Below, in pieces: positions 1 through 64,000 of a stretch of DNA of 64,000 nt. The DNA is from Marinicella sp. GTDB taxonomy: Bacteria > Pseudomonadota > Gammaproteobacteria > Xanthomonadales > Marinicellaceae. Numbering within the stretch: position 1 is the first letter of the stretch; each line of letters starts with the position of its first letter. The stretch spans positions 1 to 64,000 of the forward strand of contig JANQRW010000038.1 in NCBI GenBank assembly GCA_028284365.1, given 5' to 3'. Both the position numbers and the translations under genes were made by a program. The notes under the pieces are model-generated. The model saw only the letters and a list, made by a program, of their open reading frames with translations. It had not been told where the DNA came from and did no database searches.

Positions 1-225
1 TTCTAGTGAGTGAGTTTCACCGATTGAATTTTCCCTAGGCAGTAATAAACAAGGAGGAAAAAATTCGACAAATAAGCCAACCCTAATGACATCACCAGCC
101 ATAGGGTTAGGCGGGTCAATAATAACGGGCGGTGGAAATCCAGCATGGCCTCTCTGCACCCCCAAAAGCATCAACGCGAGTGCCACGTACTTAAAAAAAA
201 CTGAAAATATCCGACCAAAACCCAT
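1..225 (-). CDS. Secreted protein of unknown function, N-terminal part only (runs off the window)
   Basis: The reading frame begins at an ATG (complement of 223-225) and stays open to the window edge, giving the first 75 residues. It starts with a charged residue, then a hydrophobic stretch rich in Phe, Val and Leu and a likely signal-peptidase site near 'RGHAG', so it is probably exported. The mature part begins with a Pro-rich segment ('FPPPVIIDPPNP') followed by 'AGDVIRVGLFVEFFPP'. This resembles the N-termini of periplasmic or surface proteins with an immunoglobulin-like fold, but too little is present to name a family. No clear Shine-Dalgarno is seen. The rest lies before position 1. Confidence 0.6.
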   Translation of the reverse strand, partial: MGFGRIFSVFFKYVALALMLLGVQRGHAGFPPPVIIDPPNPMAGDVIRVGLFVEFFPPCLLLPRENSIGETHSLE

Positions 226-420
226 AAAAACAACACTCCATAATGTTCTAAAATGGACAGTAACACAGTACTAAAAGTTTATCCACAAAAAAGCCACACC
301 TTTTCTGATCTGGATAATGATCCGTTCACTTCGACTCCGCCCAGTGAACATAAAATATGATCAAAAAAAAGCGCCGCACTTAAACAAGTACAACGCCTTA
401 GCTTATGTGAGCAGAACTTC

Positions 421-478
421 GTTAAACAGCTTGCGCTGGAAAGCTGCTGAGCAGCTTGACCGGCGCACTTGGTTAGGC
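421..478. repeat. attC-like imperfect palindrome (possible orphan cassette recombination site)
   Basis: The + strand ends with GTTAGGC (472-478), a perfect match to the R' core GTTRRRY of integron attC sites, and starts with GTTAAAC (421-427), one base off the RYYYAAC partner core. Between them are nested arms: TGCGCTGG (432-439) with CCGGCGCA (460-467), 7 of 8 paired, and a 17-bp inner dyad centred at 449 (AAGCTGCT/AGCAGCTT). The 58-bp size fits the short attC class. No integron integrase is in the window, so it could be a lone or decayed cassette end, or just a chance palindrome. Confidence 0.35.
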
Positions 479-602
479 AGAACATGAAATCATGGCGGTT
501 TGCCGAAGTCAAGAAGCCTTGATGTAATGTTCGATAAGCCGTGAGCGAAGCGAATCAGAAAGTGTAAGCCCGAGGTTGCAAGTTATGACCGCCGTGGTCG
601 CT

Positions 603-629
603 TTTAAATTTGTCAGGAACAAATTTAAA
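603..629. terminator. Perfect 11-bp AT-rich hairpin, possible terminator of the DUF4252 gene
   Basis: TTTAAATTTGT (603-613) and ACAAATTTAAA (619-629) pair perfectly around a 5-nt CAGGA loop. It lies 46 bp beyond the stop codon of the minus-strand gene at 675-1193. There is no strong T run, so termination is only a guess. Confidence 0.35.
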
Positions 630-674
630 TGAAGACCCAAGGAAATTCCTTAATTCTGGCTCACAAATACTTAT

Positions 675-1193
675 TCAAAAATTCAAAGCCAACCCTTCTA
701 AACCATCAATATCGATGTCAAAGTTATCGGTTACATCACGGATTTTAGCCACATCAAGATCACCATCCATGCGAATAAATACGAATTCATCACCTGGTTC
801 ATAAACCATGATGGATAAATCTGTTAACATGGAGCCATTGACTTTAGCCATGATACTGACACGCTCATCACCATCGGCTACTTTAACGATTTCTTCAACG
901 CCATTTCTAGACAGGTTGCGCTTCATGTCACTCATCCAGTCACCCAAATCCAGGTGGTTTACTTCCTCAGACAATTCATAAACAGTAATTGATAAATCAC
1001 TTAAACCAGACAACACCGCCTGTGCTTCTGGCTCGTCCTTGGTGAGCAAATTAGCCAAACCCAACATGCCAGGTCCCAAAGTGATTTTTACATCTGCTTC
1101 AACCCCTAAAATCTCCTCCAACTCATCAAAATCATTGGCCCAAGCCGAAACACTAAAAAAGCCCAAAATTAAAACCATCAATAATTTTTTCAT
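675..1193 (-). CDS. DUF4252 domain secreted protein
   Basis: 172-residue protein with a clear signal peptide (MKKLLMVLILGF...SAWA, cleavage near residue 19). The mature part is acidic and contains the DUF4252 pattern: 'LGPGMLGLANLL' about residues 40-51, 'LSDLSITVYEL' near 65-75, and then the matching 'LTDLSIMVYEP' near 123-133 followed by 'FVFIRMDGDLD'. The doubled 'SIxVYE' segments suggest two similar beta strands or an internal repeat. DUF4252 proteins are periplasmic or membrane-anchored; their biochemical role is unknown to me. It stands alone, 186 bp upstream (in its own direction) of the secF terminator. Confidence 0.75.
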   Translation of the reverse strand: MKKLLMVLILGFFSVSAWANDFDELEEILGVEADVKITLGPGMLGLANLLTKDEPEAQAVLSGLSDLSITVYELSEEVNHLDLGDWMSDMKRNLSRNGVEEIVKVADGDERVSIMAKVNGSMLTDLSIMVYEPGDEFVFIRMDGDLDVAKIRDVTDNFDIDIDGLEGLALNF

Positions 1194-1332
1194 CTTGTAT
1201 TTACCTCATTTGTAAAAATTAAGCCCTTTATTTAACAGTGGGCTCCTAGATCCGCCATGGATTTATAGTTTTAAGACGAAGCAAAAACTCCTTTGTTACA
1301 AATTCATTAGTTTATTTCTAAAAGGCATAAAA

Positions 1333-1352
1333 AAGCCCGAATAATCGGGCTT
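1333..1352 (-). terminator. Rho-independent terminator of yajC-secD-secF
   Basis: AAGCCCGA (1333-1340) pairs with TCGGGCTT (1345-1352) around a 4-nt loop. On the minus strand the stem is followed by a run of T, 27 bp after the secF stop codon. This is the expected end of the Sec operon transcript. Confidence 0.8.
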
Positions 1353-1379
1353 CTAAATGATACATAGAGTCAGTTCCTA

Positions 1380-2330
1380 TTATGGAATGTGGTCTAAGTT
1401 TGCACCCTCTTTCTCAACTGGAATCAAATCTTCGCGACTGATACCTAACGCCAAAGTGGTGGTACTGGCTACAAAGATTGAAGAATATGTACCAATAACC
1501 ACACCAACAATAAGAGCAAAGGCAAAACCGTTGATCAACTCACCACCAAAGAAATACAGTGCCAACAGCACCAACATGGTGGTAAAAGAGGTGATTACTG
1601 TTCTGGATAGGGTCTGACTGATTGAACGATTAATCACTTCTTCAGTGGTGGCTTTACGCCCTTTGCGGAAATTTTCACGGATCCGGTCAAACACCACGAT
1701 GGTATCGTTCAAAGAATAACCAATTACCGCAAGCAATGCGGCCAAAACCGTTAAATCAAACTCTACTTGCCAGATCGAAAACACACCAGCTGTGATGATG
1801 ACATCATGCACCAACGCCGCAATCGCACCCAGCGAAAAACGCCACTCAAAGCGAATTGTTACATAAATCAAAATACCAATGATGGCATATAACAGAGCCA
1901 ATGAACCCTGTTCAACCAATTCATCACCCACTTGTGAACCCACGAAGTCAACTTTGATTAAATTGGCACTGCCATCTAACTGTTGTAACACTTCAAGCAT
2001 GTCATTACTCAACTTGGCGTTATCCAAAGGCTGGCCTGTTTCAGTATCGAATTGTGGTGGCACGGTGATTTCAACATCTTGTGAATTACCGAAATTCTTC
2101 ACCACAATTTTGTCATAACCAGATTCTATCAAGGTGTCTCTGACTTCATTGACCACCGCACCTTGTTCAAAATTCACCACCAGCACCGTACCACCAGTAA
2201 AATCCAAGCCAAAATTCAAGCCTCTGGTAAACAAGGAGCCAAATGAAACCAAAATCAAAATCATGGAAACAACCAAGGCCATGCGGCGTTTCCCCATGAA
2301 GTCATACTTAATGTTTTGTAAAATATTCAT
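1380..2330 (-). CDS. secF: Protein translocase subunit SecF
   Basis: 316-residue inner-membrane protein that partners SecD in the SecDF complex. It uses the proton-motive force to help pull exported proteins through SecYEG on the periplasmic side. Visible features are a first membrane helix near residues 19-36 after 'GKRR', the 'GLNFGLDFTGGT' element, and the conserved fourth-helix segment 'GYSLNDTIVVFDRIRE' near residue 205. The start is the ATG at 2330, preceded by GGAG at a good distance; an upstream in-frame start would overlap secD and lacks this site. It follows secD by 10 bp, in the usual yajC-secD-secF order. Confidence 0.97.
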   Translation of the reverse strand: MNILQNIKYDFMGKRRMALVVSMILILVSFGSLFTRGLNFGLDFTGGTVLVVNFEQGAVVNEVRDTLIESGYDKIVVKNFGNSQDVEITVPPQFDTETGQPLDNAKLSNDMLEVLQQLDGSANLIKVDFVGSQVGDELVEQGSLALLYAIIGILIYVTIRFEWRFSLGAIAALVHDVIITAGVFSIWQVEFDLTVLAALLAVIGYSLNDTIVVFDRIRENFRKGRKATTEEVINRSISQTLSRTVITSFTTMLVLLALYFFGGELINGFAFALIVGVVIGTYSSIFVASTTTLALGISREDLIPVEKEGANLDHIP

Positions 2331-2340
2331 AACAGACTCC

Positions 2341-4194
2341 TTATATAGCAATTGACTGCAAGCGTTTCTTGCGACCATAAATTAAATTAACCATCGCCCG
2401 AGAAACCACAATAGCAGTAAACATCGAAGTCATGATACCAATGCTCAGGGTAACCGCGAAACCTTTGATCGGCCCCGTACCAAAAGCGAACAACACCACA
2501 GCTGCAATCAGCGTTGTCACATTGGCATCCGCAATGGTTGAGAACGCTTTGTCATAACCGGCCTTGATACTGCCTTGCACAGTATTACCATCACGTAATT
2601 CTTCCTTAATCCGTTCAAAAATCAATACATTGGCATCCACCGCCATACCAACAGTCAGTACAATCCCAGCGATACCAGGTAAGGTCAAGGTTGCTCCAAA
2701 CAGCGATAAACAAGCCACCATCAATATCACATTAATGGTCAATGCCACATTAGCAATCACCCCAAACATGCGGTAATAAATCAACATGAACACCAACACC
2801 AAAGCCAAACCAATTTGTACCGACATCACCCCACGATCAATGTTTTCCTGACCCAAAGATGGCCCGATGGTTCGCTCTTCGACTATTTGTACTGGCGCAG
2901 CTAAAGCCCCTGCTCGTAGCAACAAGGCCAATTCAGCAGCTTCTTTTTGCGTGAAACCACCGGTGGTTTGGAAGCGACTGGAAAAAACGCCGTTGATGCT
3001 GGCATTACTGATCACTTCTTCATTCACACGGTATTGCATTTCACCGGCTTCATTTTTGCCTACAGGAATACGTTCCTTGAAAACCACTGCCATGAAATTT
3101 CCAACATTGTTTTTGGTGAAATCAAGCATGCGAGCCGCACCCATGGAGTTCAATTGAACATTAACTGCATGTTGTCCGGTTTGTTGATCTATGGTGGACT
3201 GAGCACCTATCAGCTGATTACCTGTGGCAATGACTCGATTTTTTAAATAAATCGGTTGTCCATTGGCTTCAAAATACAGTGTTGTTCCTGGTGGAGTTCT
3301 GCCTGTCTGGTAAGTTTGTGCTGCGCCCGCATCGTAACTGTGCGTCGCACGGTACTCCAGTGTGGCAGTGGCATCCAGGATATTTTTAGCTGCTGTGGTG
3401 TCTTGAACACCGGGTAGCTGTACCACAATACGCTCTAAACCCTGGCGTTGAATAATGGGTTCAGCCACACCAATTTCATTCACGCGTGAACGCAATGTTG
3501 TCAAGTTTTGTTCCAGCGCATTTTCTTTGATTTGGTTTAAAGACTGTTCACTCAAAAGCCCTTTGAGTTCAAATTGATCTGGCCCAACCGCATCATTTAC
3601 TGTTAATTCAGTGAACTCTTCCTCAATCAAATCAATCGCCTTATCTAAATCATCCTGATTCCTGAAGCCAACTGTTAAAACATTATCTGCCCAGATGATT
3701 TTCTTCTTTGGAATCTTTTGCTTGATTAAGGATGCAGTGACATCAGAACGAATCTGCTTTTTCTTGTTGGCCGTGGCATCTTTCATATCCACTTCCAACA
3801 AAAAGTGTACACCACCACGTAAATCCAAGCCCAGATTCATGGCCCTGCCACCCAAATTACCTAACCATTCTGGCACATTAGGTTTCAGGTTCATCGCGGT
3901 ATCAAAACCACTGAGCTTTTCTTTCAATAAATCCTGGGCTTGGCGCTGTGCGTCCAAATCACTGAATTTAACCACTGCAGAATCACCATCAATAACCACC
4001 TTATCGTGTTCTAATTTGGCATTGGTAATGATGGCCTCAATGCGATCAAGCGTGGTTTCCGTGACTGCTGTGTCGTCTTTAGCTGTGATTTGTACCACTG
4101 GACTCTGACCATAAATATTAGGCAAGGCATACAGTGCACCAACGCTTATCACAGCCAGAATCAGCAAGTACTTCCATAATGGATATCGATTCAT
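2341..4194 (-). CDS. secD: Protein translocase subunit SecD
   Basis: 617-residue inner-membrane protein, normal length for the long proteobacterial SecD. An N-terminal helix (about residues 8-27) is followed by the hallmark 'GLDLRGGVHFLLEVD' around residue 122, a large periplasmic region with the P1 head, and five C-terminal membrane helices with 'DANVLIFERIKEELRDG' before the last ones. Together with SecF it forms the RND-like proton-driven motor of late protein translocation. It lies between yajC (55 bp upstream) and secF (10 bp downstream) and is almost certainly co-transcribed with both. Confidence 0.97.
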   Translation of the reverse strand: MNRYPLWKYLLILAVISVGALYALPNIYGQSPVVQITAKDDTAVTETTLDRIEAIITNAKLEHDKVVIDGDSAVVKFSDLDAQRQAQDLLKEKLSGFDTAMNLKPNVPEWLGNLGGRAMNLGLDLRGGVHFLLEVDMKDATANKKKQIRSDVTASLIKQKIPKKKIIWADNVLTVGFRNQDDLDKAIDLIEEEFTELTVNDAVGPDQFELKGLLSEQSLNQIKENALEQNLTTLRSRVNEIGVAEPIIQRQGLERIVVQLPGVQDTTAAKNILDATATLEYRATHSYDAGAAQTYQTGRTPPGTTLYFEANGQPIYLKNRVIATGNQLIGAQSTIDQQTGQHAVNVQLNSMGAARMLDFTKNNVGNFMAVVFKERIPVGKNEAGEMQYRVNEEVISNASINGVFSSRFQTTGGFTQKEAAELALLLRAGALAAPVQIVEERTIGPSLGQENIDRGVMSVQIGLALVLVFMLIYYRMFGVIANVALTINVILMVACLSLFGATLTLPGIAGIVLTVGMAVDANVLIFERIKEELRDGNTVQGSIKAGYDKAFSTIADANVTTLIAAVVLFAFGTGPIKGFAVTLSIGIMTSMFTAIVVSRAMVNLIYGRKKRLQSIAI

Positions 4195-4249
4195 GTTGTT
4201 CTCTTTTTAATTATTATTGTTGTTAACTCAACTTAATTTTGCTGAGTTG

Positions 4250-4579
4250 TTATTTGAGGGATTTGATTGTGCCTTTCGGTAAAACCTTCGCCACCGCACT
4301 TTTCTGTACATGAATTTCTGTGCCTGGTGCAATTTCAACCTTGATAAAAGCATCATCAACAGCAACGATTGAACCCAACGTACCACCATTGGTAATCACT
4401 TCATCACCTACAGCCAAAGAGCCCACCATTTCATTGTGCGCTTTCATGCGTTTTTGTTGTGGACGAATCAACATGAAATACATGATGACAAAGAAAATAC
4501 CAATGAAGATAAATGAACCCATTGGATTGGCAGCTTGGCCACCAGATTGGGCCATGGCATCAGATATAAAAAAATTCAT
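4250..4579 (-). CDS. yajC: Preprotein translocase subunit YajC
   Basis: 109-residue single-pass membrane protein. After a short periplasmic-type N-terminus ('MNFFISDAMAQ') comes one helix at about residues 21-40, then the diagnostic 'LIRPQQKRMKAHNEM', and a cytoplasmic beta-rich domain ('LAVGDEVITNGGTLGSIVAV'). YajC binds SecDF and also AcrB in other bacteria. It opens the yajC-secD-secF operon. The common upstream genes tgt and queA are absent here, being replaced by a divergent gene. Confidence 0.95.
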   Translation of the reverse strand: MNFFISDAMAQSGGQAANPMGSFIFIGIFFVIMYFMLIRPQQKRMKAHNEMVGSLAVGDEVITNGGTLGSIVAVDDAFIKVEIAPGTEIHVQKSAVAKVLPKGTIKSLK

Positions 4580-4615
4580 CTTACAGTCCTGTTTCTAATA
4601 AAATAAAAGCGCGGT

Positions 4616-4621
4616 ATTATA
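4616..4621 (-). promoter_or_regulatory. Consensus -10 element for the yajC operon
   Basis: Reading leftwards the strand shows TATAAT followed by ACCGCGC, a GC-rich discriminator typical of growth-rate-responsive promoters. It would start transcription about 30 nt before the yajC ATG. No good -35 box is visible at 16-18 bp, so this rests on the -10 only. Confidence 0.4.
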
Positions 4622-4650
4622 CCTCACAGTCCTCACGATATAGGAGTGAA

Positions 4651-5070
4651 ATGTCTAAAAGTCAAGAGCACAATTCAAACAGCGTCACAGCCAATAAGGA
4701 TGTAAGCGGCGGCTGCCACTGCGGTGCTGTGCGTTTTGTGGCTAAAGTACCAGATGATACCGTTGTTTTAACCTGTAATTGTTCAATTTGTGCCATGACT
4801 GGTTTTCAGCATTTGATAGTCAAACACGAAGCATTTACCCTGCTCAGTGGCGAAAATCAGCTAACCAGCTACAAATTCAACACCCAACAGGCCAATCACT
4901 TGTTTTGTTCAATTTGCAGCATAAAATCATATTACCAACCTCGGTCACACCCTGACTCATGGAGCATCAACACCAATTGTATTGATGATTTTGATGTTCA
5001 TAACTGGCGTTTGGAACGTTTTGATGGCCAAAACTGGGAACAAGCCAAAGAGCAACTCGATGACACTTAA
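4651..5070 (+). CDS. GFA family (CENP-V/GFA domain) zinc protein
   Basis: 139 residues. The family's zinc cysteines are visible: C22-H-C24 in 'GGCHCGAVRF', C42, C44 and C47 in 'CNCSIC', and C86/C89 in 'FCSIC'. The glycine that normally follows the last Cys pair is replaced ('CSIKSYYQPRSHPDSW'), but the 'RSHP' and 'INTNCID' segments fit the fold. The name comes from glutathione-dependent formaldehyde-activating enzyme, yet most members have no known substrate, so activity should not be assumed. A good SD (TAGGAG) precedes the ATG. Its last 11 bases overlap the start of the next gene, so the two are probably translated as a pair. Divergent from yajC. Confidence 0.85.
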   Translation: MSKSQEHNSNSVTANKDVSGGCHCGAVRFVAKVPDDTVVLTCNCSICAMTGFQHLIVKHEAFTLLSGENQLTSYKFNTQQANHLFCSICSIKSYYQPRSHPDSWSINTNCIDDFDVHNWRLERFDGQNWEQAKEQLDDT

Positions 5071-5884
5071 AATCCAAACAGATAGATTAAACATCAAACC
5101 AAACCATAAAAACTGTTGGTCTATTTATGATCGTGCTGATGATGCTTTAATTGGGCAGTTATTTTTTCGTAACCAATGGTTCAACATCATCCTCAAACCC
5201 CAATCGCTGCACCTGGGAGTTGCCACCGAAGCCAGTTATGGATTGATGAAAGCCATCAACAACGAACGTTATCAAGCCAAATCAAATGTGCCACATGCCC
5301 AACAGTTTTTACGCAAGATGGGTTTTGAACAACACGATGATCACTTCGAGGTTGATATAAAAAACCTAAGAAAAACAGATTTATACCAACAACTCAATCA
5401 CAAGCTAGGCATCGACACCAAAAAGATCAAACACCCCAAACACCCAACCACGGCACAGCTGGTTGATGGTGATATAGATTGTTTCGACAGGCCCACAAAG
5501 CTGCACCCCAAAGCCCACCTAGGCTGGCAAAAAATGCAACAAGCAGCACACTGCGATGGCATAGAATTAAAACCAGTTTCTGCTTTTAGGTCAATGCCTT
5601 ACCAAGCCAAGCTCATTCAAAATAAATTAGACAGTGGTATGGCTTTGAATCACATCCTCGAAACCAACACCGCCCCAGGTCACAGCCAACACCACACAGG
5701 CTGCGCCATTGACATCACCACACCTGGCTATGAGCCATTGGAAGAAGTTTTTGAGAACAGCCCAGCTTTTAAATGGCTACAACAGCATGCAGCTAAACAC
5801 CAATTCAGCCTCACCTACCCCAGAAATAACCAACACGGCATCATTTACGAACCCTGGCATTGGTGTTATCAGTTCGTAAAATGA
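5060..5884 (+). CDS. GNAT-like domain fused to M15B (VanY-type) D,D-carboxypeptidase domain
   Basis: 274 residues from the ATG at 5060, whose first bases overlap the preceding stop; a longer upstream frame is only a shadow of the GFA gene. The C-terminal half is a VanY-type zinc peptidase: 'SAFRSMPYQAKLI', the 'SxHHTGxAxD' metal motif at about residues 211-221, and 'EPWHWCY' near 263. The first ~110 residues look like a shortened GNAT fold ('LKIQTDRLNIKP', 'DDALIGQLFFRN', then 'NVPHAQQFLRKMGF', the usual 'N..A..fY...GF' end). No signal peptide is seen, which is odd for a cell-wall peptidase and suggests cytoplasmic peptide recycling or a non-wall substrate. The peptidase call is firm; the GNAT part is inference. 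Confidence 0.8.
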   Translation: MTLKIQTDRLNIKPNHKNCWSIYDRADDALIGQLFFRNQWFNIILKPQSLHLGVATEASYGLMKAINNERYQAKSNVPHAQQFLRKMGFEQHDDHFEVDIKNLRKTDLYQQLNHKLGIDTKKIKHPKHPTTAQLVDGDIDCFDRPTKLHPKAHLGWQKMQQAAHCDGIELKPVSAFRSMPYQAKLIQNKLDSGMALNHILETNTAPGHSQHHTGCAIDITTPGYEPLEEVFENSPAFKWLQQHAAKHQFSLTYPRNNQHGIIYEPWHWCYQFVK

Positions 5885-6015
5885 ACCAGAATGAGTTTGT
5901 AAAATACTGCCCAAAAATAAAACTTGAAACCAGATGCATGTAACAATTGATATTTTTTGCATAAAATAATGACGCTATGCGGTCACCTCAGTTCAACTAA
6001 AACAGGAATTAAACC

Positions 6016-6888
6016 ATGAGCGAAGAAAACCAATACCAACCACCCAAAGTCTGGGAATGGAAACAAGCCAACGGTGGTCAGTTTGCCAACATCAATCGCC
6101 CCATTTCAGGGGCCACCCATGAGAAAGAATTACCACGGGGAAAACACCCATTTCAGTTGTATTCACTGGCCACACCAAATGGCGTTAAAGTGACTGTCAT
6201 GTTCGAGGAACTATTGGCACTTGGCACCAAGGAGGCAGAATACGATGCTTATTTGATCGACATCAGCGAAGGCGATCAGTTTGGCAGTGGTTTTGTAGAC
6301 ATCAACCCCAACTCCAAGATTCCCGCCCTGCTCGATTTAAGCGGAGAAGAACCATTGCGGGTGTTTGAATCAGGTTCGATCTTATTGCATCTGGCTGAAA
6401 AATTTGATGCTTTCATCCCTCAGGATCCGAACAAACGAACCGAGTGCCTTAATTGGTTGTTCTGGCAAATGGGCAGCGCACCATACCTGGGCGGAGGCTT
6501 TGGTCATTTTTATAATTACGCACCAATCAAGATTGAGTATTGTATCGACCGCTTCACCATGGAAGCCAAACGCCAGTTAGATGTACTCGATAAACACCTG
6601 GCGGATAAAAAATACATGTGTGGTGATGAATACACCATCGCCGACATAGCAATCTGGCCCTGGTACGGGGCTTTTGTATTGGGCCGCATTTACGATGCTG
6701 CTGAGTTTGTTGGCGCCCACAACTACACCCACCTCATGCGCTGGGCCGAAACCATCAATGCCCGCCCAGCCGTCAGCCGTGGCCGCATGGTTAACAAAGG
6801 CTGGGGGAATCCAAGCACCCAATTACACCAACGCCACGATGCCTCGGATTTTGAATTAAAAACCCAAGACAAGCTGGATAAATCATAG
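6016..6888 (+). CDS. yghU: YghU-type glutathione S-transferase / disulfide-bond oxidoreductase
   Basis: 290 residues. The N-terminal extension 'YQPPKVWEWKQANGGQFANINRPISGAT' (in pieces) is characteristic of YghU. It is followed by a thioredoxin-like domain ('FQLYSLATPNGVKVTVMFEEL', 'PNSKIPALLD', 'ESGSILLHLAEKF') and an all-helical C-terminal domain ('TIADIAIWPWYG'). YghU-type proteins bind two glutathione molecules and reduce organic disulfides or peroxides in the cytoplasm. Monocistronic, with its own terminator right after the stop. Confidence 0.92.
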   Translation: MSEENQYQPPKVWEWKQANGGQFANINRPISGATHEKELPRGKHPFQLYSLATPNGVKVTVMFEELLALGTKEAEYDAYLIDISEGDQFGSGFVDINPNSKIPALLDLSGEEPLRVFESGSILLHLAEKFDAFIPQDPNKRTECLNWLFWQMGSAPYLGGGFGHFYNYAPIKIEYCIDRFTMEAKRQLDVLDKHLADKKYMCGDEYTIADIAIWPWYGAFVLGRIYDAAEFVGAHNYTHLMRWAETINARPAVSRGRMVNKGWGNPSTQLHQRHDASDFELKTQDKLDKS

Positions 6889-6922
6889 GAACCCCTTAAT
6901 ATTATCCAGCTTGAATAATAAC

Positions 6923-6947
6923 AAAGCAGCCTTCAGCTGGCTGCTTT
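6923..6947. terminator. Terminator between the convergent yghU and ydcH-like genes
   Basis: AAAGCAGCC (6923-6931) pairs with GGCTGCTTT (6939-6947), 7-nt loop, then TGCTTTTTTC on the + strand. The hairpin overlaps the last codons of the minus-strand gene, so it sits inside coding DNA of its neighbour. Confidence 0.75.
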
Positions 6948-7244
6948 TGCTTTTTTCTTGAGTCGTTTTTTCTCCTGTTTGATGGCTTTTTTCTTCTGTT
7001 TTCTTTTGTGCTTCAAAATCATAAAATACAATTCATCTTTCAAGAACAAGCGTTTTTTCTTGAGTGATTCAACATAATCATCTGCAGGGTTCTCAATGCC
7101 CTGTTGAATCCTGATTATTTCATGCGCCAATTCATCATACTCATTAAAAAACCGCGCAAAATGATTGTTTCTCATTTTCAAATGCCTGATTTCAGTTTCA
7201 TACTCAGGGAATTCGTGGTGTAAATCATGTTTTTCGCCAAACAT
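6933..7244 (-). CDS. YdcH/DUF465 family protein with a basic tail
   Basis: 103 residues. Residues 1-77 follow the DUF465 plan: 'HHEFPEYETEIRHLKMRNNHF', 'EYDELAHEIIRIQQGIEN' and 'LKKKRLFLKDELYFMI', a short helical hairpin. The E. coli YdcH is about 74 residues; here a further ~25 residues of almost pure Lys/Arg/Gln/Ala form a strongly basic tail that could bind nucleic acid or the ribosome (inference). Function of the family is unknown. A good SD (AAGGAGG) is seen before the ATG. Convergent with yghU. Confidence 0.8.
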   Translation of the reverse strand: MFGEKHDLHHEFPEYETEIRHLKMRNNHFARFFNEYDELAHEIIRIQQGIENPADDYVESLKKKRLFLKDELYFMILKHKRKQKKKAIKQEKKRLKKKAKAAS

Positions 7245-7457
7245 ATGGCCTCCTTTTTTAATTAGTTATGGTTCAATCATAACTTTTGTGGCTGTATTTA
7301 GTTTTGACCTTGGTCAAAATTACCCTGGTAAATTATGGCATCAGAGAATTGGTAACTGACTTTCCAAAATTCCATCAACCCGAAAAAGAAAATAAGAGAA
7401 CCTCAAAAAAAAACAATTAACTTGTCATTACTCTAATCGATGCTAAACTGGTGTACC

Positions 7458-7486
7458 TTGAAAAACTGGATTTAAACGCCATATTT
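7458..7486 (+). promoter_or_regulatory. Candidate promoter of ssrA
   Basis: TTGAAA (7458-7463) and ATATTT (7481-7486) with 17 bp between them would start RNA near 7494, about 10 nt before the mature tmRNA end. A second pair lies further up (TTGTCA 7422-7427, TAAACT 7444-7449, 16 bp apart). Either or both may act. Confidence 0.4.
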
Positions 7487-7503
7487 CATAGAACAGATCA
7501 CAA

Positions 7504-7856
7504 GGGGACGACCTGGCTTCGACGTGGGTCGCGAAACTTGATGGTGCATGCCGAGGGTGAAATTCACCTCGTAAAACTCAGTTTCAAAGTTATAGTTGCA
7601 AACGACGATAACTACGCTTTAGCAGCTTAATTGCTAACGGGCACTCACGATTTCTTGCGTTCGCGAACTGTCCGTCATAACCAGCAAGATCGCTCATCGT
7701 ACCGTTTGGATGCGTTGAGTTAAACTGAATCCAAACTGGTGATAATAAATCCCGATTGGTGGAGTTATTAGCATAAGATAAAAAACCAAATCTAAGCATG
7801 TAGAGCCTCAAGCAGAGGACTTGCGGACGCGGGTTCGATTCCCGCCGTCTCCACCA
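7504..7856 (+). ncRNA. ssrA: Transfer-messenger RNA (one-piece tmRNA)
   Basis: The 5' end GGGGACG pairs with the 3' CGTCTCC before ACCA (7853-7856), forming the tRNA-like acceptor. The T arm 'GGTTCGATTCC' is intact. The tag frame runs from the resume codon GCA at 7598 to TAA at 7628-7630 and encodes A-NDDNYALAA, close to the E. coli tag but with Asp for Glu at the fourth position. It rescues stalled ribosomes and marks the nascent peptide for ClpXP and other proteases, whose genes are also in this window. The integrase gene begins 144 bp after its 3' end, so the tmRNA 3' end is the likely integration site of an island and is reconstituted intact. An open frame on the opposite strand (7590-8006) is a shadow. 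Confidence 0.97.
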
Positions 7857-7968
7857 ATCCAGAGTACAAGGAAGTACTTTACCGTTCATCAAAACCATAT
7901 ATATCAACGTTTCAACACCATCTATAGTACAATAGCGTTCATTGAAATTCAATAAAAACCAATAAATT

Positions 7969-7999
7969 TGGTGGTAACACTTATTTTCATGGTGGTAAC
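7969..7999 (+). repeat. Direct repeat TGGTGGTAAC x2 before the integrase gene
   Basis: Two identical 10-mers at 7969-7978 and 7990-7999 start 21 bp apart, two helical turns, the second touching the GTG start. This spacing fits paired protein-binding sites, for example integrase arm-type sites or an autoregulatory operator. The second copy also contains the only purine-rich stretch that could act as SD. Confidence 0.5.
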
Positions 8000-9265
8000 G
8001 TGACAATTATTAATGATGCAAAGATAAAAAGTCTTTCTATCCAGTATTATGAAGATGGCGATAAGAAAGGCCAACCAAGGCAATACAAATTTACTGTTGA
8101 GCCTGGAATGTATGTACTGGTCAGAAAAACTGGTTCTAAACTTTGGCAACATCAATATAACTTTAAGGACAAGGAAAAAGGTGTATGGAAAAAAAGAGTA
8201 CTTTCTTACGGCTCTTATCCTAATGTATCGCTAAGAGAGGCTAGGGATAAGTATTATGCAACTACAGAACTTTTGGAAAATGGTATCGATCCCATTAAGG
8301 AAAAAGCCCGAATCGCACAAGAAGAAGCAGACAAACAAATTAAAGAGCAATTAGAAAAAGATAGATTAGAAAAATTTACTTTTGAAAAAATGGCTCATGA
8401 GTGGCACTCCATTAAATCACCTGAATGGAGTGATAAGCATAAAGTTGAAGTTATGAGTTCTTTAAAACGCTTCATGCTTCCTAAACTCGGCAAGATGCCA
8501 ATTGATACAATCACACGTAAAGATATCATGGACATCCTTAAAGGCATTGAAAATCGCCCTAATCCACCATTGACGGCGCTAAGGAAAGTACGCCAAAGAG
8601 TTGAATCAATATTTTGGTATGTTATCGACACTTACGAGATTATCGATAACAACCCTGCTGCAAACATAAAAAGTACTTCATTCAAGAAAGTCCCTGTTCA
8701 AAACCTTAGAGCTTTAAAGCCTGAAGAATTACCAGAGTTAATGGAAAAGATTGATTCATACACAGGGTTCATTACTACTAAACTGGCATTGAAGACTCTA
8801 GTTCACACATTTGTACGTCACAGTGAACTGCGTTATGCACAATGGTCTGAAATTGACTGGGATAAACACATGTGGACAATTCCCAAAGAACGCATGAAAG
8901 CTGATAAAGACCACCTAGTACCTTTGTCTAAACAAGTAATAGAAATACTCAGGGAATTAGAATCAATTAATGGTCACTATCCATTCATATTTGCCAGCAA
9001 CCATAAGCCAAACACTCAGCCTATATCTGAGAACGCCATTCTAGTGATGTTGAAAAATATTGGCATGTGGCAAAAAACAACGGCGCACGGTTTACGCTCC
9101 ACCTTCTCAAGCCTTGCCAATGAACAACAGATTAATCCTGATGTTATAGAAAGGCAGTTGGCACATAGCCCTTCAGACAAGGTTAGAGCGGCTTACAATC
9201 GTTCTGAGTACCTACCACAGCGTATTGAGTTAATGCAATGGTATAGTGATTGGATTGACAAATAA
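8000..9265 (+). CDS. Tyrosine recombinase, P4-type integrase with DUF4102-like N-terminal domain
   Basis: 421 residues from a GTG at 8000; the upstream ATG at 7989 closes at once. Domains: arm-binding DUF4102-like region (about 1-95, with 'YKFTVEPGMYVLVRKTG', 'LSYGSYPNVSLREARDK'), a core-binding helical domain (about 120-225), and the catalytic domain (about 240-415). Catalytic residues visible are the first Arg in 'FVRHSELR' (about 273), 'HGLRSTF' (about 363-366), His in 'QLAHSP' (about 389) and Tyr in 'AAYNRSEY' (about 398). Such enzymes insert islands at the 3' ends of tRNA genes or ssrA, matching its place 144 bp after ssrA. No excisionase gene is seen beside it. Confidence 0.95.
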   Translation: MTIINDAKIKSLSIQYYEDGDKKGQPRQYKFTVEPGMYVLVRKTGSKLWQHQYNFKDKEKGVWKKRVLSYGSYPNVSLREARDKYYATTELLENGIDPIKEKARIAQEEADKQIKEQLEKDRLEKFTFEKMAHEWHSIKSPEWSDKHKVEVMSSLKRFMLPKLGKMPIDTITRKDIMDILKGIENRPNPPLTALRKVRQRVESIFWYVIDTYEIIDNNPAANIKSTSFKKVPVQNLRALKPEELPELMEKIDSYTGFITTKLALKTLVHTFVRHSELRYAQWSEIDWDKHMWTIPKERMKADKDHLVPLSKQVIEILRELESINGHYPFIFASNHKPNTQPISENAILVMLKNIGMWQKTTAHGLRSTFSSLANEQQINPDVIERQLAHSPSDKVRAAYNRSEYLPQRIELMQWYSDWIDK

Positions 9266-9356
9266 ATAGCATCAATTCATTTAGGGAATAAATACCTGAA
9301 AGTGTATCTTGAAATTTAATTTAACAATCTATAAGTTAAAACTACTGAACTAATAT

Positions 9357-10763
9357 TTAATCATCATCAGGATCTAGCAGTAAAACTGTTGGCAATCCAT
9401 TATCATTCAACAAAGCATCTAACTCCTGTTGCCTTTTTTCAATTTCTAATTCAGCTTGAATTATCGTTTTCTGTAGCTCAATTAAATCTTTTTCACTTGT
9501 AGAGTAGTTAACTTTTAATTGTATTAATTCTGCTGGAATTGAAATTATTTCTTTCAAAGCATTTGGGATAATACTAATTGCGCCCACTACTTCACTTGGT
9601 CTTACGATTTTATTCTTTGCTAGCATTCCTTTGGAAAATGAGACATCATAATCATTTTTTGAAAACCTACCTTTTGGCATTTCGATATAACCAACCCTAC
9701 CTCCCTGAGCCAAATTCAACTTCACTGTTTGTATTGCCTCATGAGTATTGCTGCAACTCTTTCCCGTGTTTGAATATTGTTTAGAGTCGTTATTATTTAT
9801 GTAAAAAGAATACAAACCTGGTTGTCTATAAACTAGTCCCGGTATCTCACCGTTTGACTTTTTATTTATTTTCAACTTTCTAGGCCTAATATTATCCGTA
9901 CAAATAGAAATACACCCTGCATGCAATCTTCTGTTTAAAATAACATAATCATTATCCACATCTGGATCAATGACCTGTGTTACAGAAATAGCTTTATCTT
10001 TTTTACAGTTATTTAAATCAGTTAATGAGCGCATAGCAGTAACATTGCCTGATTTATTAATACCAGAAAACCTTTTTAAACCAGATAGTGCGCCTGCTAG
10101 TGATGAAATTATCTCACCTGTTTTATCTTCAGTACTACCAACAGCACCATCCAACAGCCCATTTTTTATAGTCAACTCCAATGAGTCAGAACGTGACCTA
10201 GAATGGTTAAGATTTGCAGAAAAAGACCAAGGATCATCTGTTATTGTATCCTCAGCAGTAATTTTGAGTTGTTCGTCAAATGCCTCATCTGACTGTAGTG
10301 ATAAATTATAGTTAATAGAGGCAGAATGCAACTTTTGTTTGATACTGTTTATGTTGCTTCTCAAGCTTAACTTTTGAGTTTTGGCAATTAATATCTCTTT
10401 CTGGTATTTTTGAAGAACCAATGCACTATTTTCAGCAGACAAATCTAATTTATCTTTTAAAACCTGAAGTTTACCAATTTCTTTGTTTTTCTCTTTGACC
10501 TCATCATTTTTGCTTTTTAACAACTTTTTTAAATCCGCCACCTCTTTTGCAGCTTTTGTTGAGTCAATAAGTTTTCTGGAATATGTGACTTTTATGAGCT
10601 GCTTAGGTAGTGAATAAAGCATCCCGCTTCTTATACGTTCAACTAAATAACCACCTTCTATTGTATTACTTCCCATTTGGTAAGAGACAACCATAGACTG
10701 TTTGTTACCGCACCCTGATAGAGCAACCATTAATGTCACTAAAGTTAGATTAAATATTTTCAT
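9357..10763 (-). CDS. Coiled-coil lipoprotein of unknown function
   Basis: 468 residues with a lipoprotein signal ending in the lipobox 'ALSGC' (Cys18), so it should be anchored in the envelope. Residues about 70-155 are rich in Lys, Glu, Leu and Ser in heptad-like order and a second such stretch lies at about 415-455; both should form coiled coils. The middle contains four spaced cysteines ('LNNCKKD', 'AGCISICTD') and 'GLVYRQPGLYSFYINN', a beta-rich segment. The C-terminus ends in acidic 'LLLDPDDD'. I do not recognise a family. Envelope-spanning or adhesin-partner roles are guesses. It is accessory DNA between the integrase and a small secreted protein. Confidence 0.75.
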   Translation of the reverse strand: MKIFNLTLVTLMVALSGCGNKQSMVVSYQMGSNTIEGGYLVERIRSGMLYSLPKQLIKVTYSRKLIDSTKAAKEVADLKKLLKSKNDEVKEKNKEIGKLQVLKDKLDLSAENSALVLQKYQKEILIAKTQKLSLRSNINSIKQKLHSASINYNLSLQSDEAFDEQLKITAEDTITDDPWSFSANLNHSRSRSDSLELTIKNGLLDGAVGSTEDKTGEIISSLAGALSGLKRFSGINKSGNVTAMRSLTDLNNCKKDKAISVTQVIDPDVDNDYVILNRRLHAGCISICTDNIRPRKLKINKKSNGEIPGLVYRQPGLYSFYINNNDSKQYSNTGKSCSNTHEAIQTVKLNLAQGGRVGYIEMPKGRFSKNDYDVSFSKGMLAKNKIVRPSEVVGAISIIPNALKEIISIPAELIQLKVNYSTSEKDLIELQKTIIQAELEIEKRQQELDALLNDNGLPTVLLLDPDDD

Positions 10764-10817
10764 GAGTTACCTTTTATCTAATGTCTGTTATATTGTATTC
10801 ATCCACCACAAATACTC

Positions 10818-11132
10818 TCACATAGTAATGTTATCGTTGTCTCTGTCCAGGCTGTGGACTTTGCATTCTTTGAGATAAAACTTAGCTTCGGCGCAGCTGG
10901 TCATTTGCTTACAAACAGTTTTACCACTACATTTGAATTTTTTACTTGAGTTACTTAAGAAAGGACGGACACTGGGCTTAGCTATAGTTCTTTTCTTTGA
11001 TCCGGAATTATGGCAGTGGTAACCACCAGTTTTTCTGTTGTTATGACACCCTTCGGAGTTAGTTCTACCGGCGTGCGAATTAGCAACTGTTACAGCAAGA
11101 ACCAAAGAGATTGTGATGAACACCCTCATCAT
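10818..11132 (-). CDS. Secreted Cys/His-rich protein: GCHNxRxxGxYHCH motif plus excalibur-like domain
   Basis: 104 residues, signal peptide ending near 'ANSHA'. Directly after it comes 'GRTNSEGCHNNRKTGGYHCH', a metal-ligand-rich motif seen in small secreted proteins and beside secreted nucleases. The C-terminal half ('KCSGKTVCKQMTSCAEAKFYLKEC', in pieces, then 'LDRDNDNITM') matches the excalibur-type domain with its Dx-D-x-D calcium-loop, but it stops just before the final Cys found in most members, so that last disulfide may be missing or the domain slightly truncated. Two adjacent ATG codons could start it. It precedes the lipoprotein gene by 54 bp on the same strand and may be co-transcribed. 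The role is not known. Confidence 0.75.
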   Translation of the reverse strand: MMRVFITISLVLAVTVANSHAGRTNSEGCHNNRKTGGYHCHNSGSKKRTIAKPSVRPFLSNSSKKFKCSGKTVCKQMTSCAEAKFYLKECKVHSLDRDNDNITM

Positions 11133-11404
11133 CTAACACCACCATTTAAAATGATGTTTTTATGGTCATCATTGGTCGTGACCATTGAATTTACTTTTAA
11201 AAGCAAATATGTGTATAAATATTTCATTCCGCCCCCAGAAGCAAGAAAACCAAATAAATGGCTCTCAATTACTTACACACACCTTTATTTAAAATATTAC
11301 AAGTCTAATATAAATACAATTATTTTATACTTTTATTGCCACTCGTTCAGAATTCCACATTAACAGATCTTATTTGACCTTCTAAATTGAGCCAGTTTTT
11401 CTTG

Positions 11405-11518
11405 TTAATCCTCTTTTACAAAATGCACAGCTGCCATAAGGCTAATGACTTCGGCATGCTCCTCATCCAGCTCAAGAGCCGTCTCTAATATTTTAAAGGA
11501 GCCACCCAAGTCTCCACC
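11405..11518 (-). pseudogene. Relic of a TPR-type gene, C-terminal tail
   Basis: Reading leftwards from an in-frame TGA at about 11519 the frame gives 'GDLGGSFKILETALELDEEH' and then 'AEVISLMAAVHFVKED' and a TAA at 11405-11407. The first part follows the TPR consensus (G-x2-x-A-x-x-x-L-x-x-A-L-x-L-D). No start codon or upstream continuation is seen, so this is most likely the end of a broken gene. Confidence 0.4.
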
Positions 11519-11821
11519 TCAACCTATTTCAATACTTTCCTTCGAATAATAACATCAAACAAATTAATAATATCCTCATTAATGATGCTCAGTTTACATG
11601 TGGCTGAAGTCATTTTTTTGTGGGGAAAATTTCAGATATAATATTTGTGCTAGCGATTTTTGAGAATATTGAGCAACTTGATGTTGATGTAGTAGTTACT
11701 TCTACCTATTTTAACTTTGGTTAACAACCCAAAAGCTGAGTAATATGTCACTCATGCATAATTGAAAAAACCGCCGTGAAACGGTCTTTCCGGCTAGTTG
11801 TCATAATACCTATTCTTCCAA

Positions 11822-11902
11822 TTTGAAGAGGCCAGAAGCGATGTGTTTGATTATATTGAACGCTTTTACAATCCCAGGAAAAGACGTAAACTGGATGAAT
11901 AA
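11822..11902 (+). pseudogene. Relic of an IS3-family transposase, C-terminal end
   Basis: The frame 'FEEARSDVFDYIERFYNPRK' followed by 'RRKLDE' and TAA matches the end of the rve-type integrase domain of IS3-family transposases ('A..dVf.YIe.FYN..R.H'). About 40 bp later 'CGTCCGTGGAATCGGGG' resembles the terminal region of such elements. The front of the gene and the other terminal repeat are gone. Confidence 0.6.
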
Positions 11903-11971
11903 TTAGATCAACAAAAAGCCTTTTCTAAGTCGTCCGTGGAATCGGGGTAAAACCCTATACAAAAAACTAAG

Positions 11972-13636
11972 TTATTCCCCTGAAGAGTATATATCACCAG
12001 GCACCAATCGCAATGAAGTAGAAGGTTGGGGCATTGTTTTTTTGTGTCCACCCCAATCGTTTCTTAACTGTTGCTTTTCCCATTCTCTTGCTATTTTGGC
12101 CAGATCAGTTAATCTTTTGATCAACAGCATTAAATGGTCTTTATCTTTGGGCTTATAACTTGATGCAATTGGACTGTCTTCTGATAAAGCTTTTTCATAC
12201 CTTCGAAGGTACTTACTCATACTTTCTGACGATTTGTTGGAAGCAAACTCTTTATACATGTCATTAAATTCTTTCTCAAATGCCGAATATGAGCTCAACA
12301 GCCTTCGCCACCTGTGCTCATCAAAGTCAAAATGGTCAATAATTTCATCACCAGCAAGACCTCCCAAATGAACCAGATAATCAATCTTATCCTTGGGCAT
12401 ATTCAAATTAACACCTCCTTCATTATCCTTCAAAGCGATGCGTACTATCCTGTCTCGGTAACCTGGTTGTACAATTTGAGATTTATCCTGCCAATTTTGT
12501 GCTGAGTAAAAAACCGATGACAAAAATGACAACAATCCTTTAATCTTATTTATTGGTGTATGCAGGCCCTGCCCTGCCAGGGTCGGTAAATAGATCCTGT
12601 TTTTCCCGACATTAACCGGAACATCTTTATCATGACGTTTATCGTGAAATTCATCGAGGGTTATGCCAAAGGTTGGCCTCAGTGGAAAAACATCATCAAA
12701 TAGGTGGATTGGAAAATTACTTGTTATGCCGCCATCACTGTACCAACACTTTTGTGGCTTATTTTCTTCATTATGCTTGAAATTCCTTAAAGTACGGTCG
12801 TAGCTATAAAGCGAAACCGCTGACAATAAAATTGGAAAGCTCAAACTCATTCTAACTGCCATAATCACTGGAAATTCAGAGGCTTCAGGTAACTCCAATA
12901 TGTCTGTCTCTTCGTTGAATTCTTGATTATTTTTGTCTTGGTGGTATTGAACCAAATAATCCACTACATTTTCTGACAATACATACCGCAACTCATCTAC
13001 TTTGGCATAGTTCTTGTCTTTGAAAGGCAAAGCAATGGATTGTTGTGTCGATATATTTGTTGTTATGACCTTCAGGTTTACACCAGCGGATTTTAAATCT
13101 CCAAAAGTGAGTGGCTTGGATGGAAGTTCCTTATTGGTAAGTCGGCCAGCACAGTCCTCTAACCAATAATTAAGCCAATCAATCAGTCCCAGAACACCAC
13201 CACTTGAAACTGTTAGGCCAGAACACAGTCCATAGTTTGTTTCTGGTAAACTTTCAGGTAACCTTTTTAAAACCTTGAATAATTTTAATTTTTTTAAAAT
13301 AAATTTAACCAATTCCCACTTACCTGAATCCTTAATGTTTGAGTATTCAATTGCAGATTCAAACAGTAGCTGGTGTTTTTTATCAGGCTGGAATAGGTGT
13401 AATAGGTTTTCAGCTATTTCATTGGGTAGTTGACTTTCTAATAACTCAAACCCTTGGTCATGGTCATTCTTTTGTCTGTTGTATTCAGCAGCAGCGGTAA
13501 AAGCTGCCGCTATTGCACCAGCAGAAGTGCCTCCGATGCTTCTGAAACGGTATTTTTCAGCGAGAACAGACACTGCTTTGGGGTAAACAATGCCACTTGA
13601 GACACCTCCCTTCATAACTAAATCACACTCTTTCAT
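11972..13636 (-). CDS. Patatin-like phospholipase
   Basis: 554 residues. The complete patatin signature is present: an oxyanion-hole glycine segment 'KGGVSSGIVYP' at residues 9-19, the nucleophile elbow G-T-S-A-G with Ser38, and the catalytic Asp in 'YSDGGITSNFP' near residue 300. This predicts a Ser-Asp lipid acyl hydrolase. No signal peptide or membrane helix is seen, so it should be cytoplasmic and act on the inner leaflet or on intracellular lipid. The C-terminal ~150 residues are basic and helical without a known domain. SD-like GGGG precedes the ATG. It is the last gene of a five-gene minus-strand set and follows a GDSL hydrolase by 31 bp. Patatins serve as effectors in some phage-defence systems, but no sensor of a known type is adjacent. 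Confidence 0.9.
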   Translation of the reverse strand: MKECDLVMKGGVSSGIVYPKAVSVLAEKYRFRSIGGTSAGAIAAAFTAAAEYNRQKNDHDQGFELLESQLPNEIAENLLHLFQPDKKHQLLFESAIEYSNIKDSGKWELVKFILKKLKLFKVLKRLPESLPETNYGLCSGLTVSSGGVLGLIDWLNYWLEDCAGRLTNKELPSKPLTFGDLKSAGVNLKVITTNISTQQSIALPFKDKNYAKVDELRYVLSENVVDYLVQYHQDKNNQEFNEETDILELPEASEFPVIMAVRMSLSFPILLSAVSLYSYDRTLRNFKHNEENKPQKCWYSDGGITSNFPIHLFDDVFPLRPTFGITLDEFHDKRHDKDVPVNVGKNRIYLPTLAGQGLHTPINKIKGLLSFLSSVFYSAQNWQDKSQIVQPGYRDRIVRIALKDNEGGVNLNMPKDKIDYLVHLGGLAGDEIIDHFDFDEHRWRRLLSSYSAFEKEFNDMYKEFASNKSSESMSKYLRRYEKALSEDSPIASSYKPKDKDHLMLLIKRLTDLAKIAREWEKQQLRNDWGGHKKTMPQPSTSLRLVPGDIYSSGE

Positions 13637-13667
13637 CTACTTTACCCCGGTTATCAGGTTTGAATGA

Positions 13668-14546
13668 TTATCGACTTTTCCATTGTGTATATGCATCTTT
13701 CAACACCGGCAGAAAGTCAAGCCAGAACTTATCTGCCAGCAACCTAAAGCCTTCAGCACTGGGGTGAATCTCATCATTCCAAAACTGTTTATTCAGCATC
13801 AGCGTCCCTCTTAAATCAACATAATCAAAATTATCAGGATGATTGTTTTTCAGCGGCAGCAAAACATCATCATGAAACTTATTCATTAATCGTTCTGTAA
13901 ATTGAAGCTGTGCTTGTTTATCAGTCAGGTTCTTTTTTAATAAAATGGGCTCTATCCACGGCCCCACCTCTTTCATCACATTGACAAGTGGTGCAATAAT
14001 GCCCAGGGAACTGATGGTGATCGGTGCAGGTTTGCCAATGATGGCAGGATAATCGTATGTATGAGTGATGATTTTAACAGCAGCATTTACATGAACCAGT
14101 GCGTTAATAGCAACAGTGTATCGATCAAAAATTTTCCTAAAAACCTGGTTCAACCCTGCACTATTTATCAACGTATCCACATCACTGCTGTGATTGGCCG
14201 AATCATAAAGTCCAGCCTTGGATTTGCCCACCACATCATTACCACCAGCTGACAACAAAACGATTGGAACTTGAAAAAATTTAACGTGTTTTATCAGTTT
14301 TTTGAGCTGACCTGATCGCGTGCTTGCAAAAATATCCAAAGCTTCATGACCACTACTCTCAAGTCTGAGGTAATTAACAGCACCCTCAAACTTTAATACC
14401 AACTGATCCATGAGATTGGCACCGGCCAAGGGGTATGAATACCACGAGTCTCCCTCACTGATAATCGGCATAATTTCTGGGTAGTATCGATACATCTGCT
14501 TGAATCTACCGAAATCAGTTTTATAGTTAATGATTTTTCTGCTCAT
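13668..14546 (-). CDS. GDSL/SGNH-family hydrolase
   Basis: 292 residues from the ATG at 14546 (GGGGAG six bases upstream; a GTG one codon earlier is possible). SGNH blocks are all visible: 'SEGDSWYSYP' with Ser34, the block II Gly in 'LESSGHEALD', 'SAGGNDVVG' (about 101-105), and 'DEIHPSAEGF' with the Asp/His pair near 257-260. These enzymes hydrolyse esters or O-acetyl groups. There is no signal peptide, so the substrate is probably intracellular. Co-directional with the patatin gene 31 bp downstream; two lipid or ester hydrolases of different folds side by side suggests sequential action on one substrate (inference). Confidence 0.88.
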   Translation of the reverse strand: MSRKIINYKTDFGRFKQMYRYYPEIMPIISEGDSWYSYPLAGANLMDQLVLKFEGAVNYLRLESSGHEALDIFASTRSGQLKKLIKHVKFFQVPIVLLSAGGNDVVGKSKAGLYDSANHSSDVDTLINSAGLNQVFRKIFDRYTVAINALVHVNAAVKIITHTYDYPAIIGKPAPITISSLGIIAPLVNVMKEVGPWIEPILLKKNLTDKQAQLQFTERLMNKFHDDVLLPLKNNHPDNFDYVDLRGTLMLNKQFWNDEIHPSAEGFRLLADKFWLDFLPVLKDAYTQWKSR

Positions 14547-14566
14547 CACAGTCTCCCCTGGTTAAT

Positions 14567-14893
14567 TTAATCTATTGGCTTATCTGTTTTTCTTTTTTGG
14601 CATTTGGTGCCCTGGAGGTGCGAAAAATTGATTTCGATAGAATTGTCTAAATCACTGAATACAGGGTTGTATCCAGATAAAGGCTCAAAGTTTGACACGA
14701 AACGACTCATGGCGTTTATAGACACCTGAGAATAATTGACTTCTTTCTTCTTGTTATATTTGTATATAGCAAGCATCCTCCTTAAATTTTCACTACACAC
14801 ACCATTATTAATATACATAAATCGGAATTTTTTATCAATGAGTACTTCCAGAAATGAATAAGAATGAACTGTTAACTTCAGTCCAGTAACCAA
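14567..14893 (-). CDS. Small hypothetical protein, doubtful start
   Basis: 108 residues if begun at a TTG at 14893; an internal ATG 25 codons later is an alternative. No SD is visible at either. The frame fills the gap between the pseudo-receiver gene (22 bp) and the GDSL gene (20 bp) and has gene-like composition, with a basic C-terminus ('KCQKRKTDKPID'). I recognise no domain. It may be a real operon member or the remnant of one. Confidence 0.4.
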   Translation of the reverse strand: MVTGLKLTVHSYSFLEVLIDKKFRFMYINNGVCSENLRRMLAIYKYNKKKEVNYSQVSINAMSRFVSNFEPLSGYNPVFSDLDNSIEINFSHLQGTKCQKRKTDKPID

Positions 14894-14914
14894 ATCAGAC
14901 AGGGTTGTTTTGTT

Positions 14915-15970
14915 TCAGCGTTTTTTGACTTCGGTGATAAGTCCGAGCGCATGCATGGCGGTGTAAACAGTCAAGGCATATCTTTGAGGGATATTCAACA
15001 AGCGGGCAGTATGTTTCAAGGAATAAACACCTCTTGACCACAGTGAAATGATGCGGATGGCATGCTTGAATACAACCAGCTTGGTGAGATCTGGCCAGGC
15101 GGTAATTTTGACCGGCGCATTGAAGTTCGTATTTTCGGGAATTTTACCTTTGCTGGCATTGATGCTGCTGAACCAGACAAATGGCTCGTAATCAAATTGG
15201 TGGAGATGATTTAATTGGCCAGGTTTGATCTTTGGGGTGGTAACTTTGGTGTCTTTATAAAATGGAATCTTGTGGATGTTAACGATTTCTTCAGCGGTTT
15301 TATCATGAAAAATAAGCTTGTCTTGGGCATTCACATAAAAGGTACCGTAAACAGTTTTTACACAGGCTGGTTTTTTCTTTTCAAGGGAAAGTTCAAAGCC
15401 TTTACCCAGATAATGAAAAAAATAGTTTGATGGATTAAGCTGTACAGTATGTAACTCGCCCTCTTCATTGAAGTCAATGTCAGTATTTAACCCAACGTAT
15501 TTTTGAGCATAATAACGATTATTTTCAAACTTTATCTGATCAGGGCTAATCGCATTTGATAGATGGGTGTTATAAATCAGCTTGCGGTTTTTTTGTTTGA
15601 TCTTACGTTGTAATCTGACTTTTAAAGCAACATAAAACGCATCCTTAACCCGATAGAGATAATCACTTAAATTGTGATTTCTTGTTGGTTTCGCAATGAC
15701 TGTGAGTAGATCAGTGTCTTCTCTCTGATCAATCTGACTCAATAGTATCAGTGGTATTTCTGCTTCTTTCAAACGCTCGAACAGTGCATTAATTTCTGTT
15801 TCTTCCTGCTGAATTTCCTGATTAAAAAAGCACACATCAGCTGTCATTGGTTCAGCAATTGCTTCCACCTTATAGTCAGGCTTGGTAAAACGAGTCATGA
15901 TCAGTTTTTTGGAGATCTGATCAAAATTCTTAAAACAAACAGTTATTGATTGAGGTTTTTTTTCAACCAT
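14915..15970 (-). CDS. Pseudo-receiver protein with C-terminal winged-helix-like domain
   Basis: 351 residues. The first ~115 look like a response-regulator receiver: strand 'SITVCF', then 'ADVCFFNQEI' where the phospho-Asp would sit but Asn is found, 'IPLILLS', and 'IAKPTRNHNLSDYL', which keeps the conserved Lys-Pro of the fifth strand. A basic linker (residues about 117-130, KVRLQRKIKQKNRK) and a long beta-rich middle follow. The last ~75 residues ('AIRIISLWSRGVYSLKHTAR', 'LLNIPQRYALTVYTAMHALG') resemble a winged helix. Non-phosphorylatable receivers usually work by protein contact. It lies 7 bp after the degenerate GTPase gene, so the two are surely one operon and probably one complex. The assignment is by motif only. 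Confidence 0.6.
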   Translation of the reverse strand: MVEKKPQSITVCFKNFDQISKKLIMTRFTKPDYKVEAIAEPMTADVCFFNQEIQQEETEINALFERLKEAEIPLILLSQIDQREDTDLLTVIAKPTRNHNLSDYLYRVKDAFYVALKVRLQRKIKQKNRKLIYNTHLSNAISPDQIKFENNRYYAQKYVGLNTDIDFNEEGELHTVQLNPSNYFFHYLGKGFELSLEKKKPACVKTVYGTFYVNAQDKLIFHDKTAEEIVNIHKIPFYKDTKVTTPKIKPGQLNHLHQFDYEPFVWFSSINASKGKIPENTNFNAPVKITAWPDLTKLVVFKHAIRIISLWSRGVYSLKHTARLLNIPQRYALTVYTAMHALGLITEVKKR

Positions 15971-15977
15971 AGTTTAA

Positions 15978-16559
15978 TTACTTTCCTTCTGACTCTGCAC
16001 GTAACATAAAAGTAGACTTTCCACGACTGGTATCATTGATTCCTGGTGATGCAAAATACAACAAAGATTCCACCAATAAGCTCACATCTTTTTTATCTTT
16101 TGGGTCAATACTGAATACTGGGGCCACCGCATCCAGTTCTTTCAAACACTCACGTACCTGATCCTCGGCCGATTTGACGGCTACATAATCCAAGCCTGAA
16201 ACGGCCACCACCAAGGCATACCGTCGCAGATAGTTTATGTGTTTGGTAATGATGTCCGCAAATCCGAATAAGGTATGCTTGTTATCAGCATTAAGCAATA
16301 CCATCATTCCTTTAAAATCTCTGTTGGATGGACGATTAATATAATCAAACAGTTCATTTGAATTACCACCATAGAAATCCAGTCGATGGTCTTCATCAAC
16401 TTCAAGCGTTCCAAAATACATCGGCACATTAATTTCAGTCTTTCTGTCTGGACCAATGTATTTATGAATAATTTCTCTTTCCGGACCAAAACTGATGCAC
16501 TGGATCAATTGTTTTATGTATTTGAGCTCGCCGGTAACAACGATGTTATGTGGTTTCAT
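15978..16559 (-). CDS. Degenerate small GTPase-like protein (COG2229/MglA-like fold)
   Basis: 193 residues. The overall order of strands and helices follows the COG2229 predicted GTPases found near roadblock and receiver proteins: 'HNIVVTGELKYIKQLIQCIS', 'EINVPMYFGTLEVDEDHRLD', 'FKGMMVLLNADNKHTL', 'YALVVAVSGLDY', and the typical end 'PVFSIDPKDKKDVSLLVESL'. The nucleotide-binding motifs are gone: the P-loop GKT/S is replaced by 'ELKYIKQL', the DTPGQ switch by 'FYGGNSNEL', and NKxD by 'SGLD'. It should therefore bind nucleotide poorly or not at all and act as a scaffold (inference). First gene of the minus-strand operon; the 290-bp spacer upstream to 16850 has no further gene. Confidence 0.65.
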   Translation of the reverse strand: MKPHNIVVTGELKYIKQLIQCISFGPEREIIHKYIGPDRKTEINVPMYFGTLEVDEDHRLDFYGGNSNELFDYINRPSNRDFKGMMVLLNADNKHTLFGFADIITKHINYLRRYALVVAVSGLDYVAVKSAEDQVRECLKELDAVAPVFSIDPKDKKDVSLLVESLLYFASPGINDTSRGKSTFMLRAESEGK

Positions 16560-16849
16560 TAATTATGGTATCCCTGCTTCTGGCAATATTGTAAATTAAT
16601 CACCACTGTGAAGTACATTATTTTTCACCCATCAAAATATTTTTACCAAGGATTGTTACGCCTACTAAAAATACTTAATTGTGCAAGCAACATGACTAGG
16701 TATCTGGGGTTGCCTACCATTCTCATGTACTTTTGCTGAATGGATACCTCGACCATTGATTGGCTTAATTTTCCAGTCATAAGAAAAAATAATGATATTG
16801 ATCAAAATTAAGACATCAGTTATTGAAAAATTTACCTAAAGGCTCCAAA

Positions 16850-17131
16850 ATGCGCACTATGAATACAAAACTTATTCACAGTGTTATATTTCTTCTATTG
16901 CTGGCGATGACCGCGCATGAAGCACATGCTGCTGTGTCCCATGATGTAGAAGCTTGTGAAGTTTGTATTCATTTACAATCCAATGACGATGCATTGGCTG
17001 ATACCAGTGTTGCCTATCTCGCATATGATATTGCTTTACACCAGAAAGTTGTTAACCACAGCAGTATCACAGCCAATATCGCCCTACACTCCTCAGATCT
17101 CATACGTGGACCACCTCTGTACACATTATAA
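16850..17131 (+). CDS. Small secreted protein upstream of the metal-type TonB receptor
   Basis: 93 residues from ATG 16850, which has AAAGG about eight bases upstream; an upstream TTG extension lacks this. The signal peptide is 'LIHSVIFLLLLAMTAHEAHA'. The short mature part has His and Cys pairs ('SHDVEACEVCIH') and ends in 'IRGPPLYTL'. That layout, an early Cys-x-x-Cys and a terminal R-[AG]-P-P, is seen in small DUF2946-like proteins often found next to outer-membrane metal receptors. A role in binding or handing over a metal ion is an inference from context. The receptor gene starts 102 bp downstream on the same strand. Confidence 0.65.
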   Translation: MRTMNTKLIHSVIFLLLLAMTAHEAHAAVSHDVEACEVCIHLQSNDDALADTSVAYLAYDIALHQKVVNHSSITANIALHSSDLIRGPPLYTL

Positions 17132-17233
17132 GTTTTTTTAACAATTTACACTATTTTAATGAGCATGCCAATGAGCATGGTTTTGTGCAGAACAACAAAA
17201 ACAAACAAAAGTTTGTAAGTATGAGAGAACGAC

Positions 17234-19576
17234 ATGAGATATTTGTTACTTTTAACATTAATTATCAGCCCTACACTTTGGGCTCAAGACAACAGTGGCT
17301 TTAAAGGTCGCATCATTGACAACCAAGGCAAAGTATTCAGTGATGCCTTGATCAGAATACATGGTACTGACTTAGAGACAACAACCAACCAAGCAGGCGA
17401 ATTCAGTTTTGAAAATTTGGCTGAAGGCGTTTATGAATTGGATATAGAAATCAACCGCGCCAAACACTACAACACCAGCATTAACCATGATGGTCAACAA
17501 TTAATCATTAATGTTGATGCTTTGAAATTAGATGATCTGGTAGTCACAGCAAACCCGCTGGAACATAATCAATTACGCATGACCACACCAGTGGAAATTT
17601 TAAGCGAAACAGATTTGGTTTTGGACCGTGGTTTATCCATTGACCAAACATTGAACCGCATCACAGGTGTTAACTCTGGTAGCTTTGGTGTGGGTGCCGG
17701 TCAAGTAGTTATCCGTGGTCAACAAGGTCCTCGTGTGACTATTTTAAACAACAACATTACCAATCAAGATGCGGCATCAGTCAGTCCAGATCATTGGATC
17801 ACCACAGAACCATTGTTGGCAACTCAAGTTGAAGTACTGAAAGGGCCAGGCACTTTGCTTTACGGTGGTGGCGCTGTAGGCGGTGTGGTTAATGTGATCG
17901 ATGAAGTTATTCCTACCCAAAAGATTGATGGCATCACAGGTGGCATAGAAGGACGATTTTCGGATAACACCCTGAGCGAACAAACAGGTGTATTCACTAT
18001 CAGTGGCGCATTAAGTGATGAATGGATGGGTCATTTAAGTTATTTCAACAGCCAAACCGATGATTATGAAATTCCAGGCTTTGCTGAATCAGAGGTTCTA
18101 CATGAAGCTGAGGAAGCGCATGAAGAAGAACATGGTGATGAAGAGCATGAGGAAGAACATGGCGATGAGCGTGAAGGTGAGGATTTTGGCTTACTTGAAA
18201 ATTCATCTTTAGACTCAGATGGTTTTAACGTGGGCCTTTCAAGAGTAACTGACCGTGGTTACTGGGGTATTTCTTATTCAGATTACAACCGCAATTACGG
18301 TATCCCTGGTCACGAGCATGGACATGAAGAAGAAGGCCATGATGAAGAACATGATGAAGAAGAAGGGCATGATGAAGAGGAGGAAGAAATAGTTCGCATT
18401 GATCTGGATAAATCAGTCTTTAACATCAAAGGCCTTCACCGCTTGGATGACGACAGTTTTATTCGTCAGTTCAGAACTCATTATTCAAACACTGACTACA
18501 CGCATGTAGAATTAGAAGGTGACGAAGTGGGCACTTTGTTTGATAATCAAGCCGATGAGTTTCGACTTGAATTGACTCATGGAACAATCGGTGGTTTTGA
18601 AGGTGTTTGGGGTTTTCAATGGACCAACCGTGACTTTTCTGCATTGGGTGAGGAAGCATACATCCTACCTACTGAAACACAAGTATGGAGTGTATTCTTA
18701 ATCGAAGAGCGTGACTTTGATAACTGGCATGCTGAATTTGGTTTGCGTTATGATAACCAGACAATTGATTCTGATTTCTTCCCCGACTTTGATGATGATG
18801 CTTTGAGTATTTCTTTGGGTGCTACATTTGATTTAAATAACAATTGGACTTTACCCATCAACCTGACCTCTGCTGCCCGAATGGCCACCGCAGAAGAGTT
18901 ATTTTCAAATCAACCCTTAGGTGAAGAGTTGGTTCCTCATTTGGCCACCAATGCCATTGAAATTGGAAATTTAGACCTAACCCACGAAGTATCAAATAAC
19001 TTTGATGTTGGTTTGAAATACCGCAACAATGGCTGGCGTTTCAGTGCTGCTTTGTTCTATAACCAGTTAGATGATTACATTTTCTTGCGTAATACAGGTC
19101 TTGAAGAGGATGAAACCAGCATTTTTGTTTATGCACAACAAAATGCCACTTTTATGGGCTATGAAGCTGACCTTGGTTATCAGTTTGAAGATGGTTTTAA
19201 TAACCAATGGGATTTCAGGCTGTTTACTGATGGGACTGAAGCTGAGTTAAACACTGGTGAGAACGTGCCTCGTATCCCAAGTAATCGATACGGTTTAGAA
19301 ATTAACTGGAACAGAGGCTCTTGGAATGTTGGCATCAACCATACCCATGTAGCTGATCAAAATGATTTAGCTGATTTTGAGTTACCTACTGAAGGCTATG
19401 ATTTATTAGACTTAAATGTTAACTGGGTACATTACCATGATCGTTTCGAGACGCTGGTATTTTTACGAGCCGATAACTTGTTGGATGAAGAAATTCGTGA
19501 GCATGCTTCATTCATCAAAGACATTGCTCCAAGACCAGGACGCAGTATTTCAGCAGGTTTTAGATTGTCTTTTTAA
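17234..19576 (+). CDS. TonB-dependent outer-membrane receptor with His/Glu-rich loops (ZnuD-like)
   Basis: 780 residues. Signal peptide (1-17), a carboxypeptidase-regulatory-like beta domain (about 22-95), the plug (about 110-220: 'TPVEILSETDLVLDRG', 'VVIRGQQGPRVTILNN', 'VEVLKGPGTLLYGGGAVGGV') and a 22-strand barrel ending in Phe ('AGFRLSF'). Two extracellular loops, at about residues 289-316 and 360-386, are almost pure His, Glu, Asp and Gly ('HEEEHGDEEHEEEHGDE', 'HEEEGHDEEHDEEEGHDEEE'), as in zinc receptors such as ZnuD. Zinc is the best guess; nickel, copper or cobalt are possible. No clear Zur box was found upstream. The small secreted protein before it is a likely partner. TonB/ExbBD energy could come from the exbB-exbD pair at 45-46 kb or another set. 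Confidence 0.9.
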   Translation: MRYLLLLTLIISPTLWAQDNSGFKGRIIDNQGKVFSDALIRIHGTDLETTTNQAGEFSFENLAEGVYELDIEINRAKHYNTSINHDGQQLIINVDALKLDDLVVTANPLEHNQLRMTTPVEILSETDLVLDRGLSIDQTLNRITGVNSGSFGVGAGQVVIRGQQGPRVTILNNNITNQDAASVSPDHWITTEPLLATQVEVLKGPGTLLYGGGAVGGVVNVIDEVIPTQKIDGITGGIEGRFSDNTLSEQTGVFTISGALSDEWMGHLSYFNSQTDDYEIPGFAESEVLHEAEEAHEEEHGDEEHEEEHGDEREGEDFGLLENSSLDSDGFNVGLSRVTDRGYWGISYSDYNRNYGIPGHEHGHEEEGHDEEHDEEEGHDEEEEEIVRIDLDKSVFNIKGLHRLDDDSFIRQFRTHYSNTDYTHVELEGDEVGTLFDNQADEFRLELTHGTIGGFEGVWGFQWTNRDFSALGEEAYILPTETQVWSVFLIEERDFDNWHAEFGLRYDNQTIDSDFFPDFDDDALSISLGATFDLNNNWTLPINLTSAARMATAEELFSNQPLGEELVPHLATNAIEIGNLDLTHEVSNNFDVGLKYRNNGWRFSAALFYNQLDDYIFLRNTGLEEDETSIFVYAQQNATFMGYEADLGYQFEDGFNNQWDFRLFTDGTEAELNTGENVPRIPSNRYGLEINWNRGSWNVGINHTHVADQNDLADFELPTEGYDLLDLNVNWVHYHDRFETLVFLRADNLLDEEIREHASFIKDIAPRPGRSISAGFRLSF

Positions 19577-19628
19577 AGTAAGCCGATGATGATAAAATGC
19601 GCGCCTTAATTTGATAAGAGCGCGCAAC

Positions 19629-21224
19629 ATGGCTGAACAAAAAGCTGAGTATTTAAACCGCAGAACTTTTGCGATTATCTCGCATCCTGATGCGGGTAAA
19701 ACCACCATCACTGAAAAAATATTGTTATTTGGTGGCGCTATTCAAGTGGCAGGTTCAGTTAAATCAAGAAAAGCTGATCGCCATGCCACATCAGATTGGA
19801 TGGCAATGGAGCAAGAGCGTGGCATATCCATCACTTCCTCCATCATGCAATTCCCATACAAAGGCCGAACCATGAACCTTTTGGACACCCCAGGCCATGC
19901 CGATTTCTCTGAAGATACATACCGTACTTTAACAGCAGTTGATTCAGCATTGATGGTGATTGATTGTGCCAAAGGGGTGGAAGAAAGAACCATCAAACTG
20001 ATGGAGGTATGCCGATTGCGCACCACACCCACCTATACATTTATCAACAAGTTAGACCGTGAAGGCAAAGACCCCATCGACTTATTGGATGAAGTAGAAG
20101 ATGTACTCAAAATCAAATGTGCCCCTATCACTTGGCCCATTGGCATGGGCAAAAGACTCAAAGGTGTGTATCACTTTGTCAATGACGAAGTGATGTTATA
20201 TGAAGCAGGCAAGAACTACGAAACCCAAGAGGCCACCATCATTAAAGGACTTGACTCAAAAGAGCTGGACGAGACCCTAGGAACTGCTGCTGAAGAATTC
20301 AGAGAGGAAGTTGAATTAATAAAAGGCGCCTCCCATAAGTTTGATCTGGATGCTTATTTAAAAGGCGAATTATCACCTGTTTTTTTCGGTTCAGCAATTA
20401 ACAATTTTGGGGTACAACCACTCTTAGATTCTTTTGCCGCACATGCACCAGCACCACAACCACGAGCAACAACCGAGCGTGTGATTGAACCGAGCGAAAA
20501 TAAATGCTCAGGATTCGTTTTTAAAATTCAAGCCAATATGGATCCCAACCACCGTGATCGGGTTGCATTCATGCGTATTTGCTCAGGTGTGTTCACCCAA
20601 GGTATGAAACTTAAAAACTCAAGACTGGGTAAAGACATTAAGATACCCAATGCCTTAACATTCATGGCTGAAGAGCGTGGCACGGTAGAAAAAGCTTATC
20701 CTGGCGACATCATTGGCATCCACAACCACGGTACCATCAGTATTGGTGATTCATTCAGTGAAGGTGAAGAATTACAATTCACCGGCATACCCAGCTTTGC
20801 TCCTGAATTATTCCGACGGGCCCGCCTGAAAGATCCTTTGAAACTCAAAGCCTTACAAAAAGGTCTGGCCCAATTGTCTGAAGAAGGTGCCACCCAATTT
20901 TTCCGCCCACTCATCAGTAATGAACTGATATTGGGTGCTGTCGGCGTGTTACAGTTTGAAGTGGTCGCTTACCGTTTGAAACGCGAATACAACGTGGAAG
21001 CCATCTTTGAGAATGTCGAAACAAGAACCGCTTATTGGGTCGACTCGGATGATGACAAAAAGATGTTACAGTTCCGCAACAAAAATGAAGCCAACTTAGC
21101 TGAAGATGCCCATGGTCACCTGGTATACCTGGCTCCATCAATGGTGAATTTACAGCTGGCTCAAGAACGGCATCCTGACATCAGATTCCACAACACCACC
21201 GAAACGTTAAAAGCTTCACGGTAA
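19629..21224 (+). CDS. prfC: Peptide chain release factor 3
   Basis: 531 residues from the ATG at 19629; a TTG six codons upstream is in frame but not needed. G motifs are intact: 'SHPDAGKTT' (18-26), the switch II 'DTPGHADF', and 'NKLDREGKD'. RF3 is the GTPase that strips RF1/RF2 from the ribosome after peptide release. A 7-bp inverted repeat, TGCGCGC (19598-19604) with GCGCGCA (19620-19626), brackets the probable ribosome binding region and could form a hairpin in the leader. It stands 52 bp after the TonB receptor. Confidence 0.97.
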
Positions 21225-21249
21225 AGCATCAGTTTTTTCAATTAAAATC

Positions 21250-21255
21250 TTGACA
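21250..21255 (+). promoter_or_regulatory. -35 box of the tRNA-Met promoter
   Basis: A perfect TTGACA lies 41 bp before the tRNA 5' end. The -10 box is weak (TAAGAA or AAAATT in the expected zone), followed by a GC-rich discriminator TTCGCGCTC, the usual look of a stable-RNA promoter. Confidence 0.45.
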
Positions 21256-21290
21256 AAAAGCGCGATTGATAAGAAAATTCGCGCTCTCGT

Positions 21291-21367
21291 GGCTATATAG
21301 CTCAGCTGGTTAGAGCACAGCATTCATAATGCTGGGGTCGGTGGTTCAAGTCCACCTATAGCCACCA
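21291..21367 (+). tRNA. tRNA-Met (CAT), elongator type
   Basis: 77 nt with encoded CCA. Acceptor GGCTATA pairs with TATAGCC, D loop AGCTCAGCTGGTTAGAGC, anticodon CAT in ATTCATAAT, T arm GGTTCAAGTCC. It closely follows E. coli elongator tRNA-Met and lacks initiator features such as the mismatched first pair. Confidence 0.93.
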
Positions 21368-21485
21368 CTTCTTTTCTTGGTATTCTATAGCAATAAAACT
21401 GCCATTTATCTGGAACAAAGGTTAATCAATGGGTGTAGTTTGAACAGCCATCGAAAACTCAACGGCTTTCCTGTAAATAAGCAAC

Positions 21486-21983
21486 TCACTCAATCTCACA
21501 GTTACTGATCAATTTATTTAAAGTAGCTGATAGTTGTGATAACTGTTCTGCTGAAATGCCATCAAGCGCAATTGTACGGTTTTGATTTCTTATTTTTTTA
21601 AGCTTAAATAGAATTTGTTTGGCTTTGTTGGTCAACTTCAGTGAATACTTCCTCCTGTCTTTATTATTTATCTCCCTTTTTAGATAGCCATTCTTTTTCA
21701 ACAGTTCAATAATACGTGTGACTGACGCTTTGTCTTTGAAAACCAAGGCTGCTATCTGACTTTGACTCAATTCGGGGTATTGCTCAACAAAATGCAATAT
21801 CAGCGCCTGGTCAACTGTGATATCTCCCACCTTTTGATCAAACTGATCCTGGGCATATCTTTTGTACTGTTTAATCGCTTTTTCAATGGTATAGAAGATC
21901 GTTTTATCAGGTGTTAACTCATCAAGCTTATTCATCCAGTTTTGGTCTTCCAAACCCTCATTTGAGTCTTTATTATTTTTCAT
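21486..21983 (-). CDS. MarR-family transcriptional regulator
   Basis: 165 residues with the MarR plan: an N-terminal dimer helix, then 'LSQSQIAALVFKDKASVTRI' (winged helix, about residues 74-93), 'LLKKNGYLKREINNKDRRKY' with the DxR wing, and C-terminal dimer helices. MarR proteins bind palindromes as dimers and are usually released by a small ligand. Its start overlaps the end of the serine-hydrolase gene by 11 bp, so the two share one transcript and the regulator likely controls the pair through the palindrome at 23479-23514. Confidence 0.9.
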   Translation of the reverse strand: MKNNKDSNEGLEDQNWMNKLDELTPDKTIFYTIEKAIKQYKRYAQDQFDQKVGDITVDQALILHFVEQYPELSQSQIAALVFKDKASVTRIIELLKKNGYLKREINNKDRRKYSLKLTNKAKQILFKLKKIRNQNRTIALDGISAEQLSQLSATLNKLISNCEIE

Positions 21984-23442
21984 CAGTTATGACTTTTATG
22001 CGCTTCAATTTTTCGATGAGTATCTCATCATTCGGATACAGTTTTAAGCTTTTTTCATAACTCTTTACTGCCTCATGGTTTTTGCCCAATTTATGAAAAA
22101 CATCCCCCATTGCTGCATGAATTGTTTCATCATCAGGATTTATCTGAACAGTCATCCGCAGGATTTCAAGTGCTTGGTTATACTCCTCCCGTTTTCGGTA
22201 TTGATCACTTTCATGAAGCATGTAACGAATTGAGACTTTATTCTCAGCGATTTCCAACTGTTTCCTGGCCGCTTTTAGGCCTTTGTTTTTAAATGCAGTT
22301 AACACCTTTTGAGTATTAAAAAACCTATCGGTATGCGCTGTCTTTCCACCAATCTCACGACGAATGAATGACCGTACTTCATACCATCCGTCCATTGCTG
22401 ACCTGTTTGAAAGAACAACAGCAACATACCCAGACTGCCTGAATATATCCATATTAGCCGCAACTCCATGAGCCCCTCCACTGTGGCCAAATGAAGTTTC
22501 TTTCTGCGCTTTATATAAACTGAGGCCATAACCATAACCACGCCCGTTATGGTCAATAGTCATTAAATCAAGTATGTCTTTTGAAATGATTTGGTAAGAA
22601 CTTGTTGCCTGAGCAAAAGCCAAAAAATCATGCGCTGTTGAATAGGCACCTCCAGCAGAACTACCAATAGCACCACCTAGATTCGTTTCTACCAATGATC
22701 TATTTATTAATGAATATTCATAGGTTCCTGCCAAACCCTCAACCACTTCATCACTTCGCCAACCCGTGTTTTTCATACCCGCTGGTTTAAAGATTGTTTT
22801 TTCGATGTGATCATAGTAGTTTTCACCAGTTATCTTTTCAATGATTAAGCCAAGCAACAAGTATCCGGAATTACTGTATTGTGAACTCTGGCCTGGAATA
22901 AAATTCAAAGGTTCATATTCAAAAAACTGTAAGAAGTCAGACAGTTTATTGATACTACTTTTGGAGTGATTATCATACTTGGGATTAAAATAATCACTTA
23001 AACCTGATTGATGTGTCAACAATTGATGAATGGTCACTTTGTTTTTAACGATTTCATTTGGGTAGTCGGGTAAAAATTTACCAACAACATCGTCAACCTT
23101 TAGCTGACCAGATTCAACCAGTTGCATGATGGCCACAGCTGTGAACATCTTTGCCATTGATGCAGTCTGAAATTTGGTGCCAATTTTGTTTGGAGTTTTA
23201 TGGGCATAATTTGCATATCCATGCTCATATTCAATAATGACTTGGCCGTTCTTAGCAATCAAAACCACACCGTTGAAATCGCTGTTTTGTTCTAAATATG
23301 CTTGAATATTCGACAGCATAGCTTCATCAGATCTTGATTCGGCTTTATTCATAAAGCCCAAAACAAACAATAAGACCAGTGTGCTCATCCAGCCAGAAAA
23401 ATATGAAAAAATTGAAATTGATTTTGTTGTGTCTGTATTCAT
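21973..23442 (-). CDS. Secreted serine hydrolase (class C beta-lactamase / PBP4-like fold) with C-terminal TPRs
   Basis: 489 residues. An N-terminal hydrophobic segment (about 11-32) acts as signal peptide or anchor. The beta-lactamase-related triad motifs are present: 'TASMAKMFTA' (SxxK), 'YSNSGY' (YxN) and 'FGHSGGAHG' (HxG), with 'LLTHQSGLSDY' between the first two. This makes it an active-site-serine esterase, peptidase or beta-lactam-related enzyme; true beta-lactamase activity cannot be inferred. Residues about 420-480 form two TPR-like repeats ('ALEILRMTVQINPDDETIHA', 'AVKSYEKSLKLYPNDEIL'). It heads a two-gene unit with the MarR regulator. Confidence 0.88.
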   Translation of the reverse strand: MNTDTTKSISIFSYFSGWMSTLVLLFVLGFMNKAESRSDEAMLSNIQAYLEQNSDFNGVVLIAKNGQVIIEYEHGYANYAHKTPNKIGTKFQTASMAKMFTAVAIMQLVESGQLKVDDVVGKFLPDYPNEIVKNKVTIHQLLTHQSGLSDYFNPKYDNHSKSSINKLSDFLQFFEYEPLNFIPGQSSQYSNSGYLLLGLIIEKITGENYYDHIEKTIFKPAGMKNTGWRSDEVVEGLAGTYEYSLINRSLVETNLGGAIGSSAGGAYSTAHDFLAFAQATSSYQIISKDILDLMTIDHNGRGYGYGLSLYKAQKETSFGHSGGAHGVAANMDIFRQSGYVAVVLSNRSAMDGWYEVRSFIRREIGGKTAHTDRFFNTQKVLTAFKNKGLKAARKQLEIAENKVSIRYMLHESDQYRKREEYNQALEILRMTVQINPDDETIHAAMGDVFHKLGKNHEAVKSYEKSLKLYPNDEILIEKLKRIKVITDEK

Positions 23443-23473
23443 TGTACGGCCCTATTTATCTGAGTAAGTTGGC

Positions 23474-23514
23474 ATTATATACACATATAGTTGATATATC
23501 AACTATATGTGTAT
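23474..23514 (-). promoter_or_regulatory. Strong sigma-70 promoter overlapped by a perfect 36-bp palindrome (likely MarR operator)
   Basis: Reading leftwards, TTGATA (complement of 23497-23502) and TATAAT (complement of 23474-23479) are exactly 17 bp apart, ending 32 bp before the hydrolase ATG. Bases 23479-23514 form a perfect 36-bp palindrome, arms ATACACATATAGTTGATA and its exact complement, covering the -35 box and the spacer. A dimeric repressor bound here would block polymerase. The MarR gene in the same operon is the obvious candidate. Confidence 0.8.
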
Positions 23515-23655
23515 CAACTTAATTCAAAATAGCATCAAGACATAAACAAAGAGTTTCTAGTCAATGGAGACATCGAACCACAAACAAATGACAGCACCTT
23601 TACTTTTTTGCATTCTTGAATTGTTATATTCATGTTGATAAGAATATAATAAAGT

Positions 23656-24174
23656 ATGAAATTTTTGTTGCTATTAGCTTTGTCGTTCAATTTTCAATTC
23701 GCTGATGCCAATCAATGGGTTAAATTAGGTGAAGCTGAGATCAGCTGGGGCTACAGAACCCCTTATCGCATCAATCTGATGGCCCCCAAGGGCGTGCATG
23801 ACTTGGATGATATTCGAAACGGCATGCAAGTGGTGCAATTTGATATTGAATGGTTGGCTCCGGTCATCGCCAAAGACCAGGTAGAAAAACATTTCAAAGA
23901 ACTGATCGAAGAACAACTGGATGATCCAGAATCAATCAAGTTCAATCAAACCATCATCAATCGTCTAACCAAAAAACTACCCGAAGCGAATCGCTTTGAT
24001 CGCTGGCAATTTACTTTTTCTCCTGATACAGGTACTCAAGTGACTATAGCAGGTGAACAAGTACATACCCTCATTGGTTCAGAAATCAACCGGGCATTAC
24101 ACCATGCCTGGTTATTACGAGATCCTGTAACCACTTCTAAACTATTAACTCGCTTACTCAAACTAGGTAAATAA
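23656..24174 (+). CDS. Chalcone-isomerase-like periplasmic protein
   Basis: 172 residues with a signal peptide (MKFLLLLALSFNFQFADA). The mature sequence follows the chalcone-isomerase-like family found in many proteobacteria: 'LGEAEISWGYRTPYRINLMAP' (in pieces) at the front and 'GEQVHTLIGSEINRALHHAW' with 'PVTTSKLLTRLLKL' at the end. Bacterial members of this type are not known to act on flavonoids; fatty-acid or small-molecule binding is more likely. Its TAA overlaps the ATG of the next gene (TAATG), so it is coupled to the two amidohydrolase-like genes. Confidence 0.7.
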   Translation: MKFLLLLALSFNFQFADANQWVKLGEAEISWGYRTPYRINLMAPKGVHDLDDIRNGMQVVQFDIEWLAPVIAKDQVEKHFKELIEEQLDDPESIKFNQTIINRLTKKLPEANRFDRWQFTFSPDTGTQVTIAGEQVHTLIGSEINRALHHAWLLRDPVTTSKLLTRLLKLGK

Positions 24175-27100
24175 TGAAACTGAAACTAAAACCATTTGTA
24201 TTGGCTGCGCTCGCTTGCAGCTCAAGTGGTCAGGCAGCATCAATTCCAACTGATGTTATTAACGGTAATGTGGATGACCGCAATACCATTACCGCACTGA
24301 CCAATGCCACCATTCACTTAAATGCTGATAAAACCATAGAACATGCCACTTTACTCATACAAAATGATCGCATTCTCAGCATCCATGCCAAATCAAACCA
24401 TAAAGCACTGACAAATGCTGTAGTCAAAGATTATTCAGGTATGCATATCTATCCAGGATTTATCAATCTTGATTCCGATGTGGGTTTACCAGAGCCTAAC
24501 AAACGTGAACCATTCAAGTGGGGTGGACCAGAAACAATTAACAGCACCACCAAAGGTGCCTATAACAGCAATGAAGCCATCAAAACCTCGTACGATGCTG
24601 CAAAGCATTTTTCTACCGACACCAAAAATAATAAAAAACTGAGGGCTGCGGGGTTCACCAATGCTTTGAGCCATCGAAAAGACGGTATCATGCGTGGCAC
24701 TGCAGTGCTTTCACACCTCAGTGACCATCCAGAAGAACTCAATATGGTGGTTGCAAAAGCTGCTCAGCACTATTCTTTTGATAAAGGTTCATCTAAACAA
24801 GACTACCCCATATCTTTGATGGGTTCAGTGGCTTTGATTCGCCAAACTTGGTTGGATGCCCAGTGGTATAAACAACAAAATGAAATGCATGACTTCGATT
24901 TGGCTGCCATCAATGCCAACAAAAGCTTACCTAAAATTATCAACACCACTAACTGGCAACAAACACTATTAGCCAAAACAATAGCTGATGAATTTGGAAC
25001 AGATTTTGTGGTCAAAACATCGGGAGATTCATACCAAAACCTGGCTGCCATCAAAGCCAGTGAACAAACATTAATCGTACCATTAACTAAACCCAAAGCA
25101 CCTAAAATCAACGATGAACTGGATGCCTGGAATATCAGTTACCGGGATTTGAAGAAGTGGGAAGTAGCACCTTTCAACCCTGCTCTACTTGAAAAAGAAG
25201 GCATTGAATTTGCATTAGTCCCTGATGATTCAGCCAAAGGTTTAGATACTTTTTTGAAAGACTTACGCAATGCACATCAGCATGGACTGAGTGAAAAAAC
25301 AGCGTTGCGTGCGATTACTGCGATACCCGCTAAAATTCTCAACAACAGTGAACTTGGCGAGTTAAACAAAGGCAATTTCGCTAATTTTGTGGTTACCACT
25401 GGTCCATTGCTCGCTGAGGATACTTTGATCGCCGAAACTTGGGCTGCCGGAGAACCCTATACAATCAAAGGTTTGCCTGTGATGAATGCAGGTCATTACC
25501 AACTGGCTTATGGCAATGATCTATATGAATTCAACCTCATGAATGAAAAAGGCAAACTCAAATTAGCCGCTATTGATGAAGAAGACGAACTGAAATACAG
25601 CATCAAAACTGCTGGTAATTTTGCAACGCTAAGTATCTCAGGAGATGAAGTCAATCATGACTTATTTGGCATGATTGATAACCGCGAATTTATAGCTGTT
25701 GACAATGGCGACTGGAAATTACAAAAAATGGGTCCAGTTAAAAATGACAAAGACGCTGAACAGAGCAAAGAAAAAAACAACAAGGATTTACCAAGTATAC
25801 CCTCACCATTTGCGGCTTACGGAATGCTTGATATAGATGATGAAGACTCCGTCTTGATCAAAAATGCCACCGTTTGGACCAATGAAAAAGATGGTATTTT
25901 AACCAATACCGATGTTTTGGTGGTTAATGGCAAAATCAAAAGCATTGGTAGTGATTTAAGCATTGGTAAGAATGGCCGCAAAATAGATGGTACTGGCATG
26001 CATTTAACCAGCGGTATCATTGATGAACACGCTCACATAGCATTACTTTCGGTAAACGACATTGCAGTTAACTCATCGATGGTCAGAATGAAAGACGCCA
26101 TTAATCCACATGATGTTAATATTTATCGTAATTTAGCTGGTGGGGTCACTGCCGCCCAATTGTTGCATGGTTCTGCCAATCCCATCGGCGGCCAGTCTGC
26201 ACTGGTTAAGTTGAAATGGGGTGTTGACCACCCAGAAGATTTACTGATTGAAGGAGCCACAGGATTTATTAAATTTGCTTTGGGTGAAAACGTTAAGCGT
26301 TCACGCAACCAAGAATCTATCCGCTACCCATTAACTCGCATGGGCGTGGAGCAAGTTTATCGTGATGCTTTTACTCAAGCACTCGCCTATGAGAAAACGT
26401 GGACTGATTACAACAAGCTAAGCTCTGGTGCCAAGAAAAAAACCACCGCACCAAGGAGAGACCTGGTAATGGAAGCCACTTTGGAAGTGGTCAACCAAGA
26501 AAGAATGATATCGTGCCATTCTTATGTTCAGTCTGAAATTAATATGCTGATGCACGTGGCTGATGATTTTGGTTTCAATGTAAATACATTCACCCATATT
26601 CTTGAGGGTTATAAAGTAGCAGATAAAATGAAAGCCCACGGTGTTGGTGCTTCCACTTTCTCTGATTGGTGGGCATTCAAGTGGGAAGTAAATTATGCCA
26701 TTCCTTATAACGCCGCTCTGATGCACAATGCAGGCGTGGTCACGGCCATTAATTCAGACTCAGCCGAAATGTCACGCCGATTGAATCAGGAAGCAGCCAA
26801 ATCAATTAAATATGGTGGCTTGTCTGAAGAAGAAGCTTGGAAACTGGTTACACTTAATCCTGCAAAACTTTTACACCTGGATGACCGCATGGGCAGTATA
26901 AAAGCAGGTAAAGATGCTGATTTAGTGTTGTGGTCTGAAAACCCTTTGTCAATTTATGCCAAAGTTGTGAAGACAATGGTTGATGGCGTGGTTTACTATG
27001 ACCGTGATAAACAAGCTGAAATTGAACAAATGATTGCAGATGAAAGAAGTCGTTTGATAACACTGAGTAAAAACAGCAAAGGCCCCAAAGCACCATTCAA

Positions 27101-27188
27101 AACCAAGCCAATGAAAACCTATGAATGCGAAAGTATCACTGGTCACCATAACATTGACCAACATTTTTTCACCGGAGCAATTAAATGA
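24174..27188 (+). CDS. Secreted tandem amidohydrolase, first half degenerate, second half with metal ligands
   Basis: 1004 residues, signal peptide about 1-22. Two amidohydrolase-like units sit in series. In the first (about 35-440) the position of the metal-binding HxH reads 'GFINLDSDVG', with no histidines. In the second (about 560-970) the motif is intact ('GIIDEHAHIALLS'), further His are in 'ISCHSYVQ' and 'TFTHILEG', and a catalytic-type Asp in 'INSDSAEMSRR', followed by 'GSIKAGKDADLVLW' and 'VVKTMVDGVVYYD', the closing strand of the family. So only the C-terminal unit should be a hydrolase of cyclic amides, dipeptides or similar; the substrate is unknown. Its end overlaps the next gene by 4 bp. 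Confidence 0.85.
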   Translation: MKLKLKPFVLAALACSSSGQAASIPTDVINGNVDDRNTITALTNATIHLNADKTIEHATLLIQNDRILSIHAKSNHKALTNAVVKDYSGMHIYPGFINLDSDVGLPEPNKREPFKWGGPETINSTTKGAYNSNEAIKTSYDAAKHFSTDTKNNKKLRAAGFTNALSHRKDGIMRGTAVLSHLSDHPEELNMVVAKAAQHYSFDKGSSKQDYPISLMGSVALIRQTWLDAQWYKQQNEMHDFDLAAINANKSLPKIINTTNWQQTLLAKTIADEFGTDFVVKTSGDSYQNLAAIKASEQTLIVPLTKPKAPKINDELDAWNISYRDLKKWEVAPFNPALLEKEGIEFALVPDDSAKGLDTFLKDLRNAHQHGLSEKTALRAITAIPAKILNNSELGELNKGNFANFVVTTGPLLAEDTLIAETWAAGEPYTIKGLPVMNAGHYQLAYGNDLYEFNLMNEKGKLKLAAIDEEDELKYSIKTAGNFATLSISGDEVNHDLFGMIDNREFIAVDNGDWKLQKMGPVKNDKDAEQSKEKNNKDLPSIPSPFAAYGMLDIDDEDSVLIKNATVWTNEKDGILTNTDVLVVNGKIKSIGSDLSIGKNGRKIDGTGMHLTSGIIDEHAHIALLSVNDIAVNSSMVRMKDAINPHDVNIYRNLAGGVTAAQLLHGSANPIGGQSALVKLKWGVDHPEDLLIEGATGFIKFALGENVKRSRNQESIRYPLTRMGVEQVYRDAFTQALAYEKTWTDYNKLSSGAKKKTTAPRRDLVMEATLEVVNQERMISCHSYVQSEINMLMHVADDFGFNVNTFTHILEGYKVADKMKAHGVGASTFSDWWAFKWEVNYAIPYNAALMHNAGVVTAINSDSAEMSRRLNQEAAKSIKYGGLSEEEAWKLVTLNPAKLLHLDDRMGSIKAGKDADLVLWSENPLSIYAKVVKTMVDGVVYYDRDKQAEIEQMIADERSRLITLSKNSKGPKAPFKTKPMKTYECESITGHHNIDQHFFTGAIK

Positions 27189-28447
27189 ATAAAATAATCA
27201 CTTTAAGTCTGTTATTAATTAGCTTATCAGTACAGGCATTAACCCCTGCTCCCAGTAAAAAACCTGTTGATAAAATCTTTATCAATGCCAACATCCATGT
27301 AGGAAACGGCAAGGTTCTGAAAAATGCACAATTTGCAATTCAAGATGGCAAAATTGTTCGTGCTGGTCATTACAAAATGCCCTATACAGGTAAAGAAATT
27401 GACCTCAAAGGCAAACATATATATCCGGGTTTTATTTTAGCTAACACCAACTTGGGACTGGCTGAAATTGATGCTGTGAGGGCATCTATAGATGGAAAGG
27501 AAACTGGTCAACTTAACCCAAATGTACGCAGCATTGTTGCTTACAACACCGATTCTGAGCGCATTCCAACCATGAGGTTCAATGGCATTTTACTGGCTCA
27601 AACCACACCAACTGGTGGCTTGGTCAGCGGCACTTCGTCAGTCGTCCAGTTAGATGCTTGGAATTGGGAGGATGCTGCAATCAAAACAGACGATGCCTTG
27701 CATGTGAACTGGCCTGCTGAATGGGCGAATCGTTTTGATTGGACCACTTTCACCATGCAACTCAAACAAGACAAAAAATATCAGAAAAAAGTCGATGATA
27801 TCAAAAACCTATTCAAAGATGCTAAGAGTGACACTGGTAACAACAACGTCAAACTCAATGCGGTTAAACAGGTTCTGAATGGTAAAAAAAATGTTTTCAT
27901 ACACACCAACGATCCAAAAGCCATCATCGAAAGCATCCGCTATTTTCAATCTATTGGTGTTAAGCAACCCGTCTTGGTAACCGCCCAAGGTATCGAACCA
28001 GTGATTGACTTCATTAAAAAAGCTGACATTGGCGTGATTTTAACCTCAACACATGCCCTACCAGCCACCTCAGACAGTTCTATAGACAAAGCTTATGCTG
28101 TGGCAGGTAAATTGGACAATGCTGGTGTCCTGACTGCTTTAAGCTACCCTGGTTCAATGAGTTCAAGAAACCTGGCATTCACCGCTGGAACCACTGTTGC
28201 TTATGGTAATGATAAAGCGACCGCTCTGAGCATGATCACTCTGAACCCCGCTAAATTGTTGGGTATTGATGACGTATACGGGTCATTAGAAATTGGCAAA
28301 AGCGCCACTTTCTTTATCAGTGAAGGTGATGCTTTAGATATGCGCGGCAATATAATTCAAGAAGCTTACATTGATGGCAGACCGATAGAATTACACACGC
28401 GCCAACAAAAACTTTATGAAAGGTTCAAAGACAAGTATCAAAATTGA
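27185..28447 (+). CDS. Secreted amidohydrolase-like protein lacking metal ligands
   Basis: 420 residues, signal peptide about 1-18. It has the family's start ('INANIHVGNGKVLKNAQFAI', 'IYPGFI') and end ('LGIDDVYGSLEIGKSATFFI', 'IIQEAYIDGRPIEL'), but the HxH position reads 'ILANTNLG' and the Asp-His ligands are not recognisable. It parallels the degenerate first half of the preceding 1004-residue protein ('GMHIYPGFINLDSDVGL' against 'GKHIYPGFILANTNLGL'). It is likely a non-catalytic partner of that enzyme. ATGA overlap shows translational coupling. Confidence 0.8.
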   Translation: MNKIITLSLLLISLSVQALTPAPSKKPVDKIFINANIHVGNGKVLKNAQFAIQDGKIVRAGHYKMPYTGKEIDLKGKHIYPGFILANTNLGLAEIDAVRASIDGKETGQLNPNVRSIVAYNTDSERIPTMRFNGILLAQTTPTGGLVSGTSSVVQLDAWNWEDAAIKTDDALHVNWPAEWANRFDWTTFTMQLKQDKKYQKKVDDIKNLFKDAKSDTGNNNVKLNAVKQVLNGKKNVFIHTNDPKAIIESIRYFQSIGVKQPVLVTAQGIEPVIDFIKKADIGVILTSTHALPATSDSSIDKAYAVAGKLDNAGVLTALSYPGSMSSRNLAFTAGTTVAYGNDKATALSMITLNPAKLLGIDDVYGSLEIGKSATFFISEGDALDMRGNIIQEAYIDGRPIELHTRQQKLYERFKDKYQN

Positions 28448-28468
28448 TTATACTTTCTTCAAAGCACA

Positions 28469-28498
28469 AAAAAAAGGAGCCAAAAGACTCCTTTTTTT
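28469..28498. terminator. Bidirectional terminator between the amidohydrolase operon and ppiD
   Basis: AAAAAAAGGAG and CTCCTTTTTTT flank an 8-nt loop. T runs lie on both sides, so it can serve the + strand operon ending at 28447 and the minus strand ppiD ending at 28516. Confidence 0.75.
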
Positions 28499-28515
28499 GT
28501 TGGTAAAATAAATGA

Positions 28516-30420
28516 TCAATACTGACTGGCTTGGCTCAACAAATCTTCATTGATTACCACACTTGCAGCCTGCCTCAGTGCTTGAATCATCAACTGCTGT
28601 TCATTCGCTTTGATGTTGCGTACCAACTGGGCAGCTTCGGCATTTAAGTCTTCAATGCCCTCCAAATCAACCTCATTCACAGCCAATAGATTCACTACAA
28701 CAGCATCCGAACCATTACCGTCAAGTACATGAATTGAATGCTCACCTTCAACAGGTCTTCCTAAACCAAACACGCCTTGTACCAAATTAAACGGCAAGCT
28801 GGAACCAGTTCGGGTAACAGCCTCATCAGATAACAGTTCCAATTCTTGATCAACAGCAACATCAGCCAATTTCTGTTCTGAATTTTTCACCTGTTCTACA
28901 ATCTCTGTTGCCAGAGCTCTGGCTTCATCAGCTGCTTTTTGGTCAGTTAAAACTGTTGTAATTGATTCTTTTACTTCTTCCAAAGGTTTTAAAACCGCCG
29001 GCTTCAACTCATTCATATGTAAAAATGCAACATGGGTGTCAGTGATGTTGATTAAATCAGAATTAAGCGTGCCCTCTTTCACATTGGTTGAGTACGCTGC
29101 TTCTAAAAAGTCTGGATTCGCTGCTATACCTTCACCCCCACTACGCGTAAAGAATTCAGTAGTCTTTAGCTCATAACCAGTGGTTTCTGCCACTTGCTCC
29201 AAACCACTTTGTGCATCCAGCACCAATTCTGCTAAACGACTCGCTTCATCCAGAAATTGGGTTTCTGCTTTAGTGGCTTGTAAAGCTTGAACAATATCAG
29301 CTTTTACAGCTTCGAATACTTTTATTTCAGGGGCTTTGATTTCATTCAATTGAATGATGTGATAACCAAATTGAGTCTTAACAGGTTCAGAAATGGTATT
29401 AACCTCCATAGCGAACAAAGCATCATCAAATTCTGGCACCATATCCTCAGGTGAAACCCAGCCTAAATCGCCACCGCTGGCTGCTGAACCGAGGTCTTGA
29501 GAATAGGTTTCTGCCAAAACTGCAAAGTCTTCTCCGGCTGTTAACTTATCTTGAATTTCTTTTAAAGTGGCTTCGGCACCCTCATCATCATTAACTAATA
29601 TATGTGCAGCCTTACGTTGTTCACGCTGGCCATATCCATCCTTGTTGTCTTCATAGTACTGTAGCGCTTCAGCTTCATCAATCTCGATTCCTGAGGCCAC
29701 ATCATCAGCTTTTAACTCAATGTAATTAACTGATAACATTTCTTGAGTCATATACTGGACAGAATTATCTTGGTAGTAGGTTTCTATTTCTGCATCTGTC
29801 ACTTCAACACTGTCTTTAAACTGATCAGGTGACACAGTAATGTATTCAATGCTGCGAGTTTGCTTGTTCAACATTGCCATTTTCTTAGATTCTGCCGGAG
29901 TAATAAATGATGATTGGTCAAACATTCCATAAACTACTTGGGTGGCTTGCTCATCTGCTAATTTAGCTTGCAGGGCCTGTGCCGATTGATTTGTTTGAGC
30001 TAAAAATGCCGCATACAGTGATTTATCAAAATTACCATTTTCATCTTTAAATGCAGGAGCTTGTTCAATCGCTTCACGCAACTCTTGTGCAGTAACTGCA
30101 TAACCGTTTTCATGAGCCACTTGGCGCAACAATTTATTGTTAATCATTGATTCCAAATAATTCCTTCGCAATATGGGTGAATCAAAATAACTGGGATCAA
30201 AACCTTCCCCAAATTGTTGTAACATACTTTGTCTATAGTTAGCAAAGCCAGATGTGTATTCTGAAAAAGATATGACCTCTCCGTTGACTGTGGCTAAATC
30301 ATCACTTCCTGATTGACTGAAATAATCGCCAACACCCCATAAGGCAAATGCCATAATCAATAAACCCATGACAATAGTCATGAACCAACCTGAAGATTTT
30401 TTTCTTATCCAAGTTATCAT
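28516..30420 (-). CDS. ppiD: Periplasmic folding chaperone PpiD (parvulin-type, SurA_N)
   Basis: 634 residues, the usual PpiD length. One N-terminal membrane helix (about 11-31, 'FMTIVMGLLIMAFALWGV') places the rest in the periplasm. The SurA N-terminal domain follows ('VNGEVISFSEY', 'LLRQVAHENGYAVTAQELRE'), then one parvulin domain at about 268-365 ('RKAAHILVNDD', 'GGDLGWVSPEDMVPEFDDAL', 'TQFGYHIIQL'), and a C-terminal helical part. PpiD sits at the Sec translocon and assists newly exported proteins. It is downstream of hupB and two tRNA genes, the classic lon-hupB-ppiD order. Confidence 0.95.
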   Translation of the reverse strand: MITWIRKKSSGWFMTIVMGLLIMAFALWGVGDYFSQSGSDDLATVNGEVISFSEYTSGFANYRQSMLQQFGEGFDPSYFDSPILRRNYLESMINNKLLRQVAHENGYAVTAQELREAIEQAPAFKDENGNFDKSLYAAFLAQTNQSAQALQAKLADEQATQVVYGMFDQSSFITPAESKKMAMLNKQTRSIEYITVSPDQFKDSVEVTDAEIETYYQDNSVQYMTQEMLSVNYIELKADDVASGIEIDEAEALQYYEDNKDGYGQREQRKAAHILVNDDEGAEATLKEIQDKLTAGEDFAVLAETYSQDLGSAASGGDLGWVSPEDMVPEFDDALFAMEVNTISEPVKTQFGYHIIQLNEIKAPEIKVFEAVKADIVQALQATKAETQFLDEASRLAELVLDAQSGLEQVAETTGYELKTTEFFTRSGGEGIAANPDFLEAAYSTNVKEGTLNSDLINITDTHVAFLHMNELKPAVLKPLEEVKESITTVLTDQKAADEARALATEIVEQVKNSEQKLADVAVDQELELLSDEAVTRTGSSLPFNLVQGVFGLGRPVEGEHSIHVLDGNGSDAVVVNLLAVNEVDLEGIEDLNAEAAQLVRNIKANEQQLMIQALRQAASVVINEDLLSQASQY

Positions 30421-30528
30421 AGTTTTCCACTCATGAAATAATTTCTAGTTTGACAGAACAAGTATACAGAACATTAACTCGCCTTTAATGTCAATTCATC
30501 AGAGCCAAGCTCTTTTTTATTAAAAAAA

Positions 30529-30551
30529 AAGGGTGTCTTAATGACACCCTT
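30529..30551 (-). terminator. Terminator of the hupB/tRNA transcript
   Basis: AAGGGTGTC (30529-30537) pairs perfectly with GACACCCTT (30543-30551) around 5 nt. On the minus strand the hairpin runs straight into a T tract, just after tRNA-Asp. Confidence 0.88.
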
Positions 30552-30559
30552 CTCTTATA

Positions 30560-30636
30560 TGGCGGAGCGGACGGGACTCGAACCCGCGACCCCCGGCGTG
30601 ACAGGCCGGTATTCTAACCAACTGAACTACCGCTCC
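30560..30636 (-). tRNA. tRNA-Asp (GTC)
   Basis: 77 nt with encoded CCA. Acceptor GGAGCGG/CCGCTCC, anticodon GTC in CCTGTCACG, T arm GGGTTCGAGTCCC. Six bp before it on the same strand lies tRNA-Val. Confidence 0.95.
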
Positions 30637-30642
30637 GAATCT

Positions 30643-30718
30643 TGGTGGGTGCTGAGGGGATCGAACCCCCGACCCTCGCCTTGTAAGGGCGATGCTCTCC
30701 CAGCTGAGCTAAGCACCC
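30643..30718 (-). tRNA. tRNA-Val (TAC)
   Basis: 76 nt with encoded CCA. Acceptor GGGTGCT, anticodon TAC in CTTACAAG, T arm GGGTTCGATCCCC. Lies between hupB and tRNA-Asp and probably shares their transcript. Confidence 0.95.
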
Positions 30719-30731
30719 AGATTCAGGGGCG

Positions 30732-31004
30732 TTAGTTTACAGCGTCTTTTAATGCTTTACCAGCTTTAAATGATGGAATTTTTGCTGCAGGAATTTGGAT
30801 GGTATCACCAGTTCTTGGGTTACGACCTTGTCTGGCTGCACGCTCTTTAACTGCGAAAGTACCAAAACCAACAAAAGTTAATTTGTCGCCTTTTTTTAAA
30901 GATTCTGTGATAGTTCCTACAACAGCATCAAAGCAGTCAGCAGCAGTTGATTGAGATACGTTAGCACTGTCAGCAACAGCTTTGATAAAATCTTGTTTTT
31001 TCAT
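30732..31004 (-). CDS. hupB: DNA-binding protein HU (beta type)
   Basis: 90 residues from the ATG at 31004, which has AAAGGAG in front; a longer frame upstream is not needed. It carries the HU signature '[20 protein letters not shown]' (in pieces about 46-61) and '[20 protein letters not shown]' at the end. HU bends and compacts DNA as a dimer. The place right after lon is the usual one for hupB in gammaproteobacteria. The 241-bp spacer to lon probably holds its own promoter; a TACAAT -10-like box lies at 31062-31067 (complement). Confidence 0.96.
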
Positions 31005-31245
31005 TCTAAATCTCCTTTGTTTAGTGATTGTAATTAAATGACACAACGTCAAGAAAGGCGCATTGTATAACAGTTTGCGCGTGTTTTGCTAATAAAATTT
31101 TAATATTTTTTCACCCTTAATATTTCACAGAAATACTAAGCATAGCTGATAAAAAGAAGCAAGGGTTTTATGTGAATTTGAAAGTGGAAATCCATTACAA
31201 AATATGGAACTAATTTGTTAAGTAAAAGCCATTAAGTATTCATAC

Positions 31246-33648
31246 TTAATGACTTTTCTCATTAGCCATGTTTGCTTCGTTTTTAATCAGTTCAACATTT
31301 TTTGAGTTCTCGGCAATGCTTTCAACTGGCTTAATTTTTTGTGACAATGCCAGAGTCAGCACCTCATCAATCCATTCAACAGGAATTATTTTCAATTTTT
31401 TAGTGATTTGTTCAGGTAATTCCATTAAATTTTTTTCATTTTCTTTAGGAATGATCACTGTCTTTATACCACCACGAAGTGCGGCCAGTAATTTTTCTTT
31501 CAATCCTCCTATTGCCAATACACGCCCTCGCAAAGTAATTTCACCAGTCATTGCAATGGTAGATTTAATGGGGTTATTGCTCAATGCTGAAACCAGTGCT
31601 GTACACATACCAATCCCAGCACTTGGGCCATCTTTTGGTGTGGCCCCTTCTGGGACATGAACATGTATGTCATATTTGCTGAATTTAGAAACATCGATAC
31701 CAAACAATGCGGCTCTGGATTTAACTACAGATAATGCGGCTTGAATTGATTCTTTCATCACATCACCTAAATGACCAGTCAAATTCAACTTGCCATTACC
31801 TGAATAAACCGCGGCTTCAATTTGTAACAAATCACCACCCACTTCTGTCCATGCCAAACCAGTGGCTATACCAACTTCATCGGCTTTTTCTGCCACCCCA
31901 AAACTGACTTTTCTGACACCCAGAAAATCGTTTAAGTTTTTAACAGAAACACTGATTGATTTGATGCTCTCATCGGTCAGTAACTGCTTAACAGCTTTTC
32001 TTGAAATTTTAGCAATTTCTCGTTCCAAATTTCTGACACCAGATTCACGGGTGTAATACCTAACAATGTCTTTAATTGCAGCTTTAGATAGTTTTACTTC
32101 TGATTTTTTCAAACCATGCGCTTTTAATTGTTTTGGCAAAAGATACCTAACTGCTATCTCAATTTTTTCTTCTTCTGTGTAACCAGGAATTCGAATAATT
32201 TCCATGCGGTCACGTAAAGGAGCCGGAATGTTCAGTGAATTGGCGGTCGCAATAAACATCACTTCTGACAAATCAAAATCCACCTCTAAATAATGATCCG
32301 TGAAATTAGCATTCTGTTCTGGGTCCAGAACTTCTAGCAACGCAGCAGCAGGATCGCCTCTAAAGTCACGAGACATTTTGTCCAACTCATCCAATATCAT
32401 CACAGGATTACATTTTTTGGTTTTGGCAATATTTTGAATCACCCTGCCTGGCATAGAACCAATATAGGTGCGTCTGTGGCCACGAATTTCTGATTCATCT
32501 GAAACTCCACCTAAAGAGAAACGGCTGAATTTACGGTTGGTGGCTTTGGCTATGGATTTACCCAGCGATGTTTTACCAACTCCCGGTGGCCCAACCAAAC
32601 ACATGATTGCCCCTTTCATCTTTGGGGTTCTTTGTTGTACGGCCAAGTATTCAAGAATACGTTCTTTAATTTCATCCAGTCCATAATGGTCTTCATCCAA
32701 TACTTTCTTGGCATAGGCTAAATCAAGTTTTAAATCACTGCGCTGTTGCCAAGGCAAACCCAAGATGGTATCTAAATAGTTACGTACAACGGTGGCCTCA
32801 GCTGACATCGGAGACATCATCTGTAATTTCTTGAATTCAGTATCAACTTTCTCACGTGCTGATTCAGACAACTGTGTTTCTGCTATTTTCTTTTCTAAAT
32901 CTGCGAACTCAGAATTAGATTCATCAATATCAGTCAATTCTTTCTTAATGGCTTTCATTTGCTCATTAAGGTAATACTCACGTTGATTTTTTTCTATCTG
33001 TCCTTTAACTCGGCCCCGAATTTTTTTCTCCATGACTATCAACTCAAGCTCCGCCTCAATCATAGCCAATATATGCTCTAAACGCTCTTTCTCATCAAGC
33101 ATTTCCAGAAGGCGTTGTTTTTCTTGGTGTTTAATAACCAAATGTGCAGCAATGGTGTCCGTCAACTTTGCTAAACTTTCAATGTTGCTGATGTTATTCG
33201 TGATTTCTTTAGGGATCTTTTTGTGCTTACGAACATAATCTCTAAAACGCTCTTTCAAAGCACGTCTTAAAGCTGTACTTTCACTGTCATCTATACTTTT
33301 AGAATTTAATAGTTCAGTATAACTTGCCTTAAAATAAGTGGTATCCTCTAAATCACTGATGCGAACGCGAACTTTACCCTCAATCAATACTTTATGAGTG
33401 CCATCCTGGAGTTTCACCATTTGTAAAATTGAAGACAAAGTACCAATTTCAAATACATCATCGGCCTTTGGGTCATCAATTTCTGAGTGCTTTTGAGCAA
33501 CCAACACCACCGGCGAGTTGGTTTTCATCGCATTCTCCAATGCCAATACCGATTTTTCCCGGCCAACGAATAATGGCACAACCATACCAGGGAAAATAAC
33601 CACATCTCGCAGTGGTAATACGGATGATTTTTCTTGTGGGTTTATCAT
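31246..33648 (-). CDS. lon: ATP-dependent protease Lon
   Basis: 800 residues. The N-terminal substrate-recognition domain ('LPLRDVVIFPGMVVPLFVGR'), coiled-coil region, AAA+ module with Walker A 'GPPGVGKTSLGKS' (about 356-368) and Walker B 'MILDELDKM', and the C-terminal protease domain with the catalytic Ser in 'KDGPSAGIGM' and the partner Lys in the following 'TLRGRVLAIGGLKEKLLAA' are all present. It degrades damaged and regulatory proteins. The ATG lies only 6 bp after the clpX stop and has no clear SD, so its translation may depend on coupling to clpX. Confidence 0.97.
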   Translation of the reverse strand: MINPQEKSSVLPLRDVVIFPGMVVPLFVGREKSVLALENAMKTNSPVVLVAQKHSEIDDPKADDVFEIGTLSSILQMVKLQDGTHKVLIEGKVRVRISDLEDTTYFKASYTELLNSKSIDDSESTALRRALKERFRDYVRKHKKIPKEITNNISNIESLAKLTDTIAAHLVIKHQEKQRLLEMLDEKERLEHILAMIEAELELIVMEKKIRGRVKGQIEKNQREYYLNEQMKAIKKELTDIDESNSEFADLEKKIAETQLSESAREKVDTEFKKLQMMSPMSAEATVVRNYLDTILGLPWQQRSDLKLDLAYAKKVLDEDHYGLDEIKERILEYLAVQQRTPKMKGAIMCLVGPPGVGKTSLGKSIAKATNRKFSRFSLGGVSDESEIRGHRRTYIGSMPGRVIQNIAKTKKCNPVMILDELDKMSRDFRGDPAAALLEVLDPEQNANFTDHYLEVDFDLSEVMFIATANSLNIPAPLRDRMEIIRIPGYTEEEKIEIAVRYLLPKQLKAHGLKKSEVKLSKAAIKDIVRYYTRESGVRNLEREIAKISRKAVKQLLTDESIKSISVSVKNLNDFLGVRKVSFGVAEKADEVGIATGLAWTEVGGDLLQIEAAVYSGNGKLNLTGHLGDVMKESIQAALSVVKSRAALFGIDVSKFSKYDIHVHVPEGATPKDGPSAGIGMCTALVSALSNNPIKSTIAMTGEITLRGRVLAIGGLKEKLLAALRGGIKTVIIPKENEKNLMELPEQITKKLKIIPVEWIDEVLTLALSQKIKPVESIAENSKNVELIKNEANMANEKSH

Positions 33649-33654
33649 ATTTTT

Positions 33655-34914
33655 TTAATCAGTCTGTTGATTGGCAATTTTGCCATAAACTAAATAGGGT
33701 TTATTTCCATCTTCTATTACTGCTCGATCAATAACAACTTTTTCAATGTTTTCCTGATCGGGCAATTCATACATTATGTCAAGCAGTGCTGATTCCATAA
33801 TGGTTCTCAAACCCCGTGCTCCGGTTTTCCGCGCCAATGCCAATTTCGCAATGGCATCATATGCATCTTCCCTGATCTCTAATTCAACACTCTCCATATC
33901 AAAGAGCCTCATAAACTGTTTAGATATGGCATTTTTGGGCTCTTTTAAAATTCTAATTAAAGCATTTTCGTCCAAACGCTCCAAAGTAGCTGAAACCGGT
34001 AAACGACCAACAAACTCCGGAATCAATCCATATTTCACTAAATCATCTGATTCAAGACCTTTGAAAATCGCCAGTTCGGCATCGTTTTCAAGTTTAGATG
34101 AAACTTCTGCTGAAAAACCAATACCAGTTTTAACCGAACGTTCTTGAATGATTCTTTCCAAACCAGAGAATGCGCCACCACAAATAAACAATATATTTTT
34201 AGTGTTTACTTGCAGGAACTCTTGTTGTGGATGCTTGCGACCACCCTGAGGTGGAATTGAAGCGACTGTACCTTCAATCAATTTCAATAAAGCTTGTTGT
34301 ACACCTTCACCTGAAACATCTCGGGTAATCGAAGGATTCTCAGATTTGCGCGATACTTTATCAATTTCATCAATGTAAATGATACCTGATTCAGCTTTAT
34401 CTACATCATAATCACAGTTTTGTAATAATTTCTGAATGATGTTTTCCACATCTTCACCCACATAACCAGCTTCTGTTAAGGTCGTGGCATCAGCGATGGT
34501 GAAAGGTACATTTAAAATTCTGGCTAAAGTTTCAGCCAATAAAGTTTTACCTGATCCGGTTGGACCAACAAGTAAAATATTGGATTTTGATAACTCAACT
34601 TCTTCTGCTTCAGCATGATTAGAACGAATGCGTTTGTAGTGATTATATACCGCAACGGCCAAAACCTTTTTCGCGGTTTCTTGACCAATCACATATTCAT
34701 TAAGTAACTCATGAATCCTTTTTGGTGTCGGTAAATCTTCCAAACTCTCAGTCAAACTGTCTTCCATTTCATCACGGATGATTTCGTTACATAAATCAAC
34801 ACATTCATCACAGATAAAGACGCTCGGCCCTGCAATCAATTTAGTTACTTCTTGTTGGCTTTTACCGCAAAAACTGCAATGTTTGACTTCTTCTAAGCTT
34901 TTGTTTTCACTCAT
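33655..34914 (-). CDS. clpX: ATP-dependent Clp protease, ATP-binding subunit ClpX
   Basis: 419 residues. The N-terminal C4 zinc domain (CSFC...CDEC, about 13-38), Walker A '[10 protein letters not shown]', Walker B 'IIYIDEIDK', the pore loop 'GYVGEDV' and '[20 protein letters not shown]' are all in place. ClpX unfolds substrates, including ssrA-tagged proteins from the tmRNA at 7.5 kb, and feeds them to ClpP. It is flanked by clpP (158 bp upstream) and lon (6 bp downstream). Confidence 0.97.
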
Positions 34915-35072
34915 TTAGTAAATCTTAGTTAAATTGTAATAAAGACATCATACAAAAATTGTATGGCTGTGCCTATAGCATAAGCACTAATTTTATGGAT
35001 ATGAAGGTAATATAAGGATAATGAGCTGTTATTCAAGGTTGATAACAGCTCAAGTGACATGATTTGTAATGT

Positions 35073-35654
35073 TTAACGGGCGTCAATAACCTGATCGATT
35101 AAACCATAATCTTTGGCTTCTTCAGCACTTAAAAAATGATCACGATTGGTGTCTTTTTTAATCTTTTCAACTGTTTGCCCTGAGTGCTTAGCAGTCAATT
35201 CATTCATTCTCTGTTTAAGTTTCAAAATCTCTCTGGCTTGAATATCGATGTCTGAGGCTTGACCTTGAAAACCACCGGAAGGTTGATGAATCATCACTCT
35301 TGAGTTGGGTAAAGCAAAACGTTTTCCTGGCGCACCAGCATTCAATAAAAAAGCCCCCATACTGGCGGCCTGACCAATACACATGGTGCTGACATCTGGC
35401 TTAATGAATTGCATGGTATCGTACACAGACATGCCAGCGGTAACCACACCACCAGGACTGTTGATGTATAAGCTGATATCTTTATCGGGATTTTCTGCTT
35501 CTAAAAACAACAATTGTGCCACCACTAAATTAGCCATGTGATCTTCAACTTGACCAACCATAAAGATGATGCGTTCTTTAAGCAATCTTGAATAAATATC
35601 AAAAGAACGCTCCCCGCGAGCTGTTCTCTCTATCACCATTGGCACTAAATTCAT
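35073..35654 (-). CDS. clpP: ATP-dependent Clp protease proteolytic subunit ClpP
   Basis: 193 residues if begun at the ATG at 35654, which has GAGGAAG just upstream and gives the usual N-terminus '[20 protein letters not shown]'. An ATG seven codons earlier (35675) lacks an SD. The triad is visible: Ser in '[11 protein letters not shown]', His in 'VMIHQPSGG', and Asp in the following '[10 protein letters not shown]' region. It forms the 14-mer protease core used by ClpX. It begins 5-26 bp after the tig stop, so tig and clpP are likely co-transcribed. Confidence 0.96.
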
Positions 35655-35679
35655 TGCTTCCTCAATATGTTTCATAACA

Positions 35680-36984
35680 TTAAGCCGCTGGTTTCATAAT
35701 ATCATCAAAAGATTTTTTCTTTTCTTTGATATCAACTTTTGATTCAACCCACTCCATGACTTGTAACTCAATTACATTTTGCTCAACGCTGGCCATCAAA
35801 TCCTGATTTTGGTAATACATTTGAATCACTTCTTGTGGCTGTTCAAATGTTTGCGCTATTTCATTAATTTGTTCACGAACTTTGGCAAAATCAGTTTTGA
35901 TGTCTTCTTTTTTTGCGATGTCCTGAATGATCAAAGTGTTAAGGATTCTCTCTTTGGCAGCATCAACAAATTCACTTGCATCACGCAATGGTGCATCTGC
36001 TTGGCCCATTTGCTTAGCTCTTTGTTGTTCTTGTTGAGCCATGTATTGACTTTCTTTGTTAACCATCGATTCTGGCAACAATGTGTCTTTACATGCTTTT
36101 CTTAATCCTTCTAGAGCTTGGGTTTTAAAAGTATTATTCACGGTTTGTGACAACTCTCTTTCCAAATTTTTCTTGATGTCACTTCGAAAATCTTCTTCTT
36201 GACCACTTTCGATACCAAAAGACTTGATAAATTCCTCATCAACTTTAGGTAGTTTTGGCTTTCTGACATCGGTTATTTCGAAGTTCATTTTGGCATTTTT
36301 GCCAGCCAATTCAGCCACGTTAAAATCCTCTGGAAAATCCAACTCCAAATCAGCGGACTCTTTAGTTTTTAAACCAATAACTGCATCTTTCAAAGCTGTA
36401 GGAATTTTACTTTCTCCCAATAAAATACCCATCTTTTCAGTTCCTTCAGCCGGGTAAGTAACACCTTTACCTTTCGCACTGTATTCAATGGTCACCAAGT
36501 CATTATTGGCTATTTTTCCTTTACTTTCTTTCCAGTCCTGTTTTTGTTTTTGTAAATTTTTAATCATGCCATCAATGTCTTTATCAGTCACTTCAGCAAC
36601 AATCTTTTCTACTTTCAATTTGTCAAAGTCGATGCTTGGTATTTCAGGCATCAACTCAATTTTGGCCTGAAATTCAAAACCACCGTTGTCAGTATCATCA
36701 GCCTTAGTTACCTCAGGTGCCGCAATAATTTCTAATTCGTTGTCTTTGATTGCTTTTTCAATTGAGTCCTGCATCATTTGGCCTAAAACTTCTTGCCGAG
36801 CATGCTGACCAAATCGTTGCTTCAAAATATTTTTTGGTACACGACCCCGTCTAAAACCTTTCAAACGAACTTCCTTACCCAGTTCAACCAGTTTTTTATC
36901 AACTTGTGACTGAATGTCATTGGCTTCTAAGGCAATATTTACCAAGCGTTCTAAACCCTCAGATTGATCAATTGAGATTTGCAT
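35680..36984 (-). CDS. tig: Trigger factor (ribosome-bound chaperone)
   Basis: 434 residues, normal length. The ribosome-docking motif '[17 protein letters not shown]' is near residues 43-59, followed by the FKBP-type PPIase domain (about 160-245, '[14 protein letters not shown]') and the long helical C-terminal chaperone arms. It is the first chaperone met by nascent chains. GGAG stands seven bases before the ATG. It opens the tig-clpP-clpX-lon-hupB block. Confidence 0.96.
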
Positions 36985-37131
36985 CTTAACTCCACGTTTA
37001 CTACATAACTAAAGATTTGCATTCAACCCATTAACCTAAAAAGAGAGGCTAATTCAGGATTGTTGCAAACCATTCAACAAAAAAAGCACGTTGTGAATAA
37101 CAAAGAACCACCTCATCATCATAACGTCAAG

Positions 37132-37150
37132 AAAACAGCCATGCTGTCTT
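37132..37150 (-). terminator. Probable terminator after tRNA-Leu
   Basis: AAAACAGC (37132-37139) and GCTGTCTT (37143-37150) form an 8-bp stem with one G-T pair and a 3-nt loop. On the minus strand it is followed by a short T-rich stretch, 9 bp beyond the tRNA-Leu 3' end. Confidence 0.5.
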
Positions 37151-37159
37151 CTAAAAATA

Positions 37160-37244
<85 letters not shown>

Positions 37245-37272
37245 TTAAAATATTTCTGATGAGGAATGAATA

Positions 37273-37349
37273 TGGGGTGGCTGATGGGGCTCGAACCCAC
37301 GACAACCAGAATCACAATCTGGCGCTCTACCAACTGAACTACAGCCACC
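37273..37349 (-). tRNA. tRNA-His (GTG)
   Basis: 77 nt including the extra 5' G typical of tRNA-His (GGTGGCT...) opposite the discriminator C before CCA. Anticodon GTG in GATTGTGATTC, T arm GGGTTCGAGCCCC. Confidence 0.95.
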
Positions 37350-37372
37350 ATATACATGTCTTGTGTCCCGCC

Positions 37373-37449
37373 TGGCGCGCCCGGCAGGACTCGAACCTGC
37401 AACCCTCGGCTTAGAAGGCCGATGCTCTATCCAGTTGAGCTACGGGCGC
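37373..37449 (-). tRNA. tRNA-Arg (TCT)
   Basis: 77 nt with encoded CCA. Acceptor GCGCCCG/CGGGCGC, anticodon TCT in CCTTCTAAG, T arm AGGTTCGAGTCCT. Confidence 0.95.
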
Positions 37450-37468
37450 ATGCGGTTTTCAAGAAAAA

Positions 37469-37545
37469 TGGTCGGGGTAGAGAGATTCGAACTCCCGACC
37501 CACTGCTCCCAAAGCAGTTGCGCTACCAGGCTGCGCTATACCCCG
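37469..37545 (-). tRNA. tRNA-Pro (TGG)
   Basis: 77 nt with encoded CCA. Acceptor CGGGGTA/TACCCCG, anticodon TGG in CTTTGGGAG, T arm GAGTTCGAATCTC. The starting C is normal for bacterial tRNA-Pro. Confidence 0.95.
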
Positions 37546-37679
37546 ACATATTCACTCATTTCATCAAGCTGGCGAATTTTAATACCTAAAACCGCCAAGT
37601 TCAACGATAAAATGAGGTTTATTACCCATATTTCAATGGGCGTTTGATTTAACCTTATGTTTTAAACCAAACTGAAAAA

Positions 37680-37757
37680 TGGCGCGCCCGGAAGGATTCG
37701 AACCTCCGACCACCTGGTTCGTAGCCAGGTACTCTGATCCAACTGAGCTACGGGCGC
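37680..37757 (-). tRNA. tRNA-Arg (ACG)
   Basis: 78 nt with encoded CCA. Acceptor GCGCCCG, anticodon ACG in CTACGAACC (A34 is normally edited to inosine by TadA), T arm AGGTTCGAATCCT. Confidence 0.95.
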
Positions 37758-37900
37758 TCAAGGGATGCGAATTATCTTGTTTTTTTTAATCCAAGTCAAC
37801 AAGTAATCATGCAAATTATTAAGCTTTGTTTAATCGCTCAATAAAAAAAGTGGAAAGTTAATGATTCTTTTCTGAAGAATTTTTAAAACCCTGAGGTTCC

Positions 37901-38132
37901 CAACCTGCACTTTCCTATAATATTTACTTTATCCGCTTCGCGGGTAAACTAAATATGGCGGAGAGTGAGGGATTATTAGAAACTTCCTGTTTCTATCGCT
38001 ACGCGACGCCTGCGGCGATAAAAAATGCTCCAGGCATTTTTTTCGAACCTCGGCTTCTCAACCTGCACTTTCCTATAATATTTACTTTACCCGCTTCGCG
38101 GGTAAACTAAATATGGCGGAGAGTGAGGGATT
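37901..38132. repeat. 74-bp direct repeat carrying a truncated copy of the tRNA-Ser 3' end
   Basis: 37901-37974 and 38059-38132 match at 73 of 74 bases. Each unit holds 'ACCTGCACTTTCC', a TTTACCCGC/GCGGGTAAA hairpin, and the last 19 bases of tRNA-Ser including CCA (37956-37974 and 38114-38132). Only the second unit continues into a complete tRNA. The 84 bp between contain GC-rich dyads and an AAAAAATGC/GCATTTTTT hairpin. Sequence upstream of the repeats (37886-37900 and 38044-38058) is also related but diverged, so the duplication was once longer. No gene lies in 37758-38113. Confidence 0.85.
38020..38042. terminator. Hairpin with A and T tracts between the two repeat units
   Basis: AAAAAATGC (38020-38028) pairs with GCATTTTTT (38034-38042) around TCCAG. 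It has the look of a bidirectional Rho-independent terminator and may end the tRNA-Ser transcript on the minus strand. Confidence 0.55.
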
Positions 38133-38204
38133 CGAACCCTCGATGAGCTTTTAACCCATACTCCCTTAGCAGGGGAGCGCCTTCAGCCGCTCGGCCAACT
38201 CTCC
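38114..38204 (-). tRNA. tRNA-Ser (GCT)
   Basis: 91 nt with encoded CCA and a long variable arm. Acceptor GGAGAGT/ACTCTCC, anticodon GCT in CTGCTAAGG, T arm GGGTTCGAATCCC. First gene of the minus-strand tRNA array. Its 3' 19 bases are duplicated at 37956-37974. Confidence 0.95.
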
Positions 38205-38457
38205 ATTCTTTAAACTCTGGAATTTTTAAATTCTAGAGGGCGGGTATTTTAATTCAATAATAACCGAATGCAACCTTAAAAATTACTTTTAAAACCCTTT
38301 GCAGAATTTTCAACACATTGAGAGAAAGGATGGAAAAGAATGAAATGAACCAATAAAAACAGTCCACCACCCCCTTATACCAGTAATTTTAATGATTAGT
38401 TGGTTATTTAAAGCTTCTTAAATTAGTCTACAGAAAATTCATTTTTTACAAAGACCA

Positions 38458-38673
38458 TTATTGGTTGCCTACATTGTCCTCATTGACTTCAACGTCAGCA
38501 TCACCATCTTGCTCATTTTTGATGCGTTCGTAGATTTCTTCTCTATGCACCGCAATTTCTTTAGGTGCATTAATTCCTATTCTTACTTGGTTACCTTTAA
38601 TACCTAAAACGGTTACGGTAACATCATCCCCTATCATGAGCGTTTCACCCACTCTGCGGGTTAAAATTAACAT
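38458..38673 (-). CDS. csrA: Carbon storage regulator CsrA
   Basis: 71 residues. '[20 protein letters not shown]' and '[20 protein letters not shown]' are the CsrA hallmarks; Arg44-type and Leu4/Arg6 RNA contacts are kept. A short acidic tail ('[16 protein letters not shown]') extends beyond the core. CsrA binds GGA motifs in mRNA leaders and controls carbon storage, motility and biofilm. AAGGAG stands before the ATG. It follows alaS, the standard arrangement, 119 bp downstream of its stop, and precedes the tRNA-Ser array. Confidence 0.97.
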
Positions 38674-38792
38674 ATAATTCTCCTTTTGTTGTTGTGCAGT
38701 TCCTCGGGTAGAACTGATGCAATAAGTTTGTTACACACTCAACTTTATTCACGGCTAAGATTAGACTATATTTCACCGCAAAACTGAAGTGT

Positions 38793-41414
38793 TTATTTTA
38801 TATTATCTTGTATTGACTTAAATACTTGGTTTATAGCGGCTAACAGTTCTGACTCATCAGCCTCACCACCACCTTGTGCAAAATCAGGCCTACCACCACC
38901 TCTTCCACCAATTTGTGACAAAATTTCTTTTATCACATCACCGGCTTTCAGTTGTGATGTTAACGCTTTAGTAACGCCGACCAACACCTGCACTTTCTTA
39001 TTTCCTGTCATATTTGCCAACACCACCAAGCCTCGTTCGTATTGACTTTTAAATCCATCGATGGCGTCACGTAACACATCTAAATCAGAATTATCAAAAA
39101 TATGGCTCAGATAATGAATACCTTTTACTTCTTTGACAGCATCGTTGATATCATTGACCGACTCACTGGCTTTTGCTTTCAAAATATCATTCAGTTTTTT
39201 CTCTAAGTTTTTATTTTGTAATGCCAGGTTGTCTACAGCTTGCCCCAATCCATTTACTTTGACATTAAACCTTTGGCTCAAATCTTTAAGTTGATTCGCA
39301 TGTTTTTGAACCAGGGTTATTGCAGTCTGCCCGGTAACCGCCTCAATACGCCTGATACCGGATGCAACTGCCGTTTCTTCAATTATTTTGAACAGTCCAA
39401 TTTCACCTGTGCTGCCAACATGCGTACCACCACATAGCTCAACTGAAAAGCCACCAAAATCCATCACTCGTACCTGATCGCCATATTTTTCACCAAATAA
39501 AGCCATTGCCCCATACTCGATGGCTTGATCGTAGCCCATTTCAGCATCCTTGGCGTGAAAATTTTGTCTGATTGCAGCATTTACTAAACTTTCAATTCTA
39601 ACCAAATCATCGGCACTGATTGGTCGATCATGTGAAAAATCAAAACGCAATTTTTGGGCATTGACCAGTGAACCCTTTTGTTGGACATGCTCACCCAGTT
39701 CAACTCGCAATATCTTATGCAACAGATGAGTTGCTGAATGATTGAGGATCACTTTTTGACGGTATTCACCATCAACCACTGCCTCAATCGGAGCATTGTT
39801 GTTCAGAACACCTGATTTTACTGAGACATGATGTAAATGAAATTGACCTGCTGCTTTTTGAGTATCAGTCACTGCAGCTTCAAACTGGCTATTTCTTAAG
39901 GTGCCTATGTCCCCAACTTGTCCACCAGATTCAGCATAAAAAGGTGTTTTGTCTAACACCACCACACCTGATTCACCTGCATTGAGGTGTTCAACAGGTA
40001 GGTTTTCTTTTAGGATCATTTTGACCCTGGCCTGATCCTCAAAACGATCATAACCAGTAAAAACAGTCGGTATAAGTTCTTGAATTATCTCAGCAGAGAT
40101 CTGATTGCTTTGCGTGAATTGTTTATTGGATCTGGAACGGTCTTTTTGGGCTTGCATATATTGATTAAAAGCATTTACATCCACTACCCTGCCATCTTCG
40201 CGTGCCACATCTTGAGTTAAATCGAGCGGAAATCCAAAGGTATCATATAGTTTAAATGCAACTTCACCACTGACATCAGCACCTTGAGCCAGTTTAAGGG
40301 TGGCTTTTTGGTACTCCTGCATGCCAACACCTAAAGTCTCAGAAAATTTTTGCTCTTCTTTCTTTAATACTTTTTCAATGCGGTCTTGCTGTTCTTTCAA
40401 CTCTGGATAGTCATCACCCATAACCACCTTAAGTGGTTCAACCATTTGATTAAAAAACAAGCCGTTGGCTCCCAGTTTATGCCCATGCCTACAAGCGCGA
40501 CGTATGATGCGCCTGAGCACATAACCACGCCCTTCATTGGATGGCATCACACCATCAGCTATCAAAAATGCACAGGTACGGATATGATCTGCAATTACTT
40601 TCAATGATGGGTTGTTTAAGTCCTGGGATCCAGTTAGTTCAGCTGCTCGTTTAATCAGGTATTGAAACAAGTCAATGTCGTAGTTATTGTGCTTACCTTG
40701 CATGATAGAAGCGATACGCTCTAAACCCATACCTGTATCCACACAAGGATTAGGTAAAGGCACTAAACCACCATCAGCTTGTTTATCAAATTGCATAAAC
40801 ACCAGATTCCAGATTTCAATAAAACGGTCACCATCTTCTTCTGGTGTACCTGGAGGTCCGCCAGCAATGTCAGCACCGTGATCGTAAAATATTTCGGTAC
40901 AAGGGCCACAAGGTCCAGTATCACCCATTTGCCAAAAATTATCTTTGGCCCCAATTCGAGAAATCTTATCAGCTGGGAAACCTATCTCATCACGCCAAAT
41001 TCGTTCAGCCTCATCATCTTCTTCAAATACTGTAACCCATAACTTATCAACCGGCAGCTCCAACTCTTTGGTTAAAAAATCCCAAGCATACTGAATGGCT
41101 TCACGTTTGAAATAATCGCCAAAACTAAAATTGCCCAACATTTCAAAAAAGGTATGGTGCCTTGCGGTATAGCCCACTTGATCCAAATCATTATGCTTAC
41201 CACCTGCCCGTACACAACGTTGAGATGAAGTCGCACGGGTATATTGACGCTTCTCAGCACCTAAAAAAACATCTTTAAACTGCACCATCCCGGCATTCAC
41301 AAACAACAGTGTTGGGTCATTTCCTGGAATCAGCGAACTACTTTTCACAGCCCTGTGCTGTTGCTGCTCAAAAAACTCAATAAACTTAGCTCTGATTTGT
41401 TGGGTTGTTAACAT
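38793..41414 (-). CDS. alaS: Alanine--tRNA ligase
   Basis: 873 residues. The class II catalytic core starts at 'RAKFIEFFEQQQHRAVKSSS', with 'NDPTLLFVNAGMVQFKDVFL' and 'GMGLERIASIMQG'. The editing domain has 'HSATHLLHKILR' and the distal 'CGGTHVGSTGEIG', and the C-terminal oligomerisation domain with 'GGRGGGRPDFAQGGG' is complete. It charges tRNA-Ala and also the tmRNA (whose acceptor carries the usual G3-T70 pair). Not obviously co-transcribed with kdsB upstream (98 bp). Confidence 0.97.
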   Translation of the reverse strand: MLTTQQIRAKFIEFFEQQQHRAVKSSSLIPGNDPTLLFVNAGMVQFKDVFLGAEKRQYTRATSSQRCVRAGGKHNDLDQVGYTARHHTFFEMLGNFSFGDYFKREAIQYAWDFLTKELELPVDKLWVTVFEEDDEAERIWRDEIGFPADKISRIGAKDNFWQMGDTGPCGPCTEIFYDHGADIAGGPPGTPEEDGDRFIEIWNLVFMQFDKQADGGLVPLPNPCVDTGMGLERIASIMQGKHNNYDIDLFQYLIKRAAELTGSQDLNNPSLKVIADHIRTCAFLIADGVMPSNEGRGYVLRRIIRRACRHGHKLGANGLFFNQMVEPLKVVMGDDYPELKEQQDRIEKVLKKEEQKFSETLGVGMQEYQKATLKLAQGADVSGEVAFKLYDTFGFPLDLTQDVAREDGRVVDVNAFNQYMQAQKDRSRSNKQFTQSNQISAEIIQELIPTVFTGYDRFEDQARVKMILKENLPVEHLNAGESGVVVLDKTPFYAESGGQVGDIGTLRNSQFEAAVTDTQKAAGQFHLHHVSVKSGVLNNNAPIEAVVDGEYRQKVILNHSATHLLHKILRVELGEHVQQKGSLVNAQKLRFDFSHDRPISADDLVRIESLVNAAIRQNFHAKDAEMGYDQAIEYGAMALFGEKYGDQVRVMDFGGFSVELCGGTHVGSTGEIGLFKIIEETAVASGIRRIEAVTGQTAITLVQKHANQLKDLSQRFNVKVNGLGQAVDNLALQNKNLEKKLNDILKAKASESVNDINDAVKEVKGIHYLSHIFDNSDLDVLRDAIDGFKSQYERGLVVLANMTGNKKVQVLVGVTKALTSQLKAGDVIKEILSQIGGRGGGRPDFAQGGGEADESELLAAINQVFKSIQDNIK

Positions 41415-41512
41415 ATTGTGATGAAATTCAAATTAAGCGAGAAATTTTATTGAACAGGCGTTCAATATACAACCCTTAATAACATTGAATATGTTTGAAA
41501 ATGAATATTTCA

Positions 41513-42292
41513 TCAGCCATTCTCAAATCGCTCAACATCAGCAGCTGTATCAATACCGTGTGGCATCGGCTCAACTGCAGCAGCAGCCACAATAGTTTCA
41601 CCGTTTGCCAAAGCCCTCAACTGCTCCAGTGATTCTACCTGTTCCAGTGAAACAGGCGGCATTTCAGCAAAGCGGTGTAAAAAACTTGTCTTATACATGT
41701 ATAAACCAATGTGATGTTTAAACTCAACATCATTCGATAACATCGTGCCTTTTTCAGTATTTTGATCGGCTGACCACTGAAAATTTTTTTGAGACCAGGG
41801 AATTGGAGCTCGACTGAAATACAATGCACGTTGGTATTTATCGGTAACTAATTTAACCACACTCGGGTTAAACAGGTCTTCGCTAGACTGTATTTTTTGA
41901 TATAAAGTACCAATACTGGCTTCAGGTTTGCTTTTCACCAAATCAATAACTTCTCGAACGTTTGATACTGGAATGTTGGGCTCGTCCCCTTGATAGTTCA
42001 GTACCCAAGTTTCATCGCTCCAACCCATAATTGCCGCACACTCAGCTAACCTGTCTGTTCCTGTTTGGTGCTCAGAACTGGTCATCACAGCCTGATATCC
42101 ATGGTTTTCTACTAAATCAGATATTCGCTTGTCATCAGTCGCTACAACAACTTCCATCGCGCCCAACTGACTGGCAGCTTCAACTGCCCAAAGGATCAGC
42201 TCCTTACCTTTGAGTTTAATTAACGGCTTGCCTGGCAGGCGAGTTGATGCATAACGTGCCGGAATACAAACAACAAACTTAAAATCACTCAT
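41513..42292 (-). CDS. kdsB: 3-deoxy-manno-octulosonate cytidylyltransferase (CMP-KDO synthetase)
   Basis: 259 residues. 'IPARYASTRLPGKPLIKLKG' (nucleotide-binding loop), 'TSSEHQTGTDRLAE', 'NYQGDEP', and 'RAPIPW' are the KdsB signatures. It activates KDO with CTP for transfer to lipid A. The ATG overlaps the lpxK stop (ATGA). Last gene of the exbB-exbD-msbA-lpxK-kdsB operon. Confidence 0.96.
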   Translation of the reverse strand: MSDFKFVVCIPARYASTRLPGKPLIKLKGKELILWAVEAASQLGAMEVVVATDDKRISDLVENHGYQAVMTSSEHQTGTDRLAECAAIMGWSDETWVLNYQGDEPNIPVSNVREVIDLVKSKPEASIGTLYQKIQSSEDLFNPSVVKLVTDKYQRALYFSRAPIPWSQKNFQWSADQNTEKGTMLSNDVEFKHHIGLYMYKTSFLHRFAEMPPVSLEQVESLEQLRALANGETIVAAAAVEPMPHGIDTAADVERFENG

Positions 42293-43272
42293 GAGATCAC
42301 CCTTTGAATCAATTGCTCAATTGCTGCCGTTGTTTTTTCAGGTATCACCACCTGCATCTTAACCACCCAAACATTGTCCAGCTGCATGTCTTCGCACTTA
42401 ACGGCATCTTTTTCAGTGATTAAAACCATCACCTCTTGGTGCATTTCAAAATCTGCCACAGTCATTTCATGATGATCAGGCAAAGGCTGCTTTACAATCG
42501 CCATACCCGCAGCTGATAACATAGAAAAGAAACTATCCGGATTGGCAATACCAGCCATGGCTACTACTTTTTGGTTTCTGAACTCATTGATGTCTTTGGT
42601 AATCCCAGGGTGGTTCAACTGATGAATGCCACCAATGGCAAAATCATAATGATGCTGTTGTTCCACATAGCCTTTGAATACCACCAAATCAACATCATTC
42701 AACCTTTCTAACGGTTCTCTTAACGGGCCAGCTGGTATCAACAGATGATTTCCTGTGCGCCATTTAGCATCCAGCATCACAATTTCAGCATCTCTCTTCA
42801 ATGCATAATGCTGTAAACCATCATCGGTTATGATTACATTCACTGAATAGTGCTGTATCAGTGACTTCCCTGCTTTAACCCTATCTTTACCCACCATAAC
42901 AGGTAATTTGGTTTTTTTTGCCATCAACAAAGGCTCGTCACCCGTTGCAGCTGGATTGGCGTTGGCAGTAACAAACATGGGTTCAACTTTTCGTTTTCCG
43001 CCATAACCTCTGGAAATGATACCTGGCTTATAGCCTTGCTGTTTCAATTTCTCAGCCAACCAAATCACCATTGGTGTTTTGCCACCACCTCCGGCGGTGA
43101 TATTGCCTATCACAATAACCGGTACTTTTAATTGATGGCTCTTTAACAAGCCCAAAGCATAAAGCTTTCTGCGCAAAGCAATAACTAACCCAAAGAACTT
43201 GGCTGCAATCTTCGCAGCAAAACCAACTTGACCGCCGCCATACCAACGTTGTCGAACTTTATCTTCATTCAT
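42289..43272 (-). CDS. lpxK: Tetraacyldisaccharide 4'-kinase
   Basis: 327 residues. An N-terminal membrane-associated helix is followed by the P-loop 'GNITAGGGGKTPMVIWLA' (about 56-73), 'GIISRGYGGK', and 'VIITDDGLQHYALKRD'. LpxK phosphorylates the lipid A precursor at the inner face of the membrane, just before MsbA flips the product. 12 bp after msbA. Confidence 0.96.
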   Translation of the reverse strand: MNEDKVRQRWYGGGQVGFAAKIAAKFFGLVIALRRKLYALGLLKSHQLKVPVIVIGNITAGGGGKTPMVIWLAEKLKQQGYKPGIISRGYGGKRKVEPMFVTANANPAATGDEPLLMAKKTKLPVMVGKDRVKAGKSLIQHYSVNVIITDDGLQHYALKRDAEIVMLDAKWRTGNHLLIPAGPLREPLERLNDVDLVVFKGYVEQQHHYDFAIGGIHQLNHPGITKDINEFRNQKVVAMAGIANPDSFFSMLSAAGMAIVKQPLPDHHEMTVADFEMHQEVMVLITEKDAVKCEDMQLDNVWVVKMQVVIPEKTTAAIEQLIQRVIS

Positions 43273-43284
43273 GCCGTTTCATAA

Positions 43285-45030
43285 CTACTCAGCGTTATCT
43301 CTGTCAACACTTTGCATTTGGCTTTGTTGCAGTTGGGCATAAATACCAGGCAACTCCAATAGCTCTTCATGTGTACCTGTCTGTACCACCTGACCTTGAT
43401 CAAGCACGACTACTTTATCCACATTTTCAATGGTTGAAAGCCTATGAGCAATCACCAATGTAGTGCGATTGGCCATTAACTTTTCTAAGGCTTTTTGGAT
43501 GTGCTTTTCAGACTCTGTGTCTAAAGCAGAAGTGGCCTCATCCAAAATCAGCAACGGCGCATCTTTTAAAATCGCTCTGGCAATGGCAATGCGCTGCCTT
43601 TGCCCACCTGACAATCGAGTACCATTATCCCCCAGTTGAGTATCAAAACCATCTGGGAGTTGATTAATGAAATCCAAAGCATTGGCCTGTTCAGCAGCTT
43701 TAACAACCAAATCATCATTGTAATCAGCCTGAGCACCGTAAGCGATGTTATTTCTGACAGTGTCATTAAAAAGCACCACTTCCTGACTCACAATTGAGAC
43801 ATGATCTCGTAAGCTTTCCAGGGTGAAGTTCTGGATATTTTTACCATTGATCAGAATCTCACCAGAAGTCACATCATAAAAGCGTGGAACCAAATTAACC
43901 AAAGTGGTCTTGCCACCACCTGAAGGGCCAACAAAAGCCACACTTTCGCTTTTATTGATATTCAGACTAATTCCTTTAAGTGCCTGTAATTGTTCATCAT
44001 AAGCGAAACTGACTTGGTTGAATTGTAAGGCAATTTGATCTGCTGAAAATTCATGTCTACCAGTGTCCTGCTCCGGTTCCTGGTTCAGCACCGACATCAC
44101 GCTGTCCGCAGCAGCCATGGTGGTTTGCACAGTTGAAAATACATTAGATAAATTTTTGATGGTGGGCATCAACAACAACATTGCAGTCATGAAAGACATG
44201 AAATCAAAAGGTCCCACCCCTGATTTTGCAGCCATGAACATGATGACTGAAAGCGCCACAGCAACCAACATCAGGTTCAATGACGACATCACTTCCTGAG
44301 TCGCCACAATTTTTACTTGTAATTGCCTGTTTTTCTTGATGTTTTGGTCGAATTTGACCTGCTCTTTGGGCTTACCTTTGAATATTTTAACGATCTTATG
44401 CCCTTTAACCACCTCTTCAACAGTTTGGGTGGTTTCGGCTATAGACTGCTGTATGCCATGACCAATTCTTCTGAATCTCTTGTTAATTACCCTGATGATA
44501 AGGGCAATAACAGGAAACACAATAAAAGCCACCAGAGCCAACTGCCAGGAGTAATAAAACATCACCCCAAGATAAATCACCACACCAAGCATTTCTCTGA
44601 TGATGATGACAAAGTTTTTTGAAACCCCGTTGGCCATTTGTTCAATGTCATAAATGATTCGGGAAATCAAACCACCAGCTGAATGGTCATCATAAAATTT
44701 TTGTGGCAAAACCAAATACTGATTAAACACTTGGCGGCGCAAATCATTGATTACTTTACGCCCAACCCAGGTAAAACCATAGGCTGCAGTAAAATTACCC
44801 ACGCTTCTGACCAGAAAAACACCAATCACCAATATGGGTATGTATTTCACCCAAACTGCATCCTGTTCGGCAAAACCGTTTTTGAGTATGGGTGACAGCA
44901 TCCAGGTGAATAGGCCTTTCATTGATGCATCTATGATGGCCCCAAGGATCGCTATGGCAAAAACCAAACGATACGGTTTGATGTAACGCATCAACCCCAA
45001 GTAGGTTGAATGGTGCTCAGCAGAACTCAC
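43285..45030 (-). CDS. msbA: Lipid A export ABC transporter MsbA
   Basis: 581 residues from a GTG that overlaps the exbD stop (GTGA). Six membrane helices (about 20-310) precede the nucleotide-binding domain: Walker A 'GPSGGGKTTLVNL', signature 'LSGGQRQRIAIARAIL', Walker B 'LLILDEATSALD', H-loop 'IAHRLST'. It flips core-lipid A to the periplasmic leaflet. The operon with lpxK and kdsB fits this role. Confidence 0.96.
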   Translation of the reverse strand: MSSAEHHSTYLGLMRYIKPYRLVFAIAILGAIIDASMKGLFTWMLSPILKNGFAEQDAVWVKYIPILVIGVFLVRSVGNFTAAYGFTWVGRKVINDLRRQVFNQYLVLPQKFYDDHSAGGLISRIIYDIEQMANGVSKNFVIIIREMLGVVIYLGVMFYYSWQLALVAFIVFPVIALIIRVINKRFRRIGHGIQQSIAETTQTVEEVVKGHKIVKIFKGKPKEQVKFDQNIKKNRQLQVKIVATQEVMSSLNLMLVAVALSVIMFMAAKSGVGPFDFMSFMTAMLLLMPTIKNLSNVFSTVQTTMAAADSVMSVLNQEPEQDTGRHEFSADQIALQFNQVSFAYDEQLQALKGISLNINKSESVAFVGPSGGGKTTLVNLVPRFYDVTSGEILINGKNIQNFTLESLRDHVSIVSQEVVLFNDTVRNNIAYGAQADYNDDLVVKAAEQANALDFINQLPDGFDTQLGDNGTRLSGGQRQRIAIARAILKDAPLLILDEATSALDTESEKHIQKALEKLMANRTTLVIAHRLSTIENVDKVVVLDQGQVVQTGTHEELLELPGIYAQLQQSQMQSVDRDNAE

Positions 45031-45449
45031 TGGGACTCACTTGATTGGGTGGTGGCCATAGAAACCTTTGCAAAGCCCATCGTGCCTAACACATCCATTG
45101 CCATCACCACGTGTTTGTGGGCCACATTGGCATCAGCTCGAATGACCACTGGCATATCTCTGGCATCTTTGGCTACATTCTGCAAAGCATTTTTTAATGA
45201 CTGGCTATTGGCATTAACTAACTCATTGTTATTAACAAAGAACACACCTTTTTCACTGATTGAAATCACTAAATCTTGTTGTTCGCTGACAGTTGGCTGA
45301 CTACTTGCCTCTGGTAATTCAATTTTCAATTTAGCCTGTTTTTCAAACGTCGTACTGACCATAAAGAAAATTAACAGCAAAAACACCACATCAATCAACG
45401 GTGTCAGATTAAGCTTATTGCCTTCAGGTTGCGATGAACTGATTTTCAT
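45027..45449 (-). CDS. exbD: Biopolymer transport protein ExbD
   Basis: 140 residues. A single helix near 17-37 holds the conserved Asp in 'NLTPLIDVVFLLLIFF', the proton-carrying residue. The rest is periplasmic. With ExbB it powers TonB. Start overlaps the exbB stop by 4 bp. Pairing with msbA-lpxK-kdsB is common in gammaproteobacteria. Confidence 0.93.
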   Translation of the reverse strand: MKISSSQPEGNKLNLTPLIDVVFLLLIFFMVSTTFEKQAKLKIELPEASSQPTVSEQQDLVISISEKGVFFVNNNELVNANSQSLKNALQNVAKDARDMPVVIRADANVAHKHVVMAMDVLGTMGFAKVSMATTQSSESQ

Positions 45450-46054
45450 GACTTGTCTTGACTGATTGAGTCAATCAGTTGCATGACCTGTTGTTCCATC
45501 ACAATGGTTTGATCAGCGATTTTATTTTTAAAATGACGGTAAAACAACACTGCAGGAATCGCTACAATAAGACCAGCTGCTGTGGTGGTTAAGGCCTGCG
45601 AAATGCCACCTGCCAATTGATTGGCATTACCCACGCCAAATTCCATGATGTTAGCAAACACCTTCATCATACCAATTACTGTACCCAACAAACCCAACAA
45701 AGGAGACACCTCACCGATGGCATTGAGCCAATTCAATGGTTTTTCCAACTGATGTGACAAATGTCTGCCAGCATCTTCAACAGCCTCAATGATTTGTTCA
45801 CGCGATTCATCCCGTTTATGCAAAGCAACCGCCATTAAATGCCCCAAGGGAGAAGTTGCAGCCAATTGATCAATGTGTTTTTGATCTAAATTTTTCTTTT
45901 TCGACCAATCAATAACTTGTGCTGGCAGTTCTTTAGGAATAATTTCTTTATCTCTCAAAGTCCAAAAACGTTCACCGATGATCATCATCGCCAAAGCCAT
46001 CAAGATCAATAAAAAGATCATCACCACACCGCCACTGCTGACAATTTCAAACAC
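45446..46054 (-). CDS. exbB: MotA/TolQ/ExbB proton-channel family protein, ExbB
   Basis: 202 residues from a GTG at 46054, eight bases after GGAG. Three membrane helices: about 9-28, 108-130 and 152-175, with the family motif 'EVSPLLGLLGTVIGMMKVF' and 'GGISQALTTTAAGLIVAIPA'. ExbB forms the pentameric channel around ExbD. First gene of the five-gene operon ending with kdsB. Confidence 0.93.
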   Translation of the reverse strand: MFEIVSSGGVVMIFLLILMALAMMIIGERFWTLRDKEIIPKELPAQVIDWSKKKNLDQKHIDQLAATSPLGHLMAVALHKRDESREQIIEAVEDAGRHLSHQLEKPLNWLNAIGEVSPLLGLLGTVIGMMKVFANIMEFGVGNANQLAGGISQALTTTAAGLIVAIPAVLFYRHFKNKIADQTIVMEQQVMQLIDSISQDKS

Positions 46055-46199
46055 TCAACTCACTCCTAATTTATTGCACACTGAAAACGCAGTGTATTGT
46101 ATAGGTACTTAAAGAAAAAATCTGTAAAGAAAAACTACATAACTATTTTTTGCTTTTAAAACTTTCTGGCTTGCTCCATGATTCACCTAAAGGACCTTA

Positions 46200-48185
46200 T
46201 TACCAATGAACACCTCTCATCAAACTGGCAAAGGCCATTTGTTCCGGAGAAACCTCTTTTGGTGTACCACCTTTCTCACCCCTTGCCGCAGCTGAATCAG
46301 GGAACATGTTAAATGCTGTATTCATCATCACCTCCATAGATTTAGGAGCAACCGCATGCATCACCTGGGCGAATATACCTAATCTGGTCGCCACACGTTG
46401 CGGACGTCTGATAATGGCATCTTTGATAAATTGTGCCGACTCTTCAGGTGAAATGGTTGGCACATTGTTATACATCTTGGTCGGTGCAATCATCGGTGTT
46501 CTCACCAATGGCATATTAATCGTAGTAAAGGCCACATTCAAATCATTATATTCTGCTGCCGCACACCTGGCGAAAGCATCTAATGCCGCCTTAGAAGCCA
46601 CATAAGCCGAGAACCTTGGCGCATTGGTTAACACCCCAATCGATGAAATATTAATCACATGCCCTGATCGGCGTTCTGCCATCCCAGGTAAGAAACCCAT
46701 GATTAAGCGCAAAGAACCAAAATAATTCAAATCCATGGTACGTTCAAAATCATGAAAACGGTCATATGACAGTGCAATGGAACGACGAATAGAGCGTCCG
46801 GCATTGTTCACTAAAATATCAACACCACCTAAATCCTTGTTTACATCTTTAACCAGTTTTTTAGCTGATTTTTCCTGTGATAAATCTGCGGTGTAAGGTG
46901 ATACTTTAATACCACGTTTCCTCAATGCTTTAGCAGTTTCATCCAACTTCTCCTGTCCACGAGCAACGATAATCAAATGTGCTCCAGCATCTGCCAACAT
47001 TTCAGCAACGGCTAAACCAATACCCGAAGTCGCCCCTGTCACCATCACCCGTTTATCCTTGACGCGACCTGATAACGAACGATCAACAAATAAATCCGGA
47101 TCTAAATTCCTTTCCCAATAATCCCACAAGCGCCAGGCATATTTTTTCAGCTTAGGTAATTTAATGCCTGAACCTTTAAGTGCTTTTTGTGTTTCACGGT
47201 CATCAAAACGTGTGGGGTAATTAATGAACTTCAAAATTCCAGGCGGTATCCCCAAGTCATTGAAAATCTGAGAACGAATGCGTTTAACTGGTGAAAGCAT
47301 CATCAACCCCTGTTTAACTGCACCAGGTATAAAATTAAATATTCTCGCATCAACTCGCATGTTCATTTGTGGTGCAGATGCAGCTTGAGCAAAAACATTC
47401 AACACATTACCAATGCGCTTGGGATTTGAGTCCGTGATATGAAAACAACCACCATCCAAGCCTTTCTTGTGAGAAATGTGGTCAATCACATCCACCACAT
47501 AATCCACAGGCACCATATTCAAACGACCGCCTTCAATCCCCATCATTGGCATCCATTTAGGAAAGACATTACGCATTTTTTGAATTAATTTGAAAAAATA
47601 ATATGGCCCATCAATTTTATCAATTTCACCCGTTTGAGAATGACCCAACACCATTGCGGGCCGATAAATCCGATATGGAATTGAACAAGTATGCCTAACC
47701 ACACCTTCTGAATCATGCTTGGTTTTAAAATAAGGATGATCTAATTCTTCTGCTTCTTCAAACATGTCTTCGCGAAACACACCAGGATACATCCCAGCCG
47801 CAGCAATTGAAGACACATGATGGAAACATTTGGCTTTGATGGCTTCTGCTAAATGAACAGCATGAGAGGTTCCATCGACATTGGCGGCCATTTGTTCATC
47901 TAAACCTGCACTCATGTCATAAATCGCTGCCAAATGATAAAAGTGCTTGACCTTGCCCTTCATCAGGTCTTTATTTTTTTTACTGACACCCAGACTATTT
48001 CTGGTCAAATCACCAGTAACCATATCAATGCGTTTCATCGGTGCGTTCATCTCTTCCAGCATCTTCTTTAGCTTGGTTTTTGAACCCGAACGAACCAACA
48101 AATAAATATGGCCAGTTCGTGCAAATAGCTTATCTAACAAGTGTCTTCCTACAAAGCCAGTAGCACCCGTAATGAAGTATGACAT
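46200..48185 (-). CDS. Two-domain fatty acyl-CoA reductase (alcohol-forming, Marinobacter type)
   Basis: 661 residues. The first domain is an extended SDR/thioester-reductase-like unit ('GATGFVGRHLLDKLFARTGH', 'HVSSIAAAGMYPGVFREDMF', 'YFKTKHDSE'). The second, from about 375, is a classical SDR ('VMVTGATSGIGLAVAEMLAD', 'NNAGRSIRR', 'YVASKAALDAF'). The linker 'DYWERNLDPDLF' and the end 'ALMRGVHW'-like tail, as well as the exact length, match the Marinobacter fatty acyl-CoA reductase as I recall it. That enzyme reduces acyl-CoA to fatty alcohol with NADPH, the first step to wax esters. GGAG precedes the ATG. Divergent from an acyl-CoA-binding protein. Confidence 0.88.
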   Translation of the reverse strand: MSYFITGATGFVGRHLLDKLFARTGHIYLLVRSGSKTKLKKMLEEMNAPMKRIDMVTGDLTRNSLGVSKKNKDLMKGKVKHFYHLAAIYDMSAGLDEQMAANVDGTSHAVHLAEAIKAKCFHHVSSIAAAGMYPGVFREDMFEEAEELDHPYFKTKHDSEGVVRHTCSIPYRIYRPAMVLGHSQTGEIDKIDGPYYFFKLIQKMRNVFPKWMPMMGIEGGRLNMVPVDYVVDVIDHISHKKGLDGGCFHITDSNPKRIGNVLNVFAQAASAPQMNMRVDARIFNFIPGAVKQGLMMLSPVKRIRSQIFNDLGIPPGILKFINYPTRFDDRETQKALKGSGIKLPKLKKYAWRLWDYWERNLDPDLFVDRSLSGRVKDKRVMVTGATSGIGLAVAEMLADAGAHLIIVARGQEKLDETAKALRKRGIKVSPYTADLSQEKSAKKLVKDVNKDLGGVDILVNNAGRSIRRSIALSYDRFHDFERTMDLNYFGSLRLIMGFLPGMAERRSGHVINISSIGVLTNAPRFSAYVASKAALDAFARCAAAEYNDLNVAFTTINMPLVRTPMIAPTKMYNNVPTISPEESAQFIKDAIIRRPQRVATRLGIFAQVMHAVAPKSMEVMMNTAFNMFPDSAAARGEKGGTPKEVSPEQMAFASLMRGVHW

Positions 48186-48266
48186 TAATTTTCTCCCGTA
48201 ATATGATTGACCGAATTAATAAAATCGTGTCAAATGATGGATATTCAATTTTCCGATTATCTTAAC

Positions 48267-48524
48267 ATGACTGAAATAAATGATGCATTTGAGAATGCAC
48301 AGATAGATGTAAAAAAGTTAAGCCAGCGGCCAGATGATGCCACCATGCTTAAATTATATGCCTTATACAAACAAGCTTCGGTTGGTGATGTTCAAGGTGA
48401 CAAACCTGGTTTTTTCGACTTTGTTGGCGCTGCCAAATACGAAGCCTGGGAAAAACTCCAAGGTTTAGGCAGCAATGAAGCCAAACAACAATACGTTGAT
48501 TTAGTGGCCAAACTCTCCAGTTAA
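48267..48524 (+). CDS. Acyl-CoA-binding protein
   Basis: 85 residues from ATG 48267, the point where the family begins ('MTEINDAFENAQIDVKKLSQ'). The conserved core 'MLKLYALYKQASVGDVQGDK', 'FFDFVGAAKYEAWEKLQGL' and 'AKQQYVDLVAKL' fits the four-helix ACBP fold and keeps the acyl-CoA-contacting Tyr and Lys residues. It should buffer and shuttle long-chain acyl-CoA in the cytoplasm. No strong SD is seen. The gene is uncommon in bacteria and lies between the acyl-CoA reductase and a TetR regulator, 24 bp ahead of the latter. Confidence 0.9.
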   Translation: MTEINDAFENAQIDVKKLSQRPDDATMLKLYALYKQASVGDVQGDKPGFFDFVGAAKYEAWEKLQGLGSNEAKQQYVDLVAKLSS

Positions 48525-48548
48525 ACAACTAAAATTCATCAAATCAGG

Positions 48549-49175
48549 ATGAAAACCAAAGAGCGCATACTCATCACTGCATTGGATTTGTTCAATGAAG
48601 AAGGCGAACCCAATGTTACCACCAATCACATTGCCGATGAGATGGACATCAGCCCTGGCAACTTGTATTACCACTACAAAAGTAAAGACGACATCATCTG
48701 GCAAATTTTTTTGCAGTATGAAAAAAAAATCAAAGCAGTTCTAGAATCAACTGAACTGAATCACGCATCCATGAAAGACATGTGGCTGTATCTTAATATG
48801 GTTTTTGAGGTCATTGTCGAGTATCGATTCTTATACAGAAATTTAATCCAACTGATGAATCGCATTGAATTTTTAAAACGTCACTTTCGTCACATCTTGG
48901 CAATGAAATCACAAACAGCCTTGAGCATTCTGGAAGAACTGCGCAATGAAGGCATCATCAAAGCAGATCAGAGAACAACCGCCAATCTCGCTGACCAAAT
49001 CGCCCTTACCTCAACTTTCTGGTTGAATTATTCTGTTGCGATTTTTGATGACACCTTTGATGAACAGAAAAAACTCTCACATGGTATTTTTCACATCTTA
49101 CAAATGATTGCACCTTTTCTGGATGATAAAACACGCCACTTTCTGGATGAACTTTCTAAAGAGTTTTTGTCTTGA
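48549..49175 (+). CDS. TetR-family regulator beside the acyl-CoA genes
   Basis: 208 residues. The N-terminal HTH is clear: 'RILITALDLFNEEGEPNVTT', 'HIADEMDISPGNLYYHYKSK' (about 5-47). The C-terminal ligand domain is helical with aromatic and Met residues. Position right after the acyl-CoA-binding gene and next to the divergent reductase suggests it senses acyl-CoA or a fatty acid and controls both (inference). Converges with the broken gene at 49186. Confidence 0.88.
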   Translation: MKTKERILITALDLFNEEGEPNVTTNHIADEMDISPGNLYYHYKSKDDIIWQIFLQYEKKIKAVLESTELNHASMKDMWLYLNMVFEVIVEYRFLYRNLIQLMNRIEFLKRHFRHILAMKSQTALSILEELRNEGIIKADQRTTANLADQIALTSTFWLNYSVAIFDDTFDEQKKLSHGIFHILQMIAPFLDDKTRHFLDELSKEFLS

Positions 49176-49185
49176 GGTTGATTTA

Positions 49186-50721
49186 TCAATCCAGGCGATA
49201 AAAATCGTAATAGGATGACTCTCTGGTGATACCTTCGTAAGTAATCCCTTCAAACCATTCTTTTGCGTACACCCTAAAACCCTTGTAACCAATATCTTGA
49301 AAATAACCCAAAGTCAACTTACTTACCGGACGGTTGAAATACCTGCCAGTACAATAAGGTATTTCTAACAAATCATACCATTGGTTATCATAAGCCTGAT
49401 ACCGAGTTATTTTTCTGCAATTAAAGTCAAAATCAGGCTCACTACCTTGCAATTGATACGAGCGCGCACCATAATAACTCGGATTGGGTGGTGATTGATA
49501 CCAATTAGGGTCATAATAAGACAGGTTAACCACCCTGCTTTCCTGCAAATCCTCACTCACCATTAACCAATCTCCTTCCTGATCAGGATAATTAAATGAC
49601 CCATCATTAACTGTATATTGATCAGTGGAAAAAACCTCAACACCAAAATTAAAATTTTGTATGACTTTGGGTTCAGAGCCATCAATACTGATAGTAGCCA
49701 ATTCAGTACCCTGTAGCTGAATTTGTATGGTTTGAACATCTGAATGCAACTGTGCACTGACTGGTTCATCATTCTGAATACTGGAGCCACCAAATGGCTT
49801 CAATAACTCAGCGATGAACGATCCATTTTCATCAAATTGACCACTGGCGATTTTCCACTCAGGCTTACCCTGCTCATCGTAACTGTAAATCACCACCACA
49901 GTATATTGGTTTTGAGTTCTTATTACTAAGCCGCTGCCAATTTCAGGATCATCATGGGTTCGCCAGTGGCCATCATTAGGTAATAAAGGCTGTGTTTGGT
50001 TGATTCTGAAGGCTTTGAACTGATTTCCAGTTCCAACTTCCGAAAAGGTCAATTGTTGATTACCTATATCAAACCCTTGAATGTGATATTCACCAAACTG
50101 ACATTGTTCACTTGGTTCAGCCCCTAAGACAATCAAACAATCAATATGCATGTTTTCAGAACTTGGATGATTACTGGTATAAGAAATATCCCTAAATGGA
50201 GCTATAGGAACACCTATTCCCACTTGCAATGTAAGGTCCCAAATGAAGGATTGATTGGTAGCTCAATCAGCCACAGCCCACCGACCTGACAAACCAGGAA
50301 AACCGTAGCTGGTGTCATGACCAAAGTGTATGGGCGTGATGGTTTTTGCTACCGATCCGTTGAATTGTAAGTTTGCTTTATTAGAACCCAAAAACACTAT
50401 TTTCAATGTGTCAAATTCATCAAAGATACTGGCTGATTGTGGATTATCTCCTAGCAGGTTTTGTCCATTTTGTGTTTGATACAAATCGACTTCCAGCACA
50501 CCCTCACCATCAACTTGACCCGAACCAATATACCAAACATTTTCACCTGTTGCCGTATAAGTAAACAAGCTGATAACAGTGATGGCATTTTGTGTGGTCA
50601 TCATCAAACCACTGCCTATGGCTGGATCATCAGTTGTATTCCACAAACCGTCAGCTGGCTTGAACTGTGCAATGGCCGTATTGATAATAAAAATAAGAAT
50701 AAGTGCAGAAATTCGTTTCAT
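49186..50721 (-). pseudogene. Secreted two-repeat protein split by one in-frame TGA
   Basis: The frame from ATG 50721 (GGAG seven bases ahead; signal peptide 'LILIFIINTAIA') runs 152 codons to a TGA at 50263-50265 and then continues, in the same frame and without any gap, to 49186, 512 codons in all. Both sides of the stop carry the same domain: 'DGLWNTTDDPAIGSGLMMTT' before and 'DGHWRTHDDPEIGSGLVIRT' after, each followed by a Trp/Gly-rich beta repeat. This shows one gene broken by a nonsense mutation rather than two. Family unknown to me; such repeats occur in extracellular proteins of marine gammaproteobacteria. A reading error cannot be excluded. Confidence 0.8.
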
Positions 50722-50780
50722 CAAATGCTCCATCATGATTCAGTGCGCTCATTGTAACAAAAATCTTCTTTTTTATTACA

Positions 50781-51839
50781 TCAAATAATTTCTGTGCCCG
50801 GTAACTGTTCAATTAAGTCCGCACCCAATAACATGCTGGGCGTGTGATAACCAGCAGTATCGGCTCGTCTACCTAACAAGGCTTCGGCAACAAAGACCGC
50901 ACCATCTGCAGTTATTTCATAGCCATTATTGACCTTAATGCGATATTCTCTGTTTTCATCTGCGGCATTCTTAACCTCGCCCCAAACATATGTTTTCAAC
51001 TTTGCCCTGGTGGCCTCATCTGGCCCTTTTACTTTTTTATCAATGCGTTTTTTTAGGAAATTCTGAACTAAACCCAATCCCAAAACAGGTTTAAACCAAT
51101 TCATTCTTTTCAGTTGTTTGACCATACCTGGCGAACCTGGGATATATACTTCAATATTTGGAATCTGAGTGTTGTGATAGGCTGTAGACACATCACCCCA
51201 AGGAATGGTCATTGCTAATTTTTCACCACCACCAAAATCTATCTTACGGGTTTTAGCTGCCAAAGGTACCGTAATTATTTCACCGTTTTCACGGATCTTA
51301 CCTCCTTCTGGCAACGCTTCTACAGAAGTCTTGGCCGTACCCGGACTAAAACCTGACCGCGAATCAAACCCCAATGCCAAGTGTGTTGCATCTGGCATCA
51401 TTTGTTTTAATTTAGCTGCCACACAATCTGTAGGAATCACATCAAAACCCACTCCAGGGCACAGTACCACACCCTGATCTCTGGCAGCTGTATCTAAACT
51501 CGCTGCCAGTTCAAAAACATCAATTTCCCCAGTAATATCAAGGTAATGGGATTGCTGTTTCAAGCATGCCTGCATCATCACTTGTGCAGTCTGGGAAAAA
51601 GGTCCGGCACAGTTCAAAACCAAGTTCATTTGAGTAATGAACACATCGGATTGAGCCAACATATCAATGCTAAACACCTGGCAAGGTAGATTATATTGTG
51701 CCGCCAAAGCTTTTACTTTATTCCTGCTACGTCCTGCTAAAACTGGCTTCATACCAGCCTGGACTGCTTTTTCTACAATCAGCTTGCCTGAATAACCAGT
51801 TGCACCATAGATCATCCACTTTTTATCACTGTTGCTCAT
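50781..51839 (-). CDS. Saccharopine-dehydrogenase-like NAD(P)-binding protein (trans-acting enoyl reductase type)
   Basis: 352 residues. Rossmann motif 'IYGATGYSGKLIVEKAVQAG' (about 10-29), 'VLAGRSRNKVKAL', 'LVLNCAGPFSQTAQVMMQAC', 'YLDITGEIDVF' and 'PGVGFDVIPTDC' match the saccharopine-dehydrogenase-like group that includes actinobacterial trans-acting enoyl reductases. Likely a reductase of a lipid or keto compound; true lysine-pathway activity is unlikely. Its ATG overlaps the stop of the upstream SDR (ATGA), so they act as a pair. Confidence 0.85.
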   Translation of the reverse strand: MSNSDKKWMIYGATGYSGKLIVEKAVQAGMKPVLAGRSRNKVKALAAQYNLPCQVFSIDMLAQSDVFITQMNLVLNCAGPFSQTAQVMMQACLKQQSHYLDITGEIDVFELAASLDTAARDQGVVLCPGVGFDVIPTDCVAAKLKQMMPDATHLALGFDSRSGFSPGTAKTSVEALPEGGKIRENGEIITVPLAAKTRKIDFGGGEKLAMTIPWGDVSTAYHNTQIPNIEVYIPGSPGMVKQLKRMNWFKPVLGLGLVQNFLKKRIDKKVKGPDEATRAKLKTYVWGEVKNAADENREYRIKVNNGYEITADGAVFVAEALLGRRADTAGYHTPSMLLGADLIEQLPGTEII

Positions 51840-52648
51840 TGAAACATGCTCCTAATCATTTTGACTTTTTGTTTGAAAAAATAATTGGGAAACCACCTTG
51901 ATATCCTGTACTGCCACTTGGTTTGGTTATCGCACAATACCATAAACTGTTTGTTCTCTATTGCATCTAAAATCATGTTAGCAACGTCATCAGCGGTGTA
52001 TTTTGAATTTTTCATCCAACGATTGATTTGATTTTTGATTTTTTCATCAGTACCATGCATAGATTGTACTAAATTGGTTTGAAAAAATGCCGGACAGACC
52101 ACGCTGACATGAATGTCATCCTGAGCCAGTTCACAGCGCAAAGTTTCACTCAAAGCATAGACACTGGCTTTAGCCACATTGTACGAGGCCACTCCTGGAG
52201 CAAGCGCAATGGCAGCAAACGATGCCACATTTACAATCGCTGCAGCAGAACTTTTACGCAGTTCTGGGATGAATGCCTGGCATCCTCGCACCACCCCCAT
52301 GACGTTGACTTGCCATTGTCGCTCCCATTCAGCTTCTGTGGTGAATTCGAGATTGCCTTGCGAGCCTACTCCTGCATTGTTTACTACCACATCAACCTGA
52401 CCAAAGACTGTAACAACCTCTTGTTTTAAAGCTTGGAGATTTTCGGCACCAGAGACATCACAATTAAAATAATGTGCTCTTTGACCCTGAGATTGTATCC
52501 TTTGTACCACTTGCTGGCCGGCTTCTGTTTGTACATCAACAACAGCCACATCAAAACCACGTTGACTGGCGTGTAGTGCCAAAGCTTTTCCTAAACCACT
52601 GGCTGCACCAGTGATAACCATGACTTTTGTATTCGAATTATTATGCAT
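51836..52648 (-). CDS. Short-chain dehydrogenase/reductase (SDR)
   Basis: 270 residues. Cofactor motif 'VITGAASGLGKALAL' near residue 10, 'NNAG' near 90, catalytic Ser in 'IVNVASFAA' and Tyr-Lys in 'YNVAKASVYAL'. An N-terminal His/Asn-rich leader means a start at the ATG eight codons in (52624) is also possible. Substrate unknown; the gene is coupled to the enoyl-reductase-like gene and lies divergent from acyl-CoA dehydrogenase, suggesting lipid oxidation or reduction. Confidence 0.9.
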   Translation of the reverse strand: MHNNSNTKVMVITGAASGLGKALALHASQRGFDVAVVDVQTEAGQQVVQRIQSQGQRAHYFNCDVSGAENLQALKQEVVTVFGQVDVVVNNAGVGSQGNLEFTTEAEWERQWQVNVMGVVRGCQAFIPELRKSSAAAIVNVASFAAIALAPGVASYNVAKASVYALSETLRCELAQDDIHVSVVCPAFFQTNLVQSMHGTDEKIKNQINRWMKNSKYTADDVANMILDAIENKQFMVLCDNQTKWQYRISRWFPNYFFKQKVKMIRSMFQ

Positions 52649-52664
52649 CCAAGCATCTTAGCAA

Positions 52665-52698
52665 AAAAAGCGAACATTCACTCGCTTTTTGTTATAAT
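52665..52698 (+). promoter_or_regulatory. Candidate promoter and operator for the acyl-CoA dehydrogenase operon
   Basis: A perfect TATAAT (52693-52698) lies 26 bp before the ATG at 52725. AAAAAGCGA (52665-52673) and TCGCTTTTT (52682-52690) form a 9-bp inverted repeat with an 8-bp centre that occupies the -35 zone. That position fits a repressor site, perhaps for the TetR protein encoded in the operon. Confidence 0.45.
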
Positions 52699-52724
52699 CG
52701 TTCATCTTTTATACGAGTAGCTAA

Positions 52725-53903
52725 ATGACCCAATCAAGTTTCGATGAGATGCTAGAGCGCATTGATGCGATTGTAAAGAACCAAATTATTCCATTGGAAA
52801 CTTTGTTACTCACCCAGCAATGGGATCAACTATACCCAGCTTTAGATGAAATCAGACAAAACGTCAAAGCAGCCAACCTATGGGCCCCAAATCTGCCCGC
52901 TGATGTTGGTGGCATGAATCTATCTACAGTCGAACTGGGACAAATTGCAGAAGTCAGTGGTCAATCACCCCTGGGTCATTACTGTTTGGGGTGCCAAGCT
53001 CCTGATGCAGGTAATGCTGAGTTGTTACACATATATGCAAATGACTTCATCAAGAGCCATTTTCTGTTGCCGTTGGCTCAAGGAGAAATCCGCAGCTGTT
53101 TCGCCATGACTGAACCAGCTACAGCAGGTTCAAACCCCACCCTATTGGAAGCCACTGCAGAATTGATCGATGACCAATGGCTCATTAATGGCAGAAAATG
53201 GTTTACCACCGCCGCTGACGGCAGCCAATTCACCATTGTCATGGCAGTAACCGAACCGGATGCACCAAAACACCAGAAAGCCAGTATGATTATTGTGCCA
53301 CTAGACAATCCTGGCTATAGAATGATACGCAACATACCAGTTATGGGTCATGAAGGTAAAGGTTATTATTCACATAGCGAGGTTGAATTTGTGAATTGTA
53401 AAGTACCGGCCAATCACCTGATTGGTCAAAGAGGCCAAGGTTTTAAAATGGCACAACAAAGGCTTGGGCCTGGGCGCATTCAACATTGCATGCGTTGGAT
53501 TGGTATTGCCCGAAGGTGTTTTGAGATCATGTGCAAACATGTCAAGAACCGCCCAATCACAGGTACCAGCACTTTAGCCGATCAAGCGGTCATTCAAAGT
53601 AAAATCGCTGAATCCTATGCAGCTATGAATGCATCACGAACATTGGTTATGGAAACTGCCAAAATCATTGATGAGGCCGGCTGGGCAGCCGCAAGACACC
53701 ACATTTCAATGATCAAATTCGAATGCGCAAACATGCTACAATCAGTGGTGGATAACACCCTACAATCAATGGGAGCATTGGGCATGACAGACGACAGCAT
53801 AGTGGCATTTTTCTACCGCGAAGAGCGTGCTGCACGGATATACGACGGCCCAGATGAAGTTCACAAGATATCACTGGCTAAAAGCCTGCTTAAACAGTTT
53901 TGA
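52725..53903 (+). CDS. Acyl-CoA dehydrogenase (ACAD10/11-like)
   Basis: 392 residues. Family blocks: 'CFAMTEPATAGSNPTLLEAT' (FAD/substrate site), 'WLINGRKWFTTAADGSQFTI', 'LGPGRIQHCMRWIGIARRCF', and 'YDGPDEVHKISLAKSLL' at the end. It oxidises an acyl-CoA to the enoyl-CoA using FAD. The downstream phosphotransferase resembles the kinase domain that is fused to such dehydrogenases in eukaryotic ACAD10/11, where 4-hydroxy acids are degraded through 4-phosphoryl-CoA; that role is an inference. Followed directly by a TetR gene with a TTGA overlap. Confidence 0.93.
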   Translation: MTQSSFDEMLERIDAIVKNQIIPLETLLLTQQWDQLYPALDEIRQNVKAANLWAPNLPADVGGMNLSTVELGQIAEVSGQSPLGHYCLGCQAPDAGNAELLHIYANDFIKSHFLLPLAQGEIRSCFAMTEPATAGSNPTLLEATAELIDDQWLINGRKWFTTAADGSQFTIVMAVTEPDAPKHQKASMIIVPLDNPGYRMIRNIPVMGHEGKGYYSHSEVEFVNCKVPANHLIGQRGQGFKMAQQRLGPGRIQHCMRWIGIARRCFEIMCKHVKNRPITGTSTLADQAVIQSKIAESYAAMNASRTLVMETAKIIDEAGWAAARHHISMIKFECANMLQSVVDNTLQSMGALGMTDDSIVAFFYREERAARIYDGPDEVHKISLAKSLLKQF

Positions 53904-54595
53904 TCAACCTCAGTTACGAAACATTCAGCCAAGAGTTTGTGGCTTTGATTGGTAATGAGTGGTCATGCCTGTATGACCTGAACCATGAAAAGCTGAACCT
54001 AAAAAACCGCAACATCGCAACCAAAAAGTTTAAGCTCATCATCGGAACAGTTTTTAGAATTTCAAACGCAAAAGGTTTTCAGGCAATGACTTTACGAGAT
54101 TTGAGCCAAGAATCTGGCATCAGTATGGGTGGATTATACAAATATTTCAGTAACAAAACCCAAATCGCAGAGATGATTCATTCTGCCATGGTCTATATGG
54201 CAGAAACATGCTTGAAAATATCAGAGCATCACAATGAAGACCCTATTTTTGAGCTCAATGAGCTGTTGGCTCGACACATTTACATCAGTGAGCGACTGAA
54301 AAAGTGGTTTTACTTCGTGTTTATGGAAGCCAAAAGTTTAGAACGCCCATTGGTAGAGACCATCATTGCCTCAGAACAGTCTATGGAAAATGCTATTTTG
54401 CAACACATTACCAAAGCCAAACAGCAAAACCTATGCACATGTACCAATCCTGATTTCGTTGCGGCAATGCTTAAAGTAATGCTACAAGAATGGTATTTAA
54501 AGTCATGGAAATACAACCAAAAAGGCATCAATGCAGATCAATACGTCGCTAACCTCCTCCTCAGCGTTTATCAATTACTCGGAGTTAAATCATGA
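53900..54595 (+). CDS. TetR-family regulator with unusual TTG start
   Basis: 231 residues beginning at a TTG that overlaps the preceding stop in TTGA, so translation is probably coupled. The HTH sits late, at about residues 45-90 ('LIIGTVFRISNAKGFQAMTL', 'DLSQESGISMGGLYKYFSNK'), after a ~40-residue N-terminal extension. A start further inside (GTG near 53939) is possible, but any start after the HTH would destroy it. As part of the operon it likely controls acyl-CoA dehydrogenase expression. Confidence 0.8.
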   Translation: MINLSYETFSQEFVALIGNEWSCLYDLNHEKLNLKNRNIATKKFKLIIGTVFRISNAKGFQAMTLRDLSQESGISMGGLYKYFSNKTQIAEMIHSAMVYMAETCLKISEHHNEDPIFELNELLARHIYISERLKKWFYFVFMEAKSLERPLVETIIASEQSMENAILQHITKAKQQNLCTCTNPDFVAAMLKVMLQEWYLKSWKYNQKGINADQYVANLLLSVYQLLGVKS

Positions 54596-55593
54596 CACCT
54601 GTAGAACAATCCACTGTCAGCCAATACCTACACACACAGCTACCTACACAAGGCGATTTAACCTTTAGCGCATTTAAAGGCGGGGCATCTAACCTCACCT
54701 ATGCGGTAAAAGACGAACAACAAGAGTGGATCATGCGCACTTCACCACCTGGCACCAAAGCCAAAGGTGCCCACGACATGAACCGTGAGTATAAATTATT
54801 ACAAAAACTTCACCCGCACTTTAATTTGTGTCCAGAGGTGGTTTTATTCTGCGATGATGAAGCTGTATTTCCTCGTGAATTTTATCTGATGAAACCAATT
54901 AACGGCATCATCATCAGACAACAATTGCCAGACATATACAATGGTACTGACTTAAGCCAATTATGTAAACAACTGATGGCTGTACACGTTAAACTTCACC
55001 AAGTGCCTACTCATAACTTACAAAACTTCAACAAAGGACCTGGTTATATTGAACGTCAAATAACAGGATGGGTACATCGCTACAACAGGGTTACGCCGGA
55101 AAATGATGTGGCCCAACCAGTGATCCAATGGCTATCAAAAAACATGCCAAACGATAACCGCGAATATACTTTGATTCACAATGATTACAAATTTGATAAC
55201 GTGGTTTTCGATCCAAACAACACCAACAAAATCATTGGCGTCCTTGATTGGGAAATGACCACCATCGGTGATCCATTGATGGATTTAGGCTGTTCTCTGG
55301 CTTACTGGTTCGAAGCCAATGACCACAAAGCCATGCAAAAAATCAGCATGATGCCGACTTATCTGGATGGGATGTTAAGTCGTGATGAATTGGTCCATCA
55401 ATACAGTTTATCTAGTGGATTGGTGATCGATGATTATCACTTTTATTATATTTATGGCCTTTTCAGGCTGGCTGTGATTGTACAACAAATCTTTTACAGG
55501 TATCAAAAAGGCCAAACCGATAATCCAGCATTCAAGCCTATGGGCATGATCAGAGACCTGATTTTGAAACAAGCCTTGACTCATTTAAAATAA
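54592..55593 (+). CDS. Phosphotransferase (APH family, ACAD10/11 kinase-domain type)
   Basis: 333 residues. Kinase-like motifs: glycine loop 'FKGGASNLTYAV', catalytic loop 'LIHNDYKFDNVVFDP' and metal loop 'VLDWEMTTIGDPLMDLGC'. Despite the aminoglycoside-kinase family name, the pairing with acyl-CoA dehydrogenase points to phosphorylation of a hydroxyacyl-CoA. ATG overlaps the TetR stop (ATGA). Confidence 0.9.
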   Translation: MTPVEQSTVSQYLHTQLPTQGDLTFSAFKGGASNLTYAVKDEQQEWIMRTSPPGTKAKGAHDMNREYKLLQKLHPHFNLCPEVVLFCDDEAVFPREFYLMKPINGIIIRQQLPDIYNGTDLSQLCKQLMAVHVKLHQVPTHNLQNFNKGPGYIERQITGWVHRYNRVTPENDVAQPVIQWLSKNMPNDNREYTLIHNDYKFDNVVFDPNNTNKIIGVLDWEMTTIGDPLMDLGCSLAYWFEANDHKAMQKISMMPTYLDGMLSRDELVHQYSLSSGLVIDDYHFYYIYGLFRLAVIVQQIFYRYQKGQTDNPAFKPMGMIRDLILKQALTHLK

Positions 55594-55623
55594 ATAACAA
55601 AAACAACTAATTACGAGATAAAC

Positions 55624-56376
55624 ATGACAGATTTTAAAAACAAAGTAATCCTCATTACAGGCGCCAGTCGTGGTATTGGTGAAGCCATTGCACATCAATT
55701 CGCCGCCCAAGGTGCTCATGTGGTGGTGAGTTCACGCTCACAAGAAGGCATCGACAAAGTGGCTGATGCGATTAAGAAAGCTGGTGGTCAGGCTTCAGCC
55801 ATCACCTGCCACAATGGTGAGCGAGAATCCAGAGAACAACTGATTGCACAAACAGTTGAACAACTGGGTCGCATTGATGTGATGATCAACAATGCCGCTG
55901 CAAATCCTTACTTTGGTAATGTTCTGGACATGGGTTTTAGTGCCATTCAAAAAACCATAGAGGTGAACATTGAAGGTTATTTTCATATGTCACAATTGGC
56001 AGGCCAACAAATGCGTGAACAAAAGTCAGGGGTCATCATCAACACCTCATCAGTCAATGGGCGCATCACCGGCCATAACCAAGCACTTTATTCAGCCTCC
56101 AAAGCTGCTATTATTTCTATGACCGAATCATTTGCCAAAGAATGCGCACCTTTTGGCATTCGTGTAAATGCAGTATTACCAGGCTTAACCGACACCAAGT
56201 TTGCTTCAGCCTTAACACAGAATGAAGCCATGTTAAAAATGATCTTGCCACAAATCCCTCTGGGTCGGATGGCACAACCAGAAGAGATTCCGCCTGCCTA
56301 TTTATTTTTGGCTTCTGATGAAGCCAAATACATCACTGGTGTGAGTTTACCTGTTGATGGCGGATATTTGGCATAA
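55624..56376 (+). CDS. SDR family oxidoreductase (FabG-like)
   Basis: 250 residues. 'LITGASRGIGEAIAHQFAAQ', 'NNAAANPYFG', 'IINTSSVNG', 'YSASKAA', 'VNAVLPGLTDTKFASAL' and the closing 'DEAKYITGVSLPVDGGYLA' mark a classical tetrameric SDR. Likely the 3-hydroxyacyl-CoA or keto-reductase step of the same catabolic operon. 30 bp after the phosphotransferase, good SD (ACGAGAT) ahead. Confidence 0.92.
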   Translation: MTDFKNKVILITGASRGIGEAIAHQFAAQGAHVVVSSRSQEGIDKVADAIKKAGGQASAITCHNGERESREQLIAQTVEQLGRIDVMINNAAANPYFGNVLDMGFSAIQKTIEVNIEGYFHMSQLAGQQMREQKSGVIINTSSVNGRITGHNQALYSASKAAIISMTESFAKECAPFGIRVNAVLPGLTDTKFASALTQNEAMLKMILPQIPLGRMAQPEEIPPAYLFLASDEAKYITGVSLPVDGGYLA

Positions 56377-56489
56377 GTCGATTTATGCCAGTTAAACTTT
56401 AAAAAAGAAGTTTTTAAGAAGTTTTAATGTAGACCAAATTATCACTGCTGTGGTTTAATTTATGACAATCCGAACATTGTTTTGTCATT

Positions 56490-56885
56490 TTGAAAAAATT
56501 AATCAAGCAACCAGCCATTCTATTACGTATTGTGGTTTCTGGACTGTTCCTAACCCATGGTATCTACCGAATCTCAGCAGGAATTGTTGATGATTTTGGC
56601 ACTTTCTTTGACAGCCTTGGATGGCCTTATGGCTTATATCTGGCGTAGACAGTTACCCTATTGGAAATCACATCCAGCTTACTCATTCTCACCGGGAAGT
56701 TAATCCAACCCCCTGCATTCTACTTAATTGCACAAACCACATTAGGCATCATTTTAGTTCACTGGCAACATGGTTGGTTCGTTGTAGGAGACGGAAGAAA
56801 TGGAATGGAATACAGCGTTCTCCTGATTTGTTGCTTATTTATCATTATGCAACAAGCAAAAAATCCAAACAGGATTGGTTCGTAA
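56490..56885 (+). pseudogene. DoxX-like membrane protein, broken by one in-frame TAG
   Basis: Starting at a TTG (56490) the frame reads 'LIKQPAILLRIVVSGLFLTH', 'GIYRISAGIVDDFGTFFDSL', 'GWPYGLYLA', then TAG at 56646-56648, then continues in frame 'TVTLLEITSSLLILTGK' and through two more hydrophobic helices to TAA at 56883. Together the 131 residues form a typical four-helix DoxX/DUF-like membrane protein with the family 'HG.yr...G'. A single nonsense change explains the break. The rest of 56377-57044 has no gene. Confidence 0.7.
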
Positions 56886-57044
56886 GCAATTCACTCTTAC
56901 GCCATTAAACAACAATTCCAGACCACTTAATTCAGTTTTTCACATCAATTAATTCAAACACTTGTAAATTGTTTACAAATTAATCACCATAAGCCATCAG
57001 AGAAAGCTAAAATAATTGTCAAGTTAATTTAAAGGAGTCATTTT

Positions 57045-58283
57045 ATGAAAAAGCATTTAATATGGGGACTTATTCTTTTTTCTGGTTTGGTTATTGCAGC
57101 CGATGAGGAGAAAAAAGAATTAGAAAAACTTTCTACTGAGAACAACTCAACAGAAGAACAATACACCAAAAGCAAGAGCGATAAAAGCTGGGGCAATAGC
57201 ACCTACAACCGGGGAGACCGTTTTGTTTGTGAGTCTTACCGTGGCCAAAGACAACATTGTCGAGCCGACACCAATGGCGGTGTCAGACTTATCAGACAAA
57301 TTGGCTACAACTCATGTCAGGGTAACTGGGGTTATGACTACTACGGTGTTTGGGTCACCAATGGTTGCCGTGGAGAATTTCAAATAGATCGCTACCAAAA
57401 TCATTACGGCCAATCTGATAACGTTGTTCGTTGTGAATCGTACAGCTATCGCCGCCAGACCTGTGCCACCAATCTGCAAGGTGCTGATGTTCAATTGATA
57501 CATCAATTAAGTAACCGCAATTGCCGTGGCAACTGGGGTTTCAATCAAAATGAAATTTGGGTAGCCAATGGTTGTAAAGCCGACTTCTTGATTTCAAGAA
57601 ACAACTACAATAATCCTGGATCAGGTTATGGCGATGGGATTGTTGAGTGCAGATCTATCGGGCGCACTGTTCAAAACTGTCAAGTTCCTGACCTTCAGAG
57701 TGTCGAACTGGTTCAAGAAATGGGTCGAGGCTACAATCAGTCTTGCCGTGGAAACTGGGGCATATCAAGCCACGGTCTTTGGGTAAGAAATGGTTGCCAT
57801 GCGCAATTCCGCATTGTTGAATACCAAGACCCTGGATACGGCAACAACCCCAACTACCCCAACAACCAAGGTCGCGAAGTGGTTTGTGAATCAAATTACG
57901 GCCAAGTCAGAACTTGTCGTGCAGACACATCTGGCCGTGTAGAGTTTGTACAAAACCTTTCTAATACCAGCTGTGAAAACAGATGGGGCTATGATGTTAA
58001 TGGTATTTGGGTTAAAGATGGATGCCGTGCACGCTTTATGACCTATGCAGGCAACTCCGGCATTGGCAACCAACCACCAGTGAGAGAAGCATTCAACATC
58101 AAATGTAAATCTCGCCGCAATAACCTTAAAATTTGTGACACTCGCGGACCATTCCGTGATGTTGAGTTCAAACGAGAAATCAGTAAAGGCAAGTACCCTT
58201 GTGAAGGTAACTGGGGTGTGAACCAACGAGGTGAATTGTATGTAACTAATAATTGTTATGCTGAATTTAGAATTTACAAATAA
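57045..58283 (+). CDS. Secreted protein with five DUF3011 repeats
   Basis: 412 residues, signal peptide 'HLIWGLILFSGLVIAA', then an acidic/Ser linker. Five Cys-paired repeats start near residues 57, 125, 197, 276 and 347. Each runs C-E-S...x-C ... 'QLSxxxCxGNWGxxxxGIWVxNGCRAxF', e.g. 'GNWGYDYYGVWVTNGCRGEF' and 'ENRWGYDVNGIWVKDGCRAR'. That is DUF3011, usually in one or two copies. Eight or so conserved Cys per pair suggest disulfide-locked beta domains on the cell exterior. Function unknown. Good SD (AAGGAG) and a terminator just after it. Confidence 0.88.
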   Translation: MKKHLIWGLILFSGLVIAADEEKKELEKLSTENNSTEEQYTKSKSDKSWGNSTYNRGDRFVCESYRGQRQHCRADTNGGVRLIRQIGYNSCQGNWGYDYYGVWVTNGCRGEFQIDRYQNHYGQSDNVVRCESYSYRRQTCATNLQGADVQLIHQLSNRNCRGNWGFNQNEIWVANGCKADFLISRNNYNNPGSGYGDGIVECRSIGRTVQNCQVPDLQSVELVQEMGRGYNQSCRGNWGISSHGLWVRNGCHAQFRIVEYQDPGYGNNPNYPNNQGREVVCESNYGQVRTCRADTSGRVEFVQNLSNTSCENRWGYDVNGIWVKDGCRARFMTYAGNSGIGNQPPVREAFNIKCKSRRNNLKICDTRGPFRDVEFKREISKGKYPCEGNWGVNQRGELYVTNNCYAEFRIYK

Positions 58284-58300
58284 TTCCTTCATAACACCGA

Positions 58301-58332
58301 AACAAGCCCGTTCAATACTGGACGGGCTTGTT
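58301..58332. terminator. Terminator of the DUF3011 gene
   Basis: AACAAGCCCGT (58301-58311) pairs with ACGGGCTTGTT (58322-58332), 10-nt loop, then TATTTC. It lies 18 bp after the stop and just before the end of the convergent gene at 58337. Confidence 0.8.
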
Positions 58333-58336
58333 TATT

Positions 58337-58699
58337 TCAGCTGCGGTTGGTACTCATTTTTTGGTTCTGCCAAAACAACATCGTAATGGCAGCTGGGAAA
58401 ATAAAACCTTTCAAGGGGCCCAAGTAACTAAGAAATGTAACATTGCCTGTCATGTTCATGTACTGTAGCAAAACCAATGAACTTATTGAAAGCCACATCG
58501 AAAGAACTCCTAGCCTCTTAAACATGATAACCAATAAAAGGCTCGCTATGATCCACAACCTGAGACTGTTGGATAACGACCAATTCAATACAGCTGCTGC
58601 AGCGTCATCATTTGCAACCAAACCTGAATAAATTTTAACCGTATGGTAGGTGATGAGAAATCCAGCCATTAACCAGATGATAATTTGTTTCTTGTGCAT
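58337..58699 (-). CDS. Hypothetical four-helix membrane protein
   Basis: 120 residues, very hydrophobic, with four likely membrane helices (about 6-25, 43-62, 65-84, 92-111). It starts 'MHKKQIIIWLMAGFLITYHT' and ends in polar 'NQKMSTNRS'. No family is recognised. It lies alone between the DUF3011 gene and the RND operon. The 192 bp to 58892 contain no further gene. Confidence 0.6.
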   Translation of the reverse strand: MHKKQIIIWLMAGFLITYHTVKIYSGLVANDDAAAAVLNWSLSNSLRLWIIASLLLVIMFKRLGVLSMWLSISSLVLLQYMNMTGNVTFLSYLGPLKGFIFPAAITMLFWQNQKMSTNRS

Positions 58700-58891
58700 A
58701 AGTTTAAATATTTACGTCTTAAAAACATTGTACCCAGTCCGAAGCTTTCAGTCAGTATGCTATAGGTAATTAGTTAATAGATAAAAACAGAGTTTCACTG
58801 ACAACAAAAAAACATCATCACCCTTGTCGTTCATTTTAAAGCTGACAATCGACGCACCCTGTAAGCAACTTATAAGAAACACTGTAGGGTT

Positions 58892-60175
58892 TTAGAACTG
58901 ATAACGAAAGCGAACATAAATGTTGCTGGCATTTTCAAATTGACCAAAAAACGTGTGTTCTTCTTGTCCACTAAAAATATTGCCACCTATTGTGTATTGC
59001 CATCGGTCATTGCGACGGTAATTCACTGACGGTCGCCAGTAACTGTCATGATCAGTTGGTGAGTAGAACATAAACAACGACCATGTGAGTTTATCCTGCA
59101 TGGCCTGATAGGTGAATCGGTTGGTAATGACGTGGCGATTTTGTTCAGCTTCGAATTCTGGGCTGAGCGAATTATTCAACATTGTTGTGTGATTTGTTAC
59201 ATGCTCAAGGTAATACTGCAAACCCCAGTTAAGTTTTTTAAACAACTCTTGATTGTAACCCAGTAACAAGCGCCATTGGGAGTTGGGAATGAAAGGATCA
59301 CTGCCATTGTTTTCTTCTTTAGCTTGGTGATAACCCACTTCCACATTGAATATCCCTTTACCTATCGCTGCTTGGTAACTGGCACCAAAAGCATTTTTTT
59401 TCGGAAAAAAAGCATCTCCATTATTGTTTATACCTATAGGAGATTTTTCGATGCCGCGATAAGCATATAAAGCCACCTCATGACCCTTAATGTTTTTAAA
59501 CAGGCGCAGTGCAAGTTCTGTTTGACTGGGGTTTTTCGGGTTGACCACTTCACTTCCACCCAGCACAGTTGCAAATAGTGGGAAGAACAACGAGAAGCGT
59601 TCGCCATTGATAAAGCGGTCTGGTTCTGCACTTGGCGTTACCACCAAATCAACATTAAATACTCTGAAATAACTTGTGAAACGCAAGGCATCAGCCGGTG
59701 CCTTCAAATAATTATCATCACGACCCGCAAAAAATGAAACCCAATCTTTGGGAAATAAGTCATTGATAAAAAGTAAGTCACCACTACCCCAAGTGCTGAT
59801 TTGGCGACCTATTTGAAAATCGGTGTTATCAAAGACAGAAAACTTAACATTCAATTCACGCAAGTCAATTTGCCATTGGCTCAACACATCATCAAACCAA
59901 ACATCATGGCTCCAATTAAAATCAAAGCTTTTATGTTGATATTCATACTCTTGATGCCAACGTAACTCGCCCAAAGTTTGTTGGTGGTTGTATAGTGAGT
60001 CGGTTTGGGTACGCGAACCATAACTCAACTCGATAAAACCAGATTGTTGCCATTTAGATTCAACACCATCCCAGTCATCACTGTTCCATTCATCACCAGA
60101 TGACTCATTATCCTCTTGAGCAATTGCCTGTCCCAAAACCAATAGCAGAATCATTGTGAATTTCAATGGCTGCAT
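58892..60175 (-). CDS. Outer-membrane beta-barrel protein (DUF1302-like)
   Basis: 427 residues from ATG 60175, which overlaps the previous gene's stop; a longer frame is not supported. Signal peptide 'FTMILLLVLGQAIAQ'. The mature part alternates aromatic and polar residues in amphipathic strands and ends in 'NIYVRFRYQF' with the C-terminal Phe of outer-membrane proteins. 'IGRQISTWGSGDLLFINDLF' and 'DNYLKAPADALRF' resemble DUF1302 proteins that accompany RND-type exporters. It likely forms the outer-membrane exit or a lipid-handling barrel. Confidence 0.8.
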   Translation of the reverse strand: MQPLKFTMILLLVLGQAIAQEDNESSGDEWNSDDWDGVESKWQQSGFIELSYGSRTQTDSLYNHQQTLGELRWHQEYEYQHKSFDFNWSHDVWFDDVLSQWQIDLRELNVKFSVFDNTDFQIGRQISTWGSGDLLFINDLFPKDWVSFFAGRDDNYLKAPADALRFTSYFRVFNVDLVVTPSAEPDRFINGERFSLFFPLFATVLGGSEVVNPKNPSQTELALRLFKNIKGHEVALYAYRGIEKSPIGINNNGDAFFPKKNAFGASYQAAIGKGIFNVEVGYHQAKEENNGSDPFIPNSQWRLLLGYNQELFKKLNWGLQYYLEHVTNHTTMLNNSLSPEFEAEQNRHVITNRFTYQAMQDKLTWSLFMFYSPTDHDSYWRPSVNYRRNDRWQYTIGGNIFSGQEEHTFFGQFENASNIYVRFRYQF

Positions 60176-60179
60176 TGGC

Positions 60180-60950
60180 TTATTTGGGCGGGTTACGCAG
60201 TGATCTGGTGGTGAATAAACTGTCATTCACAACAGTGTCGTAAACTGGCTTTCTGAATTGCAACAATGTGTGTCCCTTGGTTTTGAGGTTGCTGACTTTT
60301 GATTTCATAACAGTTGGGTAACCTTGGATGGTTTGCACCTCAATGACCTCAACCCGCCGGTAAATAGTTCCCGCCTTATCGATATACTCTATCAGCATGG
60401 GTAAAAAGCTTTGTTTATCGATGCGTATTTGGTAATGTGCAAACTCCACTGCGCTTTTATCTTTGGGCATACTTTTAACCACATAATGATCTTCAGTTTC
60501 TTCTATCAGTTCATGCTCATCCAATGATGGGTGCCGCCCTGAAACATCTTCATAATAGAAATCACTGCCAACAAAACTGGTACGGTTGTCGCTGGCCGAA
60601 ATACGCTTTTCCAAATCCAATGCTGGCAAATACAACCACCGATCATCATCAACCATGGCTTTTTTATGCACCAGAAATACAGTTCCTCTGACGTCAGAAG
60701 GTCTTGAAAAAACCACCAAGAAATTCTGATCCCCACCCTCTTCGACATCTTGACGATGGATCACAAACTGACGCATTTGTTTGTTACCATCATTGTCAAC
60801 AATAATCATCCGAGCATCACTGCGGCCGTTATCTCCAACATAAAAAGAAGCTAAATTAGCTCGTTCAATGATTTCATCAATTTCTATTGCATTGGCACCC
60901 AAACTAGTAAACCCAAGAGTTAATATCAACAGTATTTTTTTTATCATCAT
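60180..60950 (-). CDS. LolA-like periplasmic lipid carrier (outer-membrane lipoprotein-sorting type)
   Basis: 256 residues, signal peptide 'ILLILTLGFTSLGANA'. The middle carries the LolA-like signature of the RND-associated group: 'FLVVFSRPSDVRGTVFLVHK', 'DRWLYLPALDLEKRISASDN', 'FVGSDFYYEDVSGR'. These proteins are thought to move a hydrophobic molecule through the periplasm. Its start overlaps the RND stop (ATGA) and its stop nearly meets the next gene, a tight three-gene unit. Confidence 0.85.
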   Translation of the reverse strand: MMIKKILLILTLGFTSLGANAIEIDEIIERANLASFYVGDNGRSDARMIIVDNDGNKQMRQFVIHRQDVEEGGDQNFLVVFSRPSDVRGTVFLVHKKAMVDDDRWLYLPALDLEKRISASDNRTSFVGSDFYYEDVSGRHPSLDEHELIEETEDHYVVKSMPKDKSAVEFAHYQIRIDKQSFLPMLIEYIDKAGTIYRRVEVIEVQTIQGYPTVMKSKVSNLKTKGHTLLQFRKPVYDTVVNDSLFTTRSLRNPPK

Positions 60951-63454
60951 GATTTAAAAGCCCAGTTTCTAAGTAAATTCAACATCGCAGGTAACAACAC
61001 CAAGGTGACTATGGCTGAAACCGCCATGATGCTTGCAAGAAACACCCCAACTGTGACATAAGGCACCAATGGTGCCAGTAACAAAGGCGTGAATCCAATG
61101 GCAATGACAATGGCATTTTTACTGATGGCAGCAGCAGGTTCAGCAAACATTTGTTGCATGGTTAACTTAAAATCATTATGGGTCGCATAGATATCACGCG
61201 CACGCTGTAAGAAATGAATCGCAAAATCAACCGATAAACCCAGGGTTAATGCCGATAACACCGCAATGGGCATGTCATAGTCCTTCCCGATCCAGCCTAT
61301 CAAGCCATAAATAAATGAAATGGTCAAAGTCAAAGGTAACATGGCCAACAAGCCAAACAACAAGCTTCTGAACAGCAGCACCATCATCACAAAAACCACC
61401 ACAAAAGCACTGATCAAACTATCACCCATACCAGCCACCATTTCTTCTTGCCACACTTTATTCAGATAAGCTTTGCCTGCCCAGTTAATAACCAGATTGG
61501 CAAGTGGTGGATTTTGCTCTGTGTATTCAGTCATGTAGCTAACCACCTGTGTCATGTCTTGGTTGTCACCGCTGGTTAGCTGCACCCAAATAACGGCACT
61601 GTCATAGTCCTGGGTCACAAAATGCCATAAATCATGTGGTCTGTGAGATGATTGGTATTGCAACAAAGTTTGTGCCACTCCCGCTTGTGTGTTGGGTAGT
61701 TGGTAATTTTTCTCACCACCACCTTTTAGTTCACGATTAACCGTCATCACCAAATCAGCTAAGGAGTTTGATTTACCAACCAAACCACTGTTTTGGAGTG
61801 CGTTTTGTAGTTCAACAATGTATTGCAACGATTCAGGATCTTTAAAAATACTCAGTTGTTCCATGGTTTGCTCGATATTTGTAATCAACTGTTCCAGATC
61901 GTCAACTTGTTCTGGCCCAGCTTCAAATAATTGATCCTCTGCCCACAGTAATAATGCCTGTGCGTTTTGATTGAAACTTTTATCTTGGTTTGACAGTTCG
62001 TTGAATGTGGCCTGCCAAAGAGGTATTTTCGATAATTGTTCATTGAATTGCTGTTCAATGTATTTGGTTTCAGCTGTTAGAACCAAATAAGCATCATAAG
62101 TCCCAGCAAAATGTTCATTCAAAACCCGATCAGCCACCCTAATAGGATGATCGGCTTTGAACCATCTGACCGGGTTGTCATTGATTTGTATCTTAAAAAT
62201 ACCCCAAATACTTAAACCCAGGATCAGTATGAAAAAGTACATGACAGCTCTGCTGCGCAACAAGCCTAAACGACCTAACTGAGCATTTACTCGATTCAAA
62301 ATCGACTCACTGTGATGAATCGAACGTAAACTCTTTAAGGCCCCTGGCTTGAGCACAATCAGATAAGCGGGAATAAATAAAATGGTAAGCATAAATGCCA
62401 ATAAAATGCCAGCCCCCACAAAGGCACCAAAAATTTGTACCGGCGGAATTGGCGTTAACATCAACGAGAAAAAACCGATGGCTGAAGTAACGCTGGTAAA
62501 CAGCATGGGCTTGAACAAATCACCAACCACCACAGTAATTACCTCGCCTCTGTTTTCATCACCCTGATAACGTTCTACAAAATCAGACATGATATGTACA
62601 GAGTCAACCACCGCTATTGGCATCAGAAATATCGCAATCATTGAGTTCATAATGTGTACGGTGTAGCCCATACCAATCATGATCCCCATCACCGCAATGA
62701 CTGTCACCATAGCCACAATCATGGGAGCAGCAATGAATTTGAAATTCCTGAAAAAGCACCACAACATGATAAATATCATCAAACCAGCCAAAGGTGCTGA
62801 GATACCCATTTGCACAAACATCTGGTATCCGAAAGTATCTTCAGCAACAGGTAAGCCTGTTATGTGATAATCATCTTTGGATTCTAAGCCATCAACAATC
62901 TCTTGAATCTCAGTTGCAATGCGGTGACTCTCGTTTTTATCAGCAATGGGTACATAAATGCTGGCCGCTTGTAGGTCATCTGATACCAAGGTGTTTTTTA
63001 ATAACGGCAACCGCTCAACCTGTATCGCTAATGCAGCTGCTTCACTTGGGCTATTTGGCGGTTGCTTCATCAGCCAGTCAAAGCGGATGCCACCACCCAC
63101 TTCCTGAGTGATATTATCAACTGTTGAAAGTGCCATCAGGTCATAATCAATAACACCGCTAATTTGTGCCGTCTTACTGGCAATTTCATACAATGCCCCC
63201 AACGATTGAGGGTTATAAATGCTTGGCTCAGATCGATTAACAGCACCCACAACAATCATGTCATGCAGCTTAAATTGTGACTTAACATGATTATGAAACT
63301 GACGTTCTATTTGATCTTCTACCAACATATTCTCTGGGTCAGTATCTATTTGAATCAAGGGGATCAGTGCTGCTGTTACCAATGTCAAAACCAACAACAT
63401 CAAGAAGATGATTTTCGGCTTATTAAGAACAAATTGAGTGAGCTGTTTTTTCAT
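60947..63454 (-). CDS. RND/MMPL-family transporter
   Basis: 835 residues from ATG 63454; an upstream TTG adds six weak residues. Twelve membrane helices in two groups are split by large periplasmic loops. 'TDPENMLVEDQ' near residue 45 and the transmembrane 'MPIAVVDSVHIMSDFVERY' and 'LGLSVDFAIHFLQRARDIY' segments, each with the conserved Asp, are hallmarks of MMPL/HpnN-type exporters. With the LolA-like and beta-barrel genes it forms a predicted export system for a lipid or other hydrophobic compound. Divergent from an ArsR regulator. Confidence 0.93.
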   Translation of the reverse strand: MKKQLTQFVLNKPKIIFLMLLVLTLVTAALIPLIQIDTDPENMLVEDQIERQFHNHVKSQFKLHDMIVVGAVNRSEPSIYNPQSLGALYEIASKTAQISGVIDYDLMALSTVDNITQEVGGGIRFDWLMKQPPNSPSEAAALAIQVERLPLLKNTLVSDDLQAASIYVPIADKNESHRIATEIQEIVDGLESKDDYHITGLPVAEDTFGYQMFVQMGISAPLAGLMIFIMLWCFFRNFKFIAAPMIVAMVTVIAVMGIMIGMGYTVHIMNSMIAIFLMPIAVVDSVHIMSDFVERYQGDENRGEVITVVVGDLFKPMLFTSVTSAIGFFSLMLTPIPPVQIFGAFVGAGILLAFMLTILFIPAYLIVLKPGALKSLRSIHHSESILNRVNAQLGRLGLLRSRAVMYFFILILGLSIWGIFKIQINDNPVRWFKADHPIRVADRVLNEHFAGTYDAYLVLTAETKYIEQQFNEQLSKIPLWQATFNELSNQDKSFNQNAQALLLWAEDQLFEAGPEQVDDLEQLITNIEQTMEQLSIFKDPESLQYIVELQNALQNSGLVGKSNSLADLVMTVNRELKGGGEKNYQLPNTQAGVAQTLLQYQSSHRPHDLWHFVTQDYDSAVIWVQLTSGDNQDMTQVVSYMTEYTEQNPPLANLVINWAGKAYLNKVWQEEMVAGMGDSLISAFVVVFVMMVLLFRSLLFGLLAMLPLTLTISFIYGLIGWIGKDYDMPIAVLSALTLGLSVDFAIHFLQRARDIYATHNDFKLTMQQMFAEPAAAISKNAIVIAIGFTPLLLAPLVPYVTVGVFLASIMAVSAIVTLVLLPAMLNLLRNWAFKS

Positions 63455-63479
63455 GATCCGTATTATAAACAAATCACTT

Positions 63480-63527
63480 AACTTGTATATAAGTTTTTTC
63501 TAATATTTGGATGGTTGTTAAATAACA
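63480..63527. promoter_or_regulatory. Two candidate operators between the RND operon and the ArsR gene
   Basis: AACTT-GTATAT-AAGTT (63480-63495) and TGTTA-AA-TAACA (63516-63527) are inverted repeats in the 118-bp spacer between the divergent genes. Either could be the binding site of the ArsR-type repressor. Based on symmetry alone. Confidence 0.4.
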
Positions 63528-63572
63528 GCTTTTGGTGCAAAATACTTGGCTTTGAAAATCCAGCCAGGAAAG

Positions 63573-63890
63573 ATGCAATTATCAATTGATGACATGATGA
63601 CTCATTCCGGCTCAGCATCTGAGCTGTTAAAGTTAATTTCCAATCAAAAAAGATTATTGATTCTCTGCTTATTACATGACAAGGAAATGTCAGTGTCTCA
63701 ACTCAATGAAACCTTACCACAGTTAAGTCAATCAGCACTGTCACAGCATTTAGCCCAACTGCGACAAGCTGATTTAGTCAAAGTACGTCGGGATGCACAA
63801 ACCATGTATTATTCTCTGACCGAAAGCAAAGCAGTGCAAATCATTCACCTGTTGCATGACTTGTACTGTCAGGATGATTGTCCCGAATAA
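63573..63890 (+). CDS. ArsR/SmtB-family regulator, BigR/YgaV-like thiol type
   Basis: 105 residues from ATG 63573 (AGGAA just upstream). The winged helix is clear: 'LLKLISNQKRLLILCLLHDK', 'LSQSALSQHLAQLRQADLVK', 'RRDAQTMYYSL'. It keeps one Cys in the 'LILCLLHD' helix and two in the C-terminal 'LYCQDDC', the layout of the dithiol persulfide sensors BigR, SqrR and YgaV rather than of metal sensors. It may respond to sulfide, persulfide or redox stress. Nothing further is seen between its stop and the window end. Confidence 0.88.
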   Translation: MQLSIDDMMTHSGSASELLKLISNQKRLLILCLLHDKEMSVSQLNETLPQLSQSALSQHLAQLRQADLVKVRRDAQTMYYSLTESKAVQIIHLLHDLYCQDDCPE

Positions 63891-64000
63891 ACCCACTTAC
63901 TCACTGATAGAGACCTTTGCTTGATTCTGATTCATTGAGAAAAAGAGTTAAAATTGAACTGATTAAGACGGAAAATGCAGTCTAATGTGTCGTTATTAGC

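Follow-up and report, generated by a model that had tools for sequence, protein, structure and literature searches.

The perfect 36-bp palindrome upstream of a hydrolase–marR operon of Marinicella sp. very probably has at its core the autoregulatory operator of a MarR subfamily whose recognition helix has the form FKDxASxTR. This assignment is drawn from a comparison of sequences across related loci: the 12-bp core TTGATATATCAA recurs before marR genes of this subfamily in many genomes, one half of it forms, in Marinicella sp., the −35 hexamer of a promoter-like site, and in the relatives a further half-site stands at one preferred distance from it. Throughout, the window denotes the whole 64-kb (64,000-nucleotide) stretch of DNA that was analysed.

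The palindrome and the promoter of the operon

The palindrome at 23479–23514 reads ATACACATATAGTTGATATATCAACTATATGTGTAT and consists of two 18-nt arms that are 100% complementary with no spacer between them, as exact as an earlier note on this DNA had claimed; the interval given there, 23474–23514, additionally takes in the −10 hexamer. It is the sole perfect palindrome of at least 18 bp in the window, and in 60 sequences generated from it by a first-order Markov model the longest one measured at most 22 bp (mean, 16.4 bp). The earlier note had named many copies in unrelated places as an argument against its reading, and the regulon search of the 3.11-Mb genome, which returned one site, does not bear this out: the central 16-mer AGTTGATATATCAACT and the 12-mer core each occur once, and three further places match the 16-mer when two mismatches are allowed. 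Beyond the palindrome, its two flanks have CAACTT(A) in common across a 7-base gap, and a shared 7-mer so near the junction has a chance probability of 0.9%. Inverted symmetry beyond 36 bp is not claimed, because 5% of random flank pairs and 10% of shuffles aligned with at least as high a score. The features of the region are as follows.

23479–23514, no strand: perfect 36-bp palindrome, the putative whole symmetric operator (from the sequence and the Markov copies)
23491–23502, no strand: candidate operator core O1, TTGATATATCAA, the central 12 bp of the palindrome (from conservation in related loci)
23497–23502, minus: −35 hexamer TTGATA, one half of O1 (promoter scan)
23474–23479, minus: −10 hexamer TATAAT, 17 bp from the −35 hexamer (promoter scan)
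23503–23514, plus: right arm, CTATATGTGTAT; scores 15.2, with the next 3 bases, on the family profile of promoter-side arms
23479–23490, minus: left arm, an exact inverted copy of the right arm; scores 9.6 with the next 3 bases
23512–23517, plus: second half-site TATCAA, 15 bp from the right half of the core (sequence compared with the family spacing)
23476–23481, minus: mirror of the second half-site, TATATA, matching at 4 of 6 positions and overlapping the −10 box (arm sequence)
21973–23442, minus: hydrolase with a PF00144 domain and C-terminal TPRs, probably exported; first gene of the operon
21486–21983, minus: MarR-family regulator of 165 aa; second gene of the operon

On the minus strand, TTGATA (23502–23497) and TATAAT (23479–23474) are separated by 17 bp and together match 11 of 12 consensus positions, which bears out the placement of the palindrome over the promoter of the hydrolase–marR operon. 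The region has nine promoter-like sites, a total at the level of shuffled sequence (8.2), and this one is the best of them. The gene layout was also as previously described, with the hydrolase gene followed on the same strand by marR, and the two genes overlap by 11 bp. No near-match to the operator 16-mer was found directly before marR; both genes should therefore depend on one promoter, as a negative-feedback switch. A divergent gene at 23656–24174 (plus strand) encodes a chalcone isomerase-like protein (PF16036) and has its own promoter-like site at 23621–23650.

By its domain, the predicted regulator belongs to the MarR family, scoring above the curated cut-offs of PF12802 (45.3 bits; cut-off, 27) and PF01047 (41.3 bits; cut-off, 24.6). 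Its recognition helix, FKDKASVTR, fits the form FKDxASxTR. Identity with BilQ (63 bits; cut-off, 125), SlyA (51.1; 120), HpaR (36.8; 121.2) or FabT (35.7; 200) was rejected, all four scores being below the NCBIfam curated cut-offs for these equivalogs. The hydrolase has 489 residues, scores 193.2 bits against PF00144 and carries TPR repeats. The PF00144 serine hydrolases (S12, or class C beta-lactamase-like) have the motifs SxxK, YxN and HxG, and SMAK, YSN and HSG are present in the translation. A class C beta-lactamase proper was rejected on the NCBIfam model bla_class_C (64.2 bits against a cut-off of 415).

The core site and the MarR subfamily

Related loci were fetched by protein pattern, without selection for the DNA site, and the best 80 of 138 were used; the window MarR alone, as a pattern on genome contigs, found no relative, whereas an alignment of five relatives did. 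Upstream DNA was sufficient at 79 of the 80 loci, being too short at L046. Within the 200 bp before the matched marR region, the best match to TTGATATATCAA had no mismatch at 59 loci, one at 13, two at six and four at one, many of the loci being related to one another. Cumulatively, 72 of the 79 have a match with at most one mismatch and 78 of the 79 with at most two. Shuffled upstream stretches gave means of 0, 0.2, 3.9 and 42.3 loci with zero, one, two and four mismatches, that is, about 0.2 loci with at most one and about 4.1 with at most two. Beyond the upstream stretches of the related loci, the exact 12-mer occurred only twice in 703,344 bases.

A control set comprised 30 MarR genes with sequence, from 67 Pfam-domain matches in 10 genomes; these genomes had been chosen for having one such MarR, and several of the control genes also belong to the set of 80. 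Nine of the 30 helices had the form FKDxASx[TA]R, including that of the window's own gene, where the site precedes the hydrolase. All seven of the other FKDxASxTR genes have the site (six exact, one with one mismatch), and the FKDQASVAR gene lacks it. Among the 21 remaining genes, one had an exact site (helix variant FKDAASVNR), two had a site with two mismatches and 18 had none better than three mismatches. The MarR genes at L137 and L156, which have KDQASVAR in place of KDxASxTR, have no site, a hint that the threonine helps to set the specificity. Residues K83, D84, S87, R90 and R111 (window numbering) are invariant in the 81 rows of the alignment, where helix conservation arises partly by selection, since the patterns used to fetch the 80 loci came from the recognition helix.

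Within the genus, the exact 12-mer stands before marR in each of the three congeners that have a MarR relative and upstream sequence. In two of these, the first half of the core again forms the −35 hexamer (TTGATA-17-TAAAGT or TAAACT), and in the third TATAAT runs into the core. The exact 12-mer is also present in congeners where no MarR relative was found, once in G013 and twice in G014; against this background of about one 12-mer per genome, one additional copy is no proof of a regulon. A gene for a 392-residue, probably secreted protein in a MarR-bearing Marinicella genome is preceded, 15 bp ahead of its ATG, by an exact TTGATATATCAA (L022, 1501–1512; G017:C44:147207), which may be a second target or a chance occurrence.

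A same-strand gene lies within 200 bp of marR at 70 of the 78 loci where the marR ORF was placed. By Pfam, these neighbours include 23 S41 peptidases, 22 PF00144 proteins, six aspartyl proteases and five S9 peptidases, together with single M61, trypsin and other alpha/beta hydrolase genes (18 of the 24 remaining genes were scanned one by one), so that peptidases and hydrolases account for about 59 of the 70 when the families are added with their overlap unchecked. Unrelated genes also occur as neighbours, such as those for a SnoaL-like protein, a PRPP synthase and an ABC transporter. Nine of the PF00144 neighbours align with the window hydrolase over 441–486 columns at 33–38% identity, the TPR end included. 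At the related loci the site stands directly before marR, which is the first gene; this usual, perhaps not defining, arrangement is absent from the window, where the hydrolase comes first and marR second. The nine long alignments indicate that the window holds a recurrent marR–hydrolase pairing with the gene order reversed.

The window thus combines the FKDxASxTR helix with the core, a palindromic site by sequence, in the promoter of the regulator's own operon. The claim that the palindrome is a MarR operator on its own operon's promoter is strongly supported by footprinting across the relatives and by the match to marR–hydrolase pairs elsewhere. A different regulator, such as a metal-dependent repressor of the DtxR/TroR type to which the nearby marR is incidental, could in principle use the same site. 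The 12-mer is indeed contained in the synthetic operator oligonucleotides of TroR of Treponema denticola, and the TroR operator likewise lies near a sigma70-like promoter, as described in PMC2628430. However, TroR is a member of the DtxR family, unrelated to MarR and acting on other genes, the 12-mer accompanies, in many genomes, MarR genes that share a single recognition-helix type, and no DtxR-like gene was noted among the scanned or read ORFs of at least 60 aa between 20000 and 29000. We therefore regard this alternative as very improbable, and the 12-mer shared by the TroR operator and the MarR core as an apparent coincidence of sites.

As in MarR autoregulatory operators, a winged-helix regulator is encoded in the operon that it would control and the palindromic site lies within the promoter. 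The window departs from MarR operators in general, reviewed as 16–20 bp long and often palindromic (PMC6018408, PMC5487221), in its 36 bp of perfect symmetry, in having the regulator as second gene and in the further conserved half-site 15 bp away. Among NCBIfam models the window MarR matches BilQ best, at 63 bits far below the cut-off of 125, and it is likewise far below the FabT cut-off of 200. The FabT box, too, has TTGAT and ATCAA-like halves. The neighbours of the present subfamily are peptidases and hydrolases, in contrast to the fatty-acid and bilirubin genes of FabT and BilQ. No paper on this subfamily was found in open-licence full texts, and a MarR subfamily with the operator TTGATATATCAA is apparently undescribed.

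The half-site at 15 bp and the doubled arms

At the 64 exact sites of the related loci, a second TATCAA occurs exactly 15 bp past the core's own, in full at 28 sites and with at least five of six bases at 40, and this half-site is found at hardly any other downstream distance. Upstream, a spacing of 9 gave near-matches at 10 of the 64 sites, none of them exact; spacings of 30–32 gave a few matches, some of them due to five loci with full cores in tandem. In these five (L043, L054, L055, L065 and L084), two complete cores stand 30 or 31 bp apart before marR, and all precede PF00144 hydrolase genes that align with the window hydrolase through the TPR end. At one Marinicella locus, the far side of the core carries a near-complete second site at a distance of 15 bp. 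The corresponding plus-strand sequence of the window is TTGATATATCAACTATATGTGTATCAACTT, comprising the core, the arm and an exact half-site. The half-site (23512–23517) lies partly outside the palindrome and upstream of the operon's −35 hexamer; it is thus upstream of the promoter, whereas in most relatives it is downstream of the core. The bases between the core and the half-site often form TATATTTG, and TAnnTTTG is found there at 23 of the 64 sites. TAnnTTTG corresponds to the −7 motif described for Bacteroidetes in PMC7366714.

On the family profile, promoter-side arms of the relatives have a median score of 12.2, and none of their 64 upstream arms reaches the 9.6 of the window's left arm (best, 7.9). 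Both window arms thus score as promoter-side arms, so that the long palindrome consists of one core with two promoter-side arms, an arrangement seen in no relative examined. Symmetry of at least 20 bp is present at 12 of the 64 sites, compared with 6.5 by flank shuffling, and extends to as much as 32 bp in a Mucilaginibacter locus.

Two further readings of the palindrome were weighed against these data. In the first, the core alone matters to the MarR operator, and the arms and half-site arise by chance and as side effects of an A+T-rich promoter. When the left and right flanks of the 64 related sites were shuffled, palindromes of at least 36 bp arose in 18% of 5000 draws, which is frequent because many flanks share one consensus; exactness alone consequently proves no function. 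The arms of the relatives also overlap Bacteroidota-type promoter boxes. Set against this are the occurrence of the half-site at essentially one spacing, the promoter-side scores of both window arms, of which even the lower exceeds every upstream arm in the relatives, and the excess of symmetry at position 7 (36 of 64 sites, against 22 expected under independence). On balance, an operator reduced to its core seems unlikely, while deserving more weight than the other alternatives. The second reading, a DNA or RNA hairpin (a cruciform or terminator) in place of a protein site, is the least credible of those considered. A single strand of the palindrome folds as DNA at −17.1 kcal/mol (z = −7.6), but any perfect palindrome would fold likewise; this one is A+T-rich and lies upstream of the predicted transcription start, and no terminator-like site was found at it. 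What the relatives conserve, moreover, is the 12-bp core and the phase of the half-site: many arms are not self-complementary, and at 28 of the 64 sites the symmetry stops at 12 bp.

For the MarR operator with its half-site, the comparison also modifies the suggestion, made in the earlier note, that the palindrome holds two overlapping MarR dimers. Only one full site, the 12-bp core, is contained in the palindrome, whose length comes from the symmetric arms; the part that survives is the second dimer, now suggested by the half-site 15 bp away that is conserved in the relatives and lies partly outside the palindrome. It is plausible, from this phasing, that two adjacent MarR dimers occupy the core and the half-site. 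QacR-type pairs, in which two dimers bind overlapping DNA sites (PMC6018408), offer a precedent for what had been proposed for the palindrome, although QacR belongs to the TetR family and its likeness to the window operator is one of working only.

A model for the switch and its origin

Taken as a whole, we consider it highly likely that the palindrome is the operator of the operon's own MarR repressor, which would bind at the core and switch the hydrolase and marR. A MarR dimer on TTGATATATCAA (23491–23502) would cover the −35 hexamer together with six spacer bases and so block RNA polymerase. A ligand, perhaps one that the exported hydrolase consumes or produces, would bind MarR and release it, allowing the hydrolase and the regulator to be made. 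The second dimer would probably sit on the half-site at 23512–23517, 15 bp away. The 36-bp symmetry reflects the presence here, on both sides of the core, of an arm that the relatives have on one side.

Relatives of the window MarR at E 1e-12 were found in five of 151 genomes, its own included, and at E 1e-22 in its own genome only, among 369 genomes of the class. A search of 17 other genomes of the genus (G001–G017) for the hydrolase returned nothing at E 1e-40, and the DNA of the operon matched no plasmid record. The 80 related loci, the best of 138, are labelled as Bacteroidota (73), Pseudomonadota (six) and Balneolota (one). In a tree of 81 proteins and 142 columns, the window MarR pairs with a Psychroserpens protein (support, 99/87) inside a mixed 31-row clade (100/98), and the Marinicella MarR proteins beside S41 peptidases fall within a different supported clade (98/96). 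A separate acquisition of the window MarR from Bacteroidota is the simplest reading of this pattern. More speculatively, and in our estimate improbably, the doubled operator might have arisen from a Bacteroidota module that brought an arm with a Bacteroidota-type promoter box and half-site; this arm would have been copied in inverted orientation around the core, and the copy would have gained a sigma70 −10 box. In this way a foreign operator would have turned into a gammaproteobacterial promoter that still left space for one dimer at the core and a further one on either side.

For the subfamily, which is mostly from Bacteroidota, these results would supply a DNA site recognizable in the sequence alone and tied to a short recognition-helix pattern. 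The core site would predict which MarR genes are local switches of an adjoining peptidase or hydrolase, and the constant 15-bp phase of the half-site would allow cooperation between two MarR dimers to be tested directly. The window itself would represent a MarR switch that has moved to another phylum, with its promoter rebuilt.
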